Shown: piece after piece, positions 1 through 64,000 of the stretch
Layout: every line of letters starts with the position of its first letter
Position numbering within the stretch: position 1 is the first letter of the stretch
IMG/VR virus record: IMGVR_UViG_3300027741_000021
Coordinates: 62,001-126,000 of that record
DNA from: a virus
DNA length: 64,000 nucleotides
Strand: one strand, 5' to 3'
Made by a program: the position numbers and the translations under genes
Notes under the pieces: model-generated
What the model saw: only the letters and a program-made list of their open reading frames with translations
Databases searched by the model: none
Told to the model about the DNA's origin: nothing

Positions 1-912
1 ATGGCTGCATATGGGAAACCACGGTATCTTAGAGAGATGCAACAGCAATTGTTAAATTCAAAAGACAATTCTCAGTTTGTGCAAAATTTGCACATTGGCA
101 TTGATGATAACTTCTTGCCTGATGCAGATATAATGGACATTGCCTGTAGCGCACAACTCCTGGTAGAGCAATTGATACAAAATATTATCAGTCGTGCCAG
201 AATGATAGGACACAGTCGTAATCTGGTTTACGGAGGTGGAGTGGCGTTGAACTGTGTGGCCAACAGCACCCTGGGGGCATATTATGAAAACATCTGGATC
301 ATGCCCAATCCTGGCGACGCAGGCAATAGTCTTGGTGCAGCAGCTCTTGGAATGGGCGGTCATCTCGGGTGGGATACTGCTTTTCTTGGGCATGACATTG
401 CTGGTGAGTATCCTGTTAACAGTATACTTGATGGTCTACTCACTGATCGTATTATTGGTGTTGCATCAGGGCGTGCAGAATTTGGACCAAGAGCATTAGG
501 CAATAGGAGTCTACTGGCTGATCCACGAGGATGTTCAATCAAGAACAAAGTAAACGAAATCAAACGACGGCAAAAGTTTAGACCATTTGCACCAGTTATT
601 CTCGAAGAATATGTTGATCAATATTTTGATATGCCTAGACATTGGAGCAACAGCAGATACATGCAAGTGGTAGCCACTTGTAGACATCCAGAATTATTTC
701 CTGCTATTGTTCATCATGACGGCACTAGTCGTGTACAAACAGTTCCAGCAGATGGGTCAGGAATACGAGCTCTGCTAGAAAAATGGCATTTCATGACTGG
801 GTGCCCTATGCTATTAAATACCAGTTTGAACATACGTGGTGAACCCATGGTAAATGATCGAACAGATGCTGATAGATTTCAGCAGTTGTATGGCATTACT
901 GTTTGTAGTTGA
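1..912 (+). CDS. Carbamoyltransferase (NodU/CmcH family), 5' end cut off
   Basis: C-terminal part of a NodU/CmcH-type O-carbamoyltransferase, which moves a carbamoyl group onto a sugar or similar acceptor. The reading frame is open at the window edge, and the first residues (AAYGKP) match the interior of this family, so the true start lies upstream. The family signature FGPRALGNRSLLADPR is at residues 161-176, with the YGGG-VALN segment near residue 77 and LLNTSLNIRGEP near residue 271. It seems to stop about 20 residues early relative to relatives. Its last 17 bases overlap the convergent minus-strand gene. Role inferred: decoration of surface glycans together with the sugar genes that follow. 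Confidence 0.85.
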   Translation: MAAYGKPRYLREMQQQLLNSKDNSQFVQNLHIGIDDNFLPDADIMDIACSAQLLVEQLIQNIISRARMIGHSRNLVYGGGVALNCVANSTLGAYYENIWIMPNPGDAGNSLGAAALGMGGHLGWDTAFLGHDIAGEYPVNSILDGLLTDRIIGVASGRAEFGPRALGNRSLLADPRGCSIKNKVNEIKRRQKFRPFAPVILEEYVDQYFDMPRHWSNSRYMQVVATCRHPELFPAIVHHDGTSRVQTVPADGSGIRALLEKWHFMTGCPMLLNTSLNIRGEPMVNDRTDADRFQQLYGITVCS

Positions 913-2083
913 TACGATCCACCACAGCTTGTAATCGATGACCCATGCCGTTAAGGAAAACTTGAGAATTGTGTTGTATCTCAGGTGCAAGATCTTGATA
1001 CAATTGATGTAAATTATCCTGACCAGACTGTATCAATGATTTTGTAAGGTCAAGTACTGATTCAAATCGATCTTGATTGTTGGTAATTGTATCGTAGCTT
1101 TCATCCATAAAACGACCAAAAGTTTTATATCCTAGATCACGCAGGTGGCGGAGATGATCTACAGAACTCACTGCCACAAAGAATTGATTGTTGAATATGG
1201 GTTTGAAAGTTTTTTCCGTAACAAATTGTCCACCAGAGTTGTCAACATCAATCATGGTTTCCAACACAATGTTGAAATAACTGTCGATATACAAGTTGGT
1301 CATATTCAAGTCATAGGTATTATGTGCATGGGTATCTAGATTGTCCACACGGAACGGCCCGGCCGCAATAAATTGATCTATCCTGGGTTGGCATTTGGCT
1401 AGATAACTATTGCTCAAGGCACACCCATGATAGTCGTCTTCGCTGCCCAAAAGATGTTGCGTATAACTAAAATACCCGTGGTGGTGCAGACCATGACTCC
1501 AAAGATCGCTCATGAATGTTTTCCGCCATAGTTTGTCTATCCTGCACAGTCCAGTATAGGCATGTGATCTTGGATTGAGATGATACCTAGCTCCGGCATT
1601 TCTATCCACGGTTCGCCAGTACATGAATTCTAGTTCAGGCCAATATATGGTATTATGATATTGATCAGCAGTGGTATTTCCAGATATCAGCCATACCACG
1701 TTGGGATCAATACCATGCTGATTGCACAACCAGTCCAGTCGATTTCGTATGTGTCCAGGATGGTCGCCTTCGTGATAGGTAAAAATCAATTTGAATTCTT
1801 TTCTTTTGATTCTTTCAAGCCCTTCAACAGAGATCATGTCAATATAATCTTGATCAAAATCAAACCATCCCAATACCATTGGGTACCAGGACCCTACTGG
1901 AGCATCTGTGGTGCGCCCCACTTGTACAGGTATTTTGCAGTCACGTAGATAGTAGATCAGTCGGGGAAAATCCAGTCGTTTTCCATCCAAGAAATCAAGC
2001 TGATTATGAAGTTCTACTGGTATACCATTGGGCATAGGTCTACTGGTAACCGGATGTATATGATCAACAGCAACAAAAATCAT
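896..2083 (-). CDS. Exostosin/fucosyltransferase-like glycosyltransferase
   Basis: 395 residues from an ATG that overlaps the stop of the upstream gene; an upstream in-frame start would reach far into that gene. The C-terminal third carries a TEKTFKPI...LRDLGYKTFGRFMDESYD block. The same block occurs in the next gene (TEKSFKPI...YGFQTFGDFWDESYD) and, more weakly, in the plus-strand gene at 28733. A (T/S)EK motif followed by a hydrophobic stretch resembles the nucleotide-sugar binding end of GT10 and exostosin-type enzymes. Exact sugar unknown. Coupled to 2080-3207. Confidence 0.6.
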   Translation of the reverse strand: MIFVAVDHIHPVTSRPMPNGIPVELHNQLDFLDGKRLDFPRLIYYLRDCKIPVQVGRTTDAPVGSWYPMVLGWFDFDQDYIDMISVEGLERIKRKEFKLIFTYHEGDHPGHIRNRLDWLCNQHGIDPNVVWLISGNTTADQYHNTIYWPELEFMYWRTVDRNAGARYHLNPRSHAYTGLCRIDKLWRKTFMSDLWSHGLHHHGYFSYTQHLLGSEDDYHGCALSNSYLAKCQPRIDQFIAAGPFRVDNLDTHAHNTYDLNMTNLYIDSYFNIVLETMIDVDNSGGQFVTEKTFKPIFNNQFFVAVSSVDHLRHLRDLGYKTFGRFMDESYDTITNNQDRFESVLDLTKSLIQSGQDNLHQLYQDLAPEIQHNSQVFLNGMGHRLQAVVDRINYKQ

Positions 2084-3207
2084 TGTGATACATGTGTTTT
2101 GATTGATTGTAACATACAGTTGAGTTCTTTCCACAGTACCGATTCAAGGCCACCATGATAAAACCAATTCCAGTTATGTTCAATCACAGGCCAGCAGGCT
2201 TGAAATAGTTCTTGCTTTTTTTGTTCCGAAAGATTATCCAGTTGCTTTAACACAGAGGCTACTTTTTCGGCTCGAGTAAAATCATCAGTCTCAAGATCAT
2301 AACTCTCGTCCCAGAAGTCTCCAAAGGTCTGGAACCCATATCTGCGTAAGTATGCTAGACTACCGGCTGTGGCGGTGAGTATAAACGGCATACCCAAAGC
2401 AATGGGTTTAAATGATTTTTCAGTAAGATGCAATCTGCGTCCAGTGTACACAGTTTCTGTCACATGATACACTAGACTTTCTGCACATGGCTCAAACTGA
2501 TCTAACCAACAACTGCTCATTTTGGCATGATCTTCTCCAGGAAAAAATCTAGGTAGATCTAATTCATTGATCACATCCGCAATATCAGAATATTGGGTTT
2601 GATATTGTTTGGCAATTTCCTCAATGGAAATATTCTCTGCTGGACAGACTGAACTGGCACTGATCCAGTTATGCATGAGATCTAGTTTTGCAAAATGATA
2701 CAACATCAACACACGATGTTGACGCAATCCGCCAATGATTCGATTGGCGCTAAAGAAAGTTTTTTGTATCCTACGTTGTGTCCAAGGTGTGATCAAGAAA
2801 GTTCGATTGTATCCACGATACCAATCTAGTGCAGCCCATCCATGAAAGAAGTAATAAAAAGGTTGCAAGTTTCTCTGTTTACATATATAATCTATATTGT
2901 TGCTGTCAGCCTCACTGGTTATAATGATACCTGGTTTTCTGTCTGTACTGCGTTTTTCTCGATTGAATCTACTATTTCTCTGATCAATGCTGTCAAATGT
3001 TTTTGAATGATAATCTAAAATCAAAGGCTCTTGGTCAAAGAAATAAATGAAACTGGTTTCTTTTTCAGAATCTATATGGCTCCTGCAAAAAATGCTGTCC
3101 GGATCACTATGGCCAAACGGATCATGATAATAAAGAGCAGTTGTGGGCAAGTTATTTTTTACCCAAGGCAAAAATGTATTTTCGTAAATCTCGTCTATTC
3201 TAATCAT
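2080..3207 (-). CDS. Exostosin/fucosyltransferase-like glycosyltransferase, paralogue of the downstream gene
   Basis: 375 residues. The C-terminal half has LTEKSFKPIALGMPFIL followed by YGFQTFGDFWDESYD, the same block as in the protein at 896-2083, so the two are paralogues or partners. The N-terminus has no motif I recognise. The ATG lies in a CATG palindrome that also supplies the ATG of the divergent plus-strand gene at 3206, so the two genes overlap by 2 bp. Any promoter must sit inside the neighbour; an AATATAAAATAC stretch lies about 8-20 bp upstream. Confidence 0.6.
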   Translation of the reverse strand: MIRIDEIYENTFLPWVKNNLPTTALYYHDPFGHSDPDSIFCRSHIDSEKETSFIYFFDQEPLILDYHSKTFDSIDQRNSRFNREKRSTDRKPGIIITSEADSNNIDYICKQRNLQPFYYFFHGWAALDWYRGYNRTFLITPWTQRRIQKTFFSANRIIGGLRQHRVLMLYHFAKLDLMHNWISASSVCPAENISIEEIAKQYQTQYSDIADVINELDLPRFFPGEDHAKMSSCWLDQFEPCAESLVYHVTETVYTGRRLHLTEKSFKPIALGMPFILTATAGSLAYLRRYGFQTFGDFWDESYDLETDDFTRAEKVASVLKQLDNLSEQKKQELFQACWPVIEHNWNWFYHGGLESVLWKELNCMLQSIKTHVSQ

Positions 3208-5800
3208 GTTTGATGTATTTTATATTGGAACCAAGCCGGATCTGTTTGCACACGAGCAACAGGTTGAAAACATTGAGCAAGCACAGCAACAGTCACGAAC
3301 AAGATTCTTTTGGGTGGTCTCATACTTAGTGGATTACTCAGGGTTTGATTTCCTTTTTGAACCTGTACCGTGGCAACGTGAGTTTACGCACGCATGGCCT
3401 AGTCAGCACCATGAATATTCGGGCACATATCTTGTGCCAAAAACTGGTAAAATAAAATACCATTTCCATAGCAACATTGTACCAAATAAGAGTCTTCCAG
3501 AGGCAGTTGATATCTTGGTAGAACATGCGGATTTTGATTGCACATGGGCACCCCATCCACATGATCCTCCTTACATATATGTGTTTGGTAATCAATGGTG
3601 GCCAGCAAACATAATGCCTACTGTAGAATATCGTGTTCCTGGTGCCACCAAACACAAATACATGGATCTACCTCGTGCCACGTTGACAGAAAAACACAAC
3701 AGTCATTGGCACACATTGGTAGATTGTGAATGGGATTACAGTTGGTGCCCGGACCCAGGCGATCCGCCTTACATATATGTGTTTGGCAATCAGTGGTGGT
3801 CAGCTGAAAAAATGTCCACAGTAGAATATCATGTGTTAGGTGCAACTGAACGAAAATACATGCATTGGCCACGGGCAAAGTTACTTTCCAACATTACTCA
3901 TTGGACTGTGCCCGATACAATTGACTTAGCCACTGTGGACTATTCTTGGATTCCTGATCCAGGAGATCCAGCTTACATCTATCAATTTGGTACACAACAT
4001 CAGCGCACAGGCGGTCCTGTTTACACTGTACCCGGTGCTACTGAAATAAAATATGTATCAACATTGAAAATAAACAAAATTTCGATTGATGATTGTTGGA
4101 CAGTTCCGGAAAACATCAACAAAGATTCGTTTGATTGGACTTGGCATCCCAACAAAAACGATCCAGCTTACATCTATCAATTTGGTACACAATGGAATCG
4201 TGCCGGCGGTCCTGTTTACACTGTACCCGGTGCCACAGAAATAAAATATGTCACCGGACAAACAGCCAAGATGTTGCCCACCAACAAAAATTGGACCATA
4301 CCCGACGGTGTTGATATCAATAGTTTTGATTTTTCCTGGACACCAGACGCTACTGAAACTCCTTACATATATCAGTTTGGAACACAACATCAGCGCACAG
4401 GCGGTCCTGTTTACACTGTGCCTGGTGCCACTGAAATAAAATATGTAGAACAAATAAAAATTAAAGTGGATCCAAAGTCAGCTGTGATTGTAGAAATTGA
4501 TCATTTAGATGGTAATACAGAACAAATTCCTAATACAGTAAAGACTGTTCGCTACTTTGACAACTATAGAGATACATTGATACGTATTGCCAAAAGTCTA
4601 CAAGGACAATACGAGTTTGTATGGGTTTGCTCTAGTATCTGTGACTACACTGGATTTGACTTTAGTTGGCATCCTGAACAATGGCAAGCTAACATGCTGC
4701 ATGTGTTTGCCAGCAATGACCAAAAATTTGGTGATACATTCTACATGCATGTTCCTAGTTTTGCCGAGTATGCAGAACGCAAGGAATTGCTAGAATGGTA
4801 CGATTGTAACTTTGTTGACATATCAGTGCCACGTAGATACATGCCTGTGATAAAACACAATTTAGATAGTCATGTTGACGCAGTAAAAACAATGACATGG
4901 TCTGGGCCAGTGGCACTATTTGTAGGTGGTGCAGAACCTCCTGTAACTTACCCTGCTGCGAATCTGTGGAGAGCAGAAACTAAAACTTTAATACCATTGG
5001 ATCCAGGTGCCAATGCAGTGATAGTTCCACGTACAGCAGTGCCGGTTATAAAAACACAATTATACGATTACGCCTACATAGACAAAACACAACGATCCAC
5101 AACGCCTGCACAGCTTCAAGATGTAATTTTTATCTCCTATGACGAACCCGAAGCAGAGGGTAACTGGAAAAAATTACAAGATAAATGTCCAAGAGCAAAA
5201 AGAGTACATGGCATAGAAGGCATGGAGAATGCATTAGCAGCAGCAGCAGCATTAAGTTCAACTCCGTGGTATTTTTGTGTATTTGGAAAAACTGAACTGT
5301 ATCCTGGATTTGATTTTACTTTCCAGCCTGATTACTTTCAACAACCTAAACACTATATCTTTTACAGCGAGAATCGTGTGAACAAGCTAGTGTATGGAGA
5401 GATGGCAGTTATCATGTATAATTGCAATCTCATACTTGACAATCGAGATCAAGAGTTTGGTCTCGATTACACACTGAGCTTTCCCCATGAAGTCATACCT
5501 CTCATCAGTACATATGGTAATTTCAACACCAGTCCGTATCATACTTGGAGAACTGCATTTAGAGAAGTTAGCAAACTCTATGACCAGCAGGAAAAATTAC
5601 CATCTGTTGAAACTGAATATCGTATCAAAATATGGGAAACAGTAGCCAAAGGTGATTATGCAGAATGGGCGTTGACCGGAGCCAAAGATGGAAGAGAGTT
5701 CTATAAGAAATACAAAGATGACTTTGCTTATAGAAAAAATAGTTTCAACTGGCAATGGCTAAGAAACTATTTCTCAACGCTTTATGGGGAAGTTAATTGA
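3206..5800 (+). CDS. Repeat-containing glycosyltransferase-like protein, 864 residues
   Basis: Residues about 100-415 form five tandem units of roughly 55-60 residues, each with (D/E)(F/W/Y)(D/T)-W-P...YIY(V/Q)FG(N/T)Q...GAT-KY. The last three units are nearly identical (GGPVYTVPGATEIKYV). Outside the repeats, a domain with GFDF and a downstream WQ/F-Q pattern appears three times: near residue 45 (YSGFDFLFEP), near 485 (YTGFDFSWHP) and near 700 (YPGFDFTFQP). I do not recognise a named family. The location among sugar genes suggests a surface-glycan or adhesin role, but this is inference. Convergent overlap of 8 bp with the next gene. Confidence 0.6.
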   Translation: MFDVFYIGTKPDLFAHEQQVENIEQAQQQSRTRFFWVVSYLVDYSGFDFLFEPVPWQREFTHAWPSQHHEYSGTYLVPKTGKIKYHFHSNIVPNKSLPEAVDILVEHADFDCTWAPHPHDPPYIYVFGNQWWPANIMPTVEYRVPGATKHKYMDLPRATLTEKHNSHWHTLVDCEWDYSWCPDPGDPPYIYVFGNQWWSAEKMSTVEYHVLGATERKYMHWPRAKLLSNITHWTVPDTIDLATVDYSWIPDPGDPAYIYQFGTQHQRTGGPVYTVPGATEIKYVSTLKINKISIDDCWTVPENINKDSFDWTWHPNKNDPAYIYQFGTQWNRAGGPVYTVPGATEIKYVTGQTAKMLPTNKNWTIPDGVDINSFDFSWTPDATETPYIYQFGTQHQRTGGPVYTVPGATEIKYVEQIKIKVDPKSAVIVEIDHLDGNTEQIPNTVKTVRYFDNYRDTLIRIAKSLQGQYEFVWVCSSICDYTGFDFSWHPEQWQANMLHVFASNDQKFGDTFYMHVPSFAEYAERKELLEWYDCNFVDISVPRRYMPVIKHNLDSHVDAVKTMTWSGPVALFVGGAEPPVTYPAANLWRAETKTLIPLDPGANAVIVPRTAVPVIKTQLYDYAYIDKTQRSTTPAQLQDVIFISYDEPEAEGNWKKLQDKCPRAKRVHGIEGMENALAAAAALSSTPWYFCVFGKTELYPGFDFTFQPDYFQQPKHYIFYSENRVNKLVYGEMAVIMYNCNLILDNRDQEFGLDYTLSFPHEVIPLISTYGNFNTSPYHTWRTAFREVSKLYDQQEKLPSVETEYRIKIWETVAKGDYAEWALTGAKDGREFYKKYKDDFAYRKNSFNWQWLRNYFSTLYGEVN
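3590..4450 (+). repeat. Five tandem coding repeats of about 165-180 bp
   Basis: DNA-level repeats inside the 864-residue gene. Near-identical stretches such as cagcgcacaggcggtcctgt recur at about 4001 and 4391, with a variant (cgtgccggcggtcctgttta) at 4199. The first two units (about 3570 and 3750) are more diverged. Such repeats can expand or contract by recombination. Confidence 0.8.
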
Positions 5801-6884
5801 AAAAATCAAGCACAGCCTGTGCAACCACATCCACGTCCCCGGGGTTGAGCTGTGCATGAACTGGAAGACTAATACATTTAGCAGCTAGACGTTCGCTGTT
5901 AGGCAAACTGATTGTAGACATATTTTGATATACAGGTTGTTGATGCATGGCTAATGGGAATTGGATGCCTGCCTGAATCCCCTGGTCAAGCAGAGATTCA
6001 TAAAGTTCATCTCTACGATCAGTCATAATTACAAATTGATTGTAAACATGGCTACTGACTCGGTTTGATTGTGGCAACTGAATTTTATCGCAGTGTTTGA
6101 GTAATTCAAGATATTGTTGAGCATGCTCAACTCTTTTTTGATTCCATATGTCTAAAAAATCAAATTTAGCCGATAAGATAGCTGCCTGCATAGCGTCAAG
6201 ACGCTCATTCCACCCCACAATGTGGTGGACATATTTTACCTGGCGCCCATGATCTCGAAGCATTTTTATGTTGTCGATAAGTTTTTGATTGCCAGTGACT
6301 GCACCAGCATCACCCATTGCTCCTAAGTTTTTTCCTGGATAGAAACTAAAACAAGTTAGATCTGCCTGATTTCCAATGGGTTGACCTTTGTACCGGCATC
6401 CTGCACTTTGCGCAGCATCTTGTATTAGTGGAATACCGGGTGCCAATTCTCGCAATTGTTGTAGAGCAACTGTTTGCCCGTAGAGATCAACAAAAATAAT
6501 TGCTCGAGTTTTCTTAGTGATTGTATTTTTGATCTGATCTACATCTATAGTATGATATTGATCAATGTCAACAAATTGAGGTACAGCACCAATTTGGCTA
6601 ACACATTCAGCTGTGCTAATAAAACTCATGCCGGGTACAATTACTTCGTCTCCGGATTTCACACCAACTGCTAACAAAGACAACATCAATGCGCTGGTAC
6701 CACTACTTACACCTGCACAATCTTCGGACTGAGTGTATTGTTTCCATTTGGTTTCAAACTCCTTAACCTCTGTGCCACCAATGAAAGAACTATTGTCAAT
6801 GCATCGTTTGATTGCAGCATCAATAGGAATTTTGGCCTCTGTGTATTCTTGAAACAAATTTGCGTATGGAATGATTATCTGCAT
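5793..6884 (-). CDS. DegT/DnrJ/EryC1-type PLP sugar aminotransferase
   Basis: A fold-type I PLP enzyme that transfers an amino group to a nucleotide keto-sugar. Seen: SSGTSAL (phosphate-binding Gly-Thr), QDAAQS (cofactor Asp), SFYPGKNLGAMGDAG with the Schiff-base Lys, and HGR plus GWNERLDAMQAAIL, all typical of the family. The chosen ATG has an AAGGACC ribosome site 6 bp upstream; an ATG seven codons earlier is less likely. It overlaps the stop of the DesII-like gene by 10 bp, so the two are translationally coupled and probably act in one amino/deoxysugar pathway. Confidence 0.92.
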   Translation of the reverse strand: MQIIIPYANLFQEYTEAKIPIDAAIKRCIDNSSFIGGTEVKEFETKWKQYTQSEDCAGVSSGTSALMLSLLAVGVKSGDEVIVPGMSFISTAECVSQIGAVPQFVDIDQYHTIDVDQIKNTITKKTRAIIFVDLYGQTVALQQLRELAPGIPLIQDAAQSAGCRYKGQPIGNQADLTCFSFYPGKNLGAMGDAGAVTGNQKLIDNIKMLRDHGRQVKYVHHIVGWNERLDAMQAAILSAKFDFLDIWNQKRVEHAQQYLELLKHCDKIQLPQSNRVSSHVYNQFVIMTDRRDELYESLLDQGIQAGIQFPLAMHQQPVYQNMSTISLPNSERLAAKCISLPVHAQLNPGDVDVVAQAVLDFFN

Positions 6885-8257
6885 GTGACTGGTCCTTGAT
6901 TCCATGGTATACCAAACTTTTTGTCATCCATGGCCTGATTGATCAGCCTACTCACCACATGATCAAAGGCATCTAGATATCCTACATCAGGAGGCATCGG
7001 TCTTATTGTTTTTCCTGATTGTACAAAAGTTTGAACTACCTGTTCTACGCTACTGTTATTGATGCTTCCAATAATATATCGTTCAGCGCCTGGTCGATCT
7101 AAAAATCCACTTTCGTGGTACACATAAACATCGCCCTTGACATCAACTGCCACAGCCACTTGCGGAAAACTGTATGGCACCATTTCCTTCCAGGAGATCA
7201 TTTTCAATGCACCAGAATTTTTTCCGTGTACCAGAGACTCTAATGCGTAACCAAAATCCCAATGTGTAGTAGGCCATTTGTTTTGTTTAAAATCTTTGAT
7301 CTTGTCAAATATATCAACAAGTTGTGCTCTCTCCTCGTCACTGACTATGCGAACATTTTGACTAAAATCTTCTCTCAAAGTGACAAAGTCAATAGGACGA
7401 GTGGTGTGACTGTTGATATGATCAATGATATCAACCAGCTTTAATACATCTTTAGAAGATCCAGGAAGGATAATCCAATTTACCCCCACACGCACATCAG
7501 TGGTTGAGTTGATATAGTCAATGATGTTTTGTATGATACAATCAAAACTTTCAGAATGCCGGGTTACTTTGAAAGCACTATCTGTATCCACACCGTATAG
7601 GCTGAATCGAACTGCATACAGATCTTTCATACCTGGGTTCTTCTCTACATACTTTGCGGTCATCATGTAACCATTGGTATAGAGTTGCATCTTGTAACCA
7701 CGCTGTTTGCCATAGGTAATGATATTACCTAGATAGCGATTGGTCAATGGCTCAAGTCCACCGCTGATTCTAAATCTATCATCCCAGAATTGATCAGTCT
7801 TGGAGTCTTGATCAATGATCTGTTTGAATACATCAAACCCATGTTGTTCAAACTTCCGATCATATTTGGCAACAGGATTCCGCCCACAAAAATTGCAATA
7901 GAACATGCAACTCATGCCAGTGTATAACCCAATGCGATTTGGATACATGTAGTTATGATCTATAGCAGCATGCAACGAACCGTTGTTGAGTAATGGTTGG
8001 ATGGTATTAGTCCAATACTTGGTGCCCTCACCACGGAGTAAGATATGATTTTGTGCATTGGCATCTTGCCGTAACATTTGTGATAATTCACGCAATTGAT
8101 CTGCAGAAATGTGTAGTGTGCCCGCTATTTTTCTTTGAGTCACAAAAGGATCATCGGCTAACATTTTACATATCTGTATGGACACAGAGTCCAAGTGAGA
8201 AATATCAGCAGCCTGATCAACAGCAACGGAACTATGGGTATAACCTAATCTTGTCAT
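6875..8257 (-). CDS. DesII-like radical SAM enzyme (deoxyaminosugar ammonia-lyase family)
   Basis: 460 residues. The layout and many motifs match DesII, which removes ammonia from TDP-4-amino-4,6-dideoxyglucose: GLYTGMSCMFYCNFCGR (iron-sulfur CxxxCxxC), SGGLEPLTN, YTNGYMM, DFVTLREDFS, DFGYALESL and PQVAVAVDVKGDVYVYHESGF. A helical N-terminal region precedes the radical SAM barrel, as in DesII. It lies between two DegT aminotransferases, which fits an amino- then deoxy-sugar route. The substrate is inferred; a dehydrogenation or another amino sugar is possible. Confidence 0.85.
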   Translation of the reverse strand: MTRLGYTHSSVAVDQAADISHLDSVSIQICKMLADDPFVTQRKIAGTLHISADQLRELSQMLRQDANAQNHILLRGEGTKYWTNTIQPLLNNGSLHAAIDHNYMYPNRIGLYTGMSCMFYCNFCGRNPVAKYDRKFEQHGFDVFKQIIDQDSKTDQFWDDRFRISGGLEPLTNRYLGNIITYGKQRGYKMQLYTNGYMMTAKYVEKNPGMKDLYAVRFSLYGVDTDSAFKVTRHSESFDCIIQNIIDYINSTTDVRVGVNWIILPGSSKDVLKLVDIIDHINSHTTRPIDFVTLREDFSQNVRIVSDEERAQLVDIFDKIKDFKQNKWPTTHWDFGYALESLVHGKNSGALKMISWKEMVPYSFPQVAVAVDVKGDVYVYHESGFLDRPGAERYIIGSINNSSVEQVVQTFVQSGKTIRPMPPDVGYLDAFDHVVSRLINQAMDDKKFGIPWNQGPVTCR

Positions 8258-8259
8258 AT

Positions 8260-9351
8260 TTAAACAGCAGCTAACACCGAATTGATAATGTAGTCGGCTT
8301 CCAGATCAGTGAGTTCAGGATAGAACGGCAATGAGATGCAGCGTCGTGCTAGACTTGAGCTCACACTCAACAGGTTGGGTCCTTTACAATTCTGATACGC
8401 ATCTAGCTCATGTAGCGGATTCTTGTAGTGTATCTTGGTTTCAATTTGTCCAGCAGCAAGTCGTTGTTGCAATTCAACCTGGTTGTCAACTTCAATCACA
8501 AACTTCTGTAACGCATGACCTCTAAAGTTGGTACTATCAATCAAACATCGGATAGATTTTTCTTCTAGCCGTACCATCCAGTATCTTGCTATCTGACTTC
8601 GACGCAGTTGCCAAACATCTAGATGTTGAGTCTTGACCATCATTTGCGCACAGTCAATTTCACTCATGCGACTGTTTGTACCTACAGTAGTATGCCCGCC
8701 AGCTTTGCCGTTGTTGCACCAATTGCGAGCATATTCAGCTAGATACAAATCAGAAGTGATTACAGCACCACCATTGCCATAGTTGGGTAGATTTTTAGTA
8801 GGATCAAAGCTGATAGCAGTGGAGTTAGCTTGCCGGTGACAATTATCCGACAGCCAATGTTGCGCACCATCTTCAATCAAACAATCAGTCATGGTATAAC
8901 ATCGCGATAATGCATTTAATGCAGCACCGTATAGGCCCACAACACAGATAGCATCATAGCTGCGGGTGTGATCATCCTGGATCACGGCAGGATCCATACA
9001 TCCATATTTGTCAGTATCCACGATCTCCACTTGCCAGCCAGCCATAATGAATGCATTGGCTGTGGCAGGGTATGTCATAGCCGGGACCAAAACTGTGGGA
9101 GTCTTGCCTGCATCACGAATGTTATCAAAACAGTAGGCGGCAATGATCTCTAGAGCCTGTGTGCCCGAGTGACATGTTACCGCATGCAAATTATGATTCT
9201 TTTTAGACAACCATGATTCAAACTCAGCGGTGTTGTTACCATCCATGAGATTACCAGAACGCAACACTATGTCAGTTGCATCCAGGATCTCCTCACGGAG
9301 ATTGTTATACTGTCTTGGGAGCCCAGTAAATGCTATTTTTAAACCAGCCAT
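8260..9351 (-). CDS. DegT/DnrJ-type PLP aminotransferase, second copy
   Basis: Second sugar aminotransferase-like gene. CHSGTQALE (phosphate loop), IEDGAQHW (cofactor Asp) and FDPTKNLPNYGNGGA (Schiff-base Lys) are visible. It is well diverged from the gene at 5793, so the two probably act on different sugars. The start chosen is ATG-GCT-GGT; an ATG nine codons upstream is possible, though its ribosome site is poor. The start overlaps the epimerase gene, as expected in one operon. Confidence 0.88.
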   Translation of the reverse strand: MAGLKIAFTGLPRQYNNLREEILDATDIVLRSGNLMDGNNTAEFESWLSKKNHNLHAVTCHSGTQALEIIAAYCFDNIRDAGKTPTVLVPAMTYPATANAFIMAGWQVEIVDTDKYGCMDPAVIQDDHTRSYDAICVVGLYGAALNALSRCYTMTDCLIEDGAQHWLSDNCHRQANSTAISFDPTKNLPNYGNGGAVITSDLYLAEYARNWCNNGKAGGHTTVGTNSRMSEIDCAQMMVKTQHLDVWQLRRSQIARYWMVRLEEKSIRCLIDSTNFRGHALQKFVIEVDNQVELQQRLAAGQIETKIHYKNPLHELDAYQNCKGPNLLSVSSSLARRCISLPFYPELTDLEADYIINSVLAAV

Positions 9352-10282
9352 AGTAGTTTTTAAATCCTTCTTCAACATCAACCTGTGGGTTGTAACCTAA
9401 AACTTGTTTGGCACGATCAATATTCAATGCACCACGTGATGGAAAGTCTGCATCTCGATCGCGTAGTTCAATTGAGCCTTTGCCTACAATCTCAATGATC
9501 ATTCTAGCAGCCTGTAACAAGCTCACGCTGTGGCTTTTTGTGATATTGAATGTTTGATTGGCAGCAGCAGGCACAAGTGCAGCAGCCACCACACCATCAG
9601 CGGCATCATCTACATAAGTGAAGTCTAGTGTTTCGCTTGATCCGTTAACTCGGAGCACTCCGCCGCGCATTGCTGTGAGCATGAATTTTGAGACCACGCG
9701 GTCTTCCACGTCCAAGGGGCCGTATACAGCACTAGGCCTAAGTATAACACAATCAAAACATCCCCTACGAGTATAGTCTTTAACAAGGTCTTCTCCTGCA
9801 AGTTTCATAATTCCATATTGTCCCTGTGGCCCGCACACAGCATCCTCAGTTACATCATCCACAAAGTCTCCGTACACCATTGAGCTAGAGATGTAAACAA
9901 CTCGCTTCACATGGTGTTGTTTGGCACCCTCGAGCACATTGATCAATCCTTCCATCATGACACTAGCACCCCATGCAGGGTTAGCATTCACAACTTTCTG
10001 TCGAGGAAATGACGCCATGTGTATCACTACATCGGGCTGCTCTATTTCAAATATGTCGTTGATAGATTCTCTATCACAGATATCTCGAGTGTACATGTGT
10101 GAAGGTGATTGATTTATTTTCTTCAGTCTTTCTCTTATCAAGTAGTCAAGTTCTGATTGTGGGATCATTCCGTATGTGGTCCGGTTATCAACTATGGATA
10201 CTGTGTGTGATTGATCTTGTAGTCTCTTGACTACATTGTGTCCAATGAGTCCAAGTCCACCAGTGACTAATATTTTCTTCAT
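9305..10282 (-). CDS. NAD-dependent nucleotide-sugar epimerase/dehydratase
   Basis: 325-residue extended short-chain dehydrogenase. N-terminal Rossmann motif TGGLGLIG at residues 7-14, then ISSSMVYGD and YGIMK, giving the Ser and YxxxK catalytic residues; the RPSAVYGP strand follows. Likely acts on a nucleotide sugar made in this cluster. It overlaps both neighbours by a few bases to 47 bp. Confidence 0.92.
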   Translation of the reverse strand: MKKILVTGGLGLIGHNVVKRLQDQSHTVSIVDNRTTYGMIPQSELDYLIRERLKKINQSPSHMYTRDICDRESINDIFEIEQPDVVIHMASFPRQKVVNANPAWGASVMMEGLINVLEGAKQHHVKRVVYISSSMVYGDFVDDVTEDAVCGPQGQYGIMKLAGEDLVKDYTRRGCFDCVILRPSAVYGPLDVEDRVVSKFMLTAMRGGVLRVNGSSETLDFTYVDDAADGVVAAALVPAAANQTFNITKSHSVSLLQAARMIIEIVGKGSIELRDRDADFPSRGALNIDRAKQVLGYNPQVDVEEGFKNYYGWFKNSIYWAPKTV

Positions 10283-10770
10283 TCAGGAACCTTTATTAAT
10301 TCTGGAGAATATTGTGCAAAGTTTTTATCTTTGTTATTAACATCTATATTCTTTGCATTTTCAAGTCGGGCCGTTCTAGCACGTAATTCGCTTGAGCTAT
10401 AATTGTGTTGACGCTTATGATAGTGTAGCTCAACGCCGTTATTCATACACCATTGCTTACCTGTGAAATCTCTATTTAAATATTCGTCACTCAAGAAACG
10501 TATATGAATAAGTTGAGTCTGCATTAATTGTAATAGATCGTATTCAGTTTCGTAGATAAGAATTTCATCCACATACTTACAGGCCTGTAATTGCACATAC
10601 CGTTCATATGCACTTTGTACAGGTTGATTTTTAACACCTGGCCGGTCAATGGTAGGATCAATTTGTAATGCCACAATGAGATAATCGCACAACTGCTTTT
10701 CCATTTTTAACATGGTAACGTGGCCAGCGTGTAATAGATCAAAACTACTACAGTTGAATCCAATTTTCAT
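10279..10770 (-). CDS. Cytidylyltransferase-like nucleotidyltransferase
   Basis: About 163 residues. N-terminal FDLLHAGHVTML carries the HxGH nucleotide-binding motif of glycerol-3-phosphate cytidylyltransferase and RfaE-type enzymes; YSSSELRAR near the end matches their second signature. It would activate a small polyol or sugar phosphate with CTP. The ATG chosen has GGGGAG 4 bp upstream and overlaps the stop of the gene before it. A second ATG four codons earlier is less likely. Confidence 0.85.
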   Translation of the reverse strand: MKIGFNCSSFDLLHAGHVTMLKMEKQLCDYLIVALQIDPTIDRPGVKNQPVQSAYERYVQLQACKYVDEILIYETEYDLLQLMQTQLIHIRFLSDEYLNRDFTGKQWCMNNGVELHYHKRQHNYSSSELRARTARLENAKNIDVNNKDKNFAQYSPELIKVPE

Positions 10771-11045
10771 TTTGCTCCCCATTTCATTGTGTAAAACATG
10801 TAGACTTTATCGTCCATATATGTAACATCACCGCTTTTTAAATAATCCCAATGACATCCATATTTGTACGCACCGGGTTTACCATACGTGTTCCATAACC
10901 ATTCTTGCTGTTGAGGACTAAAAGTACCTTTTCTACGATACAGCAAGAACGGAACAAACTCTGTGCCATTCCATATCAGTTTCTTAACCGGCGGCGGTAA
11001 AACTATGTCCTGCTTGTCAACGAATTCAACAGTTGGTGTTAACAT
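10767..11045 (-). CDS. Small phage protein, unknown function
   Basis: 92 residues, rich in Trp and Tyr (WLWNTYGKPG, YGCHWDYLKSG). No known motif recognised. Overlaps both neighbours by a few bases, which supports translation. Confidence 0.6.
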   Translation of the reverse strand: MLTPTVEFVDKQDIVLPPPVKKLIWNGTEFVPFLLYRRKGTFSPQQQEWLWNTYGKPGAYKYGCHWDYLKSGDVTYMDDKVYMFYTMKWGAK

Positions 11046-11364
11046 ACTTCAAGGTGTAAAAAGTCTGATCAGATTCTCTCATGCGAGCCATAATTGCAAA
11101 CTCAAATCCATGCCACAAGTGATCCACATGCCGTACCCACCAAGGTGGTTCCACAGCATTCTCCATCACAAATTTGCCAGCTTCGGTTTGTTGCCATTCC
11201 CATATGGGTTGGCTAGCATACAGCACAGGATCATCAACATCGCCCATGCGGAATCGATGAACCACCATGTCTGAAAATTTAACAACGTTGCCGTCGATAA
11301 CTTTACATTCAGGTGGTCTACGGTGCTTGCTGTGTTCTCTCTCCAGGTTACGCAAAATGGCCAT
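11026..11364 (-). CDS. Phage protein, unknown function
   Basis: 112 residues, aromatic-rich (PIWEWQQTEAGKFV, PPWWVRHVDHLWHGFEFAI). I do not recognise a family. It follows a weak promoter at 11370-11398 and overlaps the next gene by 20 bp. Confidence 0.65.
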   Translation of the reverse strand: MAILRNLEREHSKHRRPPECKVIDGNVVKFSDMVVHRFRMGDVDDPVLYASQPIWEWQQTEAGKFVMENAVEPPWWVRHVDHLWHGFEFAIMARMRESDQTFYTLKYVNTNC

Positions 11365-11369
11365 GTGCT

Positions 11370-11398
11370 AGTATAGCACCACAACTATTACTTTGCAA
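11370..11398 (-). promoter_or_regulatory. Possible sigma-70-like promoter
   Basis: -10 TATACT, 17 bp, -35 TTGCAA, just upstream of 11026-11364. The -35 matches the consensus poorly. Confidence 0.4.
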
Positions 11399-12056
11399 CT
11401 AGATCGGCGGCCATTGGGAAAATTTGGGCAATAACTTGAGCACAAGCCAGCGCAACTTCTTGATGTTCTCGCTGTGTGCCGTTTGCACTACGCAGTTCAA
11501 TAAAGTGAATCCAACTGCGCAATGTGCCATTCATGTATAGTCTGCTGACTGTGTTACCTTCGGGCAGGATGGCCCGTGCTTGTTCTTTGGCAATACCACG
11601 CTCAATGGCTCGAGCATAGTGTTTGCGAACCAGGGCAATCACTTCTTGTTGAGCACCGTCCCACCATAGTGCTAGGTCTTGATCGTCGGTGTCAATGCTG
11701 TTCTGTCTATTCTTTGTGTCTTGTAGTCGTGCTTCACGTAACACAAAGTCTAGATCCTTGGTTGGATCAGCATAACGTTGGCTGAACTCTTGAAAACTAA
11801 AACTACGATGACGTAGGATTTGTCTTGCAATGTCTCGTGTGGTGGTAATCTCAATACAAGCTGATACCATTTCTAATGGTGACCAGTGCTGGTGTTTGAC
11901 CAAGTAGTTGATGAGTTTTGCTGATGTATCTGTGTTGAGTTGATTTGAAGGATTGCTTACCCGGGCACAATATGCCACTAGTTCTTGGGCATCATCGATG
12001 CCTTGGCTTGCGAATTCTTCTGTTGGTTGGCTGTGGCTGAGTAATCGAGCGTTCAT
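11388..12056 (-). CDS. thyX: Flavin-dependent thymidylate synthase ThyX
   Basis: 222 residues. The ThyX signature RHRSFSFQEFSQRY sits around residues 81-94 and the C-terminal RSWIHFIELRS segment is also typical. It makes dTMP from dUMP with FAD, NADPH and methylene-tetrahydrofolate, supplying thymidine for phage DNA. The start overlaps the stop of the upstream gene by 4 bp. Confidence 0.96.
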   Translation of the reverse strand: MNARLLSHSQPTEEFASQGIDDAQELVAYCARVSNPSNQLNTDTSAKLINYLVKHQHWSPLEMVSACIEITTTRDIARQILRHRSFSFQEFSQRYADPTKDLDFVLREARLQDTKNRQNSIDTDDQDLALWWDGAQQEVIALVRKHYARAIERGIAKEQARAILPEGNTVSRLYMNGTLRSWIHFIELRSANGTQREHQEVALACAQVIAQIFPMAADLVAK

Positions 12057-12355
12057 AGTTTCTTTAGTAATTTATCTGTAGCTGGTTGTACAATGCCAGC
12101 TACAGTGTTAACATCCACCACAAAGTCAATGGTGCGTACTGTATCTCCCAGCATTGAAAGATTCCTGTTTAGGATTTCCTCAACTTCATCATCGTCAAGA
12201 CCGTCGCGACGTAGTCTAGCAAGATTGATGGTCTTTTGTTTACCACCATCAATCTTGATAATCATTTTGTTAATACATCTTAACGGTACTTCGGTCTTGT
12301 CGACTTCAGAAATTATGTAATCCCACTTGGCTAAGAATTCATCACTCAGTGGCAT
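12053..12355 (-). CDS. Conserved-type phage protein, unknown function
   Basis: 100 residues, charged, with an acidic middle (LDDDEVEEIL). It sits between the gene at 12342 and ThyX with short overlaps on both sides. No function assigned. Confidence 0.65.
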   Translation of the reverse strand: MPLSDEFLAKWDYIISEVDKTEVPLRCINKMIIKIDGGKQKTINLARLRRDGLDDDEVEEILNRNLSMLGDTVRTIDFVVDVNTVAGIVQPATDKLLKKL

Positions 12356-13100
12356 GAGCAGCAGCCTTGGCCTTTGAAGGGCGGCCTTTTTTTACTGCGG
12401 CAACTTTAGGTGCGTCAACTTCCACTTGTGGAATTGGCACCATCTTGGGCAAGTCCATCATCTTCACACCAGGAAACATTCTTTCAGCTTCTTTCTTCAT
12501 TCTGGCTGCTTCGTTGATCATACCAGTTGCTTCATTGTGCATGCGTACAGCTTGAGTAAGCATGTTGGCAGCAATGGTCTTGTCGTCCAACGCACCATCT
12601 GAGGGTGCAGCAGTGTAACCTGCCTCTATCGGTTTAGAGCGTGATTGTTGTCCAGCTTTGTATGCGGCTTCGGCAGCACGTTTGGTTTTGGGATCAACAA
12701 TACCACGACTGTTGTCAATCTCTGCCAGTTTACGCACAGCGTCCTCGCCTTTTTTCATCTCATTGAGGATCTTGTTGAGTTCACTGAGTCTCACATTGGA
12801 GTTCATGTTGGGTGTCATTAATACCTGTTCAGTTTGCACACGTTTCATCAAGCGTTCACTATGCAAGGTCTGCAACATGTTACGACCATCGGGCAAGATG
12901 TTGCGATTGAGTGCATCTGCAAATTCTTCAGCAGCTTGCCCAACTGGACTTTCCAATACCTTCATCAATGGGTCGTGAATGCTGATAGGCAGCAGGTCTG
13001 GATAGATGCAAAGGCACATGTGATCGTCGCCAGGAATTTGTCTAAAAATCACTGCAACTTTACGGTCGCCATGTTTACCAATGTGTTTTAAAAATGCCAT
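12342..13100 (-). CDS. Phage protein, unknown function (alanine/lysine-rich C-terminus)
   Basis: 252 residues from an ATG with AAGGAGC 5 bp upstream; a start 44 codons earlier would overrun the upstream gene. The N-terminus is folded-looking (HIGKHGDRKVAVIFRQIPGDDHM), the middle is predicted helical, and the end is Pro/Ala/Lys-rich (KKGRPSKAKAAAH), resembling an AT-hook. Similar proteins occur in T4-like phages to my recollection; function unknown. Confidence 0.75.
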   Translation of the reverse strand: MAFLKHIGKHGDRKVAVIFRQIPGDDHMCLCIYPDLLPISIHDPLMKVLESPVGQAAEEFADALNRNILPDGRNMLQTLHSERLMKRVQTEQVLMTPNMNSNVRLSELNKILNEMKKGEDAVRKLAEIDNSRGIVDPKTKRAAEAAYKAGQQSRSKPIEAGYTAAPSDGALDDKTIAANMLTQAVRMHNEATGMINEAARMKKEAERMFPGVKMMDLPKMVPIPQVEVDAPKVAAVKKGRPSKAKAAAHATE

Positions 13101-13101
13101 A

Positions 13102-13353
13102 TTATGCTCCTTGAGGGTTTGTAGATTCTGCAGAATCTGGCACTCCAGCCTGGGGCTGAGTTTCTGCTGTGGCGGCTGCTTCTGCTTCTGCTTGGGCCAC
13201 AGCAGCCTTGATGAAAAGATCAATCTTTTCATACAAGGTTCCTACTTGTTTTGCTTCAGCAGCACCAAAGGCACCACGTTTGACAGCAGTGTCGATCACA
13301 TCGCGAGCTAACGCAATGTCAGTGATTGTGAGTTGAGTGTTGGTGTTTTCCAT
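13102..13353 (-). CDS. Small phage protein, unknown function
   Basis: 83 residues: a helical first half and an Ala/Glu/Pro-rich tail. A TGTAAATA late-promoter-like box lies 5 bp before the ATG and no ribosome site is visible. One base separates it from the next gene, so they are co-expressed. Confidence 0.7.
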   Translation of the reverse strand: MENTNTQLTITDIALARDVIDTAVKRGAFGAAEAKQVGTLYEKIDLFIKAAVAQAEAEAAATAETQPQAGVPDSAESTNPQGA

Positions 13354-13358
13354 ACAGA

Positions 13359-13366
13359 TATTTACA
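13359..13366 (-). promoter_or_regulatory. Late-promoter-like box TGTAAATA
   Basis: Matches the T4-type late pattern NATAAATA at 7 of 8 positions with TG at the front. Ends 5 bp before the ATG at 13353. Confidence 0.45.
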
Positions 13367-13370
13367 TAAA

Positions 13371-13404
13371 AAAACCCTCTGATATAAATTTTTCAGAGGG
13401 TTTT
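13371..13404 (-). terminator. Rho-independent terminator
   Basis: Stem AACCCTCTGA / TCAGAGGGTT with a 9-10 nt loop. In the minus direction it is followed by a T run. It ends the VWA-protein transcript from 14708 and separates it from the late-type genes below. Confidence 0.85.
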
Positions 13405-13421
13405 GGCAAACCAAGCTGACG

Positions 13422-14708
13422 TTATTTTTTGTGTTCCTCGTAGTAGGCATGAACGCCCCAGGGTGGAACAATGCTGGTAGTACCATGCAGGATCCAAGTC
13501 ACTTCGCAGTAGTTCTCATCACCCCAGCTGCCACACGGATAACCATCTGTAAACACTACCAAGCGACGCGGCACAATGTCGTTTTCTTTGAAGTATTCGT
13601 AAAAGCAATCAAAGTCTGTACCACCACCGCCTGTTACTTCATAATCGCAGATACTATCCAAGTTATCAGAATCGTATTGTTGCGGATTGTATGCTTGGGT
13701 ATCAAAAGTCACAACATGGATCTTGTACGCAGGAAACGAATCCATAATACCTTGGATCTCGCCCAGGAAGTCGCGCAGCATATCCATACCAATACTGCCA
13801 GATGCATCAATTGCAATGGCAATATCAATCATCTCATCAGGCTTCATACCTGGCATTACTGCATCCATGTGCCAGCCTCGACGGCTTGCTCGCATCCAAG
13901 TGTAGTCACTCTTGATGGTACTTTCCAAGTTCATGCGCAGCAGCTCACGCCAGTTCATCTGCGGCTCTGTCATTTCATTGATCAGTCGCTGAACTCCCAA
14001 CGGAATATTACCAGCACCATCCACTGTGGCAGCAGCAGCCAGCATGGCTTCTTTGATCTCGTCCTTGATGGCCTGACGTTCAGCTTCACTTATCCGTGGA
14101 CGACCTTTGCCTTTGCCGTCACCATCGCTGTCACCGCCAGCACCGTCTGCATCACCTTCACCATCCAAGTGATCATCTAACAGCTGGTTGATAAGATCTT
14201 GCAGACTGATTTTCTTCACGTTCTTCATAAGGTCGTCGTACACCTTCTCAGAACTCCAACCGTTGTACTTGCGATCGTACAAACAAGGCACTGACGTGAT
14301 GAACTCACCAACACCATGTTCTTTCAAGTCTGCGTTAACGCAGAAGTCATTGGCCACATTCCAAATCTGTGGGTCACGTTCGTTACGACGTCCAAAGTGA
14401 TCATAAACACAATGCAACACTTCATGTCCAAACAAGAACTCAATTTCCTTGGGCTTGAGCAGTTCGATAAAGCGAGTGTTGTAATAGAAGTGACGTCCGT
14501 CTGTGGCAGCAGTACCGCACCATTCATCTGCGTTAACCAGCTTGAGTCGAGTGGCCAAGTTGCCAAAGAAGCTGGCTTTCAACAGCAACCCCACACGGGC
14601 TGTGATCAGCTTCTCACGGACTTTGACGTCCAGCTTCATGTCTTTGGGACCAATGAGGTCTTTGAATTTATCTTCTTTTTTGTTAGCTGTGGTGTTAGCA
14701 GTTGCCAT
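13422..14708 (-). CDS. VWA-domain protein with metallopeptidase-like domain (MoxR partner)
   Basis: 428 residues. N-terminal part has HEVLHCVYDHFGRR, a zinc-peptidase-like HExxH motif. After a Gly/Asp-rich linker (about residues 190-205) comes a VWA-like domain with a metal site, DASGSIG, plus GGGGTDF and FTDG. Such proteins work with MoxR AAA+ ATPases as chaperone or metal-insertion pairs; the MoxR gene lies about 1 kb upstream under a similar promoter. Own promoter at 14733-14761 and terminator at 13371. Role in the phage unknown. Confidence 0.85.
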   Translation of the reverse strand: MATANTTANKKEDKFKDLIGPKDMKLDVKVREKLITARVGLLLKASFFGNLATRLKLVNADEWCGTAATDGRHFYYNTRFIELLKPKEIEFLFGHEVLHCVYDHFGRRNERDPQIWNVANDFCVNADLKEHGVGEFITSVPCLYDRKYNGWSSEKVYDDLMKNVKKISLQDLINQLLDDHLDGEGDADGAGGDSDGDGKGKGRPRISEAERQAIKDEIKEAMLAAAATVDGAGNIPLGVQRLINEMTEPQMNWRELLRMNLESTIKSDYTWMRASRRGWHMDAVMPGMKPDEMIDIAIAIDASGSIGMDMLRDFLGEIQGIMDSFPAYKIHVVTFDTQAYNPQQYDSDNLDSICDYEVTGGGGTDFDCFYEYFKENDIVPRRLVVFTDGYPCGSWGDENYCEVTWILHGTTSIVPPWGVHAYYEEHKK

Positions 14709-14732
14709 AGAGTGTTCCTTGTAGATGTGTGT

Positions 14733-14761
14733 ATTATACTGCGGACTGAATTAGCAGTCAA
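14733..14761 (-). promoter_or_regulatory. Sigma-70-like early promoter
   Basis: -35 TTGACT, 17 bp, -10 TATAAT. Start site about 18 nt before the ATG at 14708, leaving an AAGGAAC ribosome site. Confidence 0.8.
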
Positions 14762-14768
14762 CTACAGA

Positions 14769-14996
14769 TTATGCCGTAGCCAATTCAACCTTTGCAACAC
14801 GCATTGCCTTGAGATTAGACTCAGTAGCGCAAAGACGAACGCTATATGCACGGCCTTGTTTGTTGATAGCTTGGATGTCAATCCAAGGAACCGTTTGATC
14901 AGCAGCATTGAGATTCAAACAGATGTTGGTGATAACACCTGTCAGGTCACCGGCTGCACAAGACCAAGTCACGGTATCGTTAATATTGAGATTCAT
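14769..14996 (-). CDS. Small protein, unknown function
   Basis: 75 residues, beta-strand-like alternation (NDTVTWSCAAGDLTGVITNICLN). AGGACC ribosome site and strong promoter at 15029-15057. No family recognised. Confidence 0.7.
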   Translation of the reverse strand: MNLNINDTVTWSCAAGDLTGVITNICLNLNAADQTVPWIDIQAINKQGRAYSVRLCATESNLKAMRVAKVELATA

Positions 14997-15028
14997 TTTG
15001 GGTCCTAGTTGTTGCTGCGTATGTGTAT

Positions 15029-15057
15029 ATTATACCCGATCTGCCAATACCGGTCAA
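15029..15057 (-). promoter_or_regulatory. Sigma-70-like early promoter
   Basis: -35 TTGACC, 17 bp, -10 TATAAT with the extended GGTTGACCGGTATTG element shared by this phage's early promoters. Serves 14769-14996. Confidence 0.88.
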
Positions 15058-15086
15058 CCAAAAAAAGTGTGGGTTTTTTGCAACAT

Positions 15087-15371
15087 TTATAGGTATTTTA
15101 GCTGGAACCAAGTGAGTGCAGCTTCGTTAAAAAAGTCCAAGTGAACCTGCTTTACACAGCGATGTCTTTGCACTACGGAACCTGGCGGAACAAACTGAAC
15201 CCATTCTTCATGTTGCCTCACAGTGAATCCCAATTCACGTTTCAATACCCAACTCACAACAATACTGGCACTGTTGTCGGCCAGTATCTTTTGCCAAACA
15301 AGATCCCAATGCGCAGGTGAGCAAAAGATAATGAGATTCTTTTTGACAATTACTTTATGTTTCTCGGACAT
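15087..15371 (-). CDS. Small phage protein, unknown function
   Basis: 94 residues. It ends in ALTWFQLKYL, echoing LAWFQLAHV near the end of the overlapping upstream protein, so the two may be diverged paralogues. No function recognised. Confidence 0.65.
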   Translation of the reverse strand: MSEKHKVIVKKNLIIFCSPAHWDLVWQKILADNSASIVVSWVLKRELGFTVRQHEEWVQFVPPGSVVQRHRCVKQVHLDFFNEAALTWFQLKYL

Positions 15372-15678
15372 GAGCCAATTGAAACCACGCTAGTTCTTTG
15401 TCGGATGCAACATAGATACGATAATCACGATATTCAGTTTGATATGCCCAATGTGGATTAGATTCAGGAGGATCATTGGTTGCTTTGGATTGCTTGTTCA
15501 TTACCACCTGTAGCTCAGCTTCTTGTGCCCAACCGTATGTTTGATTGAACCAACGTCGAGCTCGGTCAAAGTCCAATGCACCAGTGCCGCCTATTGGACT
15601 GGTGCTGAATCGGACCATGAATTGATATCTGGTGCGATGATTGTGTCGATAATCTAGTTTGGAAATTTCATAACGCAT
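15355..15678 (-). CDS. Small phage protein, unknown function
   Basis: 107 residues, aromatic and basic (RYQFMVRFSTSPIGG, ARRWFNQTYGWA). Overlaps the next gene by 17 bp. Lies below the MoxR terminator-like hairpin. No family recognised. Confidence 0.65.
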   Translation of the reverse strand: MRYEISKLDYRHNHRTRYQFMVRFSTSPIGGTGALDFDRARRWFNQTYGWAQEAELQVVMNKQSKATNDPPESNPHWAYQTEYRDYRIYVASDKELAWFQLAHVRET

Positions 15679-15686
15679 GATGAAAT

Positions 15687-15706
15687 ATGGGGACCGTAGT
15701 CCCCAT
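15687..15706 (-). terminator. Hairpin, probable weak terminator after MoxR
   Basis: Perfect 8-bp stem ATGGGGAC / GTCCCCAT with CGTA loop, 7 bp below the MoxR stop. The tail is ATATTTC rather than a long T run, so termination may be partial. Confidence 0.6.
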
Positions 15707-15713
15707 TCCTGTT

Positions 15714-16799
15714 TTAGCCTTGGGCTTGCAACACGTATTTTCCGAACTTGCTGTGGAACTCATCAAAGTGCTTGAGCTTGGTAGGCTTGAACGGCAAGTT
15801 GTATGTGGTCAACGCAATACGCGAACCCATCACAGTCAACTCAGTTTCAAAATTACGCATCATGTAGCTGAGGAAGTTGTCAGCCATGTCATGAAACTTC
15901 TTTTCTTCTACCTTGTTTTCAACAGCAGCCTTGAGCTCGTAGCACATGGAAATAACCAGGCTGTACATGGCACTAATCTCTTTCACGTTCAAGTCCTTGA
16001 CCTTGCCATTCAAGATGTCAGCTGGGTCGGGCATACGACCAGACACTTTGCGGTGAGCCATAAACTTCACTGCCAAGCCTTCACCAACAGTACCTGCTAC
16101 CAAGTTGGTAAAGGTGTCGTCATCGCCGTCTGCATCATTCAACAGCTCGCTCACAAAGGTCCAGCTGCGCGGTGTAGCGAATGCACGGCTTGAGCTCTTG
16201 GCATCAAAGTCATACAGGTCTTGCTTGGCAAAGCTCAAGTAACCAACCACGTCCTTGTGGATGTTATTGGTCACAGCCCATTCTTGCCACGAAGCAAAGT
16301 CCACTTTCATTTCTTGGTGAATGAAACGATTTGCCAGCGGAGTGGGCATACGATACGTCACACCTTTGTCGCTTTCGCGATTGCCTGCTGCAACCATAAC
16401 AACATTGTCAGGCAGGCGATATTTGCCAATACGACGATTCAAAATCAGCTGATAGGCAGCGGCTTGAACTGAGGCAGCGGCACTGTTGAGTTCGTCCAAG
16501 AACAGTACCACGATAGGATACTGGCTGGCCAGTTCTTCGTCGGGCAGTTCCACAGGAGGCGCCCAATCCATCTTGCCAATTTCTTTGTTGTAGAAAGGAA
16601 TACCACGAATGTCAGTGGGTTCCATCTGACCCAACCGCAGATCAATCATGTAACCATTGAGGTCACGGGTGATGTTTTCTACCAGCTCGCTCTTGCCAAT
16701 TCCAGGGGGACCCCACAGGAACAAAGGACGCTTGACTTTGAATGCTTTAAGCAGGGATTTATGCGCCTGGCGCGAAGTAACTGTACGTGAATCTGACAT
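15714..16799 (-). CDS. MoxR-family AAA+ ATPase
   Basis: 361 residues. Walker A GPPGIGKSE near residue 30, Walker B VVLFLDELN near 96, sensor VMVAAGNR and an arginine-rich lid. MoxR ATPases act with VWA proteins in protein maturation or remodelling; the VWA partner is at 13422. Own promoter at 16830-16858. Its phage role is not known; particle assembly or host modification are guesses. Confidence 0.92.
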   Translation of the reverse strand: MSDSRTVTSRQAHKSLLKAFKVKRPLFLWGPPGIGKSELVENITRDLNGYMIDLRLGQMEPTDIRGIPFYNKEIGKMDWAPPVELPDEELASQYPIVVLFLDELNSAAASVQAAAYQLILNRRIGKYRLPDNVVMVAAGNRESDKGVTYRMPTPLANRFIHQEMKVDFASWQEWAVTNNIHKDVVGYLSFAKQDLYDFDAKSSSRAFATPRSWTFVSELLNDADGDDDTFTNLVAGTVGEGLAVKFMAHRKVSGRMPDPADILNGKVKDLNVKEISAMYSLVISMCYELKAAVENKVEEKKFHDMADNFLSYMMRNFETELTVMGSRIALTTYNLPFKPTKLKHFDEFHSKFGKYVLQAQG

Positions 16800-16829
16800 G
16801 GTCTATACCTTTCTGTTGTTGATGAGTGT

Positions 16830-16858
16830 ATTGTAAGCGATCTTGAATTTCAGGTCAA
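16830..16858 (-). promoter_or_regulatory. Sigma-70-like early promoter
   Basis: -35 TTGACC, 17 bp, -10 TACAAT. Serves the MoxR gene. Confidence 0.8.
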
Positions 16859-17328
16859 GCAGTTTGTTTGGCCAACTGCTCTTGTAGCACGTACAAGGTG
16901 TTAGGCAGCATGCCTTCCACGGCATACAAAGCACCGCAGTACCAGACGCCATCTTTCATGATGTAGAAGTATTCGGCACCACAGCCGTCTACCAGTTCCA
17001 GGAACTCGTCGAAGCTTTGGCTCACTCGGAAATCCACGTCCTTCTCGCCGCGATCGCGACCGTAGAAGGTGGTCATGTCACCAAAGTTCTTGTCCCAAGC
17101 TTCGGCTTCGTTGCTGCCGTATGCATTAGGATTGCTGAACTCGTGCTTCTCGCCAATCTCTTTAGCCAGCGAGCTGAGATCGCCCAAGGCCACAAGGTTA
17201 TTGGCTTTGGCTGAGTCATAGTGTTTTTGCAGGATCTCGCCATTGCCGCTGAGATAACCATCCCAATGTGCATAAACGCTCTTGCACTTGTCACCATGCA
17301 TCACACCAATTCGACTACGTGTACCCAT
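16855..17328 (-). CDS. Conserved phage protein, unknown function
   Basis: 157 residues beginning MGTRSRIGVMHGDKCKSVYA, a start I associate with a widespread uncharacterised phage/bacterial family; HWDGY and a late FYIMKDGVWYC stretch are also visible. AGGAG ribosome site, promoter at 17363-17391. Confidence 0.75.
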   Translation of the reverse strand: MGTRSRIGVMHGDKCKSVYAHWDGYLSGNGEILQKHYDSAKANNLVALGDLSSLAKEIGEKHEFSNPNAYGSNEAEAWDKNFGDMTTFYGRDRGEKDVDFRVSQSFDEFLELVDGCGAEYFYIMKDGVWYCGALYAVEGMLPNTLYVLQEQLAKQTA

Positions 17329-17362
17329 TTTTTACTCCTAGTTTGTTGCTGTCTATGTGTAT

Positions 17363-17391
17363 ATTATAACCGATTTTGCAATACCGGTCAA
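17363..17391 (-). promoter_or_regulatory. Sigma-70-like early promoter
   Basis: -35 TTGACC, 17 bp, -10 TATAAT, with the extended GGTTGACCGGTATTG-type -35 region. Serves 16855-17328. Confidence 0.88.
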
Positions 17392-17627
17392 CCGATAACT
17401 ACCACGCGGCGTGTACCTTCGTAGTCGCCTTCGTCTTCGTACATGTCGCTCTCGTCCAAGAGCTTGTCCATGCCGTGGTATTCACTGCGCTTGACCAAGC
17501 CTTCGAACACTTGGTCCACAGAAGGAGCAACCCGAGTGCGCCAGTGATCACCATAATTGTAGGAGAAGTGTACTTCTGCATCAGGGTTCATGTTCGCTAA
17601 CTCTGCAATGAGATCTTTGACCAGCAT
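17388..17627 (-). CDS. Small acidic phage protein
   Basis: 79 residues starting MLVKDLIAELANMNPDAEV, a pattern seen in many small phage and plasmid proteins of unknown function; the C-terminal third is very acidic. GGAGAA ribosome site; follows the gene at 17631 by 3 bp. Confidence 0.72.
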   Translation of the reverse strand: MLVKDLIAELANMNPDAEVHFSYNYGDHWRTRVAPSVDQVFEGLVKRSEYHGMDKLLDESDMYEDEGDYEGTRRVVVIG

Positions 17628-17630
17628 GTT

Positions 17631-17909
17631 TTATTCTCCGTCCTTCATGACATATTCAAACAGGATCCACTTGGCACGATTCAGGATCTGACGAGCATCC
17701 TCGGCTCGCATGTGATCAACTTCACCGTATTCGGTATTGATCATCTCTTGTGCATCGCTCATGAGGCTTGCTGCCATCATAGCAGGACCAGAGAAACGAA
17801 AAGTCATAGACGATTCTACCGATTCACGCATGCCTGCTTCAGTCACGCCGTACATGCGGACTTCGCGTTTTTGTTGCTCGGTAAGTGCTTGGTAAGTTGC
17901 TGTAGACAC
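17631..17909 (-). CDS. Small protein, GTG start, unknown function
   Basis: 92 residues. The GTG start is preferred because AAAGGAG lies 5 bp before it and the promoter's start site (about 17933) rules out the earlier ATG at 18023. Helical, with repeated Met and Ala residues (AMMAASLMSDAQEMI pattern). No function recognised. Confidence 0.68.
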   Translation of the reverse strand: MSTATYQALTEQQKREVRMYGVTEAGMRESVESSMTFRFSGPAMMAASLMSDAQEMINTEYGEVDHMRAEDARQILNRAKWILFEYVMKDGE

Positions 17910-17939
17910 TTGGGACTCCTTTTTGCTGAACATGCGTAT

Positions 17940-17968
17940 ATTATAGCCGATTTCACAATTCTGGTCAA
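17940..17968 (-). promoter_or_regulatory. Sigma-70-like early promoter
   Basis: -35 TTGACC, 17 bp, -10 TATAAT. Drives 17631-17909 and 17388-17627. Confidence 0.85.
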
Positions 17969-18165
17969 CCAAAACACGCCTTAAAAACCGTTTCACGCAC
18001 AGCAGTATCTGTGGCTTCTTCAAATGCTTCTTCCAGGCTTAATGCCGACAGCATGGCACGAACAGTGTTCTGAGACAGTTGATGCACTCTGGCAACCATC
18101 ACAATGCCTTGGATGGCTTGATTGCCAGCGTCAGTAAACATGCCATAATCTTGTGTTTTAACCAT
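17965..18165 (-). CDS. Small helical protein, unknown function
   Basis: 66 residues, mostly helical, AAGGACC ribosome site. The last bases overlap the -35 of the next promoter. No motif recognised. Confidence 0.65.
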   Translation of the reverse strand: MVKTQDYGMFTDAGNQAIQGIVMVARVHQLSQNTVRAMLSALSLEEAFEEATDTAVRETVFKACFG

Positions 18166-18194
18166 TTTTGGTCCTTTTTGCTGCGTATATGAGT

Positions 18195-18223
18195 ATTATA
18201 GCACTAGGCTGGAATCCGGTCAA
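18195..18223 (-). promoter_or_regulatory. Sigma-70-like early promoter
   Basis: -35 TTGACC, 17 bp, -10 TATAAT. Serves 17965-18165. Confidence 0.85.
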
Positions 18224-18338
18224 CCAAAATCTCTGCAGAAATCAGCTTTCCACCGTATGCTTGCACGTAAGTTTCGGCTACTGCACGGATAAAAAACGTA
18301 AGAACATGACCTTTTGCTGTGATAACTGTGTACTGCAT
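18204..18338 (-). CDS. Very small protein, 44 residues
   Basis: Starts MQYTVITAKGHVLTFF. The ATG is set by AAGGAAC 7 bp upstream and by the promoter at 18366-18394, whose start site lies inside any longer reading frame. No function known. Confidence 0.6.
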   Translation of the reverse strand: MQYTVITAKGHVLTFFIRAVAETYVQAYGGKLISAEILVDRIPA

Positions 18339-18365
18339 GTGGTGTTCCTTGTTGCTTATGTGACT

Positions 18366-18394
18366 ATTATAGCAGTTTGAGAAATAGCGGTCAA
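18366..18394 (-). promoter_or_regulatory. Sigma-70-like early promoter
   Basis: -35 TTGACC, 17 bp, -10 TATAAT. Serves 18204-18338. Confidence 0.85.
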
Positions 18395-18398
18395 CCTG

Positions 18399-18425
18399 AA
18401 ATACCACACAAAAAGTGTGGTATTT
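18399..18425 (-). terminator. Hairpin terminator between late-type and early-type genes
   Basis: Perfect 10-bp stem AATACCACAC / GTGTGGTATT with an AAAAA loop, located between the stop of 18442-18615 and the early promoter at 18366. Likely ends the upstream transcript. Confidence 0.65.
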
Positions 18426-18441
18426 TCACAACAAAAATTGT

Positions 18442-18615
18442 TTAAATTACAGGAGTTCTGTCAGAAGATTTCTGACGTGGAGCAGCTTGACGACTGATGA
18501 GATCAGCTTGGATCATGAGTCTGCGTATCTCACCGCGATATTGCGGATCTACGATAATTGCTAGTTGACGTTTGATGTTTTTGGGCATGCGGTAGTTTGC
18601 GTTGGGTTTGATCAT
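18442..18615 (-). CDS. Small basic protein, 57 residues
   Basis: Starts MIKPNANYRMPKNIKRQLA; rich in Arg, Lys and Gln. Its ATG overlaps the stop of the 572-residue gene by 4 bp (ATGA-type coupling). Unknown; possibly nucleic-acid binding. Confidence 0.6.
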   Translation of the reverse strand: MIKPNANYRMPKNIKRQLAIIVDPQYRGEIRRLMIQADLISRQAAPRQKSSDRTPVI

Positions 18616-20330
18616 TTGGTTCCTGCTGTGGGTTTTTTTGCTGCTATAGCTCTGTCTAATATTTGATCTATTTTCTTTTGCATATCTGGGGGTAGTGCGT
18701 GATATGTATCCTGGTCGGGTACCAGCTTGTTAATTTCGTCGACCAAGCGGTTAAATTCAGCCTGGTCTGCTGCGTCCATGGTTTTTGGCGCTGTCAAATC
18801 TTTCCATGCTTCATAACCCTGATATCCACCATACCCAAGAGCACCATATCCGGCAACAGTAGCAGTTGGTTTTACAAAAGTTTTCACTCCCCATTTTGCA
18901 ACCGGTTTGATCACATGTTGTACAGCCGCAGCGCCCAGCCCTTCGCTAATTATGTCACGATCACGTGCCATTTGTTCGCTTAGTGTTCTGGGTTCACGAC
19001 TTTCAAAATTACTTTTCTTTAGTAATTTATCAAGTTTGTCTACTGTGTCTTTGAGGGCAGGCGGCGGCACTTTGTTTGCAGTAGCAGGTGTAGAAGCCTG
19101 TACAGGAGCAGAAGCTGGTGCAGTTGGTGTTGCAGTTGGTGTATCATATCCTGTATCCACAGCTAGATCGTGCAAATCTTTAAAGGCAATTGCTACTCGA
19201 TTTTGTATGTCTGGGGGCAAGGTATTTGCAATCTTGGGATCTTTCATAAAACTCATAACCACTGCAAGATTCTGTTTGACCACAGCTTGATCTGCATCAT
19301 TCATACCTTCAAGATTATCAGAATCTTTGTATGCATCATACAGCATGCTACCTATATCCCAAATAGTATATGCTGTGGCTGCAAGGCCTACCAGTGGAGA
19401 AAGTGGGCCTGACGCCGCTGTAATTCCTGCTTTGGCCGCTGTTCGGGCCCCTAATCCAGGCAACTTAGAAACAATTTTTTGTCCGATCCTGGCTGCCCAC
19501 CCTGATGGCTTCAATTCTACGGCCTTTGCAAGTTCTACTGGAGCACCGCTAGGCTTGTTGAATCTATCGTATATGGAAGAAGGTTGCGCTGGCTTGGTTG
19601 ATAAGGCACGACTAGAATCTAGATTTGCTTGTGCAGCTTTTTGTAAACGTATGCGTTTTTGTTCGGGGGATTCATTGGGATTTGCTACTGCTGGTGCTGC
19701 CACATCTGGAGGAATGCTCTGCGCAATGCGATCCTGGTATTCTTTTGCGCTCAACCGAGGGTCAGCTTCGTAGATCTGGCTTTCGGAAACTTTGGTATTG
19801 CCTTTATACTTCTTGATGATAGTTTCGATAGCACTCAGCGCAGAGATCAACTTGCTGGTATCCACAGCTGGGGTTGAAGCTTGTGCAGCAGATGCACCGC
19901 TGAGATCAGCATATTTGGCAGAGATGGCAGGGTACTTGATCATTGCAGCCTGGGTCAACGGACCTATATCGCCATCTATGCCGTCTTGATTGGCACCAGT
20001 TCTTCCTAAGGCAGCACCTGCTGCCGACAACTCGCGTTGTAATTGTTTGATGCGTGAAGTATCACCATTACCACCACTTTGAGCAACAGGTGCAGGTTGA
20101 ATGTCGTTACCAGCTACAAATTGATGTTGTAACTGCCGATGTTGACTTTGTGGTGTGCCACACACTGCACAGCGTGGTTCACTCCCGCCGGTCATTTGTC
20201 GATTTAGGTTGGCAATGGCATCATCATTACTGAATGTCCCAGAACTTGGTAATGCCACAGTGGTATTGGGTGGTACTAGATCTGCCTCATTCAAGAGGTC
20301 AAGGTACCGGCGAAATTGATTAGTGCTCAT
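18612..20330 (-). CDS. Large phage protein, possible virion protein with peptidoglycan-binding-like segment
   Basis: 572 residues. An early segment has CAVCGTPQ; around residues 92-135 IKQLQRELSAAG...DGIDGDIGPLTQAAM resembles a peptidoglycan-binding repeat. Long Ala/Pro/Thr-rich linkers follow, then a Gly-rich hydrophobic stretch (GAALGYGGYQG pattern near residue 505) that may insert in a membrane. No ribosome site; a GATAAATA box ends 5 bp before the ATG, which suggests late expression. A structural or internal virion protein is plausible, unproven. Confidence 0.65.
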   Translation of the reverse strand: MSTNQFRRYLDLLNEADLVPPNTTVALPSSGTFSNDDAIANLNRQMTGGSEPRCAVCGTPQSQHRQLQHQFVAGNDIQPAPVAQSGGNGDTSRIKQLQRELSAAGAALGRTGANQDGIDGDIGPLTQAAMIKYPAISAKYADLSGASAAQASTPAVDTSKLISALSAIETIIKKYKGNTKVSESQIYEADPRLSAKEYQDRIAQSIPPDVAAPAVANPNESPEQKRIRLQKAAQANLDSSRALSTKPAQPSSIYDRFNKPSGAPVELAKAVELKPSGWAARIGQKIVSKLPGLGARTAAKAGITAASGPLSPLVGLAATAYTIWDIGSMLYDAYKDSDNLEGMNDADQAVVKQNLAVVMSFMKDPKIANTLPPDIQNRVAIAFKDLHDLAVDTGYDTPTATPTAPASAPVQASTPATANKVPPPALKDTVDKLDKLLKKSNFESREPRTLSEQMARDRDIISEGLGAAAVQHVIKPVAKWGVKTFVKPTATVAGYGALGYGGYQGYEAWKDLTAPKTMDAADQAEFNRLVDEINKLVPDQDTYHALPPDMQKKIDQILDRAIAAKKPTAGTK

Positions 20331-20335
20331 GTAGA

Positions 20336-20343
20336 TATTTATC
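20336..20343 (-). promoter_or_regulatory. Late-promoter-like box GATAAATA
   Basis: Matches the T4-type TATAAATA late box at 7 of 8 bases; ends 5 bp before the ATG at 20330. Confidence 0.6.
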
Positions 20344-20364
20344 TTTTTTCATGAGCACCAGATT

Positions 20365-20598
20365 TCAGTATTTCCTGTGATGGCTTTTGCTCACAATATC
20401 TTGCGGTTTGTACAGCCAACTGCGATCCACGTGACCCTGCTCAATTTCGCGCAGGGCAGTGACTGCATGACTGGATACTTTGGTCACTTTGGGTCGGTCT
20501 CCACGTGCTAGTTCTCGCGCTCGACGTGCTGCGATCAGTACCAATTCGTAACGATTGCCGATCATTTCTGCTGCAAGTTGACTGGTAATTCGTGCCAT
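20365..20598 (-). CDS. rpoZ: RNA polymerase omega subunit homologue
   Basis: 77 residues from ATG at 20598 (GGAGAAC ribosome site; a start four codons upstream is less likely). It begins [20 protein letters not shown] and continues [15 protein letters not shown] and [12 protein letters not shown], the highly conserved omega core, including MAR, GNR, AARRAR and ALREIE. Omega binds the beta-prime subunit, helps RNA polymerase assembly and forms part of the ppGpp site in proteobacteria. The C-terminal tail differs from host omegas. A phage copy is unusual. Own promoter at 20627-20655. Confidence 0.93.
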
Positions 20599-20626
20599 AT
20601 AGTTCTCCAATGTTGATGATTTATAC

Positions 20627-20655
20627 AGTATACAACATCGTATTCACAAAGTCAA
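20627..20655 (-). promoter_or_regulatory. Sigma-70-like promoter of rpoZ
   Basis: -35 TTGACT, 17 bp, -10 TATACT, about 29 bp upstream of the rpoZ ATG. Confidence 0.78.
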
Positions 20656-20656
20656 G

Positions 20657-20899
20657 TTAAAACTCTTTCAATTTGGCAATATCTCGGTGCTTGACTATGA
20701 TGATGTTGCGGATCATGCCTTCATGTTTGATCGGAAGATCCAGGTGAATTGAGATTCTAGGCCCGGTGTTGTCAATCACAGTATCGTTGCCCACAGTACC
20801 AACAAATGGGATCTGGTTCCAGCGTCCAAACACACGATCACCAATCCAGTACTTGGGTTGATATCCAATGCGTTCAAAGTATTCAGTTTGTTTGCCCAT
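20657..20899 (-). CDS. Small phage protein, unknown function
   Basis: 80 residues, beta-rich, no motif known (YWIGDRVFGRWNQIPF). The ATG is only 3 bp below the -10 at 20903, leaving no room for a ribosome site; either translation is leaderless or the promoter uses an earlier start site. Confidence 0.62.
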   Translation of the reverse strand: MGKQTEYFERIGYQPKYWIGDRVFGRWNQIPFVGTVGNDTVIDNTGPRISIHLDLPIKHEGMIRNIIIVKHRDIAKLKEF

Positions 20900-20902
20900 G
20901 CT

Positions 20903-20931
20903 AGTATATAGTGATCAAAAATAACAGTCAA
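20903..20931 (-). promoter_or_regulatory. Sigma-70-like promoter
   Basis: -35 TTGACT, 17 bp, -10 TATACT. Serves 20657-20899 and overlaps the tail of the tmRNA terminator. Confidence 0.7.
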
Positions 20932-20957
20932 AAGAAAGCCCGCCAAAGCGGGCTTCT
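20931..20957 (-). terminator. Terminator of the tmRNA gene
   Basis: GC-rich 8-bp stem AAGCCCGC / GCGGGCTT, TTTG loop, tail TCTTTT on the minus strand. Located about 40 nt beyond the tag stop codon. Confidence 0.88.
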
Positions 20958-21174
20958 GTTATTTTCTGTTACGAGGTATAACTACCCTAAGCTGAGTTTA
21001 GGCAGCTAAGGCAAAAAGTTCGTCATTTGCATTTACGTTTTTTGTGTCTCCAACTGTGCTCCGTCTTTCTATGCTATGTGCATAGCGACCTAAGTTACCA
21101 CAATCCTAACGGCTTCTACATTGCCGGACAGTCCATTTCCGTACTCTTGACTCAATCGATCCTGTGTCATCCCC
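20958..21174 (-). ncRNA. ssrA: Coding piece of a circularly permuted (two-piece) tmRNA
   Basis: Begins GGGGATGACACAGGATCG, a typical tmRNA 5' end, and pairs with CATCTCC of the acceptor piece (21241-21247). The tag frame lies at about 20998-21036: the readable end is ANDELFALAA before TAA, close to proteobacterial tags (ANDENYALAA in E. coli). There is no T-arm or CCA downstream before the terminator; both lie upstream of the GGGG end instead, so the gene is permuted. 3' end of the piece not mapped. With SmpB it would rescue stalled ribosomes and tag proteins. Confidence 0.88.
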
Positions 21175-21236
21175 ATCAGAAACAGTCTTGTATATGAATG
21201 CACTATGGACTTATAACATATGACCCAAACTGCTTA
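21175..21236 (-). ncRNA. Intervening segment of the permuted tmRNA
   Basis: About 62 nt between the CCA end and the GGGG end. In known permuted tmRNAs this joining loop is cut out by RNase processing; inferred here by position. Confidence 0.7.
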
Positions 21237-21296
21237 TGGTGGAGATGTCGGGCACTGCCCCCGAGTCTTGAATCCTTTTCTGTCTACTTCATACCA
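21237..21296 (-). ncRNA. ssrA: Acceptor piece of the permuted tmRNA
   Basis: Ends CATCTCC-A-CCA (21247 to 21237). Just before it is a T-arm: stem TCGGG/CCCGA with loop GGCAGTG, the unusual T-loop I associate with alphaproteobacterial permuted tmRNAs. CATCTCC pairs with GGGGATG (one G-U). The 5' limit is approximate, set by the promoter start site. Confidence 0.85.
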
Positions 21297-21307
21297 TCAT
21301 ACGTTAC

Positions 21308-21336
21308 ATTGTAACAGAGTATTTATAATCTGTCAA
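21308..21336 (-). promoter_or_regulatory. tmRNA promoter
   Basis: -35 TTGACA, 17 bp, -10 TACAAT. Predicted start near 21301, directly before the acceptor piece. Confidence 0.85.
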
Positions 21337-21339
21337 CAA

Positions 21340-21951
21340 TCAAGATGTCAACATTTCATTGATATACGCATAGTGAGGTATGCGCTCAATCACCGCAACC
21401 ATTTCCAAACATCCGGTGCTGTGTGTAAATGCCGATAGTGAATAATCAAACCCAGCATCATTGTCGTACATTTCTCGCAAGCGCCATTGTCCAAATGGCA
21501 GTGCTCTTTCAATTTCCAACAACAAGGTGCTGGGCATGTAAAACTTCAAATGCTCGCCGCTGTATCTGCTGGGCATGATCATTTTCTTTTCGTACAATTG
21601 CTGATGAGGTACTACCACAACTAAAAATCCACCCACTCGCAGCACACGAAACCAGTCGGCCAACGCTGCTGCTGGATTGGGCAAGTGTTCTAGGCAATGA
21701 CTGGAATACACAGTGTCTTGACTGGCATCTGGAAAAGGCAAATGTACACCATCATATCCTGGATAATGTTGATCAATACCAATGGCATTGTCGGTGATGG
21801 GCAATGCACCGTTGCCGCCTGCATATCCAATTTCAATAGTGTTATCACCGCTGAAATAGCGTTGCATGAAACCTGATTCAATCAGAGAACGATAGCTTTT
21901 ACTGGTTTCGGACCCCACGTGTCGATTAGGATCAAATGTTTTTGTTTGCAT
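21340..21951 (-). CDS. SAM-dependent methyltransferase (Methyltransf_11-like)
   Basis: 203 residues. Motif I is IEIGYAGGNGALP around residue 40; SSHCLEHLPNP and ADWFRVLRVGGFLVVVVP match post-motif I and motifs of class I methyltransferases. Probably acts on a sugar or lipid in the surface-glycan set; substrate unknown. The stop lies just upstream of the tmRNA promoter. Confidence 0.85.
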   Translation of the reverse strand: MQTKTFDPNRHVGSETSKSYRSLIESGFMQRYFSGDNTIEIGYAGGNGALPITDNAIGIDQHYPGYDGVHLPFPDASQDTVYSSHCLEHLPNPAAALADWFRVLRVGGFLVVVVPHQQLYEKKMIMPSRYSGEHLKFYMPSTLLLEIERALPFGQWRLREMYDNDAGFDYSLSAFTHSTGCLEMVAVIERIPHYAYINEMLTS

Positions 21952-21953
21952 AG

Positions 21954-23366
21954 TTAGAGAACAGTTTTTAATTTTTTAATCACATCATCCACTGAGAATC
22001 TGTTTGTGCATTCGTCGTCGCCGCGCACACATTCATATCTGGTAACAGGTGCTGGTTGATTCTCCACACATCCATAACATTCAATGTCACTGGCGATACC
22101 AATGAATGGAGCATTACGATTTCGTGGGGCTCGGTATTGAGATTTTACACTGGTAAACAATCCAATAATAGGAGTGTTAGTAGTTGCTGCTATGTGCATG
22201 GGTCCGCCGTCGACACCAATAAAGGCTCTTGCCCGCGATATAAGTGCAGCGGTCTGATGCAAACTTAAATGTCTAGTTAGATCATACAGTAGACCATCTA
22301 TAGTACCAAACGTGTGATCACCCTTGCTGCCAATTTGCACAACTGCATGACCAGTCTGACTGAAAATTTCGTTCATGAGATCAATATGAAAAATTCTTGG
22401 TAAGTTGCGACTGGTCCAGGGGTGATGCCTTTGATGTACAACCACAAACTTCTCTGGCAATCCAACTTGTGCAAGGAACGCATGATGCTCTGGTTGCACA
22501 AACAATTCTGTATGTAGATCAGTTGTGGCAGGATCAATTCCGGCTCTGGCAGCATAGGCATCTATGGTATGCATGCGAGGATTGAGCTCATATGCCATTT
22601 CCAGATCAACCACTAGATCATACCGACTTCTATCAAATTGATCAGCTGGCGCAGCATATCTTATGTGATGGCTACCACTAAACACGTAAAAATCGTTTGT
22701 GGCCACGTCAACGGCTGCTTGTGGATGACGTTGCTTTAATGCACGTACAATGCCAGTGGCCATGATCACATCACCTAGTGCAGCTGGTCTAATAACCAGT
22801 ATGTTTTTAATTTCAACACGTCGGTCAACAATGATATAACCTTCTTCGTTTAGTACGAGGCTAACATTTGCATCTGGAAATATCTCATGCACAAATTGAT
22901 ACCCGCCGGGCACTTGTAACCATTCAGTATTGCCATGTTCGAATTCAGCTATGGTATAGATCCTGGCATCATCACAGATGATGATATCGTTTGCATTGGG
23001 CCGATATTTCTTTATTAGCCGTAGCTCTTGTTCCAACGGCACTGCATCTGGTGCAGATACATCGTATGGTTTACCACGATAATCGCTGCCCGGAAAGTGT
23101 GCATCAAGAAAAAACAAAACAGTTTGATCTGATGGCAAGTCGTCTTTAAGCCACTGTTCTAGTGCTGCGGTAGACAGCCCATGTGCAATAGTCGCAGATG
23201 GAAATCTGCTTCTTGCGCTGGACACACAGTCCAGATCCATATCTACCGAATAGCATTTTTTAAAATGCGGAATGGCCTTTGACAAAGTACCGCCGACTCC
23301 TGTACCGGTTTCGACATAAACATCACACTTGTAATTGGCAAGATCGAAGTCTCTTAGGGTTCCCAT
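21954..23366 (-). CDS. Fusion: methyltransferase-like domain plus GT9 heptosyltransferase
   Basis: 470 residues. Residues 1-180 look like a class I methyltransferase fold (YVETGTGVGGTLSKAI, FFLDAHFPGSDYRG). Residues about 185-470 match GT9 ADP-heptose:LPS heptosyltransferases: ILVIRPAALGDVI, VDLEMAYEL, and FIGVDGGPMHIAAT near residue 398. A single frame covers both parts. GT9 enzymes add heptose to lipopolysaccharide; the acceptor here is unknown. Confidence 0.85.
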   Translation of the reverse strand: MGTLRDFDLANYKCDVYVETGTGVGGTLSKAIPHFKKCYSVDMDLDCVSSARSRFPSATIAHGLSTAALEQWLKDDLPSDQTVLFFLDAHFPGSDYRGKPYDVSAPDAVPLEQELRLIKKYRPNANDIIICDDARIYTIAEFEHGNTEWLQVPGGYQFVHEIFPDANVSLVLNEEGYIIVDRRVEIKNILVIRPAALGDVIMATGIVRALKQRHPQAAVDVATNDFYVFSGSHHIRYAAPADQFDRSRYDLVVDLEMAYELNPRMHTIDAYAARAGIDPATTDLHTELFVQPEHHAFLAQVGLPEKFVVVHQRHHPWTSRNLPRIFHIDLMNEIFSQTGHAVVQIGSKGDHTFGTIDGLLYDLTRHLSLHQTAALISRARAFIGVDGGPMHIAATTNTPIIGLFTSVKSQYRAPRNRNAPFIGIASDIECYGCVENQPAPVTRYECVRGDDECTNRFSVDDVIKKLKTVL

Positions 23367-23369
23367 TGT

Positions 23370-23474
23370 TTATTTTTTCTTTCGTACTACACGTTTGGCC
23401 ATGGCTTTCATGGTCTTGGGTTTTGGTGGCTTTTTGCCATTGAGGATTTGACTTGCTCTACGTGGACTTGGCAT
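23370..23474 (-). CDS. Very small basic protein, 34 residues
   Basis: Starts MPSPRRASQILNGKKPPKPK and ends VVRKKK: mainly Lys, Arg and Pro. AAGGAG ribosome site 6 bp before the ATG. It ends 3 bp before the methyltransferase/GT9 gene. Possibly nucleic-acid binding. Confidence 0.55.
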   Translation of the reverse strand: MPSPRRASQILNGKKPPKPKTMKAMAKRVVRKKK

Positions 23475-23509
23475 TGCTATCTCCTTGATTGTGTTACTTA
23501 GTGATGCAC

Positions 23510-23583
23510 TGGTGCTCCCAACAAGAATTGAACTTGTAGCTCGTCCTTACCAAGGACGTGTATTGCCATTATACTATAGGAGC
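23510..23583 (-). tRNA. tRNA-Thr (GGT)
   Basis: 74 nt cloverleaf; anticodon loop TTGGTAA gives GGT (ACC, ACU). CCA encoded. Confidence 0.92.
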
Positions 23584-23584
23584 G

Positions 23585-23659
23585 TGGTCTCTGCGACCAG
23601 AATTGAACTGATATTTCGTCTTTAGGAGAGACTGGTTCTATCCATTGAACTACGCAGAG
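23585..23659 (-). tRNA. tRNA-Arg (CCT)
   Basis: Anticodon loop CTCCTAA, CCT reads AGG. Acceptor CTCTGCG/CGCAGAG, CCA encoded. One base from the tRNA-Thr. Confidence 0.9.
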
Positions 23660-23683
23660 ATTTAAAAATCTGATGCACGGTGA

Positions 23684-23691
23684 AATAAATA
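23684..23691 (+). promoter_or_regulatory. Late-promoter-like box AATAAATA
   Basis: Plus strand, 10 bp before the ATG at 23702. Confidence 0.5.
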
Positions 23692-23701
23692 TACATACAT
23701 T

Positions 23702-24508
23702 ATGTCTAAACTAACTAACTTTCCCACTGTGAACTATATCACTCTATACGAGAACGTGGCCCGTATGGAGTTTATGAATGAGCAGTTGGCTAGATATGGT
23801 ATCCGTTATGTGCCATGCTTAAATCATAGATACACCACATTCCAGCATACGATCAATATCACGTGGCCCAACATTATCAGAGAGGACACTGAAATATTTC
23901 GAGGATTTAGCCATCCGGGAACAGTGATCAGTTATCTAACTGCAATGCGAAATTGGTATGACACCACCAGCGAAGAATATGCAATATTCTGTGATGACGA
24001 CATGAGTTTTGAAAGCATTGATCATTGGAGTTTTACCTGGCAAGAATTCTTAGATATGTTACCCAATGATTGGGAATGTGTGCAACTTGTGCGTATCAAC
24101 AATTGGATACCAGGCCTGATCAACAATGGATTCAAAGTTGAAGTACCGTCACTGAGTATGAGAGTAAAGGAATGGGATGACTTTGGTGGTGCTGGACTGT
24201 TCAAACGTGCCTACGTCAAAAAAATACTAGATCGACATTGGATAAGTCCTTTGGATTTTAATTTTGAAATACCAAGCCGATACGACCCGGGATTCTTTTA
24301 CTATGCCACAATTGAAAATGTGTTGTTTAGTCATCTTGCTGATTCAGCAGTATACAATGTTCCGCTGTTGATGGAAAAACCCTTCCCCTCAACCTTAGAC
24401 GTTCCGCAAGCAGTATATTCACACTTGAAATCTTATGAGTATTATTCCGCACTATGGAAGCTGTATGGGCAAGATCTTCCACTGTCGGTGTTCATGAATC
24501 TCAGTTGA
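23702..24508 (+). CDS. Glycosyltransferase, GT25-like
   Basis: 268 residues on the opposite strand to its neighbours. YITLYENVARMEFM at the start and IFCDDDMSFE (metal-binding DxD-type motif) around residue 98 suggest a GT-A fold enzyme resembling GT25/LPS glycosyltransferases. Lies between tRNA genes; AATAAATA box upstream and no ribosome site. Substrate unknown. Confidence 0.65.
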   Translation: MSKLTNFPTVNYITLYENVARMEFMNEQLARYGIRYVPCLNHRYTTFQHTINITWPNIIREDTEIFRGFSHPGTVISYLTAMRNWYDTTSEEYAIFCDDDMSFESIDHWSFTWQEFLDMLPNDWECVQLVRINNWIPGLINNGFKVEVPSLSMRVKEWDDFGGAGLFKRAYVKKILDRHWISPLDFNFEIPSRYDPGFFYYATIENVLFSHLADSAVYNVPLLMEKPFPSTLDVPQAVYSHLKSYEYYSALWKLYGQDLPLSVFMNLS

Positions 24509-24583
24509 TGGTGGGCCCTGCAAGAATCGAACTTGCATCTTGAGTTTCGAAGACTCGGATTCTATCCATTGAACTAAGAGCCC
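24509..24583 (-). tRNA. tRNA-Arg (TCG)
   Basis: Loop CTTCGAA, TCG reads CGA and CGG. CCA encoded. Confidence 0.9.
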
Positions 24584-24600
24584 TGGCTAAAATTTTTACT

Positions 24601-26052
24601 TCAATCTAAAGTTTTATCTGCAATGAGTTCAAACAATCTTTTTTTATATTCTGAAAAAAACAAAATTGAATGTACATGAGGTCTATGTGTATGCCATAGA
24701 GATGTAGTTGATATCTGTTTATAATTCATATGAAACATGGTAGCAAGTTTTTGAGCTTTATCAGAATTAAGTTCATTATTTTCCCACGATAATGCAAAAG
24801 GATTTTCATTGGTTACTGCTCGATATCCAAATTTTTTATAATCTTTAGTAATTTTACTTTCAAATACCAAGCCATTTTCTTTTTTACCAATGATCAATGG
24901 ACGAACTACAACTGTGTCTAGTTTTATTTCATGCGAAATTAACGCATCTAATGTACGTCTAATAGATTCTTCAGATTCGTAAGGAGTACCAATGATAAAA
25001 CTTCCATGTAAGTGAATGTCTGGATAAGTTTCTTTAATGTGCGATATCATTGCTATTTGATTTTCTCTATTGTATCCTTTACCTATAGCCAATCCAGACT
25101 TTCTGTCAAGTGTTTCAATTCCAAACATCATTTTTCTTATTCCGATGTCATATAACATCTGCATTGTGTTAGGGTGCGTACATATTAAATCTAATCTGGC
25201 ATAACACCAAAATTCTGGTTTGAATGGCAATCCTATTATAACTTCTCGTATTTGTATTAATTTATCAACCGAATCATTGAAAGTATCATCTGTTATATAA
25301 TACTGAGTTATACCATAGTTATTAAAATTATATAATAACTCGTCTGCTATTATTTCTGATTCTTTAATAAAATCTAGCTTTTTCTTTCCGTTCATTGGGT
25401 AAGAACAAAATGCACAACTAAATATGCACCCTCTACCAATTTCAATAGGCAATATGGTGTTATTAACTACGTCTTCGGGTAACCATGTCATTGAGTCGGT
25501 GGTAAATTTATATCCCTCTGCCAGTACATTATTAATAATAATTTTGTTATTGATAATATTTCTATAACTATTTTTTAATGGAGCATTGTCTTTTACATGA
25601 TCAACTAAATTTACTATATTTGCTTCTGCATATCCTAATACCAAAAAATCAGCATATTTGCATTTTAAATCTGCACAAATCATTGGACCACCAACAGTTA
25701 TTTTTACCTTATGGTTTAGTCGTTTGATGTGGTAAAAAATTTGATCATCAAATTCAGCTCCTTGGGGGAACAAATTAAAATTTTCCGCAAGCAAGTCAAC
25801 TTTTTTAGTGTTTAAAATATTATAGAATGTTGTACTGAACCCAATCAAGTAAGTGTTATCACCTACAGTTGTGTCTAGTAATTTACAAATTTCATCAACT
25901 GTAAATTTTGAAGTATGGTGTACTACTAAACATGAGTATCCACTTTTCCGAAGGGTATTTGCTAATTTATATGCACCAATTCCGGGCGATAGTACGTTAT
26001 CATCTTGGATTGTAATTACATCAGTGAAAAGAATAACATTATATTTTGACAT
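24601..26052 (-). CDS. B12-binding-type radical SAM protein
   Basis: 483 residues. The N-terminal 150 residues look like a Rossmann-type cobalamin-binding domain; then IEIGRGCIFSCAFCSYP holds CxxxCxxC for the iron-sulfur cluster (about residue 210), with FGIETLDRKSG and GSFIIGTPYESEES further on as in B12 radical SAM proteins. The gene is clearly AT-richer than its neighbours, hinting at separate acquisition. Reaction unknown; sugar, lipid or peptide methylation possible. GATAAATA 4 bp before the ATG. Confidence 0.82.
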   Translation of the reverse strand: MSKYNVILFTDVITIQDDNVLSPGIGAYKLANTLRKSGYSCLVVHHTSKFTVDEICKLLDTTVGDNTYLIGFSTTFYNILNTKKVDLLAENFNLFPQGAEFDDQIFYHIKRLNHKVKITVGGPMICADLKCKYADFLVLGYAEANIVNLVDHVKDNAPLKNSYRNIINNKIIINNVLAEGYKFTTDSMTWLPEDVVNNTILPIEIGRGCIFSCAFCSYPMNGKKKLDFIKESEIIADELLYNFNNYGITQYYITDDTFNDSVDKLIQIREVIIGLPFKPEFWCYARLDLICTHPNTMQMLYDIGIRKMMFGIETLDRKSGLAIGKGYNRENQIAMISHIKETYPDIHLHGSFIIGTPYESEESIRRTLDALISHEIKLDTVVVRPLIIGKKENGLVFESKITKDYKKFGYRAVTNENPFALSWENNELNSDKAQKLATMFHMNYKQISTTSLWHTHRPHVHSILFFSEYKKRLFELIADKTLD

Positions 26053-26056
26053 GTTT

Positions 26057-26064
26057 TATTTATC
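26057..26064 (-). promoter_or_regulatory. Late-promoter-like box GATAAATA
   Basis: Ends 4 bp before the ATG at 26052. Confidence 0.55.
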
Positions 26065-26248
26065 AAAGAAAAACCCTACCGTATGTAACAACTTCTCAGA
26101 GTGGCAGTTACACAGAGGGCAGGGCCGTGTTATCCGATGGAGTGAAGTTTATACCCGGCCTTTCCTCCAGCTCAAATAAAACATAAGTGTCCTTTGTTAT
26201 TCTTATGTTTATTTATATTAGTTCGACGCTTGTGCGCGAACTCAAGGG
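26065..26248 (-). other. Intergenic stretch with hairpins, no gene seen
   Basis: Contains an inverted repeat AACATAAG/CTTATGTT (about 26180-26214) and GTTCG/CGAAC (about 26221-26241). Could be terminator or tRNA processing signals; no open reading frame or tRNA recognised. Confidence 0.4.
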
Positions 26249-26337
26249 CGGAGAGCAGAGGAGTCGAACCCCATCCCATTTCTGAGAACCTGGTTTTCAA
26301 GGCCAGTCGCAGGACCATCCCCGCTGCATTACTCTCC
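26249..26337 (-). tRNA. tRNA-Ser (TGA)
   Basis: 89 nt with long variable arm. Loop CTTGAAA, TGA reads UCA. Acceptor GGAGAGT/GCTCTCC. CCA is not encoded: bases after the discriminator are CCC. Confidence 0.85.
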
Positions 26338-26481
26338 AAATTGGTGGGATTCGTTTTGAGGCCGGTCCCGGTGAGTAGATCACTACTGCCTGTTACATCG
26401 CATTATTGTACTATTGCTTGCCCAAGGATTTACCGCGGTACCTTGTGACTCATACTGGCGAATGTAACTTCGCCGCTGCTC
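26338..26481 (-). other. Structured spacer between tRNA-Gly and tRNA-Ser
   Basis: Holds GGCGAA/TTCGCC (hairpin at about 26457-26474) and AGTAG/CTACT. A CGAATCCCACCA end at about 26342 looks like a tRNA 3' end without a recognisable body. Possibly a degenerate tRNA. Confidence 0.35.
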
Positions 26482-26556
26482 TGGAGCGGGCAACGAGAAT
26501 CGAACTCGTGACTTAACTTTGGCAAAGTTATGTGTTACCACTAGCACTATGCCCGC
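26482..26556 (-). tRNA. tRNA-Gly (GCC)
   Basis: Loop TTGCCAA, GCC reads GGC and GGU. CCA encoded. Confidence 0.92.
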
Positions 26557-26591
26557 TTATGTTGTTATTATATATTGAATCTTGAATCAAG

Positions 26592-26990
26592 TCAAGAGTT
26601 TTGTTCTTGGCTGGCACAGTTTGGGCACAGCATTTTCAAATTGTTAGGTGCATTGTTGTCTGGATTGCCATCCATGTGATACATCACAAACTTCAACGGC
26701 TTGTTCATGTAGCTGGTTATGTCACAGCACTCACATTGTTGTTCACGTACCTGGGCAGCGTCAGACGCTTTTTGCTGTCGGTATTCTTCTACCACGTCAT
26801 TGACCTTGACTGCCACTGGTACTGTTTCCATAACCTTGGCCAACTGCTGTACTTCAAACGGAACCAATGAGTTTCTTGCTGCCTCTGATGCCTGGCACCG
26901 GGTACTGCAAAACCCAGGTGTACGCCGCTCTTGAGACCAAAGATACCGATTTCTACAATGTTCACAGTAATAGGGTTGATGCACAGTCAT
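26592..26990 (-). CDS. HNH-like zinc protein
   Basis: 132 residues. N-terminal CEHC...C...C zinc ribbon; C-terminal CECC...YHMDGNPDNNAPNNLKMLCPNC resembles the HNH ending (H-DGN-N-NL-LCPNC). Probably an HNH-type nuclease or regulator. AATAAATA box 4 bp before the ATG. Confidence 0.7.
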   Translation of the reverse strand: MTVHQPYYCEHCRNRYLWSQERRTPGFCSTRCQASEAARNSLVPFEVQQLAKVMETVPVAVKVNDVVEEYRQQKASDAAQVREQQCECCDITSYMNKPLKFVMYHMDGNPDNNAPNNLKMLCPNCASQEQNS

Positions 26991-26994
26991 ATAG

Positions 26995-27002
26995 TATTTA
27001 TT
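26995..27002 (-). promoter_or_regulatory. Late-promoter-like box AATAAATA
   Basis: Ends 4 bp before the ATG at 26990. Confidence 0.5.
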
Positions 27003-27024
27003 CTAAATATGGATGCTGCGGCCC

Positions 27025-27032
27025 AATAAATA
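27025..27032 (+). promoter_or_regulatory. Late-promoter-like box AATAAATA
   Basis: Plus strand, ends 6 bp before the ATG at 27039. Divergent from the box at 26995. Confidence 0.5.
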
Positions 27033-27038
27033 TTTGCC

Positions 27039-27323
27039 ATGCTAAAACAACGTATACCATTGAATCTTCGACGCAGGATCGTCGAACGCGACGGCTTGCA
27101 TTGTGTGTACTGTGATGAGGATCTGTCAGATTCTGAGATACATATGGATCATGTGATTCCAGAATCAAAAGGTGGAGAAACCACTTACCACAATCTACAA
27201 GTTACTTGTCGCAAGTGCAATCTAGCAAAAGGTGTGCTATCTGAACACGAGTTCTCTAAGAGATTGAGAACTCGTGCAATGAACATCCTTTACAGACTTG
27301 GGCCTACAGCAGACCTTCCGTAG
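27039..27323 (+). CDS. HNH endonuclease
   Basis: 94 residues: ERDGLHCVYC (zinc), MDHVIPESKGGETTYHNLQVTCRKCN is a textbook HNH nuclease core with the D-H pair and CxxC. Opposite strand to most genes and convergent with 27304-27876 by 20 bp. Free-standing HNH genes often behave as mobile elements in phages. Confidence 0.88.
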   Translation: MLKQRIPLNLRRRIVERDGLHCVYCDEDLSDSEIHMDHVIPESKGGETTYHNLQVTCRKCNLAKGVLSEHEFSKRLRTRAMNILYRLGPTADLP

Positions 27324-27876
27324 TCAACACAGTGACCACATCGGCACTGAGTTCAATCTCAGTACGAACGTTGATTTCCAACAATTCGTCTTGTAACTTT
27401 TGCTTGGCCTTCTTGCCCATGCTCACAGCAGTACGGAAACCTGCAATATCTTCTTGAGTGAAGATAGAAGTATCCACAGTAGCGTCGTGTCCGTAGTACA
27501 AACTACGAGAGTCTTCTTTGCGATTACGCAGTTTGTCCATCTTGCCTGCCACAACCTCTGCACTATCGCGCACAGTCTTGCCTGACAATTCGGCAAGGTA
27601 CTGGATCTTCTTGTCCATCAAGGCCACATCGGCCAGCTTGACATCCACACCTTGTGCCGCATTGGCCTGGCTCACTGCCTTGCGGATATCGTACAGGCTG
27701 TTGAGCAATCCGCGATGACGTTCTTGGTTGGCAACAAAGGCTTCACGTGCCTTGGCAATTTCGTCTTCGGCTGTTTGGAATTCGTTGACTTTGATTTCAG
27801 TGTCAAATTTGATACTTTTGATTGCTTCCTGAACACTCAGTTGCAATGCGTTGGCTTTACGTAGATTGATTTTCAT
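27304..27876 (-). CDS. Coiled-coil-type phage protein, unknown function
   Basis: About 190 residues, long charged helices (KANALQLSVQEAI, HRGLLNSLYDIRKAV). ATG at 27876 chosen; an ATG four codons upstream is equally readable. Preceded by a 5' region of about 270 nt with its own promoter (28155-28183). Function not recognised. Confidence 0.7.
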   Translation of the reverse strand: MKINLRKANALQLSVQEAIKSIKFDTEIKVNEFQTAEDEIAKAREAFVANQERHRGLLNSLYDIRKAVSQANAAQGVDVKLADVALMDKKIQYLAELSGKTVRDSAEVVAGKMDKLRNRKEDSRSLYYGHDATVDTSIFTQEDIAGFRTAVSMGKKAKQKLQDELLEINVRTEIELSADVVTVLTTEGLL

Positions 27877-27888
27877 AATTTCTTTCAT

Positions 27889-28148
27889 TAAACAATAAGG
27901 GTGGCAAGACCCAAGTCAAGTCACAGACTAAGCAAGGTGCAATACGCAACATGCAAAATACAAACCACAGTGGCCTGCGTATGTCCGGTTATCAAAGTGC
28001 AGATGTCTATAATAGGTCCGGTTCACACAAGCACGATCCAGGTTTCCCCAGAGGCCATTTTAAGTGTCAGCTGTTAAGGCTGGTCGGAATAATCCAACAG
28101 TTGTCTGTTCTAATCTACTCAAATCTTGCCTGCCAGCTTGCGCTGACA
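27889..28148 (-). ncRNA. Structured 5' leader or non-coding RNA
   Basis: About 260 nt with no gene between a promoter and 27304-27876. Hairpins seen near its 5' end: GUCAGC-GCAA-GCUGGC (GNRA tetraloop, about 28129-28144), then CUG-UUGG / CCGA-C-CAG around 28080-28100. Could be a leader controlling the downstream gene or a separate RNA. Confidence 0.45.
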
Positions 28149-28154
28149 AAACTA

Positions 28155-28183
28155 ATTATATGCGAAACAGCGACGGAAATCAA
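28155..28183 (-). promoter_or_regulatory. Sigma-70-like promoter
   Basis: -35 TTGATT, 17 bp, -10 TATAAT, overlapping the gap below the YkuK-like gene. Start near 28148. Confidence 0.65.
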
Positions 28184-28192
28184 CTGTTTTGG

Positions 28193-28675
28193 TTAAGCTG
28201 CTCGGCGATTGCTCAACACCCAATCCAGTCTGTCAGCAGCATAGCTGGCAGCAAAGGCTCGAGGTTTGACCATTGGAATCACATTGCAAGTGCCTTTGAT
28301 GTAACCAATTGCTTGGTTAACCACCACGGAGCTCTTGTGCATCTGATCAGGGTTGATGTCCAAGTGTACTTCCACCAGTCGGTCTTCTAGTACATCACTC
28401 ATCTTTTGAAACAGTTCTGATACCTTGTACACTTCGTTCATGAGTCTCATAGCAGGCTTGTCGCTGCGTTGATCCCAATCACGTTCACGTTGTACTTCAC
28501 CAAAGATTTTGCAGCCATGGCAGCTATCAATGTGTACAACCACTGCCAGCGCATAGTCTGCGTACCATACGCCATTGACTTTTACTCGTTCGCTGTCGCA
28601 GCCTAGATACACCGAAGTTTCTGGACTTTGAGCAGTGATAAATTCTTTGACCTGAGCCATGTCCATTTTTTTCAT
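28193..28675 (-). CDS. YkuK-like protein (DUF458, RNase H fold)
   Basis: 160 residues. VYLGCDSERVKVNGVWYADYALAV and the later LVEVHLDINPD fit the DUF458/YkuK family, which is thought to have an RNase H-like fold; the acidic residues (GCDSE, HLD) are in place. Nucleic-acid processing is likely but unproven. ATTAAATA box 14 bp upstream. Confidence 0.78.
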   Translation of the reverse strand: MKKMDMAQVKEFITAQSPETSVYLGCDSERVKVNGVWYADYALAVVVHIDSCHGCKIFGEVQRERDWDQRSDKPAMRLMNEVYKVSELFQKMSDVLEDRLVEVHLDINPDQMHKSSVVVNQAIGYIKGTCNVIPMVKPRAFAASYAADRLDWVLSNRRAA

Positions 28676-28689
28676 AATTTACTTTCTTT

Positions 28690-28697
28690 TATTTAAT
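28690..28697 (-). promoter_or_regulatory. Late-promoter-like box ATTAAATA
   Basis: 14 bp before the ATG at 28675, leaving room for an AAGAAAG ribosome site. Confidence 0.35.
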
Positions 28698-28719
28698 TAG
28701 TGTAGATAATTCTGAGGTC

Positions 28720-28727
28720 GATAAATA
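28720..28727 (+). promoter_or_regulatory. Late-promoter-like box GATAAATA
   Basis: Plus strand, ends 5 bp before the ATG at 28733. Confidence 0.55.
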
Positions 28728-28732
28728 GTACA

Positions 28733-29866
28733 ATGTCTAAAACTATTATCTTAAATTCAACAAATTCTTTTTTAGAGTGGGCGGCTGAATCAGCTGCCAT
28801 CAAGAAAGTGAATATAGTTATTTTTTCGATAGATCATTGGCAAGATAACATTACAGTATGGGATGATGATCAACTTGACCAATCTCCAATTAGAATATTT
28901 CAAAAATTTGTCCAGGAGCATGCTGACTGTAAATTTCTGTTATTTTCTACAATAATCAACTTTGAATCACAGTTTGATCATTTGCACAATGTTAGAGTTG
29001 TGTATTGGGGTCCTGATTTTATTAGAGATGCTCGAAATACACATTTATTATACCGTCCGGCATCCACTAAAAATTTTAATGAATACTCTCATCATTGGAT
29101 TGTACTTTGTAGGATGATGAGAGAACATCGTGTACTATTGATGTTATTGTTGTTAGGAAAAGATCTAGAAAAAACAGGACTGATTAAAGCTAGTGTTCCT
29201 AAATCACTTCATTCAAACAATTCAATTGATGACTATTTAAGAATGATCAACTGTCAACATTTATGTGACGAAATCATACATTCGCAGCGAAGTCATATCT
29301 ATCAAAAAGGGTTTGATAAAATTATTCAAAATGCACCAAACAATTTTCTAGGGTTTAGATCAAATCATACGGAAGATGACTTTTCATTTAAAGACTCTGA
29401 TAACGGACAAAATTTTAATTGTCTAAGAACTGATTATCAAAACAGTCTAATAGAAATCATTGTTGAAACTATATTTTTTCATAACAATGGGTTGGTAAGT
29501 GAAAAATTTGCCAACTGCGTTTATGGTTTTAATTTTTTTATTGCATTGGCAAGTCCGGGATACGTCGAACATCTGCGACAGTTAGGATTTGATGTATTTG
29601 ATGATGTGATTGATCACTCATACGATCAAATCGTAAATCCTTACGATCGACTCGAAGCCTCCATTGAATCTAATAGAAAAATTTTACAAGATAAACAATT
29701 TGCATTTGACCAATGGACCAACTGTAAATTCCGGATGCAATCTAATTTAGAACAGTTGATAAAACTTATGAAAAGTTCTTATATCTTCAGATTACCAGGT
29801 AATCTTAAAACATGGGCCGACGCTAACATAACTATTGAAAATTTTGACACAATACTACTGCCTTGA
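28733..29866 (+). CDS. Exostosin/fucosyltransferase-like glycosyltransferase
   Basis: 377 residues, AT-rich. The late segment VSEKFANCVYGFNFFIALASP...LRQLGFDVFDDVIDHSYD parallels TEK...FQTFGDFWDESYD in the genes at 896 and 2080, so all three share one fold. Opposite strand; GATAAATA upstream. Sugar unknown. Confidence 0.6.
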   Translation: MSKTIILNSTNSFLEWAAESAAIKKVNIVIFSIDHWQDNITVWDDDQLDQSPIRIFQKFVQEHADCKFLLFSTIINFESQFDHLHNVRVVYWGPDFIRDARNTHLLYRPASTKNFNEYSHHWIVLCRMMREHRVLLMLLLLGKDLEKTGLIKASVPKSLHSNNSIDDYLRMINCQHLCDEIIHSQRSHIYQKGFDKIIQNAPNNFLGFRSNHTEDDFSFKDSDNGQNFNCLRTDYQNSLIEIIVETIFFHNNGLVSEKFANCVYGFNFFIALASPGYVEHLRQLGFDVFDDVIDHSYDQIVNPYDRLEASIESNRKILQDKQFAFDQWTNCKFRMQSNLEQLIKLMKSSYIFRLPGNLKTWADANITIENFDTILLP

Positions 29867-29871
29867 CTAAT

Positions 29872-29945
29872 TGGCGTACCCACTAGGACTCGAACCTAGA
29901 CTGACGGTTTTGGAGACCGCGATGCTGCCATTACACTATGGATAC
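29872..29945 (-). tRNA. tRNA-Trp (CCA)
   Basis: Loop CTCCAAA, anticodon CCA reads UGG. Encoded 3' CCA. Confidence 0.92.
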
Positions 29946-29952
29946 ATAAACG

Positions 29953-29990
29953 TGGTGGAAACGTTGAGATTTGAACTTACGAGAGTTATC
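29953..29990 (-). pseudogene. 3' remnant of a tRNA
   Basis: GTTTCCACCA end preceded by GTTCAAAT, a T-loop-like sequence, just downstream of the oxygenase-like gene; no 5' half is present. Likely a truncated tRNA. Confidence 0.45.
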
Positions 29991-29996
29991 TTCTAT

Positions 29997-30626
29997 CTAA
30001 TATTTTTCGGCAATCAATTCAGCAATTTTGTCTGAATGAACTCCTATACTAATTGCAATTCGAGAATCAGTTATATTTTGTACACTGTGTATGATGTTGG
30101 TTTTTATCATAGCCCATGAATTAATTGGTATCTCAATCTGGGACATCTCTACCAGTGCAGTTGAATCCAAAGCCACTGTATGGGGAAGTCTAACAAGATC
30201 TTCTCCTGGCTGTTGCCACCAATGAGTAGTGACTGGACTTTTGGGATTCCCACTTTTTATAAGATATAGCATTGTATATTTGCCTCTTGCGCTACCATCG
30301 GTATGCGGCAACAATGCAGATACAAAACCAGTCACGCTGGTGCAATATTGAACTCCGGTAGTAATACTAGAGTTGTTTAATTCGTTGATATTTTTGTATA
30401 ACCACTCATCAAGTGTAGGATTAATTGGACCGGTGACTGGAGTTCTATAATATAATGCCCCGTCTTGTGTTGACCCATCACTTACAATAACCTTGTGTTG
30501 TGTTAGTTCTTGTTTATTGGCAACTGTAGTTGAGTTATCAACATTGTTTGAGTCAACATACACTATTTGATCAAGCAATTCAGACGGGATTACAGGAAGC
30601 TGATTTAAAAATTTAAAATATTGCAT
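29997..30626 (-). CDS. 2OG-Fe(II) oxygenase-like protein
   Basis: 209 residues. LLPHTDGSARGKYTMLYLI (HxD), then IIHSVQNITDSRIAISIG (distal His and Arg) follow the HxD...H...R layout of 2-oxoglutarate/Fe(II) oxygenases such as phage-type prolyl hydroxylases. The target is unknown. Confidence 0.65.
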   Translation of the reverse strand: MQYFKFLNQLPVIPSELLDQIVYVDSNNVDNSTTVANKQELTQHKVIVSDGSTQDGALYYRTPVTGPINPTLDEWLYKNINELNNSSITTGVQYCTSVTGFVSALLPHTDGSARGKYTMLYLIKSGNPKSPVTTHWWQQPGEDLVRLPHTVALDSTALVEMSQIEIPINSWAMIKTNIIHSVQNITDSRIAISIGVHSDKIAELIAEKY

Positions 30627-30644
30627 ACAAAATGAACCTAATGT

Positions 30645-30652
30645 TATTTAAC
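30645..30652 (-). promoter_or_regulatory. Late-promoter-like box GTTAAATA
   Basis: 18 bp before the ATG at 30626, overlapping the stop of the SGNH-like gene. Confidence 0.35.
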
Positions 30653-31478
30653 AAATATTGTTTTTTAAATATTGAGAATATAGCAAATCAGCAAAATACG
30701 CATTCCATTCATGGCCAAAGTGTATTTTATCTCGGGCTCTGGGAAATCTAAATTCGTGTCCTAGAGTATTATCAGTAGGGCCCAATGGAACAACGTCACG
30801 TTCGTAAGCGTAAACATCAAAAGACTCCAGATCTTCATTTTTACATAAATTGATTTCTTGTAGTGGTATTTTTCTATTTTTGCAAATTTCTTGTAACATA
30901 ATGCGATTTTTATCATAATGATACTTTAAATAGCTATTGTCATTGAATATGTCAGCTGCCTGTTCCAAACGTTTACTGCTGTTGGTATGACCATCATAGG
31001 TTTCTAAGAATATTTTATACGGCAGATATCGACGTTTGATAGAAATTTCTCTTGAAGAAATAAACGGCCATTGCACAAACACTGCTCGAGGACATAAAAC
31101 ATCAATGGTTTTGGCAATTGCTCTAACCACATAGTCACTGCTAGCAGCAGCAAGACCTAAATTGTATAACTTGGTATTGGGAAATTTCTCTCTCAACATG
31201 TGTGGCCAAGTGTGTTCAACAGGGCATCCGATACCAATGGTGCAACTGTCTCCGATGGCTATTATGGAATCTCGTCCATCGTTAACAAACTCGTCTGATC
31301 TGAACCCGTGCGTGTTCCACCGGTAAGTAATGTCAGTGTCAGAGTAGATGCTGTTGGGATTTATTCCAGGACAATCTCTACGATACCAATAACTGGTATT
31401 GGTATTTTCTGGCCCACCGGGCACCCCTACAACACTAAAAATTCCTTGGTCCCAATTGTTAAAATCTGAAGTTAGCAT
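30648..31478 (-). CDS. SGNH/GDSL-type hydrolase-like protein
   Basis: 276 residues. IIAIGDSCTIGIGCP carries the GDS nucleophile block near residue 70; KIHFGHEWN near the end supplies a D...H pair (RDKIHFGH). Likely esterase or acyl-group enzyme on a glycan. Overlaps the gene upstream by 7 bp. Confidence 0.75.
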   Translation of the reverse strand: MLTSDFNNWDQGIFSVVGVPGGPENTNTSYWYRRDCPGINPNSIYSDTDITYRWNTHGFRSDEFVNDGRDSIIAIGDSCTIGIGCPVEHTWPHMLREKFPNTKLYNLGLAAASSDYVVRAIAKTIDVLCPRAVFVQWPFISSREISIKRRYLPYKIFLETYDGHTNSSKRLEQAADIFNDNSYLKYHYDKNRIMLQEICKNRKIPLQEINLCKNEDLESFDVYAYERDVVPLGPTDNTLGHEFRFPRARDKIHFGHEWNAYFADLLYSQYLKNNIC

Positions 31479-32155
31479 AGATTGTGTAAATCCAGTTTGT
31501 GCCTAAGTCTAATGCTAAGGCTAGTTCTTGGCAGTTTACCCAAATTAATTGCTCGGTGTGGAATAGTCACATTCAGATATATTGGTTGCGTTAGACTTGC
31601 TCGTGCCACTTCAACTGCCGAAGAATCGTCATATGCCATACTACTATTTGACCAATTCATCACAATATTTTTCATTGATTCCGATGGAGAATCAACAAAA
31701 TCTGCGGTTATAGATTTGTCACCTAATTTTGTTGTTGAATACCAAACTGTGTAGGAATCATCATAATTTAACAAAGGAACGTTAATGGCTTCGCCGGTTA
31801 CATCTAACATTAAATCAAATGGAACATCACCGTCACGGTCAGTGTCTACGTGTATGGGAAACATTTTAAGACCATTGCTGGAAACAACAATCCAGGCCAC
31901 CGCAAAAATATCACGAAATTGTATATTTTTACTAGATAACCAATCCGCAAATATGGGACATGCATTTTTAAATTCTTTAAGTTTGCGTAAATATTTTGTG
32001 CCAACTTCACTTTTGTTGTTGATCAACCCAGTTGATGTAGTATCCAAATCAATCATTGACACGTATAATGGGCAAGTGGTTCTTAGATAGGTATCAATTT
32101 CTGCAGACATCTGCTGCAGATTTGGAGCGGTAAGTGTTTTGTAATATGGTAACAT
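31472..32155 (-). CDS. Oxygenase-like phage protein
   Basis: 227 residues. FPIHVDTDRDG (HxD) and later NVTIPHRAINLGKLPRTSLSIRLRH (His then Arg) resemble the layout of the gene at 29997, so these may be related 2OG-type proteins. The ATG lies near an ATAGGTTA/TAACCTAT inverted repeat (32157-32188). Confidence 0.55.
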   Translation of the reverse strand: MLPYYKTLTAPNLQQMSAEIDTYLRTTCPLYVSMIDLDTTSTGLINNKSEVGTKYLRKLKEFKNACPIFADWLSSKNIQFRDIFAVAWIVVSSNGLKMFPIHVDTDRDGDVPFDLMLDVTGEAINVPLLNYDDSYTVWYSTTKLGDKSITADFVDSPSESMKNIVMNWSNSSMAYDDSSAVEVARASLTQPIYLNVTIPHRAINLGKLPRTSLSIRLRHKLDLHNLC

Positions 32156-32156
32156 G

Positions 32157-32191
32157 ATAGGTTAAATTATACTCTGTAATATAACCTATTT
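32157..32191 (-). promoter_or_regulatory. Inverted repeat around a TATAAT-like box
   Basis: ATAGGTTA/TAACCTAT (8 bp) flanking AATTATACTC, just before the ATG at 32155. Could be an operator or hairpin; the -35 is weak. Confidence 0.35.
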
Positions 32192-32222
32192 AGTTTGGCA
32201 ATATGACAAATTTAAATAATTA

Positions 32223-32314
32223 TGGTACCAGCGGAGAGATTCGAACTCTCTCAAGAACGCTAATCTGGCGCTAAAAGGCTTATAAGACCTCTCTGACTAC
32301 CCAGTCTCGCTGGC
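32223..32314 (-). tRNA. Class II tRNA with anticodon read as TAT (isotype unclear)
   Basis: 92 nt with a long variable arm; acceptor GCCAGCG/CGCTGGT, encoded CCA. The anticodon stem GAGGT/GCCTT leaves a 7-nt loop CTTATAA, giving TAT (AUA). Long variable arms normally mark Leu, Ser or Tyr, so the amino acid is uncertain. Confidence 0.7.
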
Positions 32315-32320
32315 ATTGTT

Positions 32321-32395
32321 TGGTCCGGCGTAACAGAATCGAACTGCTATCTAGGGAGTAGAAATCCCCTGTATTATCCATTATACTAACGCCAG
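32321..32395 (-). tRNA. tRNA-Arg (TCT)
   Basis: Loop TTTCTAC, TCT reads AGA. CCA encoded. Confidence 0.9.
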
Positions 32396-32397
32396 AT

Positions 32398-32435
32398 AAA
32401 TTTACTTTGGTATTCTCTGTAAATTTACTTTGGTA
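32398..32435 (-). repeat. Direct repeat AAATTTACTTTGGTATT
   Basis: Two 17-bp copies separated by 7 bp between tRNA-Arg (TCT) and tRNA-Leu (TAA). Probably a slipped duplication. Confidence 0.85.
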
Positions 32436-32436
32436 T

Positions 32437-32523
32437 TGGTGCGACTGGCCGGGATCGAACCGGCACGCCCTCACAGGCGTCAGATTTTAAGTCTGGTGCG
32501 GCTACCAATTACGCCACAGTCGC
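32437..32523 (-). tRNA. tRNA-Leu (TAA)
   Basis: 87 nt, long variable arm, loop CTTAAAA, TAA reads UUA. CCA encoded. Confidence 0.92.
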
Positions 32524-32527
32524 TTGT

Positions 32528-32601
32528 TGGTCTCGGTAGGAAGAATCGAACTTCCGCTTCATGCTCCCAAAGCACGGGTGATACCATTTCACTATACCGA
32601 G
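32528..32601 (-). tRNA. tRNA-Pro (TGG)
   Basis: Loop TTTGGGA, TGG reads CCA. CCA encoded. Confidence 0.92.
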
Positions 32602-32608
32602 TATTAAT

Positions 32609-32686
32609 TGGAGCAACGGGAGGGATTTGAACCCCCGGTTTTACGGATTTGCAATCCGTTGCATTGGGCCGCTCTGCCACCGTTGC
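32609..32686 (-). tRNA. tRNA-Cys (GCA)
   Basis: Loop TTGCAAA, GCA reads UGC/UGU. CCA encoded. Confidence 0.92.
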
Positions 32687-32690
32687 ATAT

Positions 32691-32766
32691 TGGTACCTGG
32701 TGACAGACTCGAACTGTCATCGCTCTCCGTGTAAAGGAGACGTATAACCTCTCTACGCAACCAGGC
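32691..32766 (-). tRNA. tRNA-Val (TAC)
   Basis: Loop TTTACAC, TAC reads GUA. CCA encoded. Confidence 0.9.
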
Positions 32767-32796
32767 AGTTTTTTTGTTTTGAATTGTTAAAATCTA

Positions 32797-32900
32797 TATA
32801 TCCACATACACTTGCAGGAATTGAACCTGCCTACCCCGGATTGACCAGAGCTGTAATCCGCTACATCTGCCTGGCCCGGGCATTTGTGCATGTGGATATA
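32797..32900 (-). ncRNA. tRNA-like RNA with an extended terminal stem (element A)
   Basis: The ends TATATCCACATACAC and GTGCATGTGGATATA form a stem of about 15 bp. Inside lies a normal-looking T-arm, GCAGG-TTCAATT-CCTGC, and CGGATT/AATCCG around a 12-nt loop in place of an anticodon arm. No CCA. Not a standard tRNA; a degenerate tRNA or a new tRNA-like RNA. Promoter upstream at 32976. Confidence 0.6.
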
Positions 32901-32930
32901 AAGACTTGGACTGTTTCCAGTCTTTATATC
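32895..32930 (-). other. Perfect 12-bp hairpin sharing sequence with element A
   Basis: GATATAAAGACT / AGTCTTTATATC with 12-nt loop. The GATATA strand is also used in the stem of element A, so the two folds exclude each other. Confidence 0.75.
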
Positions 32931-32975
32931 ATGTAAATTTTTAATGAGCGTATGTTAATTTCTTAACATGCTGCA

Positions 32976-33004
32976 ATTATAGCATCACCCGTGATACTTG
33001 TCAA
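32976..33004 (-). promoter_or_regulatory. Sigma-70-like promoter in the tRNA array
   Basis: -35 TTGACA, 17 bp, -10 TATAAT. Start near 32969, upstream of the hairpin, element A and tRNA-Val (TAC). Confidence 0.88.
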
Positions 33005-33005
33005 C

Positions 33006-33079
33006 TGGTAGACTCTACAAGAATTGAACTTGTGTCTGTGCAATGTCAATGCACCGTTCTACCATTGAACTAAGAGTCT
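33006..33079 (-). tRNA. tRNA-Val (GAC)
   Basis: Loop TTGACAT, GAC reads GUC/GUU. CCA encoded. Confidence 0.92.
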
Positions 33080-33083
33080 GAGT

Positions 33084-33158
33084 TGGTGGAGGATAGCAGA
33101 TTCGAACTGCTGATGCTGCCATGCCATGGCAGTATGTTTCCAACTATATCAATCCCCC
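33084..33158 (-). tRNA. tRNA-Ala (GGC)
   Basis: Loop ATGGCAT, GGC reads GCC/GCU. CCA encoded. Confidence 0.9.
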
Positions 33159-33162
33159 AAAA

Positions 33163-33238
33163 TGGTGCCCTAGGTGGGACTCGAACCCACAGAACCTGGT
33201 TTCTAAGACCAGTACGTATGCCATTCCGTCACCAGGGC
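33163..33238 (-). tRNA. tRNA-Leu (TAG), short variable loop
   Basis: 76 nt. Loop CTTAGAA, TAG reads CUA. Unusually the variable region is only GTTCT, whereas bacterial tRNA-Leu usually has a long arm. CCA encoded. Confidence 0.8.
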
Positions 33239-33239
33239 A

Positions 33240-33314
33240 TGGTGGTCATGGTTGGTATCGATCCAACCTCCTCGCCTTATGAGGGCGGTGCGCATCCATC
33301 TACGCCACATGACC
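33240..33314 (-). tRNA. tRNA-Met or tRNA-Ile2 (CAT)
   Basis: Loop CTCATAA; anticodon stem CCGCC lacks the GGG of an initiator. T-loop ATCGATA. CCA encoded. Elongator Met, or Ile if the C is modified. Confidence 0.85.
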
Positions 33315-33494
33315 AATAAATACTTGTGTGAGACGCTATCAAAACCTAACACCACAGGGCTTGAATTTCCATTTAAGCCTAAGTGATATCGGTGTTTGCT
33401 GCATCATCGTTTATGATGTGTTCACAGCCGAAGCTCAGTTGCGTTATTTTACCAACGTGAATCTAGCTTTGCGCTTTATAAACAATCTTTAATT
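33315..33494 (-). other. Spacer in the tRNA array, no gene seen
   Basis: Contains small hairpins (GGCTTGAATTTCCATTTAAGCC; ATCATCGTTTATGAT). No tRNA or open frame recognised. Confidence 0.35.
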
Positions 33495-33569
33495 TGGGTT
33501 GACCAATGGGTATCGATCCCATGCTACGACTTTCACAGAGTCGGGTGCTTCCATTACACCATGGCCAAC
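33495..33569 (-). tRNA. tRNA-His (GTG)
   Basis: Loop CTGTGAA, GTG reads CAC/CAU. The extra G-1 pairs with C73, as required for histidine. CCA encoded. Confidence 0.92.
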
Positions 33570-33575
33570 ATAAAA

Positions 33576-33701
33576 CCATATAAAAACACTTTAGATATTA
33601 GTTCAATGCTGGCACAAAGAACCGTTCGCCCCTGCCAGGGGACCGAAGTAGTTACCGCATTTATGCGCGGCACCCTCCCCGTCAAAAATGTTTATATATG
33701 G
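33576..33701 (-). ncRNA. Long-stem RNA element E
   Basis: Ends CCATATAAAAACA and TGTTTATATATGG pair with about one mismatch, closing a loop of about 100 nt that contains a CCCC-TGGCA-GGGG-type hairpin. One of five elements with the same terminal stem. Confidence 0.6.
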
Positions 33702-33775
33702 CCCCAGTCTCTCCTAGGAAGTCACGACTGACGCTGCCGTTTACGCTGAGTAATGACCTCAGACCGGAATCTTGT

Positions 33776-33865
33776 CATATAGAAACACACTACAGTCCAT
33801 TCGGTAGGAAAGTTACAACTCAACAGGCTACCACCGCTGTCAAATTTGTAATGTGTTTATATATG
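33776..33865 (-). ncRNA. Long-stem RNA element D
   Basis: 19-nt arms CATATAGAAACACACTACA and TGTAATGTGTTTATATATG pair at 18 of 19 positions, with G-U pairs replacing G-C. Overlaps the 3' CCA of the tRNA at 33864. Confidence 0.65.
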
Positions 33866-33945
33866 GCGAACTCATTGTAGGCAGGACTCGAACCTGCATT
33901 CGCCTCTTGAGCGAGGCTTTCCTACCATTAGAAGACTACGAGTTC
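33864..33945 (-). tRNA. Aberrant tRNA-like gene, isotype unclear
   Basis: 82 nt with a good T-arm (GCAGG-TTCGAGT-CCTGC), acceptor GAACTCG/TGAGTTC and encoded CCA, but six extra bases (CTACAA) between T-stem and acceptor that pair back to TAG near the 5' side. The anticodon stem GCCTC/GAGGC leaves a 6-nt loop GCTCAA, so no standard anticodon can be assigned (CAA is the nearest reading). Confidence 0.55.
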
Positions 33946-33994
33946 ATCGGGTCATGACTCCCGATTATGGATCAGGGTAATTACTCCTGTTTTT

Positions 33995-34075
33995 ACCATA
34001 TAGAAACACACTAAAACACAACCTTAGTTTCCCAGTTACGGTATTGTCAGTTGGTATAATGTGTTTGCATATGGT
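33995..34075 (-). ncRNA. Long-stem RNA element C
   Basis: Arms ACCATATAGAAACACACTA and TAATGTGTTTGCATATGGT pair over about 18 bp with one mismatch around a 43-nt loop. The 5' arm begins at the ACCA end of tRNA-Lys (TTT). Confidence 0.65.
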
Positions 34076-34146
34076 CGGGGCACAGGGACTCGAACCCTGA
34101 TAGACCGGGTAAAAGCCGGTTATTCTAGCCATTGAATTATACCCCG
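34072..34146 (-). tRNA. tRNA-Lys (TTT)
   Basis: Loop CTTTTAC, TTT reads AAA/AAG. CCA encoded. Confidence 0.92.
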
Positions 34147-34276
34147 TATATGGTCCACTCTCTGAGACTCGAACTCAGTTCTCTCTGCTTAAGAGGCAGG
34201 ACTTCACCTTCAAAGTTTAGAGTGGGTTGTGCATATCAAATTGTCTTTAATGTGCCAACCCTAGACCATATACGGG
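34143..34276 (-). repeat. Inverted repeat flanking tRNA-Lys (CTT)
   Basis: CCCGTATATGGTC (34143-34155) and GACCATATACGGG (34264-34276), a perfect 13-bp match. In RNA the two flank the tRNA and include its 3' ACCA. Possibly a double-stranded processing site. Confidence 0.75.
34151..34225 (-). tRNA. tRNA-Lys (CTT)
   Basis: Loop CTCTTAA, CTT reads AAG. CCA encoded. Confidence 0.87.
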
Positions 34277-34335
34277 ATCTACGATTGACACTAGCGTTTA
34301 GCACGTTTCATGTCATGTTTCCTTGTTAAAAATGT

Positions 34336-34364
34336 ATTATACAACAATTGAGGTTTGTTGTCAA
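34336..34364 (-). promoter_or_regulatory. Sigma-70-like promoter in the tRNA array
   Basis: -35 TTGACA, 17 bp, -10 TATAAT. Drives tRNA-Lys (CTT) and downstream tRNAs. Confidence 0.88.
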
Positions 34365-34365
34365 C

Positions 34366-34650
34366 CTACCAGAGATCCTGTATACCAGTGGTGACCAAAG
34401 TTATATTATAAGTTGGTGCAGTAACAGTTACAAAATCAATAAATTCCTGAGCAGCAGCATGATTGATCCACGCGGCAAATTCTATGGATTGTGACCGACC
34501 TGGTAATCTAACCCAACATGGAGTTAACGTAGTTTTACCTTGGTTAAACATTATTTGCATCAAATTTTCTTTTTCTATAAAAAAATTTGTTTCATATTGA
34601 TCAGTTGTGTTTTGATATGTTATCTCACTCAAACAAGTATTTTTTGGCAT
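34366..34650 (-). CDS. Small phage protein, unknown function
   Basis: 94 residues starting MPKNTCLSEIT. This ATG is preferred because AGGAG lies 8 bp upstream and an earlier ATG abuts the late box at 34672. No family recognised. Confidence 0.65.
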   Translation of the reverse strand: MPKNTCLSEITYQNTTDQYETNFFIEKENLMQIMFNQGKTTLTPCWVRLPGRSQSIEFAAWINHAAAQEFIDFVTVTAPTYNITLVTTGIQDLW

Positions 34651-34671
34651 AATTGCAACTCCTATATTCAT

Positions 34672-34679
34672 TATTTATC
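34672..34679 (-). promoter_or_regulatory. Late-promoter-like box GATAAATA
   Basis: 21 bp before the chosen ATG at 34650, giving a short leader with AGGAG. Confidence 0.6.
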
Positions 34680-34755
34680 AAATTTAGATAAAATTTGATA
34701 GCCTTGAGAGATAATGGTTCTCCAACTGTTATACCTTTTGATCAACGGCCATGCA

Positions 34756-34832
34756 TGGTACCACCTGAGAGATTCGAACTCCCAACCCCCGGATTCGTAA
34801 TCCAGTGCTCTATCCAATTGAGCCAAGGCGGT
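34756..34832 (-). tRNA. tRNA-Arg (ACG)
   Basis: Loop TTACGAA; A34 is probably deaminated to inosine to read CGU/CGC/CGA. CCA encoded. Confidence 0.92.
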
Positions 34833-34846
34833 GAAAAACAGTCCAT

Positions 34847-34875
34847 ATTGTATGCAATTCTTGGATTGTTGTCAA
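34847..34875 (-). promoter_or_regulatory. Sigma-70-like promoter of tRNA-Arg (ACG)
   Basis: -35 TTGACA, 17 bp, -10 TACAAT. Confidence 0.85.
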
Positions 34876-34926
34876 CCAGTTTTTTTTGTATTTTTACAAC
34901 AAATTTTTTGGATTGCAACTTTCTTT

Positions 34927-35661
34927 TTATGCCCAGTTATTATCTAACGGCAGTGTTCTCAGCGTAATTTCAAAATTGCCTACTTTAAGTTCTGTTCCAT
35001 TGGCATTTTGTAAATGATGTGATAATAAACTTTCAGGGTGAAAAACCAGCCCCAAGTCGTTATATTCTTTTAAATAATTAACTATATTAGAATATATCGT
35101 CATACTGTCAGAGTTACCAATAGCAAACTGATCATTACAAGGTGGTGTCCCATACCATTGATTTCCTGGCATAATAATTGTATTTGATGATGGAATATTA
35201 TTGCGAACATCAACTTCGTGAAGTAACCCCACATCTGATCTTGTCCTAATAACTATATCATATTTAAAATTATTTTCATTTTCATAACTAGTCCTTAGTT
35301 CGTTAGTTTTGAATATGTTGTAAAACATTTTGAAATATTGTTCAGGCGGTGAATGTACTCCTGATTGATCAGATGGATGATTACATTGGGGCCAAACTTG
35401 AGTATTCGCATCTGATATTTCAAATTTTTTAAGAAAATTATTAGGTGGAAGATTTTTTTCGATTATAGACTTGGCCCAACACGGATCATAATCAACCCAA
35501 GTATCGTGCATAACAATGCTGACCCATTTTTGAGGTTCGTAATTTTTATTAGTCAGATAAACAAACCAATCAGCTTGATCGTACCCTTTTAAATTGTTTA
35601 AAAAAAGTTGCAGATCTTCTGTAAATCTTGGTTGTCCAGAAAGCAATATAGCAATTCTCAT
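34927..35661 (-). CDS. Glycosyltransferase-like protein
   Basis: 244 residues, AT-rich. RIAILLSGQPRFTEDL at the start and KYDIVIRTRSDV in the middle are typical of a family of putative surface-sugar transferases. No clear DxD. Overlaps the next gene by 4 bp. Part of an AT-rich sugar block (34.9-38.3 kb). Confidence 0.65.
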   Translation of the reverse strand: MRIAILLSGQPRFTEDLQLFLNNLKGYDQADWFVYLTNKNYEPQKWVSIVMHDTWVDYDPCWAKSIIEKNLPPNNFLKKFEISDANTQVWPQCNHPSDQSGVHSPPEQYFKMFYNIFKTNELRTSYENENNFKYDIVIRTRSDVGLLHEVDVRNNIPSSNTIIMPGNQWYGTPPCNDQFAIGNSDSMTIYSNIVNYLKEYNDLGLVFHPESLLSHHLQNANGTELKVGNFEITLRTLPLDNNWA

Positions 35662-36104
35662 AATTTATCCTTTATTAACTGTACAAAATCACTACATATG
35701 CCGTAACAATTTGTGTCAATATTTTTTAGCTCTGGATCATGCCACTCGGGTAGTACCGCAATGCTGCGGCATGTTAGCTCTTTACCTGGATAAGTCCATA
35801 TAAAATTGTTGCTGGTAAGAACAAAATCATCTTCTTGATGCCAGAAATAATACAGACTAGTGTTAGTCAACCACCTCAGTGCTGCTAAATTTTTGGCATG
35901 AATCCATAGACCAAATTTACTCAAGAACTCTTTGTTAACTGGATAGTCCGGTCTATCATGACCTAGATAAAATTCTGAGTTGACTACCCAAAGATCAATT
36001 TCACAATCGAACTCTTGAGATAACGTCAATTCAATTTGTTCAGGGCGATTTTCTAAATTAACATCTGGACCGTTGGTTAATCCTCTATGTGCTATTAGTT
36101 TCAT
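35658..36104 (-). CDS. Glycerophosphodiester phosphodiesterase/PI-PLC-like protein
   Basis: 148 residues, shorter than full-length relatives. IAHRGLTNGPDVNLENRPEQI and CEIDLWVVNSEFYLGHD show the His-Arg and Glu-x-Asp metal-binding layout of the GDPD/PI-PLC fold. Probably cleaves or transfers a glycerophosphate-linked sugar. Sits between a sugar transferase and a nucleotidyltransferase. Confidence 0.75.
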   Translation of the reverse strand: MKLIAHRGLTNGPDVNLENRPEQIELTLSQEFDCEIDLWVVNSEFYLGHDRPDYPVNKEFLSKFGLWIHAKNLAALRWLTNTSLYYFWHQEDDFVLTSNNFIWTYPGKELTCRSIAVLPEWHDPELKNIDTNCYGICSDFVQLIKDKL

Positions 36105-36105
36105 T

Positions 36106-37482
36106 TTATTCGCTTTTATGATTTTTTAAAAATTGTTCTAAATCTTCTGGGGTACCAATTCCCCACATTTTGCCAACCCTGTTTACTTTAATTTTTTTAC
36201 CGTCTGCAATTGCTTGATTGAATACAGGACATACATAAAACTCGTTATTCACACGAATATTTTTTGCAATCATTTCTTCAGCATATTTGACATAGTCACT
36301 GCCATGTTTCCAATAGTAAATTCCTACTGTTGCTTCCGTACTAATAATTTTCTTTTCGGCCACTTCACTGACAAACCCATCGTGGCCAAGTTTTGCATAA
36401 CTCCATTTGGGATGCCTGGCTTCAAATGTAACAATACCGCCATCAATCTCATCAGCAGTAAACGCATACATACACTCGTTGCTATTCCATTCAACATATT
36501 GATCACTGTTGGCTATCACCAATGGTGCGTCTGAATTTATATAATCTTTGGCTAACAGCGTAGAGCATGCCGCGCCGTCTGTAATTCCATTAACCTGTAC
36601 AATATCACACCCTGGAGATATGAGATTAAGCAGGTATTTTAAATTGTATTTTTCATAGTGTTCCTGCTGCACAATAAAAATATAGTGTGCGTCTATGTTC
36701 AAGTTTTCCACAACTACTTGAATCATGGGCTTGCTGTTTACTTCAATCAAGGGTTTAGGAAAGGTATACCCGTGTTGTGCAAATCTACTACCTGCTCCAG
36801 CCATTGGTACTAGTACATTAAGTTTACTATCTTTCCACGGTATAGAGTTTGATGTCATTTGCGAATCCATTTCGTGCAATTTTTTATTAATTTTATTCCA
36901 TGTAACATCGTGGGAATTTTTCACCGCTAACAGGTGTGCCCCACTGTCTATGGCACCTTGTCTGCCGATGTGACTGTCTTCAATTATAAGGGTGTTCCTA
37001 GGAATTGCATCAAGCATGGTCATACACTGCCAATACATCTCAGGGTAAGGTTTTGGGTGCTGCACGTCTTGGTTACTGACGTAGTAATCAACATATTCCA
37101 TTACTCCAATTTTTAATAGGCTAAGTTTAACTGTTTCTCTAATGCTGTTACTGGCAACTGCTATAACATACCCTGATGCTTTGAGTTTAGAAAATATATC
37201 TACTAGTTTGTTATCAATAGGAAACTTTTTAATTAGTTCGAAAGTGGCCAGCTGTTTGCGCCGCCATACTACATCATGATAGTCTAAAGGTAGTCCCTTA
37301 GATTCTGATAACATCTTTAGTTTCTTAGTGGTATTGAGACCGTCATATACTGAAAGATGCTCGTCTCTAGTAATTACATATTTGGAGTCAACGCTGCCCA
37401 GTGCATCATTAAGGCTTTGGTAGTGTAATTCTCTACTTTCAATTAACACTCCATCTAGGTCAAATATAATTAATTTACTCAT
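36106..37482 (-). CDS. Fusion: HAD phosphatase plus sugar-phosphate nucleotidyltransferase
   Basis: 458 residues. N-terminal HAD domain: FDLDGVLIES, ASNS, and IIEDSHIG (residues about 5-165). C-terminal nucleotidyltransferase begins LNVLVPMAGAGSRFAQHGY (G-x-GxR loop) with FPKPLIEV near residue 245 and GIGTPEDLEQFL at the end. One chain thus hydrolyses a phosphate and activates a sugar phosphate. CTTAAATA box 5 bp upstream. Confidence 0.88.
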   Translation of the reverse strand: MSKLIIFDLDGVLIESRELHYQSLNDALGSVDSKYVITRDEHLSVYDGLNTTKKLKMLSESKGLPLDYHDVVWRRKQLATFELIKKFPIDNKLVDIFSKLKASGYVIAVASNSIRETVKLSLLKIGVMEYVDYYVSNQDVQHPKPYPEMYWQCMTMLDAIPRNTLIIEDSHIGRQGAIDSGAHLLAVKNSHDVTWNKINKKLHEMDSQMTSNSIPWKDSKLNVLVPMAGAGSRFAQHGYTFPKPLIEVNSKPMIQVVVENLNIDAHYIFIVQQEHYEKYNLKYLLNLISPGCDIVQVNGITDGAACSTLLAKDYINSDAPLVIANSDQYVEWNSNECMYAFTADEIDGGIVTFEARHPKWSYAKLGHDGFVSEVAEKKIISTEATVGIYYWKHGSDYVKYAEEMIAKNIRVNNEFYVCPVFNQAIADGKKIKVNRVGKMWGIGTPEDLEQFLKNHKSE

Positions 37483-37487
37483 ATAGT

Positions 37488-37495
37488 TATTTAAG
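37488..37495 (-). promoter_or_regulatory. Late-promoter-like box CTTAAATA
   Basis: Ends 5 bp before the ATG at 37482; the match to NATAAATA is imperfect. Confidence 0.4.
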
Positions 37496-37535
37496 CTGTT
37501 GGTGAGTTGTTATGAACTCATGTATTAACTAAGAA

Positions 37536-37614
37536 TGGATGCGGAGGCAGGATTCGCACCTGCGATCTCCAGCTTATGAGACTGGCGGGGACGGCTAGAC
37601 TCCCCTACTCCGCA
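37536..37614 (-). tRNA. tRNA (CAT), Met or Ile2
   Basis: 79 nt, loop CTCATAA, anticodon stem CCAGT/GCTGG, D-stem GGGG/CCCC. CCA encoded with a T discriminator. Confidence 0.8.
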
Positions 37615-37628
37615 ATAACTTGTAAAAC

Positions 37629-38261
37629 CTAACGGTTTAGATTTTTTAAAATATGCTCGGCAAATGATTCATGTGCTGATCTGTAAAAATGTATTTTTTC
37701 CGTATGAGAAAAATTGTGTTGTTGGCACCAAGCCATAAAATCTATATCCACAGGCCACTTTACCGTGGTAGGCCAAATAAAATCAGTTACTGGCCAAAAA
37801 CTATCTATGTTGATAACTTGGATACCTTGTGCCTGGGCTAATGCATTCAGAGCCATGATATTTTTTATTTTATTTAACATACCTAACTCAACGCTAGTTG
37901 AATACAACACCCAATATTTAAAATAATCAAGGTCAATGTTATCAGGCGGAACTCCTGGTACTAATCTTATCCAATGTCCATCAAAAATTTCACTTCTATT
38001 TACTCCTGACCAACAAGCAATCACAAGATCATTGTTGGTGAGTTTAGTCTCTGTAAATAATCTAAACACTGCATCATTGCTGCCGCCGGATATTGCTCGA
38101 TTGATTGGATCATATCCTAATGCTCGTGCAATTTGTGCAGGATAGCAATAGGTAAGTTCATAGTCGGACGCTTGTTCAAAACTATCAAAAACCAGTCCGG
38201 GTTCTTTATTTATTTCTGCACCTACTGCATGGCTGCATCCTAGTATTAATGCTTTTTTCAT
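37629..38261 (-). CDS. SGNH-like hydrolase
   Basis: 210 residues. LILGCSHAVGAE (Ser block), AISGGSNDAV (Gly/Asn block) and KIHFYRSAHESFA (His near the C-terminus) follow SGNH order. Resembles the genes at 30648 and 60522. Probably esterase-like; substrate unknown. Confidence 0.7.
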   Translation of the reverse strand: MKKALILGCSHAVGAEINKEPGLVFDSFEQASDYELTYCYPAQIARALGYDPINRAISGGSNDAVFRLFTETKLTNNDLVIACWSGVNRSEIFDGHWIRLVPGVPPDNIDLDYFKYWVLYSTSVELGMLNKIKNIMALNALAQAQGIQVINIDSFWPVTDFIWPTTVKWPVDIDFMAWCQQHNFSHTEKIHFYRSAHESFAEHILKNLNR

Positions 38262-38266
38262 ATTAA

Positions 38267-38340
38267 TGGTGCCCCATGAGAGAATCGAACTCCCGTCAAC
38301 GGATTACAAAACCGTGATAATGCCATTATACTAATAGGGC
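38267..38340 (-). tRNA. tRNA-Thr (TGT)
   Basis: Loop TTTGTAA, TGT reads ACA. CCA encoded. Confidence 0.92.
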
Positions 38341-38347
38341 TTGAATT

Positions 38348-38423
38348 TGGCTCCGACCGCTGGAATCGAACCAGCCTTCAAGGATTAACAGTCCTCTGCC
38401 CACACCGTGTTTGCTTCGTCGGA
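38348..38423 (-). tRNA. tRNA-Asn (GTT), copy 1
   Basis: Loop CTGTTAA, GTT reads AAC/AAU. CCA encoded; last acceptor pair is a G-G mismatch. Confidence 0.9.
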
Positions 38424-38447
38424 ATAATACTTTATATATCTCTTGTT

Positions 38448-38533
38448 TGGTGGACAGTAATGGATTTGAACCACTGCGCTTTTTACAGAACGGATTTACA
38501 GTCCGTCGCCTTCAACCACTCGGCCAACTGTCC
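38448..38533 (-). tRNA. tRNA-Tyr (GTA), copy 1
   Basis: 86 nt, long variable arm, loop CTGTAAA. CCA encoded. Confidence 0.92.
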
Positions 38534-38569
38534 TGATTGAATTTGCAAGTAGTTGCTCCCTGTATTATA

Positions 38570-38762
38570 GCAACCATTCACCCTATGCTAAAGCCGGCCG
38601 GGATTTTGGTACGTCACTTGGGATACTGATCCAGATGATACGCCAATTGTATGCCAGTCCCACTCAAGCGACCAGCCGGGCATTGAACCCGCTACCTTCT
38701 ACTGTACAGTACCTTCGAAGAATACTGCACAGCGTGACTTTCTCTTGCTGACACTTACAAAA
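38570..38762 (-). ncRNA. Possible tRNA-like RNA (element F)
   Basis: Contains a T-arm-like GCGGG-TTCAATG-CCCGG and an anticodon-like stem GTGCAGTATT/GGTACTGTAC of 10 bp with loop CTTCGAA, followed by a GTGTCAG/CTGGCAT pairing of the ends. No normal acceptor, no CCA. Folding uncertain. Confidence 0.45.
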
Positions 38763-38764
38763 CT

Positions 38765-38840
38765 TGGTGCCACGAGCTGGACTCGAACCAGCCACACACA
38801 GATTTTCAGTCTGCTGCTCTACCTGATGAGCTACCGCGAC
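38765..38840 (-). tRNA. tRNA-Phe (GAA)
   Basis: Loop CTGAAAA, GAA reads UUC/UUU. CCA encoded. Confidence 0.93.
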
Positions 38841-38847
38841 ATTGTAT

Positions 38848-38937
38848 TGGCGGAACGACTGAGACTCGAACTCAGAAACCGGATTACGCCGATCGACAGA
38901 TTAGCAATCTGCTCCAATACCATTATGGGACCGTTCC
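38848..38937 (-). tRNA. tRNA-Ser (GCT)
   Basis: 90 nt, long variable arm, loop TTGCTAA. CCA encoded. Confidence 0.92.
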
Positions 38938-38946
38938 TTAAAACTA

Positions 38947-39020
38947 TGGAGCGGGGTGCGAGAATCGAACTCGCGCTATCAGCTTGGAAGGCTGAAATCC
39001 TACCATTAAATGAACCCCGC
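38947..39020 (-). tRNA. tRNA-Gly (TCC)
   Basis: Loop CTTCCAA, TCC reads GGA. CCA encoded. Confidence 0.92.
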
Positions 39021-39027
39021 ATAAAAA

Positions 39028-39240
39028 ATTGGAGACAGCCTACACAAAAGGTTTGCCTAATGTGCCGTCCACTTTATCCGCTTATCCTAGCCACTTGCCG
39101 ATCACTAGATCAGGGCAGCAAAGATAAGTTTCAGTCTCCGAAAACTGTTGTCGGTATAAGGAGTCTATCCCCGACTGTGCAACACTAATACTCTATCCTG
39201 CGTAAGGTGTCTCCATAAACGGAGCCTTAGCGCGGTTGCA
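39028..39240 (-). other. Structured spacer with nested hairpins
   Basis: GGAGAC/GTCTCC close a region (about 39032-39139) with nested CTTATC/GATAAG and GATC/GATC stems; a second hairpin GCG-TAAGG...CTCC / GGAG-CCTTA-GCGC lies at about 39200-39234. No tRNA or protein gene seen; may encode RNA. Confidence 0.4.
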
Positions 39241-39249
39241 TCTGAAAAC

Positions 39250-39324
39250 TGGTGGAGGCCGGGGGTATCGAACCCCTCTAGACAAGATGCTTGCAAAGCA
39301 ACTCCGCACCCCTGTGCTGCCCCC
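39250..39324 (-). tRNA. tRNA-Ala (TGC)
   Basis: Loop TTTGCAA, TGC reads GCA. CCA encoded. Confidence 0.9.
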
Positions 39325-39332
39325 ATATTGTT

Positions 39333-39408
39333 TGGCTCCATCTGTTGGATTCGAACCAACCTCTTCCGGTTAACAGCCGGGGGTACTCGCCAAGAATACT
39401 AAGATGGA
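39333..39408 (-). tRNA. tRNA-Asn (GTT), copy 2
   Basis: Different body from copy 1; acceptor TCCATCT/AGATGGA, loop CTGTTAA. CCA encoded. Confidence 0.9.
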
Positions 39409-39415
39409 ATAAAAT

Positions 39416-39502
39416 TGGTGGAGCAGAGAGGGTTCGAACCTCTACAGAACTTGCTGACCTCCGGGTTACAGCCGGGTACCCTTCCTCTCAGGTGTCTACT
39501 CC
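39416..39502 (-). tRNA. tRNA-Tyr (GTA), copy 2
   Basis: 87 nt with long variable arm, stem CCCGG/CCGGA, loop CTGTAAC. CCA encoded. Confidence 0.9.
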
Positions 39503-39564
39503 ATTAACTAATTTGAAGTCCTGCTTGACATTGTAGTGCAGGTAACTGTGTCGTCTTCAAAACT

Positions 39565-39638
39565 TGGTCCTCTGTAGAAGAATTGAACTTCTGTCTATCG
39601 GTTATCAGCCGATTGCTCTGCCATTGAGCTAACGGAGG
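39565..39638 (-). tRNA. tRNA-Ile (GAT)
   Basis: Loop CTGATAA, GAT reads AUC/AUU. CCA encoded; one acceptor mismatch. Confidence 0.9.
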
Positions 39639-39646
39639 AAAAAACT

Positions 39647-39722
39647 TGGCGGTCTTAGGGGGTAACGATCCCCACTCTTACGGCGTGACAAGCCGTCGTG
39701 CGTCCATGAACACTTTAAGACC
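39647..39722 (-). tRNA. tRNA-Asp (GTC)
   Basis: Loop TTGTCAC, GTC reads GAC/GAU. T-loop ATCGTTA. CCA encoded. Confidence 0.9.
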
Positions 39723-39728
39723 TAAATT

Positions 39729-39803
39729 TGGTACTGCGTACGGGTATCGAGCCCGTCTAGTCACCTTGAAAGGGTGATGACCTCACCTGAAGTCGAACGC
39801 AGT
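39729..39803 (-). tRNA. tRNA-Glu (TTC)
   Basis: Loop CTTTCAA, TTC reads GAA/GAG. CCA encoded. Confidence 0.92.
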
Positions 39804-39811
39804 GTATCTTT

Positions 39812-39912
39812 GTTATATTTCAACACACTACCAGTCCCCAGGATTCGAACCTGTTTCTTTAGTAGTTTACCTTGACGTTTGCAGTCGGGCAAGTAATGTA
39901 TTGAAATATAAC
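39812..39912 (-). ncRNA. Long-stem tRNA-like RNA (element B)
   Basis: Terminal arms GTTATATTTCAACACACTAC and GTAATGTATTGAAATATAAC form a 20-bp stem with only G-U deviations. Inside are a T-arm (CAGG-TTCGAAT-CCTG) and a short GAC/GTC hairpin like a D-arm; no anticodon arm, no CCA. Shares its stem motif with elements C, D, E and H and its T-arm with element A. Confidence 0.65.
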
Positions 39913-40060
39913 TTCTCGCCACGCTGTCTTTCACAAGATTGCGGACTGTTATCACCTTGCAGCAAACTCGTGCTTGGTGTTGTCTTGCGAGAAAAATTAT
40001 ACTTTATAAGTTGTTAATGAACCTGTTGCAACCAACTCGATCGTTTGCTGCTAAGTGTTT

Positions 40061-40089
40061 ATTATAACACCGTTTGCTATACTGGTCAA
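40061..40089 (-). promoter_or_regulatory. Sigma-70-like promoter, proximal copy of a duplicated pair
   Basis: -35 TTGACC, 17 bp, -10 TATAAT. Drives element B and the Glu-Asp-Ile tRNA run. Confidence 0.85.
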
Positions 40090-40155
40090 CCGGTTTTGCA
40101 AAGCCCTACAACTTGGAAGGACTCTACAAATCTCGCTGCTTTCTAACTAGTCTCT

Positions 40156-40184
40156 AGTATAACACCATGTGCGATACTGGTCAA
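40156..40184 (-). promoter_or_regulatory. Sigma-70-like promoter, distal copy of a duplicated pair
   Basis: -35 TTGACC, 17 bp, -10 TATACT. About 50 bp around it repeats the region of the 40061 promoter, 95 bp apart. Confidence 0.8.
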
Positions 40185-40227
40185 CTTGTTTTGTAATGCC
40201 CTTCTTGTCTGAAGGGTCTTTGTTACA

Positions 40228-40301
40228 TGGCAGACGTGCCAGGGCTCGAACCTAGAACGACAGAGTCAAAGTCTGTTGTGTTACCATTACACCACACGCC
40301 T
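40228..40301 (-). tRNA. tRNA-Gln (TTG)
   Basis: Loop CTTTGAC, TTG reads CAA/CAG. CCA encoded. Confidence 0.92.
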
Positions 40302-40308
40302 ATAAATT

Positions 40309-40386
40309 TGGTACCCTTGCTCAGATTCGAACTGAGAGAACTCTTCCTTTTGAGAGAAGCGACTTTGCCAATTTGTCCACAAGGGC
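40309..40386 (-). tRNA. tRNA-Leu (CAA), short variable loop
   Basis: 78 nt; loop CTCAAAA, CAA reads UUG. The variable region is only about 6 nt (AGTTCT), unlike normal bacterial tRNA-Leu. CCA encoded. Confidence 0.82.
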
Positions 40387-40387
40387 G

Positions 40388-41146
40388 TTATTTTTTTCTT
40401 TTGTGAAATACCACTGGCTGGAAATCAAATTCACCAGGGCAAAATTCACATTGATCAATGGGTTGATTTCTTGTGTCAACAAAGTCTGCCAACTGTTGCT
40501 CGGTGCAGTCCACACTCAATGGTTGATACTGAGCCAACAACTGTTCTTGCCTTGCATCCATGATTACTGATTGCTGTGTACGAAACTCTGGCAACACAGC
40601 CATCACAGGACACTTGTACAGTTTTCCTTTGAATACAGTGTGACTATGCCTCATGGTGCAGGCTTTGAATGCAGTTATTGGATTGCTCTGATGAACAACA
40701 AATGCATCACCTTGCGGGATGATTGCAGCCGGAGTAAATTCTGTATTGTCAATAAGGTTGCCCCATTGTCGTTCTAATGCAGGTCGCATCTCAGGTCGAT
40801 GTACACTTATACCCCATCCCACACGGTATTTGCTGTAAGAGTCGAGATCTTTTGCTATTTTTGCATTAGTGCCATTGCTTTGTATCATGATAGTGGTTTC
40901 TGGCCACAATCTGCGAAGATTCACTACCCAAGTTTCTAATCCGGGATGCAAGCTGGGTTCACCACCAATGATCACTATCATTGACGCATTGATTCGTTGA
41001 CTCCAGGCTTCAACAGCAGGTGCAGAATCCTCCCATGAGTAGTGACCACGGAAATCGTGATCATTGAACCTATTGCAGTTGGTGCAGGCCAGGTTGCATT
41101 GATTGGTGATGTAGAACTCTATCACTGAGTCTAAGAATACGGACAT
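40388..41146 (-). CDS. Radical SAM protein
   Basis: 252 residues. EFYITNQCNLACTNCNRF has CxxxCxxC for the 4Fe-4S cluster; IIGGEPSLHPG is the SAM-binding GGE region. Two further cysteine groups near the end (ACTMRH...YKCP and CEFCPGEF) suggest an auxiliary cluster as in SPASM/twitch enzymes. Reaction unknown; RNA or peptide modification possible. CGTAAATA box 4 bp upstream. Confidence 0.82.
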   Translation of the reverse strand: MSVFLDSVIEFYITNQCNLACTNCNRFNDHDFRGHYSWEDSAPAVEAWSQRINASMIVIIGGEPSLHPGLETWVVNLRRLWPETTIMIQSNGTNAKIAKDLDSYSKYRVGWGISVHRPEMRPALERQWGNLIDNTEFTPAAIIPQGDAFVVHQSNPITAFKACTMRHSHTVFKGKLYKCPVMAVLPEFRTQQSVIMDARQEQLLAQYQPLSVDCTEQQLADFVDTRNQPIDQCEFCPGEFDFQPVVFHKRKK

Positions 41147-41150
41147 TGAT

Positions 41151-41158
41151 TATTTACG
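41151..41158 (-). promoter_or_regulatory. Late-promoter-like box CGTAAATA
   Basis: Ends 4 bp before the ATG at 41146. Confidence 0.45.
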
Positions 41159-41175
41159 CAATATTTTGAATGCGT

Positions 41176-41264
41176 ATATTAAAACACACTTACTATCCCC
41201 TCGGGCGGCAAAACCCAAAGTTAAACATGTTCTACCATGAAAGACAATGAATGTATTTTAATAT
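41176..41264 (-). ncRNA. Long-stem RNA element H
   Basis: Arms ATATTAAAACACACT and AATGTATTTTAATAT pair over 15 bp including two G-U pairs around a 59-nt loop with GGG/CCC. Same stem motif as elements B-E. Confidence 0.6.
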
Positions 41265-41382
41265 GACGAATTTTTTTATCTACAAGAAGATAAGCCATCC
41301 TCGTCACCGCCCGTTTGCCCCATGTTTAAAGTGCAGGGCCCAGTCCTCGTTACTGGGATACTTCACACTATTTTCCTACGCT

Positions 41383-41409
41383 ACAAAACAAAAAACCCCA
41401 GGGTTTTTA
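41383..41409 (-). terminator. Rho-independent terminator
   Basis: AAAAACC-CCAG-GGTTTTT hairpin with TTTTTTGTTTTG tail on the minus strand. Confidence 0.8.
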
Positions 41410-41575
41410 GTCCTAGGGTCCTTGGAAGTTGAGTATGCTATTTTGTTATACTCGGTCTCCTTGGACCCAGGCCCCGCGATCATAATTCATCTCAATCGCA
41501 AACCACAAGGCGGGGCAGGTGCCCTGACTTGGTGTCAGTGATTTGAGTGTAGAATGATGTATCGAGTGTCTCATA
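41390..41575 (-). ncRNA. Candidate small RNA gene
   Basis: About 185 nt between a strong promoter (41582-41610) and the terminator (41383-41409), without a ribosome site or useful reading frame. Stems seen: CTGAC/GTCAG with ACCAA loop; CCCCGC/GCGGGG enclosing GCGAT/ATCGC; a long GGGTCC...GAGTAT/ATACTC...GGACCC hairpin at about 41415-41466. Function unknown. Confidence 0.6.
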
Positions 41576-41581
41576 GCATGT

Positions 41582-41610
41582 ATTGTATATGTTTATTTAT
41601 ACCTTGTCAA
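41582..41610 (-). promoter_or_regulatory. Sigma-70-like promoter of the small RNA candidate
   Basis: -35 TTGACA, 17 bp, -10 TACAAT. Confidence 0.8.
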
Positions 41611-41662
41611 CCTTTGTTTTGACTTTTTTTACGGTATTTTGGCAAAAAAGATGAAAATATTT

Positions 41663-41878
41663 TTATTTTGATTCAGCTGCTTCTAGTGCAGCAGCAGCTT
41701 CTTCCAAGAGGTCGGCGATACGGTCAGGCTTGCCTTCCTCTACACTTTTACGTGAAGTGATCTGCCGACGGATCTCTGCTCGCTTGCGCAAACGAAAGAT
41801 CAAACTTTGTTCACTCACAGGCAAGTGACTTTCGTCCTTGGCCATAAGTTCTTCAAACCTGTCAAATTCTTCGTTCAT
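41663..41878 (-). CDS. Small helical phage protein
   Basis: 71 residues, basic first half and an Ala/Glu-rich helix at the end (LLEEAAAALEAA). Overlaps the RNA-ligase stop by 4 bp. Unknown. Confidence 0.7.
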   Translation of the reverse strand: MNEEFDRFEELMAKDESHLPVSEQSLIFRLRKRAEIRRQITSRKSVEEGKPDRIADLLEEAAAALEAAESK

Positions 41879-42780
41879 ACAGTCTCCAAATATTCACGTA
41901 CCCATGCCAGGCGCTCTTGTTCGTTCAACACAGTGTACTTCACAATGTTGGAACGGATATGTTCCAGCAATGGATAGTATTCCTCGTCAATTTGTTCCCG
42001 GAACTCTTGAGTCATCAACTTATCAGTACGAGGGTTACGTGCTACCCACTTTGCAGTTAGATAGTATGGTGATTTGATCTTGGCACTCACACCATCTTCG
42101 GTATAGAACACAAAACCTTCGTGCTTGACACGCTTGGATTCGGCTACCAACTCACCAACAGTTATGCGATAAGATTCTACTGCATGACACTTTACAGTAT
42201 CCTGAGCAAATATCTTCCACACTGTATCACAGTCAAATCCATGCACCCGAGATTCCCAAGCGTTTTCACGCCAGCCAAGAAAGTACATTCCTGCCTTTTC
42301 TACCACAATGTGAGGGTCGCTTGGGTGTACGCATTCAAACATGAAAGTATGACCTTCATTGGAAGCTATTGCCAACACCCAATCTTCCCAGCACATGTGC
42401 TTCAACATCATTTCCTTGGCGTAGTCCACATAGTCGCTGGCAGTTGAGCCAGTTGTACTCACTAGGATATCGTTCTTGTACCAAGTCATTGCTACCATAA
42501 AGCCATTGGCTTTGCGATAAGCAGTTACCTTTGTATCATCACTCAACACAGGAGATTTGGCTTCCACACCATAGTTGTAGATCTTTGTGAATGGCCGCGA
42601 CACCACATTGAAGTCCTCATCAACGATAGTACCGCGACATTCTTCAAGAAAGTCATTCCATAGGTTGTCAAAGAACACACGCTTGGAATACTTTAGCACA
42701 TAGATACCATCACCAGCAGGCCGCATATTAACCAACCGTGGGTTAGCTAGCACAAACTTTTTTAATTCATCTTGGTTCAT
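41875..42780 (-). CDS. rnlA: RNA ligase, T4 Rnl1-like
   Basis: 301 residues from ATG at 42780; a start 14 codons earlier lies upstream of the promoter start site. YRKANGFMVA holds the nucleotidyl-transfer Lys (K-x-N-G), with EECRGTIV before it, SYVDYAK-like spacing after, HEGFVFYTEDG (motif IV) and SAKIKSPYY (motif V, K-x-K). T4 Rnl1 reseals tRNAs cut by host anticodon nucleases. Own promoter at 42810-42838. Confidence 0.9.
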   Translation of the reverse strand: MNQDELKKFVLANPRLVNMRPAGDGIYVLKYSKRVFFDNLWNDFLEECRGTIVDEDFNVVSRPFTKIYNYGVEAKSPVLSDDTKVTAYRKANGFMVAMTWYKNDILVSTTGSTASDYVDYAKEMMLKHMCWEDWVLAIASNEGHTFMFECVHPSDPHIVVEKAGMYFLGWRENAWESRVHGFDCDTVWKIFAQDTVKCHAVESYRITVGELVAESKRVKHEGFVFYTEDGVSAKIKSPYYLTAKWVARNPRTDKLMTQEFREQIDEEYYPLLEHIRSNIVKYTVLNEQERLAWVREYLETV

Positions 42781-42809
42781 AATTCTACTTGTTTTTGCTA
42801 TAAGTCCAA

Positions 42810-42838
42810 ATTGTAACATCAAATGGATTACGTGTCAA
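42810..42838 (-). promoter_or_regulatory. Sigma-70-like promoter of the RNA ligase
   Basis: -35 TTGACA, 17 bp, -10 TACAAT. Confidence 0.85.
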
Positions 42839-42841
42839 CAA

Positions 42842-44149
42842 CTAGATGTACATTCGATAAAGTTCGGGCAGTAGTTCATCTCCGATCAGTGCTGCAAATA
42901 TGATAGGTGCAGCACTTTGTCCTTTGATGGCAAATCCCACAATTGTACCAATGATCAGTGTCAACCAAGTCAAAACAAAGTGCCCGCTAGCGTATGATTC
43001 CCATAGCATGGCCACGGTGATTATTACTAATAATATTGCTGCAATTTCTTTTTGATAGACAATGAAAAATCTCAAATGTGTATATAATTTTCCAGAAATA
43101 TAAAAATTAATAAGACTCACTGCCACGCACAATGTACACAGCAAGATTGCATTATTTTTTATCAACTCAAAAGCAGTTTGTATCACAAAGCCTTTATTTT
43201 CAACCAACGATAATATTATTGCTTCTGATGGCAGAATAGGCAATCCCAATAGTAATAAAGGAATCAATGATGTTATAGCCCCTGCATTATTTGCTGTTTC
43301 GGCTGATATAATATTATTATAATAAGTTTGCGGGTCGGATACCTGATTCAAAGTATTTCTAAATTTTTCAACTGCCTCTGCAAATGAGGAACTCAGCGCA
43401 TAGCTAATGCCCGGTATTAACCCCGATAAACTTCCAACTGCTGACCCTATCATAATTGTTCCAGTAGAGTTTGTCATAACAGGAGTATCATTGGTTTTCT
43501 GAAAACTATTCACTATCGTAGACTTGGATCTAACAATACCGGGTATAACCAAAAGTCCCATTGCAATGGGAATGATTGGTACCCCTCCAAGCTGCGCAAT
43601 ATAACTTGGAACAAATTGTTGCATAGACTCAATGTACCAAATAGAGCCGGTACTGATATACAATCCAACCAATGATAACGCTGTTGCTATAATTTTATTG
43701 CCGCTCATGCCAATAAGTAGTAAGATAGCTATTACTAATACAGCTATTTTGATTTTGCCAGAAAAGAAATAAATCAGGGTCTCATAGTATGGAATGGCAC
43801 ACATGAATATTCCCAGTGCAATGATTGCTCCTACAAAACTACCCAACGCAGTGCCTGCTAATATTTTTTCTTGAAGACCATATTTGGCAATTTGAAAACC
43901 ATTTTCTACTGCCGGGACAGAGGTGAATTCACCTACTACCCCAAACAAAATTGCACTCACACTACCATAGTATTGCATAGTCATCACAACTACACAATAA
44001 AACCACATGAGCAATTGCCAGTTTGGAATTACGTGTGCAGCGGGCATCATTAAAATCAAAACTCCCGACACATTTAGTGACGGGAGCATCCCTGCTAATA
44101 TGCCCAAAAATAAAGCAATACCAGTGACGGTGACCCACCAGGTTATCAT
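42842..44149 (-). CDS. TctA-like tripartite tricarboxylate transporter permease
   Basis: 435 residues (family about 500), with roughly ten hydrophobic membrane spans. LPGLNVSG-like LPSLNVSGVLI at the start and LSGLIPGISYALSS in the middle match the two repeated TctA signature segments; GLPILPSEAIIL also fits. With a periplasmic TctC and usually a small TctB it imports carboxylates. No TctB seen. Shares an operon with the TctC gene 3 bp upstream. Very unusual in a phage. Confidence 0.85.
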   Translation of the reverse strand: MITWWVTVTGIALFLGILAGMLPSLNVSGVLILMMPAAHVIPNWQLLMWFYCVVVMTMQYYGSVSAILFGVVGEFTSVPAVENGFQIAKYGLQEKILAGTALGSFVGAIIALGIFMCAIPYYETLIYFFSGKIKIAVLVIAILLLIGMSGNKIIATALSLVGLYISTGSIWYIESMQQFVPSYIAQLGGVPIIPIAMGLLVIPGIVRSKSTIVNSFQKTNDTPVMTNSTGTIMIGSAVGSLSGLIPGISYALSSSFAEAVEKFRNTLNQVSDPQTYYNNIISAETANNAGAITSLIPLLLLGLPILPSEAIILSLVENKGFVIQTAFELIKNNAILLCTLCVAVSLINFYISGKLYTHLRFFIVYQKEIAAILLVIITVAMLWESYASGHFVLTWLTLIIGTIVGFAIKGQSAAPIIFAALIGDELLPELYRMYI

Positions 44150-44152
44150 GTT

Positions 44153-45067
44153 CTACTTGGCTAGTCCAATTGCTATTTCTGTTGCAATAACACGATCTAA
44201 TGTTGTTTCAGATGGAAACTTTGTAGGAGTTTGCAGTATTGAAGTTACATATTTTTTAATAGGTTCAGTTTTGAATACATCAACCAATACTTTCCGTGCA
44301 GATGCGCTTGTTCCTGGAGGTACTGCAACATATTGTTCCAGAACCAAATCTATCTCGGTGTTGTTTTGATCTTTGACTCGTACTACCGGAATGTTAACCA
44401 ATTCGTTCTTGGCTGACTGCATAATTCCAATAGAATTGTCTTCTGCTATCAGTTGATAGCAGGCTGTGCTAATACCCAAATCAACATCGGATGTTTTTAG
44501 TGCAATTCTGATAGGTCCTGCGCCACTGTAGGGCACAAAAGTTGCTTTGAGTTTTGGATTTTGTTCTTGTAGCATTCGCAAATACTTTTTACCAATTTCG
44601 CCAGCAGCAGCAATTCTAACTGGAGTGCCAGAAGTTAGCAATTCGGTTGCAGTTGTTACCTTGGCTGTTTTTGAGGCCGAGGTACACATCACCTGAGGGG
44701 TAGACGACACCGAAGTGATCAAAGTCAATTCAACCGGCCAAGAATCTTGTTTAGGACACACAGCTAATGCCTTGGATTTGTCTGACCAAATTGTGTCTCC
44801 ACTAGTCATCATTACAACAGGTACCGTTGAATCCTTGATGCGACTTACTATTTGTAATGCTGCTGCACAGGAATTGGTAAATTGCCTAGATACTGTATGT
44901 CCGTTTTTTTCTAGTTCAGCCGCAGCGGCATCGGTGATCATACCGGTTGAACCTCCAGGGCTAGCAAATTGTACAAACGTGATATTCTCTGCGCTAATTG
45001 ATGTAGAGCCAATGAGCAGTGCCAATGGCAAAATCAGATTGCGTAGTGTGGTGTAATAAGTTTTCAT
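44153..45067 (-). CDS. TctC/Bug-type periplasmic substrate-binding protein
   Basis: 304 residues with a signal peptide (LILPLALLIGSTSISA, cut about residue 26). PGGSTG near residue 38 and the VRIAAAGEIGKKYL and PYSGAGPIRIAL segments match Bug/TctC receptors, which bind carboxylates in the periplasm and hand them to TctA. AGGAAAC ribosome site. Confidence 0.85.
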   Translation of the reverse strand: MKTYYTTLRNLILPLALLIGSTSISAENITFVQFASPGGSTGMITDAAAAELEKNGHTVSRQFTNSCAAALQIVSRIKDSTVPVVMMTSGDTIWSDKSKALAVCPKQDSWPVELTLITSVSSTPQVMCTSASKTAKVTTATELLTSGTPVRIAAAGEIGKKYLRMLQEQNPKLKATFVPYSGAGPIRIALKTSDVDLGISTACYQLIAEDNSIGIMQSAKNELVNIPVVRVKDQNNTEIDLVLEQYVAVPPGTSASARKVLVDVFKTEPIKKYVTSILQTPTKFPSETTLDRVIATEIAIGLAK

Positions 45068-45135
45068 AAGTTTCCTATTGTTAATAATTCATTGATACAT
45101 AATATGTATTGGTCACCCTGTGTGGTTCACACAGG

Positions 45136-46224
45136 TCAACGTACTTGTCGAAATTTACCAAATCGTCCGTGATACTTATCGATGGATCCATCGGGTGGCA
45201 AAAGACTGTGTCTCTTCATGTAGCTTATTATAGTTTGATCTGTTTGCATTGCAAGTAATCCGGCAATATAAGACTTAAATCTATCATCTTTTGTGTAAAA
45301 ATTATTGTCACTTTTGGTTAATATGCCTACTGTGTTGACAGGATTTTTTGAAAGCCAAGTTCGCTGCAAGTATGTCAATCCAGAAATTAATTCAGAATCT
45401 CTTCCACATGCAGTTGCCATAAAATTAGCATTGGTTATATTTTGTTCTGCAAATCTCAGTGAGTTCCATCCTTCATAAATTGGATAATTTGAGTTAATCA
45501 TACTGTTCACTACCATGTGAGTTTGTTTAACATGCAACTCGATCAAGTCGGGACTTATAAAAAACCATTCAAATGCATTATTATCTAAATGAGCATACCC
45601 TGAGTATATTTTATCCAAATGTGTACTGAACCATTTGCCACCTGAATAGTACACATGAGGTTTTTCTACTCCTAGTATTGCTGCCCATGACTGCCCCCGC
45701 CACCTCTCAGTCCTTTCAATAATTTTAGAATGATTTGCAAGGGGACTAGGGCTATATGTGATTGCTGGGTTGATGGTCCAATCATCATTCAATCCCTTAT
45801 AAGTGTCAAAATTTTCATTTCTATGATATACTGTGATGATAGTCGTGGGATCCCAATGATTGTCTTTTAACCACTTGACATTCTGTGCAGGATGTCCATG
45901 TTCATCTTGGTCATGGTAGTATATGATAATTTCATCAATATGAAGGTTCAATCTTTTGAAAGTGTTGTAAATTGTAATAGAGTCAGTGCCACCGCTGAAA
46001 AATAATACTAATCTATCATACTTGTGCCTTAGTTGGGCAGCTCTGATGTTGCACAATTCAGCAAATGACTGTGAGGGTTCTATTAACCAATTGACAGCAT
46101 CAAATTCTTCTTCCAGCAACTCAAAGTTGACTATTGTGTGAGGGGTGTGAACTGCGGCATACGAAATAGCTTGAAATGCGTTTATAAATTTGTTATGGTC
46201 AGTGGACCAAATTGGATTTTTCAT
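45136..46224 (-). CDS. PP-loop ATP pyrophosphatase, asparagine-synthase-like
   Basis: 362 residues. LVLFFSGGTDSITIYNTFKRL contains the SGG-x-DS PP-loop near residue 75. Downstream YYHDQDEHGH and EGWNSLRFAEQ are unusual and do not match a named enzyme. It would activate a carbonyl or phosphate with ATP, e.g. amidation or thiolation. ATTAAATA box 4 bp upstream. Confidence 0.75.
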   Translation of the reverse strand: MKNPIWSTDHNKFINAFQAISYAAVHTPHTIVNFELLEEEFDAVNWLIEPSQSFAELCNIRAAQLRHKYDRLVLFFSGGTDSITIYNTFKRLNLHIDEIIIYYHDQDEHGHPAQNVKWLKDNHWDPTTIITVYHRNENFDTYKGLNDDWTINPAITYSPSPLANHSKIIERTERWRGQSWAAILGVEKPHVYYSGGKWFSTHLDKIYSGYAHLDNNAFEWFFISPDLIELHVKQTHMVVNSMINSNYPIYEGWNSLRFAEQNITNANFMATACGRDSELISGLTYLQRTWLSKNPVNTVGILTKSDNNFYTKDDRFKSYIAGLLAMQTDQTIISYMKRHSLLPPDGSIDKYHGRFGKFRQVR

Positions 46225-46228
46225 GCTA

Positions 46229-46236
46229 TATTTAAT
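46229..46236 (-). promoter_or_regulatory. Late-promoter-like box ATTAAATA
   Basis: Ends 4 bp before the ATG at 46224. Confidence 0.4.
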
Positions 46237-46454
46237 CAGCGTCCCAAAGTTTCAATTCGTTTCAGCAAGGCCTGTGCTCCGCACAGTTGCGTATCCAGCG
46301 CATCAATGGCAGCCCGATAGTTTGCTGGAATGTGTTTGGTATGGTACATGCGCTGATGTGCCTGCCCGGCGATTTTGACAGAGCTCATGGACCATTCCAA
46401 CAACTCTACCTCACGCTGGGCTTTTTCCAGCACTGACAATTCTTTATCAGACAT
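46236..46454 (-). CDS. Small helical protein, unknown function
   Basis: 72 residues, helical, next to the HD protein and co-transcribed with it (1 bp apart). No motif. Confidence 0.65.
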   Translation of the reverse strand: MSDKELSVLEKAQREVELLEWSMSSVKIAGQAHQRMYHTKHIPANYRAAIDALDTQLCGAQALLKRIETLGR

Positions 46455-46455
46455 T

Positions 46456-46959
46456 TCATTCTCCTACTATTCTGCGGGCACGAGCCATCAATGTGGCGTC
46501 ACCGCGGGTCAATACCGCCAACAACATGCGTTTCTCCGCCAAGTAGATCTTGGCAAAAGCAGGGTCATGTGTCATGATGCTGCCACTGTTGGCGATCAAG
46601 TCAGCCAATTTCACAGTTTGTGCAGCAGCAGGTGCCATTGCAATATGCTCACGGTCTCGGGCCTTGCGAACAGCTCTGTTGCCATCTTCTGGCTGGCTGA
46701 CATCAGTTAACCAGCTGACTAAAGACGCAACTTCGTGTCCAAATTCACGAGTGATGTCCACAATGGTAACACCAGTGTCTTCCACTGTGTCATGCAACCA
46801 GGCAGCAGCCAACATCACGTCGGTGTGTGGCACACTGGCAACAATGTTGGCAACTTCGGTAGGATGCACAATGTACGGCTCAAAGGTGTACTTGCGCACT
46901 TGCTTGACCGCAGCATGGGCAGCAGTGGCAAATACTCGGGCTCGTTCTACTATTGTCAT
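46456..46959 (-). CDS. HD-domain protein, MESH1/SpoT-hydrolase-like
   Basis: 167 residues. AAHAAVKQVRKYTFEPYIVHP then AAAWLHDTVEDTGVTIVDI match the His, HD and ED metal/nucleotide motifs of the (p)ppGpp hydrolase domain of SpoT and MESH1; VKLADLIAN near residue 120 is also typical. It may degrade the alarmone ppGpp. No synthetase domain. Promoter at 46989-47017. Confidence 0.85.
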   Translation of the reverse strand: MTIVERARVFATAAHAAVKQVRKYTFEPYIVHPTEVANIVASVPHTDVMLAAAWLHDTVEDTGVTIVDITREFGHEVASLVSWLTDVSQPEDGNRAVRKARDREHIAMAPAAAQTVKLADLIANSGSIMTHDPAFAKIYLAEKRMLLAVLTRGDATLMARARRIVGE

Positions 46960-46988
46960 TGTATGCTCCTATTTCTGTCTATGTGTAT

Positions 46989-47017
46989 ATTATAGCAGAA
47001 CGGGCAATTCCGGTCAA
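46989..47017 (-). promoter_or_regulatory. Sigma-70-like early promoter
   Basis: -35 TTGACC, 17 bp, -10 TATAAT with extended -35 region. Serves the HD protein and 46236-46454. Confidence 0.88.
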
Positions 47018-47020
47018 CCG

Positions 47021-47566
47021 TTAGTGATGCCCTTTGATTGCACCCTTCAAGCCAAGTCGAATTGCTTCGTCCATGGCAATGGCAATTGCACCAGTAGAAT
47101 CCATGCCCACATCCACAGCACGATACTTTTCTAAGCCACTTGTACCACCGTGCAAGTGACCGTGCAAGTGAACAGCGCCGTGATGCATCTGATCCCATTC
47201 TGCAATAGGATAGTGAAACATCACAACTTTGGTTTCGTTGAACTGCACATCCAGATACTTGTGGACTTCTCGAAAACATGCACGGAACACATTATCCTGC
47301 AGGGTTTTGCGGTCGTGATTGCCTTCGATCAGGATCTTGGTGCCGTTGCAGCGATTCATGTATTCTGCTGCTTTGGCAGCTGGCAAGAATGCCACGTCGC
47401 CCAGAATGTACACAGTGTCTTCAGGAGCAATCATGGCATTCCATTCGATCACCATTTGTTCGTTCATGTATGCAACGTCGTTGCGAAACCGCGCCCGTGT
47501 TACAGGGCAAAAACTCATGATGTTCTTGTGCCCAAAATGTAAATCAGATGTTACCCAAGTTTTCAT
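47021..47566 (-). CDS. Calcineurin-like metallophosphoesterase
   Basis: 181 residues. TSDLHFGHKN (D-x-H), ILGDVAFL (GD), IEGNHDRK (GNHD), MFHYPIAEW and LHGHLHG (GHxH) are the five metal-binding blocks, in order. ATG at 47566 follows AAGAAG; the longer frame overruns the gene upstream. Substrate unknown. Confidence 0.9.
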   Translation of the reverse strand: MKTWVTSDLHFGHKNIMSFCPVTRARFRNDVAYMNEQMVIEWNAMIAPEDTVYILGDVAFLPAAKAAEYMNRCNGTKILIEGNHDRKTLQDNVFRACFREVHKYLDVQFNETKVVMFHYPIAEWDQMHHGAVHLHGHLHGGTSGLEKYRAVDVGMDSTGAIAIAMDEAIRLGLKGAIKGHH

Positions 47567-47567
47567 A

Positions 47568-47819
47568 TTATTTCTTCTTTGTTCTTCCAATTCGTGATGC
47601 CTTGTTCCAGGTGTATGCCACACCATCCGGAGTCCGGCCATCCATCACACTATCCACACCAGGTTTGCCCACATGGTCAGGATCTTCAGATACCATGGTA
47701 ACAAAGATCATGCCCAGCTTGCGAAAGGCCTCGGTATACTTCAATGCTTCGTTCAATGTAACGGCATTGTGTGCATGTGACCAATCAGTTACAGGATCTG
47801 TGTAATATATTTTAAACAT
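47568..47819 (-). CDS. Small protein, possibly leaderless
   Basis: 83 residues, starts MFKIYYTDPVTDW. The ATG lies 5 bp below the -10 of the promoter at 47825-47853, so the transcript probably starts at or next to the ATG. No family recognised. Confidence 0.68.
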   Translation of the reverse strand: MFKIYYTDPVTDWSHAHNAVTLNEALKYTEAFRKLGMIFVTMVSEDPDHVGKPGVDSVMDGRTPDGVAYTWNKASRIGRTKKK

Positions 47820-47824
47820 GATTC

Positions 47825-47853
47825 ATTATACTGCATGGACCATGAGTAGTCAA
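47825..47853 (-). promoter_or_regulatory. Sigma-70-like early promoter
   Basis: -35 TTGACT, 17 bp, -10 TATAAT directly before 47568-47819. Confidence 0.8.
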
Positions 47854-47874
47854 CCTGGTGTGGCAGAATTACAA

Positions 47875-48009
47875 CTATACCAAAAGTTCTTGATATTCTT
47901 CTTGACCACAGCCGCATTCAGGGCATGTGAAACCATCGGGCAACAAGTCCCAAGCGCCTTCAGTAGCTTCATCGTGGACATGGCCACATACTACACAAAC
48001 ATGTTTCAT
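47875..48009 (-). CDS. Rubredoxin
   Basis: 44 residues, MKHVCVVCGHVHDEATEG... then PDGFTCPECGCGQEEY: the two CxxC knuckles (VCVVCG and TCPECG) that bind one iron atom, with the family's central WDLLPDGF. Rubredoxins pass electrons to rubrerythrin. Its ATG overlaps the stop of the rubrerythrin gene by one base, so the two proteins are made together. Confidence 0.9.
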   Translation of the reverse strand: MKHVCVVCGHVHDEATEGAWDLLPDGFTCPECGCGQEEYQELLV

Positions 48010-48458
48010 TACAGGTTCTCCAGTTGTTGTTGATATGCTGCTGCATGACGCTGTTCAATCTTGGTCAGTGCTGCAAACCGTTTTTCAGCCTTGGCCAGCA
48101 CCGCAGCAAATTGCTCTGCATGCTGTTTCGATTCTGCAATCTGACTATCAGCTTCGATCACAGCACGAGCATTGTGCTCATGTTCAGCTGCTCTGCGGAA
48201 TTCTGGATACATGGTTTCAAACTCGTAAGTTTCTCCTTCAATGGCCCGGACCAGGCACTCCCGGGTTGAGGGCTTGCCGATCAGCAGTTCTAAGTGTGCC
48301 CAGGCATGCAACAATTCTTGATCAGCTGTGTGTTCAAAGTGCTGTGCCACTTGTTCGTGGCCTTCGGCACGAGCAATTTTTGCAAAGTAACGATACTTGA
48401 TGTGTGCTTGGCTTTCTCCAGACAATGCACTTTCTAAGTTTTTGATTGTGAGTGACAT
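48009..48458 (-). CDS. Rubrerythrin-type diiron protein
   Basis: 149 residues from ATG at 48458 (AAGGAG ribosome site); the longer frame starts upstream of it. It begins MSLTIKNLESALSGESQAHI and continues RYFAKIARAEGHEQVAQHF and EHTADQELLHAW, supplying Glu/His iron ligands of the ferritin-like fold. Lacks the fused rubredoxin domain, supplied by the gene downstream. Protects against peroxide. Confidence 0.88.
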   Translation of the reverse strand: MSLTIKNLESALSGESQAHIKYRYFAKIARAEGHEQVAQHFEHTADQELLHAWAHLELLIGKPSTRECLVRAIEGETYEFETMYPEFRRAAEHEHNARAVIEADSQIAESKQHAEQFAAVLAKAEKRFAALTKIEQRHAAAYQQQLENL

Positions 48459-48483
48459 GTTTTCTCCTTGGTTGTCAAGTGTA

Positions 48484-48513
48484 AGTATATAGCGTTTGCA
48501 ACCTATGTGTCGA
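48484..48513 (-). promoter_or_regulatory. Sigma-70-like promoter of rubrerythrin/rubredoxin
   Basis: -35 TCGACA, 18 bp, -10 TATACT. Confidence 0.6.
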
Positions 48514-48536
48514 TGTATTTTCATAGGATTTTGCTA

Positions 48537-48926
48537 TTAAAATTTTATATCCTCATCATAGGGTTCTACTGTCCACCCGATAGAAAATAAATCTTGACGG
48601 ATCTCATCTGTGACGGTACTTTCGCTTACGTAGTGTTTTGTGCTAAACACATCATCATTTCCCAACCCGCTAGCAATACCGCTACAGTACCAGTCCATGT
48701 AGTCGCCCTTGTTCCGCAAGCGGGCAATGATACCACCAGCATAGCGCCAACTGCATGACCATGTTAGATCTGCAAGTCTAGGCCACACATCGTTTTTTTG
48801 GAAAACATTGTTGCACATGGCCGCATAGAGATTCTGTGCGTATGTATCGCCATCAATTACTTTTGTTACTATCCATTCACATGCAACAATATCTTCTTCA
48901 AGATTATTGTCCGGATCGTCTCTCAT
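48537..48926 (-). CDS. Phage protein, unknown function
   Basis: 129 residues, aromatic and acidic (SCSWRYAGGIIARLRN; ends EPYDEDIKF). Overlaps the next gene by 4 bp. Similar proteins occur in other T4-like phages to my recollection. Confidence 0.7.
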   Translation of the reverse strand: MRDDPDNNLEEDIVACEWIVTKVIDGDTYAQNLYAAMCNNVFQKNDVWPRLADLTWSCSWRYAGGIIARLRNKGDYMDWYCSGIASGLGNDDVFSTKHYVSESTVTDEIRQDLFSIGWTVEPYDEDIKF

Positions 48927-49126
48927 TGCAAGATACGTGGCTCATCAAGAAGACCAGCTTGCACATGGTCTGGGAGATCCGCAACATCAACTGGTCTGCT
49001 TTGTGCAGCAAGTTCTTCGGGGGTCATGGATTCAAACATTTCTTCAAGTTCTGCTATCAAAGCATCCAATTCTTCCTGGGTGCCGTCGAAGTCATCAAAC
49101 GCTCCGGGTGCAAATTGTACTTTCAT
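48923..49126 (-). CDS. Small acidic protein
   Basis: 67 residues, many Glu/Asp (QEELDALIAELEEMFESM). Possible nucleic-acid mimic or inhibitor, unproven. Confidence 0.65.
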   Translation of the reverse strand: MKVQFAPGAFDDFDGTQEELDALIAELEEMFESMTPEELAAQSRPVDVADLPDHVQAGLLDEPRILQ

Positions 49127-49161
49127 AATGTATCCTTGTGATAAATTGGTGGGATGTTTTG

Positions 49162-49235
49162 TTGGACCCTCCGGACTCGAACCGGAACCTTACAAATTAT
49201 GAGTTTGCGGCACTAACCATTATGCTAGAGTCCAA
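49162..49235 (-). tRNA. tRNA (CAT), Met or Ile2, isolated from the array
   Basis: Stem GCAAA/TTTGT, loop CTCATAA. Acceptor TTGGACT/GGTCCAA. CCA is not encoded (CAAAA follows). Confidence 0.8.
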
Positions 49236-49298
49236 CAAAACACCCTTTCCTATATTGTGTGTGTGGATGCTGTCAACTTTCATAATATTACTTATCAG

Positions 49299-49577
49299 CT
49301 ACTGCTGTTCTTTGTTCAACGTAGCTTCCAGCTGTCGAATCAATTGACGCACCGAGTCAGGCCCCATGGTCAATGTAGTTGTGCCGTAATTGATCTTTAG
49401 TACCAGCTGTGTGTTACCTGCTTGATTCAGTCCAACTGTATACAAAGCATCTGCGTTCTTATCAATAACAGGAGTTGATACTGCCTGGGTTTCATCAACC
49501 GGACATGTACCAGCATCATTGATATCTTGATCAACCTTGTTGGCAATTTGCCGTTTACGCCATCCAAACATATCCAA
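49299..49577 (-). CDS. Small protein, unknown function
   Basis: 92 residues; C-terminal half is strand/helix rich (LVLKINYGTTTLTMGPDSVRQLIRQLEATL). No family recognised. Confidence 0.6.
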   Translation of the reverse strand: MDMFGWRKRQIANKVDQDINDAGTCPVDETQAVSTPVIDKNADALYTVGLNQAGNTQLVLKINYGTTTLTMGPDSVRQLIRQLEATLNKEQQ

Positions 49578-49589
49578 CTCCTATTGTGA

Positions 49590-50387
49590 TTACTTAGGCA
49601 TCATTAGTGCGTTGAAGTTACTTGGAACAACAATGGTCTGAACTTTGCCAGTCTTGATACCTTCGGAAATATTCAACATGGCCTGAGCTTGCATGAATGC
49701 AATTGAGCTGCCGCTGTTGTTGGCCAGTGCTGCCATACGACGGGATTCAGCTTCAGCAGTCTTGACTTCAATTTCCTTCTGCTTTAGCTCGTTCTTGGAT
49801 TTAACCAATTCATTAGCACTTGCCACAACCGAATCTGCCGGAACAATGTTACGAATCAACACTTGACTGATGGTGATGCTACCATCCAACTTTTCTTCGG
49901 TAAGGTTGCGAATGATCTCTTCCTTGATAAAGTTTTCCATATCGCTACGGGCATCTGCCATATCCAGAGCCTCATGCTTACGAGCAGCCTTGTAGATGGC
50001 GTTACGAGCGTTCTGCACAATGTAGTTGTACATCACGTATGTGTCGCCCTTGAACTCGGCGTGGAAGCTCTTGTTCTTGGTTGAATACAATTCACTTACT
50101 TGCTGGGGATTGATGTTGTAAACAACCACGGCGTCAAAATCTTTCATGGTTGAGTTGTCTTTGGCAACAGGAGTCATGTCGTTAAGTGATACATTAACGT
50201 CCTTGACTGGAAAGGTTAGAACTTCCCCAATGATTGATTGGTTGAAACTACCAGGCAACAGTTCGCCGCTTTGAACTTGCTTATCAAATCCAATTCGTAC
50301 ACCCACTTCACCAGTTTCAATACGAGTACATGCAGATGTTAGTGCAACTGCGGCGGCAATAAAAGAAAGTTTAATAACACGATTCAT
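49590..50387 (-). CDS. SPFH/Band-7 (prohibitin-like) lipoprotein
   Basis: 265 residues. The lipoprotein signal ends LTSAC (lipobox, Cys at about residue 20), then the Band-7 domain: TGEVGVRIGFDKQVQSGELLPGSFN, KDFDAVVVYNINPQQ, VLIRNIVP and a helical Ala/Glu-rich end. Such proteins form membrane rings that control proteases or integrity. Phage copies may protect the host membrane. Confidence 0.85.
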   Translation of the reverse strand: MNRVIKLSFIAAAVALTSACTRIETGEVGVRIGFDKQVQSGELLPGSFNQSIIGEVLTFPVKDVNVSLNDMTPVAKDNSTMKDFDAVVVYNINPQQVSELYSTKNKSFHAEFKGDTYVMYNYIVQNARNAIYKAARKHEALDMADARSDMENFIKEEIIRNLTEEKLDGSITISQVLIRNIVPADSVVASANELVKSKNELKQKEIEVKTAEAESRRMAALANNSGSSIAFMQAQAMLNISEGIKTGKVQTIVVPSNFNALMMPK

Positions 50388-50482
50388 TTAGATAAATCCA
50401 GTGGAAAAAAGATAAAAACACATAACAAAACCCAACACGAAATACAAAGGCCTAAGCCAACGATCATTAATCATACAACACC

Positions 50483-50665
50483 TTAGAATAAAATCACAAG
50501 CACTGTCATCAACATCACTGCTGCCAGTGATACAAGTATACTATACCCTATGCTTTTTGTCAAGGCCAATTGTTCCAAGCCGTTCATATTTCTCAAAGCA
50601 GTAATGCCAAAGTGTATCAAACCGGCAAGGATAGCAAACGCAACCCAAAGTTTAATCATATTCAT
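50483..50665 (-). CDS. Small two-span membrane protein
   Basis: 60 residues, two hydrophobic spans (LWVAFAILAGLIHFGI and SILVSLAAVMLMTVLVILF). Start uncertain: a second ATG two codons later has better spacing to AAAGG. Could be a spanin or holin-like protein, unproven. Confidence 0.6.
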   Translation of the reverse strand: MNMIKLWVAFAILAGLIHFGITALRNMNGLEQLALTKSIGYSILVSLAAVMLMTVLVILF

Positions 50666-50683
50666 CCTTTGTTAAAAAAACAT

Positions 50684-50712
50684 ACTATAGCATTGTTACA
50701 AATAGCCGTCAA
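50684..50712 (-). promoter_or_regulatory. Sigma-70-like promoter
   Basis: -35 TTGACG, 17 bp, -10 TATAGT, at the end of the 51-residue gene. Serves 50483-50665. Confidence 0.6.
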
Positions 50713-50851
50713 CCTCTGCTAATGCAGCAGTTTCTGCCACAGCATACACCAAATCCACTGACACTTTCAGCATACCAGCAACGGTCACTGGTCGGTATCC
50801 TTGCTCCAACAGAGATTCAATCTCTGCAATTATTTCTTTCATCTTGCTCAT
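50696..50851 (-). CDS. Small protein, 51 residues
   Basis: Starts MSKMKEIIAEIESLLEQGYR. ATG overlaps the stop of the GT17 gene (ATGA). Helical; probably structured as a small regulator. Not in standard ORF lists because of size. Confidence 0.6.
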   Translation of the reverse strand: MSKMKEIIAEIESLLEQGYRPVTVAGMLKVSVDLVYAVAETAALAEVDGYL

Positions 50852-51759
50852 TTGTTGTCCTTTTTGTCGGGTAGTAAAAATTCTCGTACTCTTGGTAATT
50901 CAAACAGCATGGCAGGCAGTTGATCCACAGGAAACCGTTTCAAAATTGACTCTGGTTCCCAGGACAAACTTTCACCTTCGACAAATTTGAATCCTCGGCT
51001 TTTATGCAGTTGATGTCCTTTATTTGGTGCATGTGCATATGATGCACTTTTGGTTTGATTCCTTGCATCTCCGCCCATCCAACTGAAATGCCATCCAAAC
51101 TCATCAAATATGTTTCCATCTATGGTGGGAGTAATTATCTGTGCAGGCACATGATATTTGCAACGAATACGATGCGGAGTTGATTGGCTGATAATGGATT
51201 TTTTACAAATACTCATAGCGGTACGCCAAACAAATGGCCACCCTGCACGAGCATATGGTCGCAGGTCGGCCCTACCATACAGATTGATCAAGGGCAATTT
51301 TACCACACAATCAGGATGGTTGCGAGCTATATTCAACGCAAATCCAATATGGTCTGGATTGATAATCTCATCACAGTCACTCATCAAGATCCAGTCATTA
51401 TCATCGAACATGTAAAGTACCTTCTGCAATGCATTGCGTTGAATGCGATCTCTGGCCACAGCTTTGATAGATTCTATATCTGCACGATCCTCAGGGAACT
51501 GTGCATTAAAGTCATGCTCTTCTAATTTTAAATCAAGATCATCAGCCATTTGCACTTCGACCACAGTGATTTTTTCTGCAGGAAGTCCCAGCTCTTTAAT
51601 CAAGTTTTTCAACTGATACTGTCTAGGAATAGCAGTGTGTGTCATATTGGATTCTGAAATCACAAAATGATCCACATGATCTTTCAGTAAATTGATCCTG
51701 AATTCCAACAACTCACGCTCGTTGAAATAGGGAAAATAATCAATAAGTTGATTGGTCAT
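50848..51759 (-). CDS. GT17-like glycosyltransferase (MGAT3 family)
   Basis: 303 residues. DYFPYFNERELLEFRINLLK and HFVISESNMTH match the GT17 beta-1,4-N-acetylglucosaminyltransferase start; ILMSDCDEI (DxD-like) follows near residue 135 and GWHFSWMGG later. Likely transfers a sugar to a glycan; acceptor unknown. Confidence 0.85.
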   Translation of the reverse strand: MTNQLIDYFPYFNERELLEFRINLLKDHVDHFVISESNMTHTAIPRQYQLKNLIKELGLPAEKITVVEVQMADDLDLKLEEHDFNAQFPEDRADIESIKAVARDRIQRNALQKVLYMFDDNDWILMSDCDEIINPDHIGFALNIARNHPDCVVKLPLINLYGRADLRPYARAGWPFVWRTAMSICKKSIISQSTPHRIRCKYHVPAQIITPTIDGNIFDEFGWHFSWMGGDARNQTKSASYAHAPNKGHQLHKSRGFKFVEGESLSWEPESILKRFPVDQLPAMLFELPRVREFLLPDKKDNK

Positions 51760-51774
51760 TGTTGGGGTCTTTCG

Positions 51775-52239
51775 TCAACCGGCATTCCACACCTCTGTGT
51801 ATCCTTCTTCCACAGTTGGTTCTTCCCAACCTGCGATCATACCACGCATGACATGATCAGGAATGTTCTTGCCCGGCCGGCTGGCCAGTCGACGAGCCAA
51901 TTCTTCTGGTTCAGGAGTCTTAAACACCACAGCAATATGTTCGTAGTTGGGCAACATGCGGAACTTCTTCTTGCGGCTTTTGACTGTGGTCGAGGTCTGA
52001 TCCCAGATCACAGTATGTCCGTGCTCACGTGCAAATACAACTTGTTCAGTCATCAAGTCCACAGCCGTGGGCATGTATTCCTTGAACACTTCGTTGTAGG
52101 TTTTACCTTGTTTATGGGCATACGCTTCAACAAAATTGTCCGTAGAAACTATAGTCAACCCCAACGCCCAGTCTTGATCTCGAATCCAGGTGCTTTTGCC
52201 TGCGCCCGGCACTCCTACTAATACGTAAACTTTTGGCAC
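51775..52239 (-). CDS. P-loop kinase, polynucleotide-kinase-like
   Basis: 154 residues. VLVGVPGAGKSTWIRD is a Walker A; IWDQTSTTVKSRKKK resembles the substrate lobe and lid of Pnkp/AAA_33 kinases. Could phosphorylate 5' RNA ends before ligation by the two RNA ligases here, as T4 Pnk does, but no phosphatase domain is present. Confidence 0.78.
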   Translation of the reverse strand: MPKVYVLVGVPGAGKSTWIRDQDWALGLTIVSTDNFVEAYAHKQGKTYNEVFKEYMPTAVDLMTEQVVFAREHGHTVIWDQTSTTVKSRKKKFRMLPNYEHIAVVFKTPEPEELARRLASRPGKNIPDHVMRGMIAGWEEPTVEEGYTEVWNAG

Positions 52240-52352
52240 TATTTCTCTACAATTCGATAATCACTCTTGGGATAGCGTTGTTGCAACCATTCAATAAGAC
52301 CTGGTTCCCAAGGCAGTTTGACTGATTCATAACGATTGGTAATGTATTTCAT
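52239..52352 (-). CDS. Very small protein, 37 residues
   Basis: Starts MKYITNRYESVKLPWEPGL. Overlaps both neighbours by 1-4 bp. Its position in a tight run of small genes supports it; function unknown. Confidence 0.5.
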   Translation of the reverse strand: MKYITNRYESVKLPWEPGLIEWLQQRYPKSDYRIVEK

Positions 52353-52543
52353 TCTTCAACTCCGAAATGTTTCAACAAAAATTCTAAATCGGGATGACCA
52401 TTATGAAACGCTTTATCAATACATTCCCTCACAATCAACTCGGCGAACTTTTCTAATTCATCTGTGTAGAATTGATATACGCAAAGGTTCTGTTTGTGTG
52501 TAGATCCAGCCTGTTCAGCAAGTTTTCGAATTCGTTCGTTCAT
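52349..52543 (-). CDS. Small helical protein, paralogue set member 1
   Basis: 64 residues. Shares (E)FA-LIVREC(I/A) and the ending HFGVEE with the protein at 52540. ATG overlaps the upstream stop. A tandem-duplicated family of unknown function. Confidence 0.68.
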   Translation of the reverse strand: MNERIRKLAEQAGSTHKQNLCVYQFYTDELEKFAELIVRECIDKAFHNGHPDLEFLLKHFGVEE

Positions 52544-52734
52544 TCTTCAACTCCGAAATGTTCTCTAATCTCTTCGTAAATGTCCAATGCATCATGGTCG
52601 GCGGCAACATTGGCACATTCCCGCACAATTAACTGGGCAAACCGTTCAACATTAAGCCAATCTTCAAGTTCATACTGTGCTTGCCCATCCCAACAGGCTT
52701 TGTTGAGAAATTTTTGTATTAGTTCTTTGTTCAT
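52540..52734 (-). CDS. Small helical protein, paralogue set member 2
   Basis: 64 residues with RFAQLIVRECANVAADHDALD and the HFGVEE ending shared with 52349. Unknown. Confidence 0.68.
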   Translation of the reverse strand: MNKELIQKFLNKACWDGQAQYELEDWLNVERFAQLIVRECANVAADHDALDIYEEIREHFGVEE

Positions 52735-52949
52735 TCTACATGTCCTAGCGTTTGAGGGCTGTGATCCAATCGATCCATGTTATCACCGTGATAGAAGAAT
52801 GCGTCTGGATCCGTTATTGTAACACACAAATCGCTATGGGTCAAGTCATAGTCCACAAAGTCTGTGCCATTGTACACACGGAAAAAATACTTGCCCTCAA
52901 AGGAACGAAGAAGGTGGCCTTTGACTCCATCTGCTGACGTTGGTTTCAT
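52731..52949 (-). CDS. Small phage protein
   Basis: 72 residues, FFRVYNGTDFVDYDLTH and TITDPDAFFYHGDNMDR; no motif recognised. Four-base overlaps with neighbours. Confidence 0.62.
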   Translation of the reverse strand: MKPTSADGVKGHLLRSFEGKYFFRVYNGTDFVDYDLTHSDLCVTITDPDAFFYHGDNMDRLDHSPQTLGHVE

Positions 52950-53149
52950 TCTTGTCTCCTGTACAAGGCATCGCCTAGTTCTTGCTCCAGGCGGTCGATA
53001 CGGTATTCATACCGATCAGTGATCCGAGCCACTTCATCTTCTGCACTTGAAAGTTCTTCTTGTAGATAGGTGATTTGTCCACGCAACCGAATAATCTCTT
53101 GTTCAAGCTCAAATATCTTTTCTCGTCGTGGATCTTCATCCTCGTTCAT
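52946..53149 (-). CDS. Short coiled-coil protein
   Basis: 67 residues forming heptads of Leu/Ile with many charged residues (FELEQEIIRLRGQITYLQEE). Overlaps both neighbours. Confidence 0.65.
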   Translation of the reverse strand: MNEDEDPRREKIFELEQEIIRLRGQITYLQEELSSAEDEVARITDRYEYRIDRLEQELGDALYRRQE

Positions 53150-53387
53150 TTTTTAACCCAGATGTTTTTGCATCATGCAATTCACCATATCCAAATTCCA
53201 ACTGAATCCATTGACGATCTAACTCATCGCTCCAGTCTCGGTCTCCGGTGTAGTAAGCACGTTCCTTGACCTCATCCAACACAGCCTCAACAACCAACTT
53301 GGCAAACTTTTCTAGTGTTTCGCCGCCAACCATGGGATAGTGACTGCCGCCTGCTTGCAATGCAATTTCGTAAATTCGTTTGTTCAT
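53136..53387 (-). CDS. Small helical protein, distant paralogue of 52349/52540
   Basis: 83 residues with EKFAKLVVEAVLDEV, similar to the (E)KFAELIVREC core of the small paralogues. Function unknown. Confidence 0.65.
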   Translation of the reverse strand: MNKRIYEIALQAGGSHYPMVGGETLEKFAKLVVEAVLDEVKERAYYTGDRDWSDELDRQWIQLEFGYGELHDAKTSGLKNERG

Positions 53388-53746
53388 TATTTGTTCTTGG
53401 TTAGATCTTTGAGATTGAGCACTTCTTCTTTCAGCTTTTTGTTCTCGCGCTTGAGATTTCTATTCTCGTGCTGCGCCCAGCCTTCTTTTTCATGTGCTTT
53501 GCGCAAGGCCAACAACTCGTCGGCTTCAATGATTCGCAGGTCCTTGTCGGGAAAGATCATCAATTTACCATTGTCCCAATCAAATCCTGATTGCATGTTC
53601 TTGATATTGACACAGGGCGTACCACCAGCGGATCCTGCAGTCTTTACCACAACAACAACATTAACTCCTTCGGGAGTAGGATAGTTGTGACGCAATTGAC
53701 TTTCGTATAGCCAATCAACTTGTTCTTTAAGTTCTTTAAGATTCAT
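53387..53746 (-). CDS. Coiled-coil phage protein
   Basis: 119 residues; N-terminal basic helix, then VNVVVVVKTAG and a long coiled coil at the end (NRNLKRENKKLKEEVLNLK). Unknown. Confidence 0.65.
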   Translation of the reverse strand: MNLKELKEQVDWLYESQLRHNYPTPEGVNVVVVVKTAGSAGGTPCVNIKNMQSGFDWDNGKLMIFPDKDLRIIEADELLALRKAHEKEGWAQHENRNLKRENKKLKEEVLNLKDLTKNK

Positions 53747-53777
53747 TTTGTTTTTGCTCTTTCATAATCACAATAAT

Positions 53778-53942
53778 TTATGTTTGCTTTTGCAACAGTG
53801 CCAAAAACTCGTCCATTCGAGCCAATTGCATGTGATGCAGATACATGTACAGTCGAGTCTCTACAGGCCAGGAACCAAATGCACTTACCACCCAGCCCGG
53901 TACTGTTTCTTCCAGTTGTGCAACATATTCTTCAACGCTCAC
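53778..53942 (-). CDS. Small protein, GTG start, 54 residues
   Basis: Starts VSVEEYVAQLEETVPGWVV; AAGGAG lies 6 bp upstream. Ends LALLQKQT. Unknown. Confidence 0.5.
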   Translation of the reverse strand: MSVEEYVAQLEETVPGWVVSAFGSWPVETRLYMYLHHMQLARMDEFLALLQKQT

Positions 53943-53945
53943 GAT

Positions 53946-54287
53946 TTACTCCTTGTGCCAATTGCCTTGCAAACAATGCAAGAACTCATGCCCGGCCATA
54001 CGCATGTCCACTTTCTCGGGCAGGATCATGGTACAACGATCCTGTTGATACCATGTGCATGCCAGTGCCCCTTTGGGAAATCCATTGAATCCAAACTTGC
54101 GACTTTGCGCATCACAAGCAGCTTGGATCTCCGAAGCCTTGACATAACTTATGTCCAACTGTGTTCGGTTGGTGAGATTCTGCCGCATGTCAAACACACG
54201 GCCAGGCGAGTTATCAAAATTCCATTGTGCATGCACCGTGCTTGCAAGCAAAGTTATTGCAACAGATAAAGCAATATTTTTCAACAT
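53946..54287 (-). CDS. Secreted protein with a zinc-peptidase-like motif
   Basis: 113 residues. Signal peptide (LKNIALSVAITLLASTVHA, cut about residue 20), then near the end AGHEFLHCLQGNWH: HExxH with a further His 7 residues on. It could be a small periplasmic peptidase, possibly of cell wall or host protein. No family name. Confidence 0.65.
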   Translation of the reverse strand: MLKNIALSVAITLLASTVHAQWNFDNSPGRVFDMRQNLTNRTQLDISYVKASEIQAACDAQSRKFGFNGFPKGALACTWYQQDRCTMILPEKVDMRMAGHEFLHCLQGNWHKE

Positions 54288-54290
54288 AAA

Positions 54291-55313
54291 TTATTTTTCT
54301 CCCAGCAGATACCGGTTAGAGATAGCCTTGAAAGTCATTCCACCACCCACTTGCTTGAACACAATACCTTCACGTTCTGGTCCAGTGATATCACCCATGA
54401 CAGATTTGCCTTCGGCAAACTGTAGAATTTCTTCAACAGCGCCTGTGCCAAGATTCCTGTCAGTGTGCAGCACAGGAACATGCAGCAGTCCCATCTTCTC
54501 AACAAGAGCTCGACGGAATGCAGGAGAGATGTACCCGCCGCCAAACACGTCGTACACATCAAACACACAAAACTCTGGCTGGGTCAACCGGTAGATATTG
54601 CCTTGAATGCCGGGGCCGATCAGTTCACCTTGGATAGCAACATCCTTGTCACCAAACAGATTGCGGATCTTGTCTTCGATGTTGTCACGACGTGCAACAG
54701 ACCAGAATGTGTTACCTTCGGTTTCCTTAAGGTCCAGGTTGCGAGAGCAAACACCAAACTCACCATCGATCAAGTACACAGTCATTGAAGAGCCTTCCAG
54801 CTTTTCAGTAACTTCAAACTCAGCGCCTGTTTCAGCGGCAGCACGGATTTCCGCAACAAGATTCTGAGCACGTTCCTGGTCAGTCTTGGGAATCTCAGAA
54901 GGGAAGTTACCCTTGGCCAGGCCAGCCAACTGTGCATTCATAGGCATTTCCCACTTCACAATGCCCAGCAGTTCAGACACATCTTCACCTTCAGTGAAAG
55001 AATTTGTTTGTGGAATAACATCATCAAGATTCAGCAGCAGACCTTGGCTCAGTTGGCCTCGTAGCTTTACAGTACGCAGACGTTCACCGCGGATGCCTTC
55101 AAACTCGCGAGGCTCCTTGCCCTTGCTTAGGAAAGCAGCAATCTCAGTGGGAATCCAAGAGTCAATCTCGCAATACACTGCACGGTCGCCCGTCTTGAAC
55201 TCGCCCTTCTTTACCACTACCTTCCATCCACCAATGGTAGCGCACTCAATTGCATCTGCACCCTCAATGGGATTCAGCGCATCAATCACACGGATAGTTG
55301 CCATCTTACGCAT
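54291..55313 (-). CDS. RNA ligase with N-terminal OB-like domain (DraRnl/Rnl5-like)
   Basis: 340 residues. The first ~155 residues look like an OB-fold domain (TIRVIDALNPIEGADAIE). The ligase core has FEVTEKLEGSSMTVYL (motif I, K-x-E-G), GVCSRNLDL (III-like), DVAIQGELIG, PEREGIVFK (IV) and MTFKAISNRYLL (V). Differs from Rnl1 at 41875. Seals RNA nicks; may repair cut tRNA with the kinase at 51775. Confidence 0.85.
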   Translation of the reverse strand: MRKMATIRVIDALNPIEGADAIECATIGGWKVVVKKGEFKTGDRAVYCEIDSWIPTEIAAFLSKGKEPREFEGIRGERLRTVKLRGQLSQGLLLNLDDVIPQTNSFTEGEDVSELLGIVKWEMPMNAQLAGLAKGNFPSEIPKTDQERAQNLVAEIRAAAETGAEFEVTEKLEGSSMTVYLIDGEFGVCSRNLDLKETEGNTFWSVARRDNIEDKIRNLFGDKDVAIQGELIGPGIQGNIYRLTQPEFCVFDVYDVFGGGYISPAFRRALVEKMGLLHVPVLHTDRNLGTGAVEEILQFAEGKSVMGDITGPEREGIVFKQVGGGMTFKAISNRYLLGEK

Positions 55314-55324
55314 TTTGTTTCTCC

Positions 55325-55525
55325 TTACTCAATTACTCGCATTACCTTCAACCATTTGTTGAAGTCTTTTTGTTTCCACTCACCTTGCCGAAGCCAACAA
55401 TAAACCTTATCAACAGGCAGATGAGCAATTTCATCTTCTGACAAACGACCAACGTGTTTGATATCTTCGGCGTAAATGCCTTTCTTGGCAATACGGCAAC
55501 GAATAAGTTCTTCATGTTTGGTCAT
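55325..55525 (-). CDS. Small phage protein, unknown function
   Basis: 66 residues, charged, WLRQGEWKQKDFNKWLK in the middle. Overlaps the neighbour by 4 bp. Confidence 0.62.
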   Translation of the reverse strand: MTKHEELIRCRIAKKGIYAEDIKHVGRLSEDEIAHLPVDKVYCWLRQGEWKQKDFNKWLKVMRVIE

Positions 55526-55734
55526 TTGCTTTTCTTTCCAATCTGTGCCACAACATTGGCCTTGCTCGAGTGCAGTTGGTACAGGAACCTACGGTACGCT
55601 CGCAATGAGGCAATGCTCATGGGATCTTCTTTGCCTTCAAGTTCGGCAATCTTTGCTTCTAACTCTTGTTCTTTTGCACGGTGGCGCTCAATGTCTGCAC
55701 TGAGCCCTTTTGCTTTGTTCCAAAAGAATTTCAT
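55522..55734 (-). CDS. Small basic helical protein
   Basis: 70 residues, two charged helices (KEQELEAKIAELEGK). AGGAGA ribosome site and promoter at 55768. Confidence 0.65.
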   Translation of the reverse strand: MKFFWNKAKGLSADIERHRAKEQELEAKIAELEGKEDPMSIASLRAYRRFLYQLHSSKANVVAQIGKKSK

Positions 55735-55767
55735 AACATTCTCCTGTTTGTTGCTGTGTATGTGTGT

Positions 55768-55796
55768 ATTATACTCGATTTGTCAATTCTGGTCAA
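55768..55796 (-). promoter_or_regulatory. Sigma-70-like early promoter
   Basis: -35 TTGACC, 17 bp, -10 TATAAT. Serves 55522-55734 and the genes after it. Confidence 0.88.
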
Positions 55797-55941
55797 CTGT
55801 TTTATTGGCTTGATCAACTGCTGCTTCAGCATCTCGCTTGCCTGTGGGTCCAGTATGATGCCAGGGATATCCATGCAGCACCGCAATCCATCCAGGGCTC
55901 CGCCTACCGTAGTAAGCAGAGGCTTTGATGATGTAGTGCAT
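55783..55941 (-). CDS. Small protein, 52 residues
   Basis: Starts MHYIIKASAYYGRRSPGW. ATG overlaps the stop of the upstream gene by one base. Unknown. Confidence 0.55.
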   Translation of the reverse strand: MHYIIKASAYYGRRSPGWIAVLHGYPWHHTGPTGKRDAEAAVDQANKTVDQN

Positions 55942-56303
55942 CACAGACCCAGCAGTTCGCGTTCAAAGTCAGTCAACTTGGCCAATGCTTCCTTCTTGGC
56001 TGCTTCACGCTCTGCTGCCTTACGACGATCCTCATCCAACTGATCCAGGTCCCACATCAGACTTTCCAAGTCTATCTGGGCCTGCATAGAGTGTACCGGA
56101 GACAATGTCCAACTGTCACGACCTTCGACCAGTAGAAACTTGTTGTCACGTACTGTGAGTGTAAAGAAGTTGGGATTCTGTGTAGCCCGCTCCAATTGTG
56201 CCATCAACAGGCCTGGAAAGGAGGCCACTTCTTCTGCCTCACGCAGGGCCATGAACTCTTCGTGCTCTGCTACCTGCTCTGCTTTTGTCTTGCGCTTTGC
56301 CAT
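55941..56303 (-). CDS. Charged phage protein, unknown function
   Basis: 120 residues with long Glu/Lys helices at both ends and a strand-rich middle (FFTLTVRDNKFLLVEGRD). The ATG at 56303 is chosen over a weak TTG 12 bp before it. Unknown. Confidence 0.7.
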   Translation of the reverse strand: MAKRKTKAEQVAEHEEFMALREAEEVASFPGLLMAQLERATQNPNFFTLTVRDNKFLLVEGRDSWTLSPVHSMQAQIDLESLMWDLDQLDEDRRKAAEREAAKKEALAKLTDFERELLGL

Positions 56304-56305
56304 GA

Positions 56306-56539
56306 TTAACCCCAATCTTTTTTGTCACCAAACTGTTCGTTGTCGTTAAAGCCTGCGGTGTATGCAGTGATTTCTGCCGCAGTCATATCCTGCATTTCCA
56401 CACGAGGTGTGGTGCTTGTGGCACCCTCAAAGTAGTGCGGATTGAATCCACGGCTGTAATAGCTGTCGGCGCTGCCACGATCATAAGCACCACCGTGACG
56501 TGTATCGTATTGTGAAGTGCGAGTGTCTGTTGCAAACAT
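56306..56539 (-). CDS. Small phage protein, unknown function
   Basis: 77 residues, Tyr/Gly/Arg-rich start (HGGAYDRGSADSYYSRGF). Similar short proteins occur in other phages. Unknown. Confidence 0.65.
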   Translation of the reverse strand: MFATDTRTSQYDTRHGGAYDRGSADSYYSRGFNPHYFEGATSTTPRVEMQDMTAAEITAYTAGFNDNEQFGDKKDWG

Positions 56540-56551
56540 TATGTTCTCCTA

Positions 56552-56902
56552 TTACTTGAAATAACGATAAGGAAGACCAACCAAGTAGCACAGGAACTCG
56601 TCGTCACCGTTAGAACCTTCAGCCTCGTGGATCCAACGCAGGGCCATCTCACGGTCTTTAGCACCGCAAGCCAGGATGCTTTGCACCCGCATCTCAAACG
56701 CATGAGCGGCCTCGTGCTCAGCAATCTTACGCTGGGATTCATTGGCTTCGATAGTCAAAGCCAAATGCTCAAACTCAACCTTGAATGCATACTCAGTCCA
56801 GTTGGATGTATCCACACCACGTGGGCGGAAGCCGTAGGCATCCTTGTGCATATCCCAGTAGATGCTGTGCAGTTCTTCTTGGCGTGTCATTGTATCTTGC
56901 AT
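56552..56902 (-). CDS. Phage protein, unknown function
   Basis: 116 residues, helical; AEHEAAHAFEMRVQSIL in the centre. AAGGAAC ribosome site and promoter at 56929. Confidence 0.68.
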   Translation of the reverse strand: MQDTMTRQEELHSIYWDMHKDAYGFRPRGVDTSNWTEYAFKVEFEHLALTIEANESQRKIAEHEAAHAFEMRVQSILACGAKDREMALRWIHEAEGSNGDDEFLCYLVGLPYRYFK

Positions 56903-56928
56903 GGTGTGTTCCTTGTTGCGATGTATGT

Positions 56929-56957
56929 ATTATAACCGATTTGTCAATTCCGGTCAA
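56929..56957 (-). promoter_or_regulatory. Sigma-70-like early promoter
   Basis: -35 TTGACC, 17 bp, -10 TATAAT with extended GGTTGACCGGAATTG. Serves 56552-56902 and genes below. Confidence 0.9.
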
Positions 56958-57298
56958 CCGTTTTGCTTCACACGCACATCAGTATTCAGTGCAGGTGTGT
57001 ACTGAGCAATCAGCTCGCGTTCCAATTTGTGTGCATCAGCTTTGCCACGCACAATATCCACAATCACAGCGGTGATGCTGTCAGCACCAGCGATGCGAAT
57101 TGCTTCGTACAGGCGCCAAGATTTGTCCTCAGTACGCGAACGATAGATGTGCTTGTTAACACGGCTACGCAAGCTCATTGGGATTGTACGCTGAGTCTTG
57201 GCAGTGATACCAATGTAAAACTCTGTACCGATGTGCAGAGCATACACGATATGAGTGCGATCAACACGCTTTTTACGAGTGGCTTTTGTTGCTTCCAT
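56954..57298 (-). CDS. GIY-YIG nuclease-like protein, probably leaderless
   Basis: 114 residues. [19 protein letters not shown] is the first half of a GIY-YIG domain, LRSRVNKHI supplies the conserved Arg and ERELIAQY is near the end. The promoter at 57305-57333 puts transcription start exactly on the A of the ATG. Homing or restriction nuclease; target unknown. Confidence 0.8.
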
Positions 57299-57304
57299 AC
57301 ATGT

Positions 57305-57333
57305 ATTATAACCAATCTAGCAATTTTGGTCAA
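57305..57333 (-). promoter_or_regulatory. Sigma-70-like early promoter of the GIY-YIG gene
   Basis: -35 TTGACC, 17 bp, -10 TATAAT, followed by 6 bp and the ATG. Confidence 0.85.
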
Positions 57334-57385
57334 CCGTTTTTGCCGCAAAAAGAGTGGATTTTTGTGTGGGGTTTTTACAACACTT

Positions 57386-57748
57386 TTACTGTGTATAGTG
57401 CTCAAGAAAGCGATCCAAATCCCCGTACAAATTGGCTAAAAATGCTTCTTTGGATCCGTAGAATTTGATATTAGGATTCTTTCTATCTAGATTGAGATAA
57501 TATGGATCTTGTAATCGTTGATCCAACTGCACCAGGAGTTTGGGACGTATTTGTTCTGGTTTGATATCAAAATTATAATACTCGATATTCAATCGTTGCA
57601 TCACAACATAACCATGAGGACTGAGTCGCATGCCTGCGCCTTGACGACTATTACGCCACCATGTTTTCATGGCCCAATCCAGTCCGGGGCGCTGTGATTC
57701 GGGATACTGCCGAATCAGTGCTTCAGTGATGGCTTGCTTATTTCGCAT
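57386..57748 (-). CDS. Phage protein, unknown function
   Basis: 120 residues from ATG at 57748; the longer frame overruns the neighbour. LDWAMKTWWRNSRQGAGMRL and FYGSKEAFLANLYGDL are notable. Overlaps the gene upstream by 11 bp. Confidence 0.68.
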   Translation of the reverse strand: MRNKQAITEALIRQYPESQRPGLDWAMKTWWRNSRQGAGMRLSPHGYVVMQRLNIEYYNFDIKPEQIRPKLLVQLDQRLQDPYYLNLDRKNPNIKFYGSKEAFLANLYGDLDRFLEHYTQ

Positions 57749-58034
57749 TGGGATATATTTTATCCCCTTGCTTGAGTAATACCACAGAAAACTTTTCAGT
57801 TCTAAACTGAACATTTAGTTTACGTGCCAGGTTGATTGCGTGTCCTGGATTTGAAAAAGATACTTTTTTGTATTTCGGACCCGGGTACTGTGTGAGCAGA
57901 TTGGAAGTCTTGAGATTGATCGGCTGATTATCAAAAAACACTGCCCAGATACCTTCGCTGGCCAACACCTGTTCAGTTTTATAGCTCTGTTTGTTGGTGT
58001 TCTCAATTAACACTGATGGTTTGGGTCGGCTCAT
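57738..58034 (-). CDS. Phage protein under hairpin/late-promoter control
   Basis: 98 residues, MSRPKPSVLIENTNKQSYK; mixed strand-helix. AGGAG 8 bp before the ATG lies in the 3' arm of the hairpin at 58039-58077, and a GATAAATA box lies in the loop. Function unknown. Confidence 0.7.
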   Translation of the reverse strand: MSRPKPSVLIENTNKQSYKTEQVLASEGIWAVFFDNQPINLKTSNLLTQYPGPKYKKVSFSNPGHAINLARKLNVQFRTEKFSVVLLKQGDKIYPNAK

Positions 58035-58038
58035 TCAT

Positions 58039-58077
58039 AATACTCCTACATTTATTTATCCAAAATGTAGGAGTATT
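58039..58077 (-). promoter_or_regulatory. Hairpin hiding a ribosome site with a late promoter in its loop
   Basis: Perfect 15-bp stem AATACTCCTACATTT (58039-58053) / AAATGTAGGAGTATT (58063-58077), 9-nt loop. The arm at 58039-58053 contains the AGGAG of 57738-58034 (as CTCCT). The late box GATAAATA spans the loop (58053-58060). Confidence 0.78.
58053..58060 (-). promoter_or_regulatory. Late-promoter-like box GATAAATA
   Basis: In the loop of the hairpin; start near 58046 would remove the upstream arm and free the ribosome site. Confidence 0.65.
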
Positions 58078-58286
58078 TAGAAGTCTTTGCCGCCCAGTTC
58101 TACCGTGATAACTTCTTGTTGTTGTGCAGCCAGCAGGCGATTTTGCAAGTCTGTCATGGTCAACAGCAGCTTGGTTATATCAGCATGCAGGTCTTTGGCA
58201 TCTCGCATGGACATGATGAAGTCACGTTGAGCACGTGCCTCATGTGCCTTTACTGAATCAACAAACCGATTGATATGGATGCTCAC
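58077..58286 (-). CDS. Small helical phage protein
   Basis: 69 residues, helical (ARAQRDFIMSMRDAKDLHADI, leucines at the end). Its stop codon is the top of the hairpin. Overlaps the glycosylase gene by 4 bp. Confidence 0.65.
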   Translation of the reverse strand: MSIHINRFVDSVKAHEARAQRDFIMSMRDAKDLHADITKLLLTMTDLQNRLLAAQQQEVITVELGGKDF

Positions 58287-58708
58287 ACAAACACCTCTTC
58301 ATCAAGATATCGACGCAGTTCTTTGTCTGTGGGTTCTACGGTGTAGTTGTTCTTGAAGAAGATCTCATATGAATCAGAACCATACTTGCCAATACCATAC
58401 AGCCGGGCAGCGTTGTCCCCGTCCCAGTTGATATAGTCTTCAGTCATTCTACGTATGCGATTCTCTTTCACGGTGCTCATGCCCAGGCTCCAGATAATAT
58501 CTCGAACCTCCAATGGGGTGCTGCGTAACAAAGCACCAGGAGTGGGCCAGCGATGCACGAACAGTGGATACACAGTTTTCACTGGTTTGCGGCCAGTTTG
58601 GTTCAGCATGATCACTGCTACCATGTGTCTCCACTTTTCTACATAAGGAATATCTTCCGACCCCAGCTGTTGCTGGACCATGAGATCATCGCGGAGAGGT
58701 TTAATCAT
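58283..58708 (-). CDS. MBD4-like HhH-GPD DNA glycosylase
   Basis: 141 residues from ATG at 58708; a GTG 12 codons upstream is less likely. KWRHMVAVIMLNQTGRKPV, LRSTPLEVRDIIWSLG and especially LYGIGKYGSDSYEIFFKNN...EPTDKELRRYL line up with the catalytic half of mammalian MBD4 (LHGIGKYGNDSYRIF...HPEDHKL), including the active-site Asp. MBD4 removes T or U from T:G mismatches. A phage version suggests mismatch or modified-base repair. Confidence 0.85.
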   Translation of the reverse strand: MIKPLRDDLMVQQQLGSEDIPYVEKWRHMVAVIMLNQTGRKPVKTVYPLFVHRWPTPGALLRSTPLEVRDIIWSLGMSTVKENRIRRMTEDYINWDGDNAARLYGIGKYGSDSYEIFFKNNYTVEPTDKELRRYLDEEVFV

Positions 58709-58721
58709 GTTGTTTGTGTAT

Positions 58722-59108
58722 TTAGGAGAACTTGTTAAAGGCACCCTTCTTTTTCAAGAAAGGTTTCAAGTTTGGTGGTTCCCAACCTTGTGGCTTGAGC
58801 ACCTTGCCATCTTCACGCTTGCGCACCTTGCCGTTGGCTTCGATCTTTGCAAAGTTAGTGGCCATTACTTCTTTCCAGGCTGCTTCTCCATCAAAGCCTG
58901 CACTATGTATAGCACCAATGGTAACAACCAAGATATCAATCAAGGCATCCAATGTTTCAACCTGATCGCCCACAGCAAGAGCTTGCATTAGCTCTGTTTT
59001 TTCTTCTTCAATCAGTTTGACATACATATCAAACTGTGCAGTATCACCAGTGACGCTTTGGTCACAGGCTTTCATAAATTTTTCTTGATCACGGAAGAGG
59101 TTTGACAT
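58722..59108 (-). CDS. MazG/PRA-PH-like NTP pyrophosphohydrolase
   Basis: 128 residues from ATG at 59108. LIEEEKTELMQALAVGDQVETLDALIDILVVTIGA carries the EExxE...ExxD helices of the all-alpha NTP-PPase fold. Could cut ppGpp or dNTPs, or clear faulty nucleotides. It overlaps the gene upstream by 20 bp. Confidence 0.85.
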   Translation of the reverse strand: MSNLFRDQEKFMKACDQSVTGDTAQFDMYVKLIEEEKTELMQALAVGDQVETLDALIDILVVTIGAIHSAGFDGEAAWKEVMATNFAKIEANGKVRKREDGKVLKPQGWEPPNLKPFLKKKGAFNKFS

Positions 59109-59547
59109 TGGCTTCTTCTCGGGTATAAAATGGACCTTGATACGGATAACGTTCCAAGGTAATGAGTTTGGGGCTTTGTACAATGGTCCAGGTTCGACGT
59201 TGTTTGACCTGATACCATCCGGCAGCATACCACGAACGTGACTTGCGACTCTTGGTAAACAGCGGAAGTTTATGTTGAACATTCCAAATGGGATTGTATA
59301 CTCGAGCTCCTGACGGATATCCTTGCACTTGATAACTGGACGGCTGTTTGTTGGGTCGGTTACCCACCGCTGGAAATTCAATATCAACTTGTTTACGGAT
59401 CATGGCCATGGTCTTGAATGGCATGACCTTGTTGTTGATCCGTACTGCAAAGCCATCTCCTGTGGCTTCGATGTTGCCGACTTTTTTATCATCCTGCGTG
59501 AGGATGTAAAACTGATCTTTAACTATGGGTTTGGCTATGATGCTCAT
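59089..59547 (-). CDS. Phage protein, unknown function
   Basis: 152 residues, beta-rich; many Tyr/Trp (RSWYAAGWYQVKQRRTW). Overlaps the flap exonuclease gene by 29 bp, its coding partner. Confidence 0.7.
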   Translation of the reverse strand: MSIIAKPIVKDQFYILTQDDKKVGNIEATGDGFAVRINNKVMPFKTMAMIRKQVDIEFPAVGNRPNKQPSSYQVQGYPSGARVYNPIWNVQHKLPLFTKSRKSRSWYAAGWYQVKQRRTWTIVQSPKLITLERYPYQGPFYTREEANVKPLP

Positions 59548-60541
59548 CTAGTGTTCCTTTATAGGTTTCGTTGAGCCAGCGAGCATATTGCTCTGCTGAT
59601 TCGGATATCTTGTTGAGTTCGTACTTGCCGCAGAACTTCATGAATCTCACACCAACTTGACCAATGTCCTTGTGGCTGATCTGTTCACGTATTGCGCCAT
59701 CTACTTTGGCTTTGATTGCTTCTGGCTGTGCAGTGAGATCAATCAACACACGATTGCGTTCGTAGTCGTCTTTCACACGATGCTCATCACCATTGTGGTC
59801 AGTCCAACGTTGCAACATGAGATTGTTCCAGTTGAATCCTTTTGAGTTACGGTCTTCAAATGCTTCTTGCAAGCCAACTCGGTTCTTTGTGCCCTTGGTT
59901 CTCACACCAGGATACGCTGAAAATACATTGTCTGAAGTATCACCGCGCATGCATTTTTCAAACAACAGCCATTCAGGGTCTGGAATCTCTTTGTCTGTCT
60001 TGGTTTTTTTGTCTTGCACACGCTTGCCCTTGGCATCAAAGATGCCATTCACGGTGTGAAGTTCGTCAGTGATGCCATTGTATTGGCTAACATTGGGCGC
60101 TAGCAGTTGCACAAAATCTGTATCTGATGAAATAATATAGTGCTCATCTTGTGGATGCAAGGCTATCCAACGAGCAATAACGTCGTCCGCTTCGGCTTCT
60201 GGGTGTCGAATAACACTACAGTTGGTACCGTCGGCCAAATATTTAGTCAGGCTATCGTAGGTTTCCCAAAATAATTTGTCCTCTTCTTGCTCTGTGTCCG
60301 ATAGTGCAGCACGGGCCACAGCACGATTTTTCTTGTAAGGAGCGTAGTAGTCCTTGCGCCATGATCGACCTTCCAGTGCAAAAATCACATGATCTGTTTG
60401 AAACTGTTTGTGTACTTTGTTCACACTGCTCATCACAATGTGTAAAGCATATCCTACTTTTTCCCACGCATCGGCAGCACGGAAAACAGAGTGACGGGCA
60501 CGGAAAAAAGTGTTAGCTGTGTCAATCAGGAGATATCTCAT
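59519..60541 (-). CDS. rnh: 5'-3' flap exonuclease/RNase H (T4 Rnh-like)
   Basis: 340 residues. LLIDTANTFFRARH (Asp), FALEGRSWRKDYYAPYKKNR, RHPEAEADDVIARW, ISSDTDFVQLL and GDTSDNV hold the acidic metal-binding residues of the FEN/5'-3' exonuclease family. In T4 Rnh removes RNA primers from lagging-strand DNA. Replication role expected. Confidence 0.92.
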   Translation of the reverse strand: MRYLLIDTANTFFRARHSVFRAADAWEKVGYALHIVMSSVNKVHKQFQTDHVIFALEGRSWRKDYYAPYKKNRAVARAALSDTEQEEDKLFWETYDSLTKYLADGTNCSVIRHPEAEADDVIARWIALHPQDEHYIISSDTDFVQLLAPNVSQYNGITDELHTVNGIFDAKGKRVQDKKTKTDKEIPDPEWLLFEKCMRGDTSDNVFSAYPGVRTKGTKNRVGLQEAFEDRNSKGFNWNNLMLQRWTDHNGDEHRVKDDYERNRVLIDLTAQPEAIKAKVDGAIREQISHKDIGQVGVRFMKFCGKYELNKISESAEQYARWLNETYKGTLDEHHSQTHS

Positions 60542-61238
60542 GGGGATCCAATATATTGTTTTCTATACAGTATTGTAACACAAATTCAGCCCAAAAGCAA
60601 TGAGCTTCTTTACCAAAATGCCAAGAGCCATCCTTTACTGGTTCAAAACGATCTCTCAGGATTTCATTGTAAGTGAATTCCAAATACGGTGCTATGTACG
60701 AATTGCCCCAGTCCAGTTGCTGAGCAACACGATCAAACCGGTTATTACCGTTGAAGAACACATGCGGTATCTTCATCCCAGTCAGTTCTTGATGCAGTTG
60801 CCAAATCTCTCGGTGCCAATATTGTTGACACTGATTCCAATTCACATTGACCACAAACTGCCGGTATCGATCTTGAAATTTGTTAGGAACCCAATCCAGT
60901 CCTGAACTGCCCACCTGCAAGTATTCACCGTTGTGCAACCATTCTTCTCGCTCCCAGGTACTCCATTGTATGATTGCCACTGCCGATTCCCACGGACGCA
61001 GACTCCGCATCCAATCACGTGTGGTACGTAGGATTCTATAATTTGAAGCAGCACTTTCAGCATCACAGATTAGTTCAACCCCCAACCGGTTAGCCAACTG
61101 TTGACCCCAGCTCGCAGCTAGGTTAGCAGGATGCGGTCTGCGTCCCAGTTCTGGATAGCCATCATCTTCGGCAAATGCAGCAGGTGATACTGCTTCTGCA
61201 CCTGCTGTGTGGCTATCGCCATTTACATATAGGATCAC
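60522..61238 (-). CDS. SGNH-like protein (DUF6071-type)
   Basis: 238 residues. ILYVNGDSHTAGAEAVSP (GDSH block), WHFGKEAHCFWA near the end (His). Similar layout to the proteins at 30648 and 37629, so at least three of these are in the window. Possible esterase acting on surface sugars; unproven. Confidence 0.72.
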   Translation of the reverse strand: MILYVNGDSHTAGAEAVSPAAFAEDDGYPELGRRPHPANLAASWGQQLANRLGVELICDAESAASNYRILRTTRDWMRSLRPWESAVAIIQWSTWEREEWLHNGEYLQVGSSGLDWVPNKFQDRYRQFVVNVNWNQCQQYWHREIWQLHQELTGMKIPHVFFNGNNRFDRVAQQLDWGNSYIAPYLEFTYNEILRDRFEPVKDGSWHFGKEAHCFWAEFVLQYCIENNILDPHEISPD

Positions 61239-61939
61239 AATGTAATTGGCCCTTGGTAAAAATCAACAGACAATTTTGACATCAGATTGTTGTACAAGTT
61301 ATCAGGATCCAAACATTCTCCTGAATCTGTAAATGAACAAACTTCATTGAGTTGCCAACTACGATCATGTTCAATAAAGTTATTCATATGTTCAAATTTG
61401 ATAATCTCAGCAGCGATACTACAACCATGATTTAATGCTATTGGTTGAAAATTAGCTTGATTTGTTGTCTGTATTGCTTTGATGAGTCTGTTGGATGGAG
61501 ATTTTTTATTAACTTGAAAATACAAGTTGCACATAAACTCTGTGTCAAATGTCTGCTCAAAGTCTATATGATAATCATACCAGTCGTTGACTGTTACAGC
61601 AGCATCGGGTGCCCAGTGAAAATTAAATGCATAGTACATTTTTTCAATGATTTTACGATCACTCACGTGGCAATTTTGGAATTTTTCTTTTTGTCTCTTC
61701 AATACATTTTTTTGAAAAAACAAGAAAAAATGTCGATCTAACATAGCAAAAGTTGTATGGATACATATTTTAGTGTTTGAAAACAATGATAAGATCTGTG
61801 GATCAAATGTATGTAATTTACGGAAATCTTGCTGAACCAAATCTCCTACATCAAACAAATTATCTAATAATTTATCGTGCAAGACTGCGGCCACAAATCC
61901 TAGTCTGGATCCAGGATGTCCGTGTATAAGGAGATTCAC
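61235..61939 (-). CDS. Phage protein, unknown function
   Basis: 234 residues; LLIHGHPGSRLGFVAAVLHDK at the start looks like a nucleotide- or sulfate-binding loop but lacks a proper Walker A. Aromatic-rich. Overlaps both neighbours by 4 bp. Confidence 0.65.
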   Translation of the reverse strand: MNLLIHGHPGSRLGFVAAVLHDKLLDNLFDVGDLVQQDFRKLHTFDPQILSLFSNTKICIHTTFAMLDRHFFLFFQKNVLKRQKEKFQNCHVSDRKIIEKMYYAFNFHWAPDAAVTVNDWYDYHIDFEQTFDTEFMCNLYFQVNKKSPSNRLIKAIQTTNQANFQPIALNHGCSIAAEIIKFEHMNNFIEHDRSWQLNEVCSFTDSGECLDPDNLYNNLMSKLSVDFYQGPITL

Positions 61940-62349
61940 GATACTTCAGTGCGGCCGTCACCAATGTCTGTGCTACGTACCCACACGCCGCTCTTGCTGA
62001 TGGCTTCTTCTTGTTCCCAGGTTTCCATTACCACATGTCGGCATACATTTTGGAACCAACGGTCCACAATCTCTGCGTCAGTGTCGTCCTTCTTGATCAT
62101 GTATCCAGCTTTGACCAGACGTGCCACGAAGATCTCATTCCAGTCCAATTCAAATGCACCTTGATGCAGGTTGTCTAGATCCACATCCATACTGAGAATG
62201 TTCACGTAAGGCAAGTTATTTTCAGTGGCCTGTTGTTTGGCCGACTTGGGTTCTTCTTTAGGTGGCCGAACTCGGGGCTCTTTGGGCTCGGGCAATTTGG
62301 GTTCTACAACGGGTGCGATTTTCTTTCGAAACATATCAAAAAATGCCAT
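61936..62349 (-). CDS. Phage protein with proline/lysine-rich start
   Basis: 137 residues. Residues 8-40 are Pro/Lys/Glu-rich (VVEPKLPEPKEPRVRPPKEE), then a helical part (FQNVCRHVVMETWEQ). Unknown. Confidence 0.68.
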   Translation of the reverse strand: MAFFDMFRKKIAPVVEPKLPEPKEPRVRPPKEEPKSAKQQATENNLPYVNILSMDVDLDNLHQGAFELDWNEIFVARLVKAGYMIKKDDTDAEIVDRWFQNVCRHVVMETWEQEEAISKSGVWVRSTDIGDGRTEVS

Positions 62350-62350
62350 A

Positions 62351-62818
62351 TTAATCCTCTTTTACTTCTATCCAAGTATAGTCGCCCAACCACTTGACTT
62401 GTGCAATGTATTCGTAATGTTCGGGCGCACTACTGTTCCAATCATTGGGGCCTGATCTAACCAAGATGGTTTTCTTTTTGTTGGTGTCAAACACCAACCA
62501 ATAATTCTGTCCATGATATGTTTGAAACTGGTATTCAGCAGCATGTACTGCATCTGTTATCTCCAGTCGGCGTTTGATATCTTGTGCCTGCGCCTCTAGT
62601 ACCTTGACTAAATCCATGATGCGATTGTATTCCTGTTGAGAATGCATTCTGGCAACATTGATCATGATGTCCTTTTGTTTTTCAACAGGCACAAGATCAA
62701 ACTTTGGACCCAGCGTGGATGTGGCGTACGGTGTTACATTTCTGTTGAGGAAATGCACCAGCGTACCAGTTGACTCACTGTCAAAACTGCTCACACCATT
62801 GGCTGAATTTTTAGTCAT
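62351..62818 (-). CDS. DUF2452-like protein
   Basis: 155 residues with VPVEKQKDI at the start, a helical QQEYNRIMDLVKVLEAQAQDI and HGQNYWLVFD then WNSSAPEHYEYIAQVKWLGDYTW; this pattern resembles the DUF2452 family. Function unknown. Confidence 0.65.
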   Translation of the reverse strand: MTKNSANGVSSFDSESTGTLVHFLNRNVTPYATSTLGPKFDLVPVEKQKDIMINVARMHSQQEYNRIMDLVKVLEAQAQDIKRRLEITDAVHAAEYQFQTYHGQNYWLVFDTNKKKTILVRSGPNDWNSSAPEHYEYIAQVKWLGDYTWIEVKED

Positions 62819-62824
62819 GAGTGC

Positions 62825-63925
62825 TTAGAACAAGTCAACTTTTTCCCACGGCAAATGGGCTTTACCAAAATGTCCGTAGTTTGTGGTATCGCTGTAGATT
62901 GGGCGGAACAACTCAAAGCGATCAATAATTCCTTTGGGAGTGAGATCTACCATGTTTGGAATACTCAAAGTCAGATGCCTTGCCAGAGCTCGATCCTCAC
63001 ATTCCACATAGAAACTCATGGGTTGTGATAGTCCGATTGCATAACTGATTTGCACAGTGGCCCACTTGGCTTGACCACTGGCCACAATGTTCTTGGCAAG
63101 ATATCGCATCATGTATGCAGCACTACGATCAACTTTGGTTGGATCCTTGCCTGAAAAAGCACCGCCTCCGTGTGGACTGTATCCACCATATGTGTCCACA
63201 ATAATCTTGCGCCCAGTTAGGCCAGTGTCACCGTCGGGGCCACCAATCACAAAACGTCCGGTTGGGTTGATATGGAATTCTGTATGCTCATCCACATACT
63301 GTGCAGGCAAAATATCACGAATAAGAGTTTCCACATTGGCTCGTAATGCATCAGTGGTAATACAGTCACGATGTTGAGTAGAGCACACCACCTTGGAGAT
63401 TCTTACAGGAACACCATCGTTGTCGTACTCAAATGTGACCTGACTCTTGGCATCCGGGCCTAACCAATCAAGTTCTGACTGCTTGCGACGATACGACAAC
63501 ATCTCTACAATTTTGTGACTCCAGTAGATGGCACTGGGCATGAACGTATCAGTTTCGTTGCAGGCATATCCAAACATTAGACCTTGATCACCTGCACCAA
63601 ACGTGTCAGTACCTAGTGCGATATCTGCTGATTGTCCATGCAGTAGATTGGTAATCTCAACTGTGCGCCAGTCAAATCCTGATTGTTCGTAACCAATATT
63701 TTTAATTGTTTTACGAATTGTTGAATCAACTTCTTCATCATGCAGCACACCCTTGTACTCGCCTGCAACTACCACACGATTGGTAGTGACTAGAGTTTCG
63801 CATGCACATCGTAACGCAGTATCTTGCGTGGACATAACCAAGTCCAACACAGCATCACTGATAGCATCTGCTACCTTATCTGGGTGCCCTTCAGACACGC
63901 TTTCGCTTGTAAATAAATAACTCAT
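62825..63925 (-). CDS. metK: S-adenosylmethionine synthetase
   Basis: 366 residues from ATG at 63925 (AAGGAAA ribosome site). FTSESVSEGHPDKVADAISDAVLD at the start, GAGDQGLMFGYACNET, GGPDGDTGLTGRKIIVDTYGG and GGGAFSGKDPTKVDRSAAY are conserved MetK blocks. It makes SAM from methionine and ATP, feeding phage methyltransferases, radical SAM enzymes and DNA methylation. Confidence 0.96.
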   Translation of the reverse strand: MSYLFTSESVSEGHPDKVADAISDAVLDLVMSTQDTALRCACETLVTTNRVVVAGEYKGVLHDEEVDSTIRKTIKNIGYEQSGFDWRTVEITNLLHGQSADIALGTDTFGAGDQGLMFGYACNETDTFMPSAIYWSHKIVEMLSYRRKQSELDWLGPDAKSQVTFEYDNDGVPVRISKVVCSTQHRDCITTDALRANVETLIRDILPAQYVDEHTEFHINPTGRFVIGGPDGDTGLTGRKIIVDTYGGYSPHGGGAFSGKDPTKVDRSAAYMMRYLAKNIVASGQAKWATVQISYAIGLSQPMSFYVECEDRALARHLTLSIPNMVDLTPKGIIDRFELFRPIYSDTTNYGHFGKAHLPWEKVDLF

Positions 63926-64000
63926 TTTTTCCTTTTTAAATTCCAAATCAAAAACTCATGTTTATCAACCCAATAAGTTTTTATCACCTGATCTCCTGGC

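Follow-up and report, generated by a model that had tools for sequence, protein, structure and literature searches.

Bacterial tmRNA frees stuck ribosomes and tags unfinished proteins for destruction, and a phage host already has its own tmRNA, which counts against an obvious benefit of a phage copy. The alpha, beta and cyano two-piece tmRNAs are merged in the Rfam family RF04321 (PMC11915505), and the two-piece form is described as functional in Caulobacter (Keiler 2000, as cited in PMC9004378). Phages also carry it: 53 of 133 distinct phage tmRNAs are two-piece, and 50 of these 53 are aquatic (PMC9004378). A related phage, Sinorhizobium phage AP-J-162, is reported to have one tmRNA together with six Clp ORFs and DnaJ (PMC11242549). 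The gene described here is a new example of a kind already known, and the first-pass annotation of this DNA overstated the case in calling a complete permuted version unusual for a phage, given these counts and how common such genes are in IMG/VR.

Identification of the tmRNA gene

The DNA analysed (the window, 64,000 nucleotides) spans positions 62001–126000 of a 191,975-bp IMG/VR virus record, which belongs to a tailed phage encoding a portal protein, a T4-like DNA polymerase and an RNA ligase. A complete circularly permuted tmRNA gene was located by Rfam model search and from the sequence itself at window positions 20930–21336 on the minus strand. The RF04321 (tmRNA_permuted) model matches the minus strand end to end from 21298 to 20998 with 100.7 bits, twice the cut-off of 47, and an E-value of 1.9e-18, and the parts follow the order of the family, with the 3' acceptor half encoded upstream of the 5' half. 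The first-pass annotation had proposed such a gene here without giving its strand, and the elements it named are all present: the T-arm loop GGCAGUG, the CATCTCC-A-CCA end, the 5' end GGGGATGACACAGG, seven of seven acceptor pairs, the ANDELFALAA-stop frame, and a promoter and terminator belonging to the unit. Judged from its sequence, this is a complete phage-borne gene that probably works. Its parts, listed in the order of the minus strand, are as follows.

21308–21336, minus: sigma-70-type promoter TTGACA-17-TACAAT with TG before the second hexamer (consensus match 11/12)
21248–21298, minus: acceptor piece, with the 5' strand of the long helix and then the T-arm (RF04321 positions 1–52)
21248–21264, minus: T-arm, stem UCGGG/CCCGA closing loop GGCAGUG
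21237–21247, minus: acceptor stem 3' strand CATCTCC, discriminator A and encoded CCA (sequence; pairs 7/7 with 21168–21174)
21241–21247, minus: the CATCTCC strand of the acceptor stem
21175–21236, minus: intervening segment of 62 nt between the mature pieces, predicted to be excised (fold)
21168–21174, minus: 5' end of the coding piece, GGGGATG, the 5' strand of the acceptor stem, with G3-U70 (RF04321 and pairing)
21110–21126, minus: first stem of PK1, CGGC/GCCG (RF04321 stem)
21052–21105, minus: extra hairpin GAUUGUG/CACAGUU between PK1 and the resume codon (RNAalifold)
20998–21030, minus: resume codon GCA and tag frame ANDELFALAA-stop, 10 codons (sequence; gapless against the beta_tmRNA consensus)
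20986–21011, minus: hairpin CCUUAGCUG/CAGCUUAGG with the tag stop codon in its loop (fold and sequence)
20958–20982, minus: terminal helix GUUAU/AUAAC around the conserved loop ACCUCGUAACAGAA (comparison with phage relatives)
20930–20956, minus: intrinsic terminator with a 9-pair stem, 4-nt loop and T-rich tail

The promoter is the best of five promoter-like sites in 1.1 kb, where shuffled sequences give 2.7. By consensus match only, the same strict pattern stands at eight intergenic sites of the 192-kb record, and several of these precede tRNA arrays. A T4-like late promoter TATAAATA before the gene was considered and set aside; it has six copies in the 192-kb record, only three of them intergenic, and is so scarce that there is no sign of late-promoter use. 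The 62-nt intervening segment folds as an extension of the acceptor stem, which carries the alanine identity pair G3-U70, and CCA is encoded in the DNA. The first stem of PK1 is invariant in 12 relatives, so its pairing is neither supported nor refuted by them, and a second PK1 stem was not identified in the window gene. The tag is encoded by GCA AAT GAC GAA CTT TTT GCC TTA GCT GCC TAA, that is, by a resume codon of the GCN type followed by a short tag with the usual (L/V)AA-stop ending. An H-type pseudoknot near the 3' end (GGUA/UACC with GUUA/UAAC) was also considered; its cells are paired in 64–75% of cases in the relatives, and the terminal helix was preferred.

ARAGORN called no tmRNA at 20930–21336, so automatic phage annotation is probably blind to the gene as well. 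That silence is what one would see if the Rfam hit were a chance or false covariance match to some other RNA or coding sequence, a reading that we consider scarcely credible against an E-value of this size over the full length of the model. The tag and the acceptor pairing are independent observations, as are the relatives described below, and the ORF entering the region (21220–21438, plus strand) is short and lies on the opposite strand. The RNA also folds more stably than shuffled sequences (z -2.2), although this is secondary to the covariance model and the comparisons on which the case for a tmRNA rests.

Relative to RF04321, the window gene has about 56–60 extra nt between PK1 and the tag, containing the extra hairpin, and its tag region is 9 nt shorter than the model. 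The distance from the 5' end to the resume codon is 144 nt, whereas in the relatives it is mostly 60–109. When this region was aligned with eleven relatives, RNAalifold found a 7-pair hairpin unaided, with 98.8% of cells paired and three pairs altered on both sides; the covariation is modest, amounting to four double-change cells in the twelve sequences. The window version has about 40 nt inserted in the loop of this hairpin.

Distribution and conservation among phages

A related T-arm pattern with five two-fold ambiguities occurs in at least 120 stretches of IMG/VR viral contigs. Among 81 matches that were read, including the window, 79 have a downstream strand completing the acceptor stem and 65 have a readable tag, and a separate search with a 5'-end pattern returned 47 contigs. 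So that the tmRNA itself did not guide the choice, relatives were picked by DNA polymerase alone (79–97% identity) and then searched with RF04321. A permuted tmRNA was present in all eight of the records of at least 76 kb selected in this way, including records of 349, 364 and 343 kb, and the four that gave none are fragments of about 60 kb or less. Because the tmRNA-bearing polymerase relatives reach 343–364 kb, the record itself probably represents part of a jumbo genome some 350 kb in size. Ranked by DNA polymerase, Phosso (48.9%) is the nearest isolate, followed by Agrobacterium phage Atu_ph07 (42.7%), which gave no permuted tmRNA in an RF04321 search. Neither the gene nor window 18–24 kb has DNA similarity to isolated phages among 50,697 phage records. 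The permuted tmRNA is thus no curiosity; it belongs to the regular gene set of a widespread jumbo-phage lineage.

The acceptor stems of these genes vary on both strands and yet pair, as in CGCCTCC/GGGGGCG, CATCTCC/GGGGATG, CAGGTCC/GGGCCTG, ATGGTCC/GGGCCAT and CAGCTCC/GGGGCTG, and G3-U70 is retained in 127 of 127 distinct genes read. Only fully paired stems passed the script, and part of one strand was set by the search patterns, so the polymerase-selected records are the fairest test; their stems differ (CAGGTCC/GGGCCTG, ATGGTCC/GGGCCAT), all pair and all keep G3-U70. Of 65 phage genes, 51 have at least five pairs in the terminal helix around the loop ACCUnGnAACAGAA; 29 distinct stem sequences occur there, and the mean is 5.6 pairs against 2.8 with shuffled flanks. 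Tags end in AA in 112 of 119 genes read. In 18 of the 119 the 3' end runs ACC-U and not CCA, so in those genes CCA would have to be added after transcription. Taken at the level of sequence, conservation of the acceptor pairing, the terminal helix and the tag ends would be expected only if the whole RNA, its tag included, is used.

These data also bear on whether the gene could be a functionless relic of a host ssrA, left by imprecise prophage excision or integration at that site, given that ssrA is a common integration site and that fragments of it are known in prophages (PMC9004378). The window gene, however, is complete with promoter and terminator, it recurs in every large relative, and its stems show compensatory changes; no tyrosine integrase was found in the record, five relatives or Phosso, and no close bacterial match in 385 alphaproteobacterial genomes. 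A relic is already disfavoured by the conservation and appears very improbable.

Some tags depart from the usual form. Two different phage tmRNAs, in contigs L028 and L162, have tags ending LLAANA, that is, LAA plus two further residues, and tags ending LAANA may not be recognised by ClpX or may not be degraded. Three members of the polymerase-defined lineage (L298, L291 and L295) have a 29-aa tag ending LAV, for example ANANTGEVTVSGKNVKFSARTAQRQSLAV, which is nearly three times the usual length.

Relationship to alpha and beta types

The first-pass annotation had traced the gene to an alphaproteobacterial source, and the evidence on this point is divided. The alpha_tmRNA model (RF01849) gives 73.2 bits against a cut-off of 50, and the T-loop GGCAGUG is alpha-like, differing from the alpha form GGC(A/G)GUA by the G in last place and from the canonical beta loop UUCGANN altogether. 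On the other side, the beta_tmRNA model (RF01850) gives 75.6 bits and a better E-value than the alpha model, below its own cut-off of 84. The tag is as short as in the beta model, and its region needs no gap against the beta consensus but a 9-nt gap against the merged model; tag strings of betaproteobacteria gave no result in a literature search, so this likeness rests on the Rfam consensus. Within the lineage, L291, with 124 bits and the T-loop UUCGACC, is plainly of beta type; L292, at 91.6, also clears the beta cut-off, and others clear only that of alpha. A BLAST search of the gene against 385 alphaproteobacterial genomes found only about 31 nt shared around the T-arm. The omega subunit encoded next to the tmRNA resembles E. 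coli-type omega subunits (45.9 bits). An alphaproteobacterial source is therefore supported only in part and does not hold as first worded. Among the 385 alphaproteobacterial genomes no close bacterial donor was found, and the sequences would suit a betaproteobacterial host no less well than an alphaproteobacterial one. In type, the genes of this lineage fall in between alpha and beta, a position that is relevant to the question of where two-piece tmRNAs move.

Probable mosaic structure of the gene

The 62-nt intervening segment is identical at 62 of 62 positions in viral contigs L028, L121, L166 and L171, and the tags differ, being ANDELFALAA in the window, ANDDTFLLAANA in L028 and ANASNDEVWALAA in L121. 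Within the gene, L028 shares 197 nt with the window at 94% identity; the only further stretches that the two have in common are about 70–72% identical, match window 47.9–48.5 kb and adjoin the tmRNA in L028. A shared segment that would be discarded after processing, together with different tags, points to mosaicism of the gene, and the simplest reading is a recent swap of gene pieces between phages that placed different tag halves on one acceptor half.

Phage ClpA and neighbouring genes

A 759-aa ClpA-type unfoldase is encoded outside the window, at 167163–169439 of the record on the minus strand. Its best match is TIGR02639 (789 bits, below the NCBIfam equivalog cut-off of 993), and it gives 582.7 bits with E. 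coli ClpA. The Walker motifs and the pore loops KYR and GYVG are intact, and IGF stands where E. coli ClpA has the ClpP-docking IGL. ClpA is also encoded in the three relatives above 340 kb. The record encodes no ClpP, and SmpB is absent from all 21 phage records searched (this record and 20 others). A shortened DnaJ adjoins the ClpA gene (169490–170266, minus strand), the same neighbourhood being seen in Pseudomonas phage PA5oct; in contig L009 the two genes are placed as follows.

7163–9439, minus: ClpA
9490–10266, minus: DnaJ

Other genes were noted as well. A 77-aa RNA polymerase omega subunit (RpoZ) lies 0.4 kb downstream at window 20365–20598 on the minus strand, matches PF01192 (E 2.8e-14) and TIGR00690 (above cut-off), and has no PHROG match. 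Omega was found in six other phage records searched, with weaker scores in two; among isolated phages none was convincing, the six tblastn hits being very weak and resembling bacterial DNA in phage records. A phage omega could alter the ppGpp response of the host polymerase. The window also holds 34 tRNA genes (23510–49234, minus strand, ARAGORN), with some anticodons present twice (Asn gtt, Tyr gta), and an RNA ligase at 54291–55313; the ligase and the large tRNA set would fit a phage that expects damage to translation.

Proposed function

We think it quite likely that this is a working phage gene for a permuted two-piece tmRNA that is loaded by host SmpB and tags proteins for Clp proteolysis. 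From the gene anatomy, the compensatory pairing, the conservation in the lineage, and the presence of ClpA and absence of SmpB in the phage, we infer the following course of transcription, processing, charging, tagging, degradation and benefit. Host RNA polymerase would make a single precursor from the sigma-70-type promoter, RNase P and 3' processing would cut at the tRNA-like ends and so remove the 62-nt intervening segment, and the acceptor and coding pieces would stay joined by base pairs. Host alanyl-tRNA synthetase would charge the RNA by way of G3-U70, and host SmpB, proposed because the phage records have none, would load it onto stalled ribosomes. Translation would then switch to the ANDELFALAA tag, and the tagged protein would pass to Clp proteolysis, where host ClpP would act together with ClpX or ClpA of the host or with the ClpA-type unfoldase of the phage. 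The use to the phage would probably lie in continued ribosome cycling at a time when broken messages arise from phage replication, mRNA decay or host defences. A coupling between the phage tmRNA and phage ClpA is suggested by the conservation of both in the lineage, but there are also phages, PA5oct among them, that have a ClpA and lack a permuted tmRNA.

The same genes could instead serve mainly to compete with or replace the host tmRNA, by titrating SmpB or by redirecting tagging to phage rules, for example through phage ClpA. When expressed in E. coli, the tRNA-like-domain-only tmRNA of phage DS6A does inhibit the tmRNA of the host (PMC11915505, PMC4131195), the present phage has ClpA without SmpB, and the tags of the window, L028 and L121 vary where the rest of the gene is nearly identical. 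We nevertheless regard this as distinctly unlikely, since the full tag frame and the terminal helix are under selection and, unlike in DS6A, would be superfluous in a pure decoy. A working rescue RNA that tags for proteolysis remains the preferred reading. An extension of it, which we offer with considerable doubt, is that the lineage keeps recombining tmRNA modules (an alpha-like acceptor half, an alpha- or beta-like coding half and exchangeable tags) and adds its own ClpA, giving a phage-run rescue-and-degrade pathway that would borrow only SmpB and ClpP from the host, with tags swapped to suit hosts or proteases. What merits follow-up is the mosaic make-up of the gene and its pairing with a phage ClpA, and having both ClpA and tmRNA in one phage makes the question of why phages carry a ribosome-rescue RNA testable.

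Comparison with known systems

The window gene shares with RF04321 the T-arm and CCA encoded upstream of the 5' end, the acceptor stem, the T-arm itself, the long helix, the first stem of PK1, the resume region and the tag, and it differs in the 56-nt insertion between PK1 and the tag, which holds the extra hairpin, and in a tag region 9 nt shorter. It resembles the betaproteobacterial two-piece tmRNA (RF01850) in tag length and in a 3' half that aligns without large gaps (75.6 bits), whereas it stays below the family cut-off of 84 and has the T-loop GGCAGUG in place of UUCGANN. A tRNA-like-domain-only tmRNA of the DS6A type was ruled out, since the window gene has its entire tag frame as well as the 3' half. 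The tmRNA of Melnitz and of other aquatic phages (PMC9004378) is likewise permuted and complete, has relatives among alphaproteobacterial genes, follows a sigma-70-type promoter and is carried by a lytic phage. Melnitz, however, has a glutamine riboswitch, of which an Rfam search found none at the window gene, and is pelagimyophage-like, whereas the window phage belongs to a jumbo group related to Phosso and Atu_ph07. Sinorhizobium phage Phosso (PV764938), the closest isolate by DNA polymerase at 48.9% identity, carries a permuted tmRNA scoring 113.3 bits with RF04321; it lies at 349596–350198 of that record, in a stretch without any annotated feature. The Phosso gene differs from the window gene in being clearly of alpha type (108 bits to RF01849), in its tag ANDNVSTKVALAA and in an intervening segment of about 410 nt.
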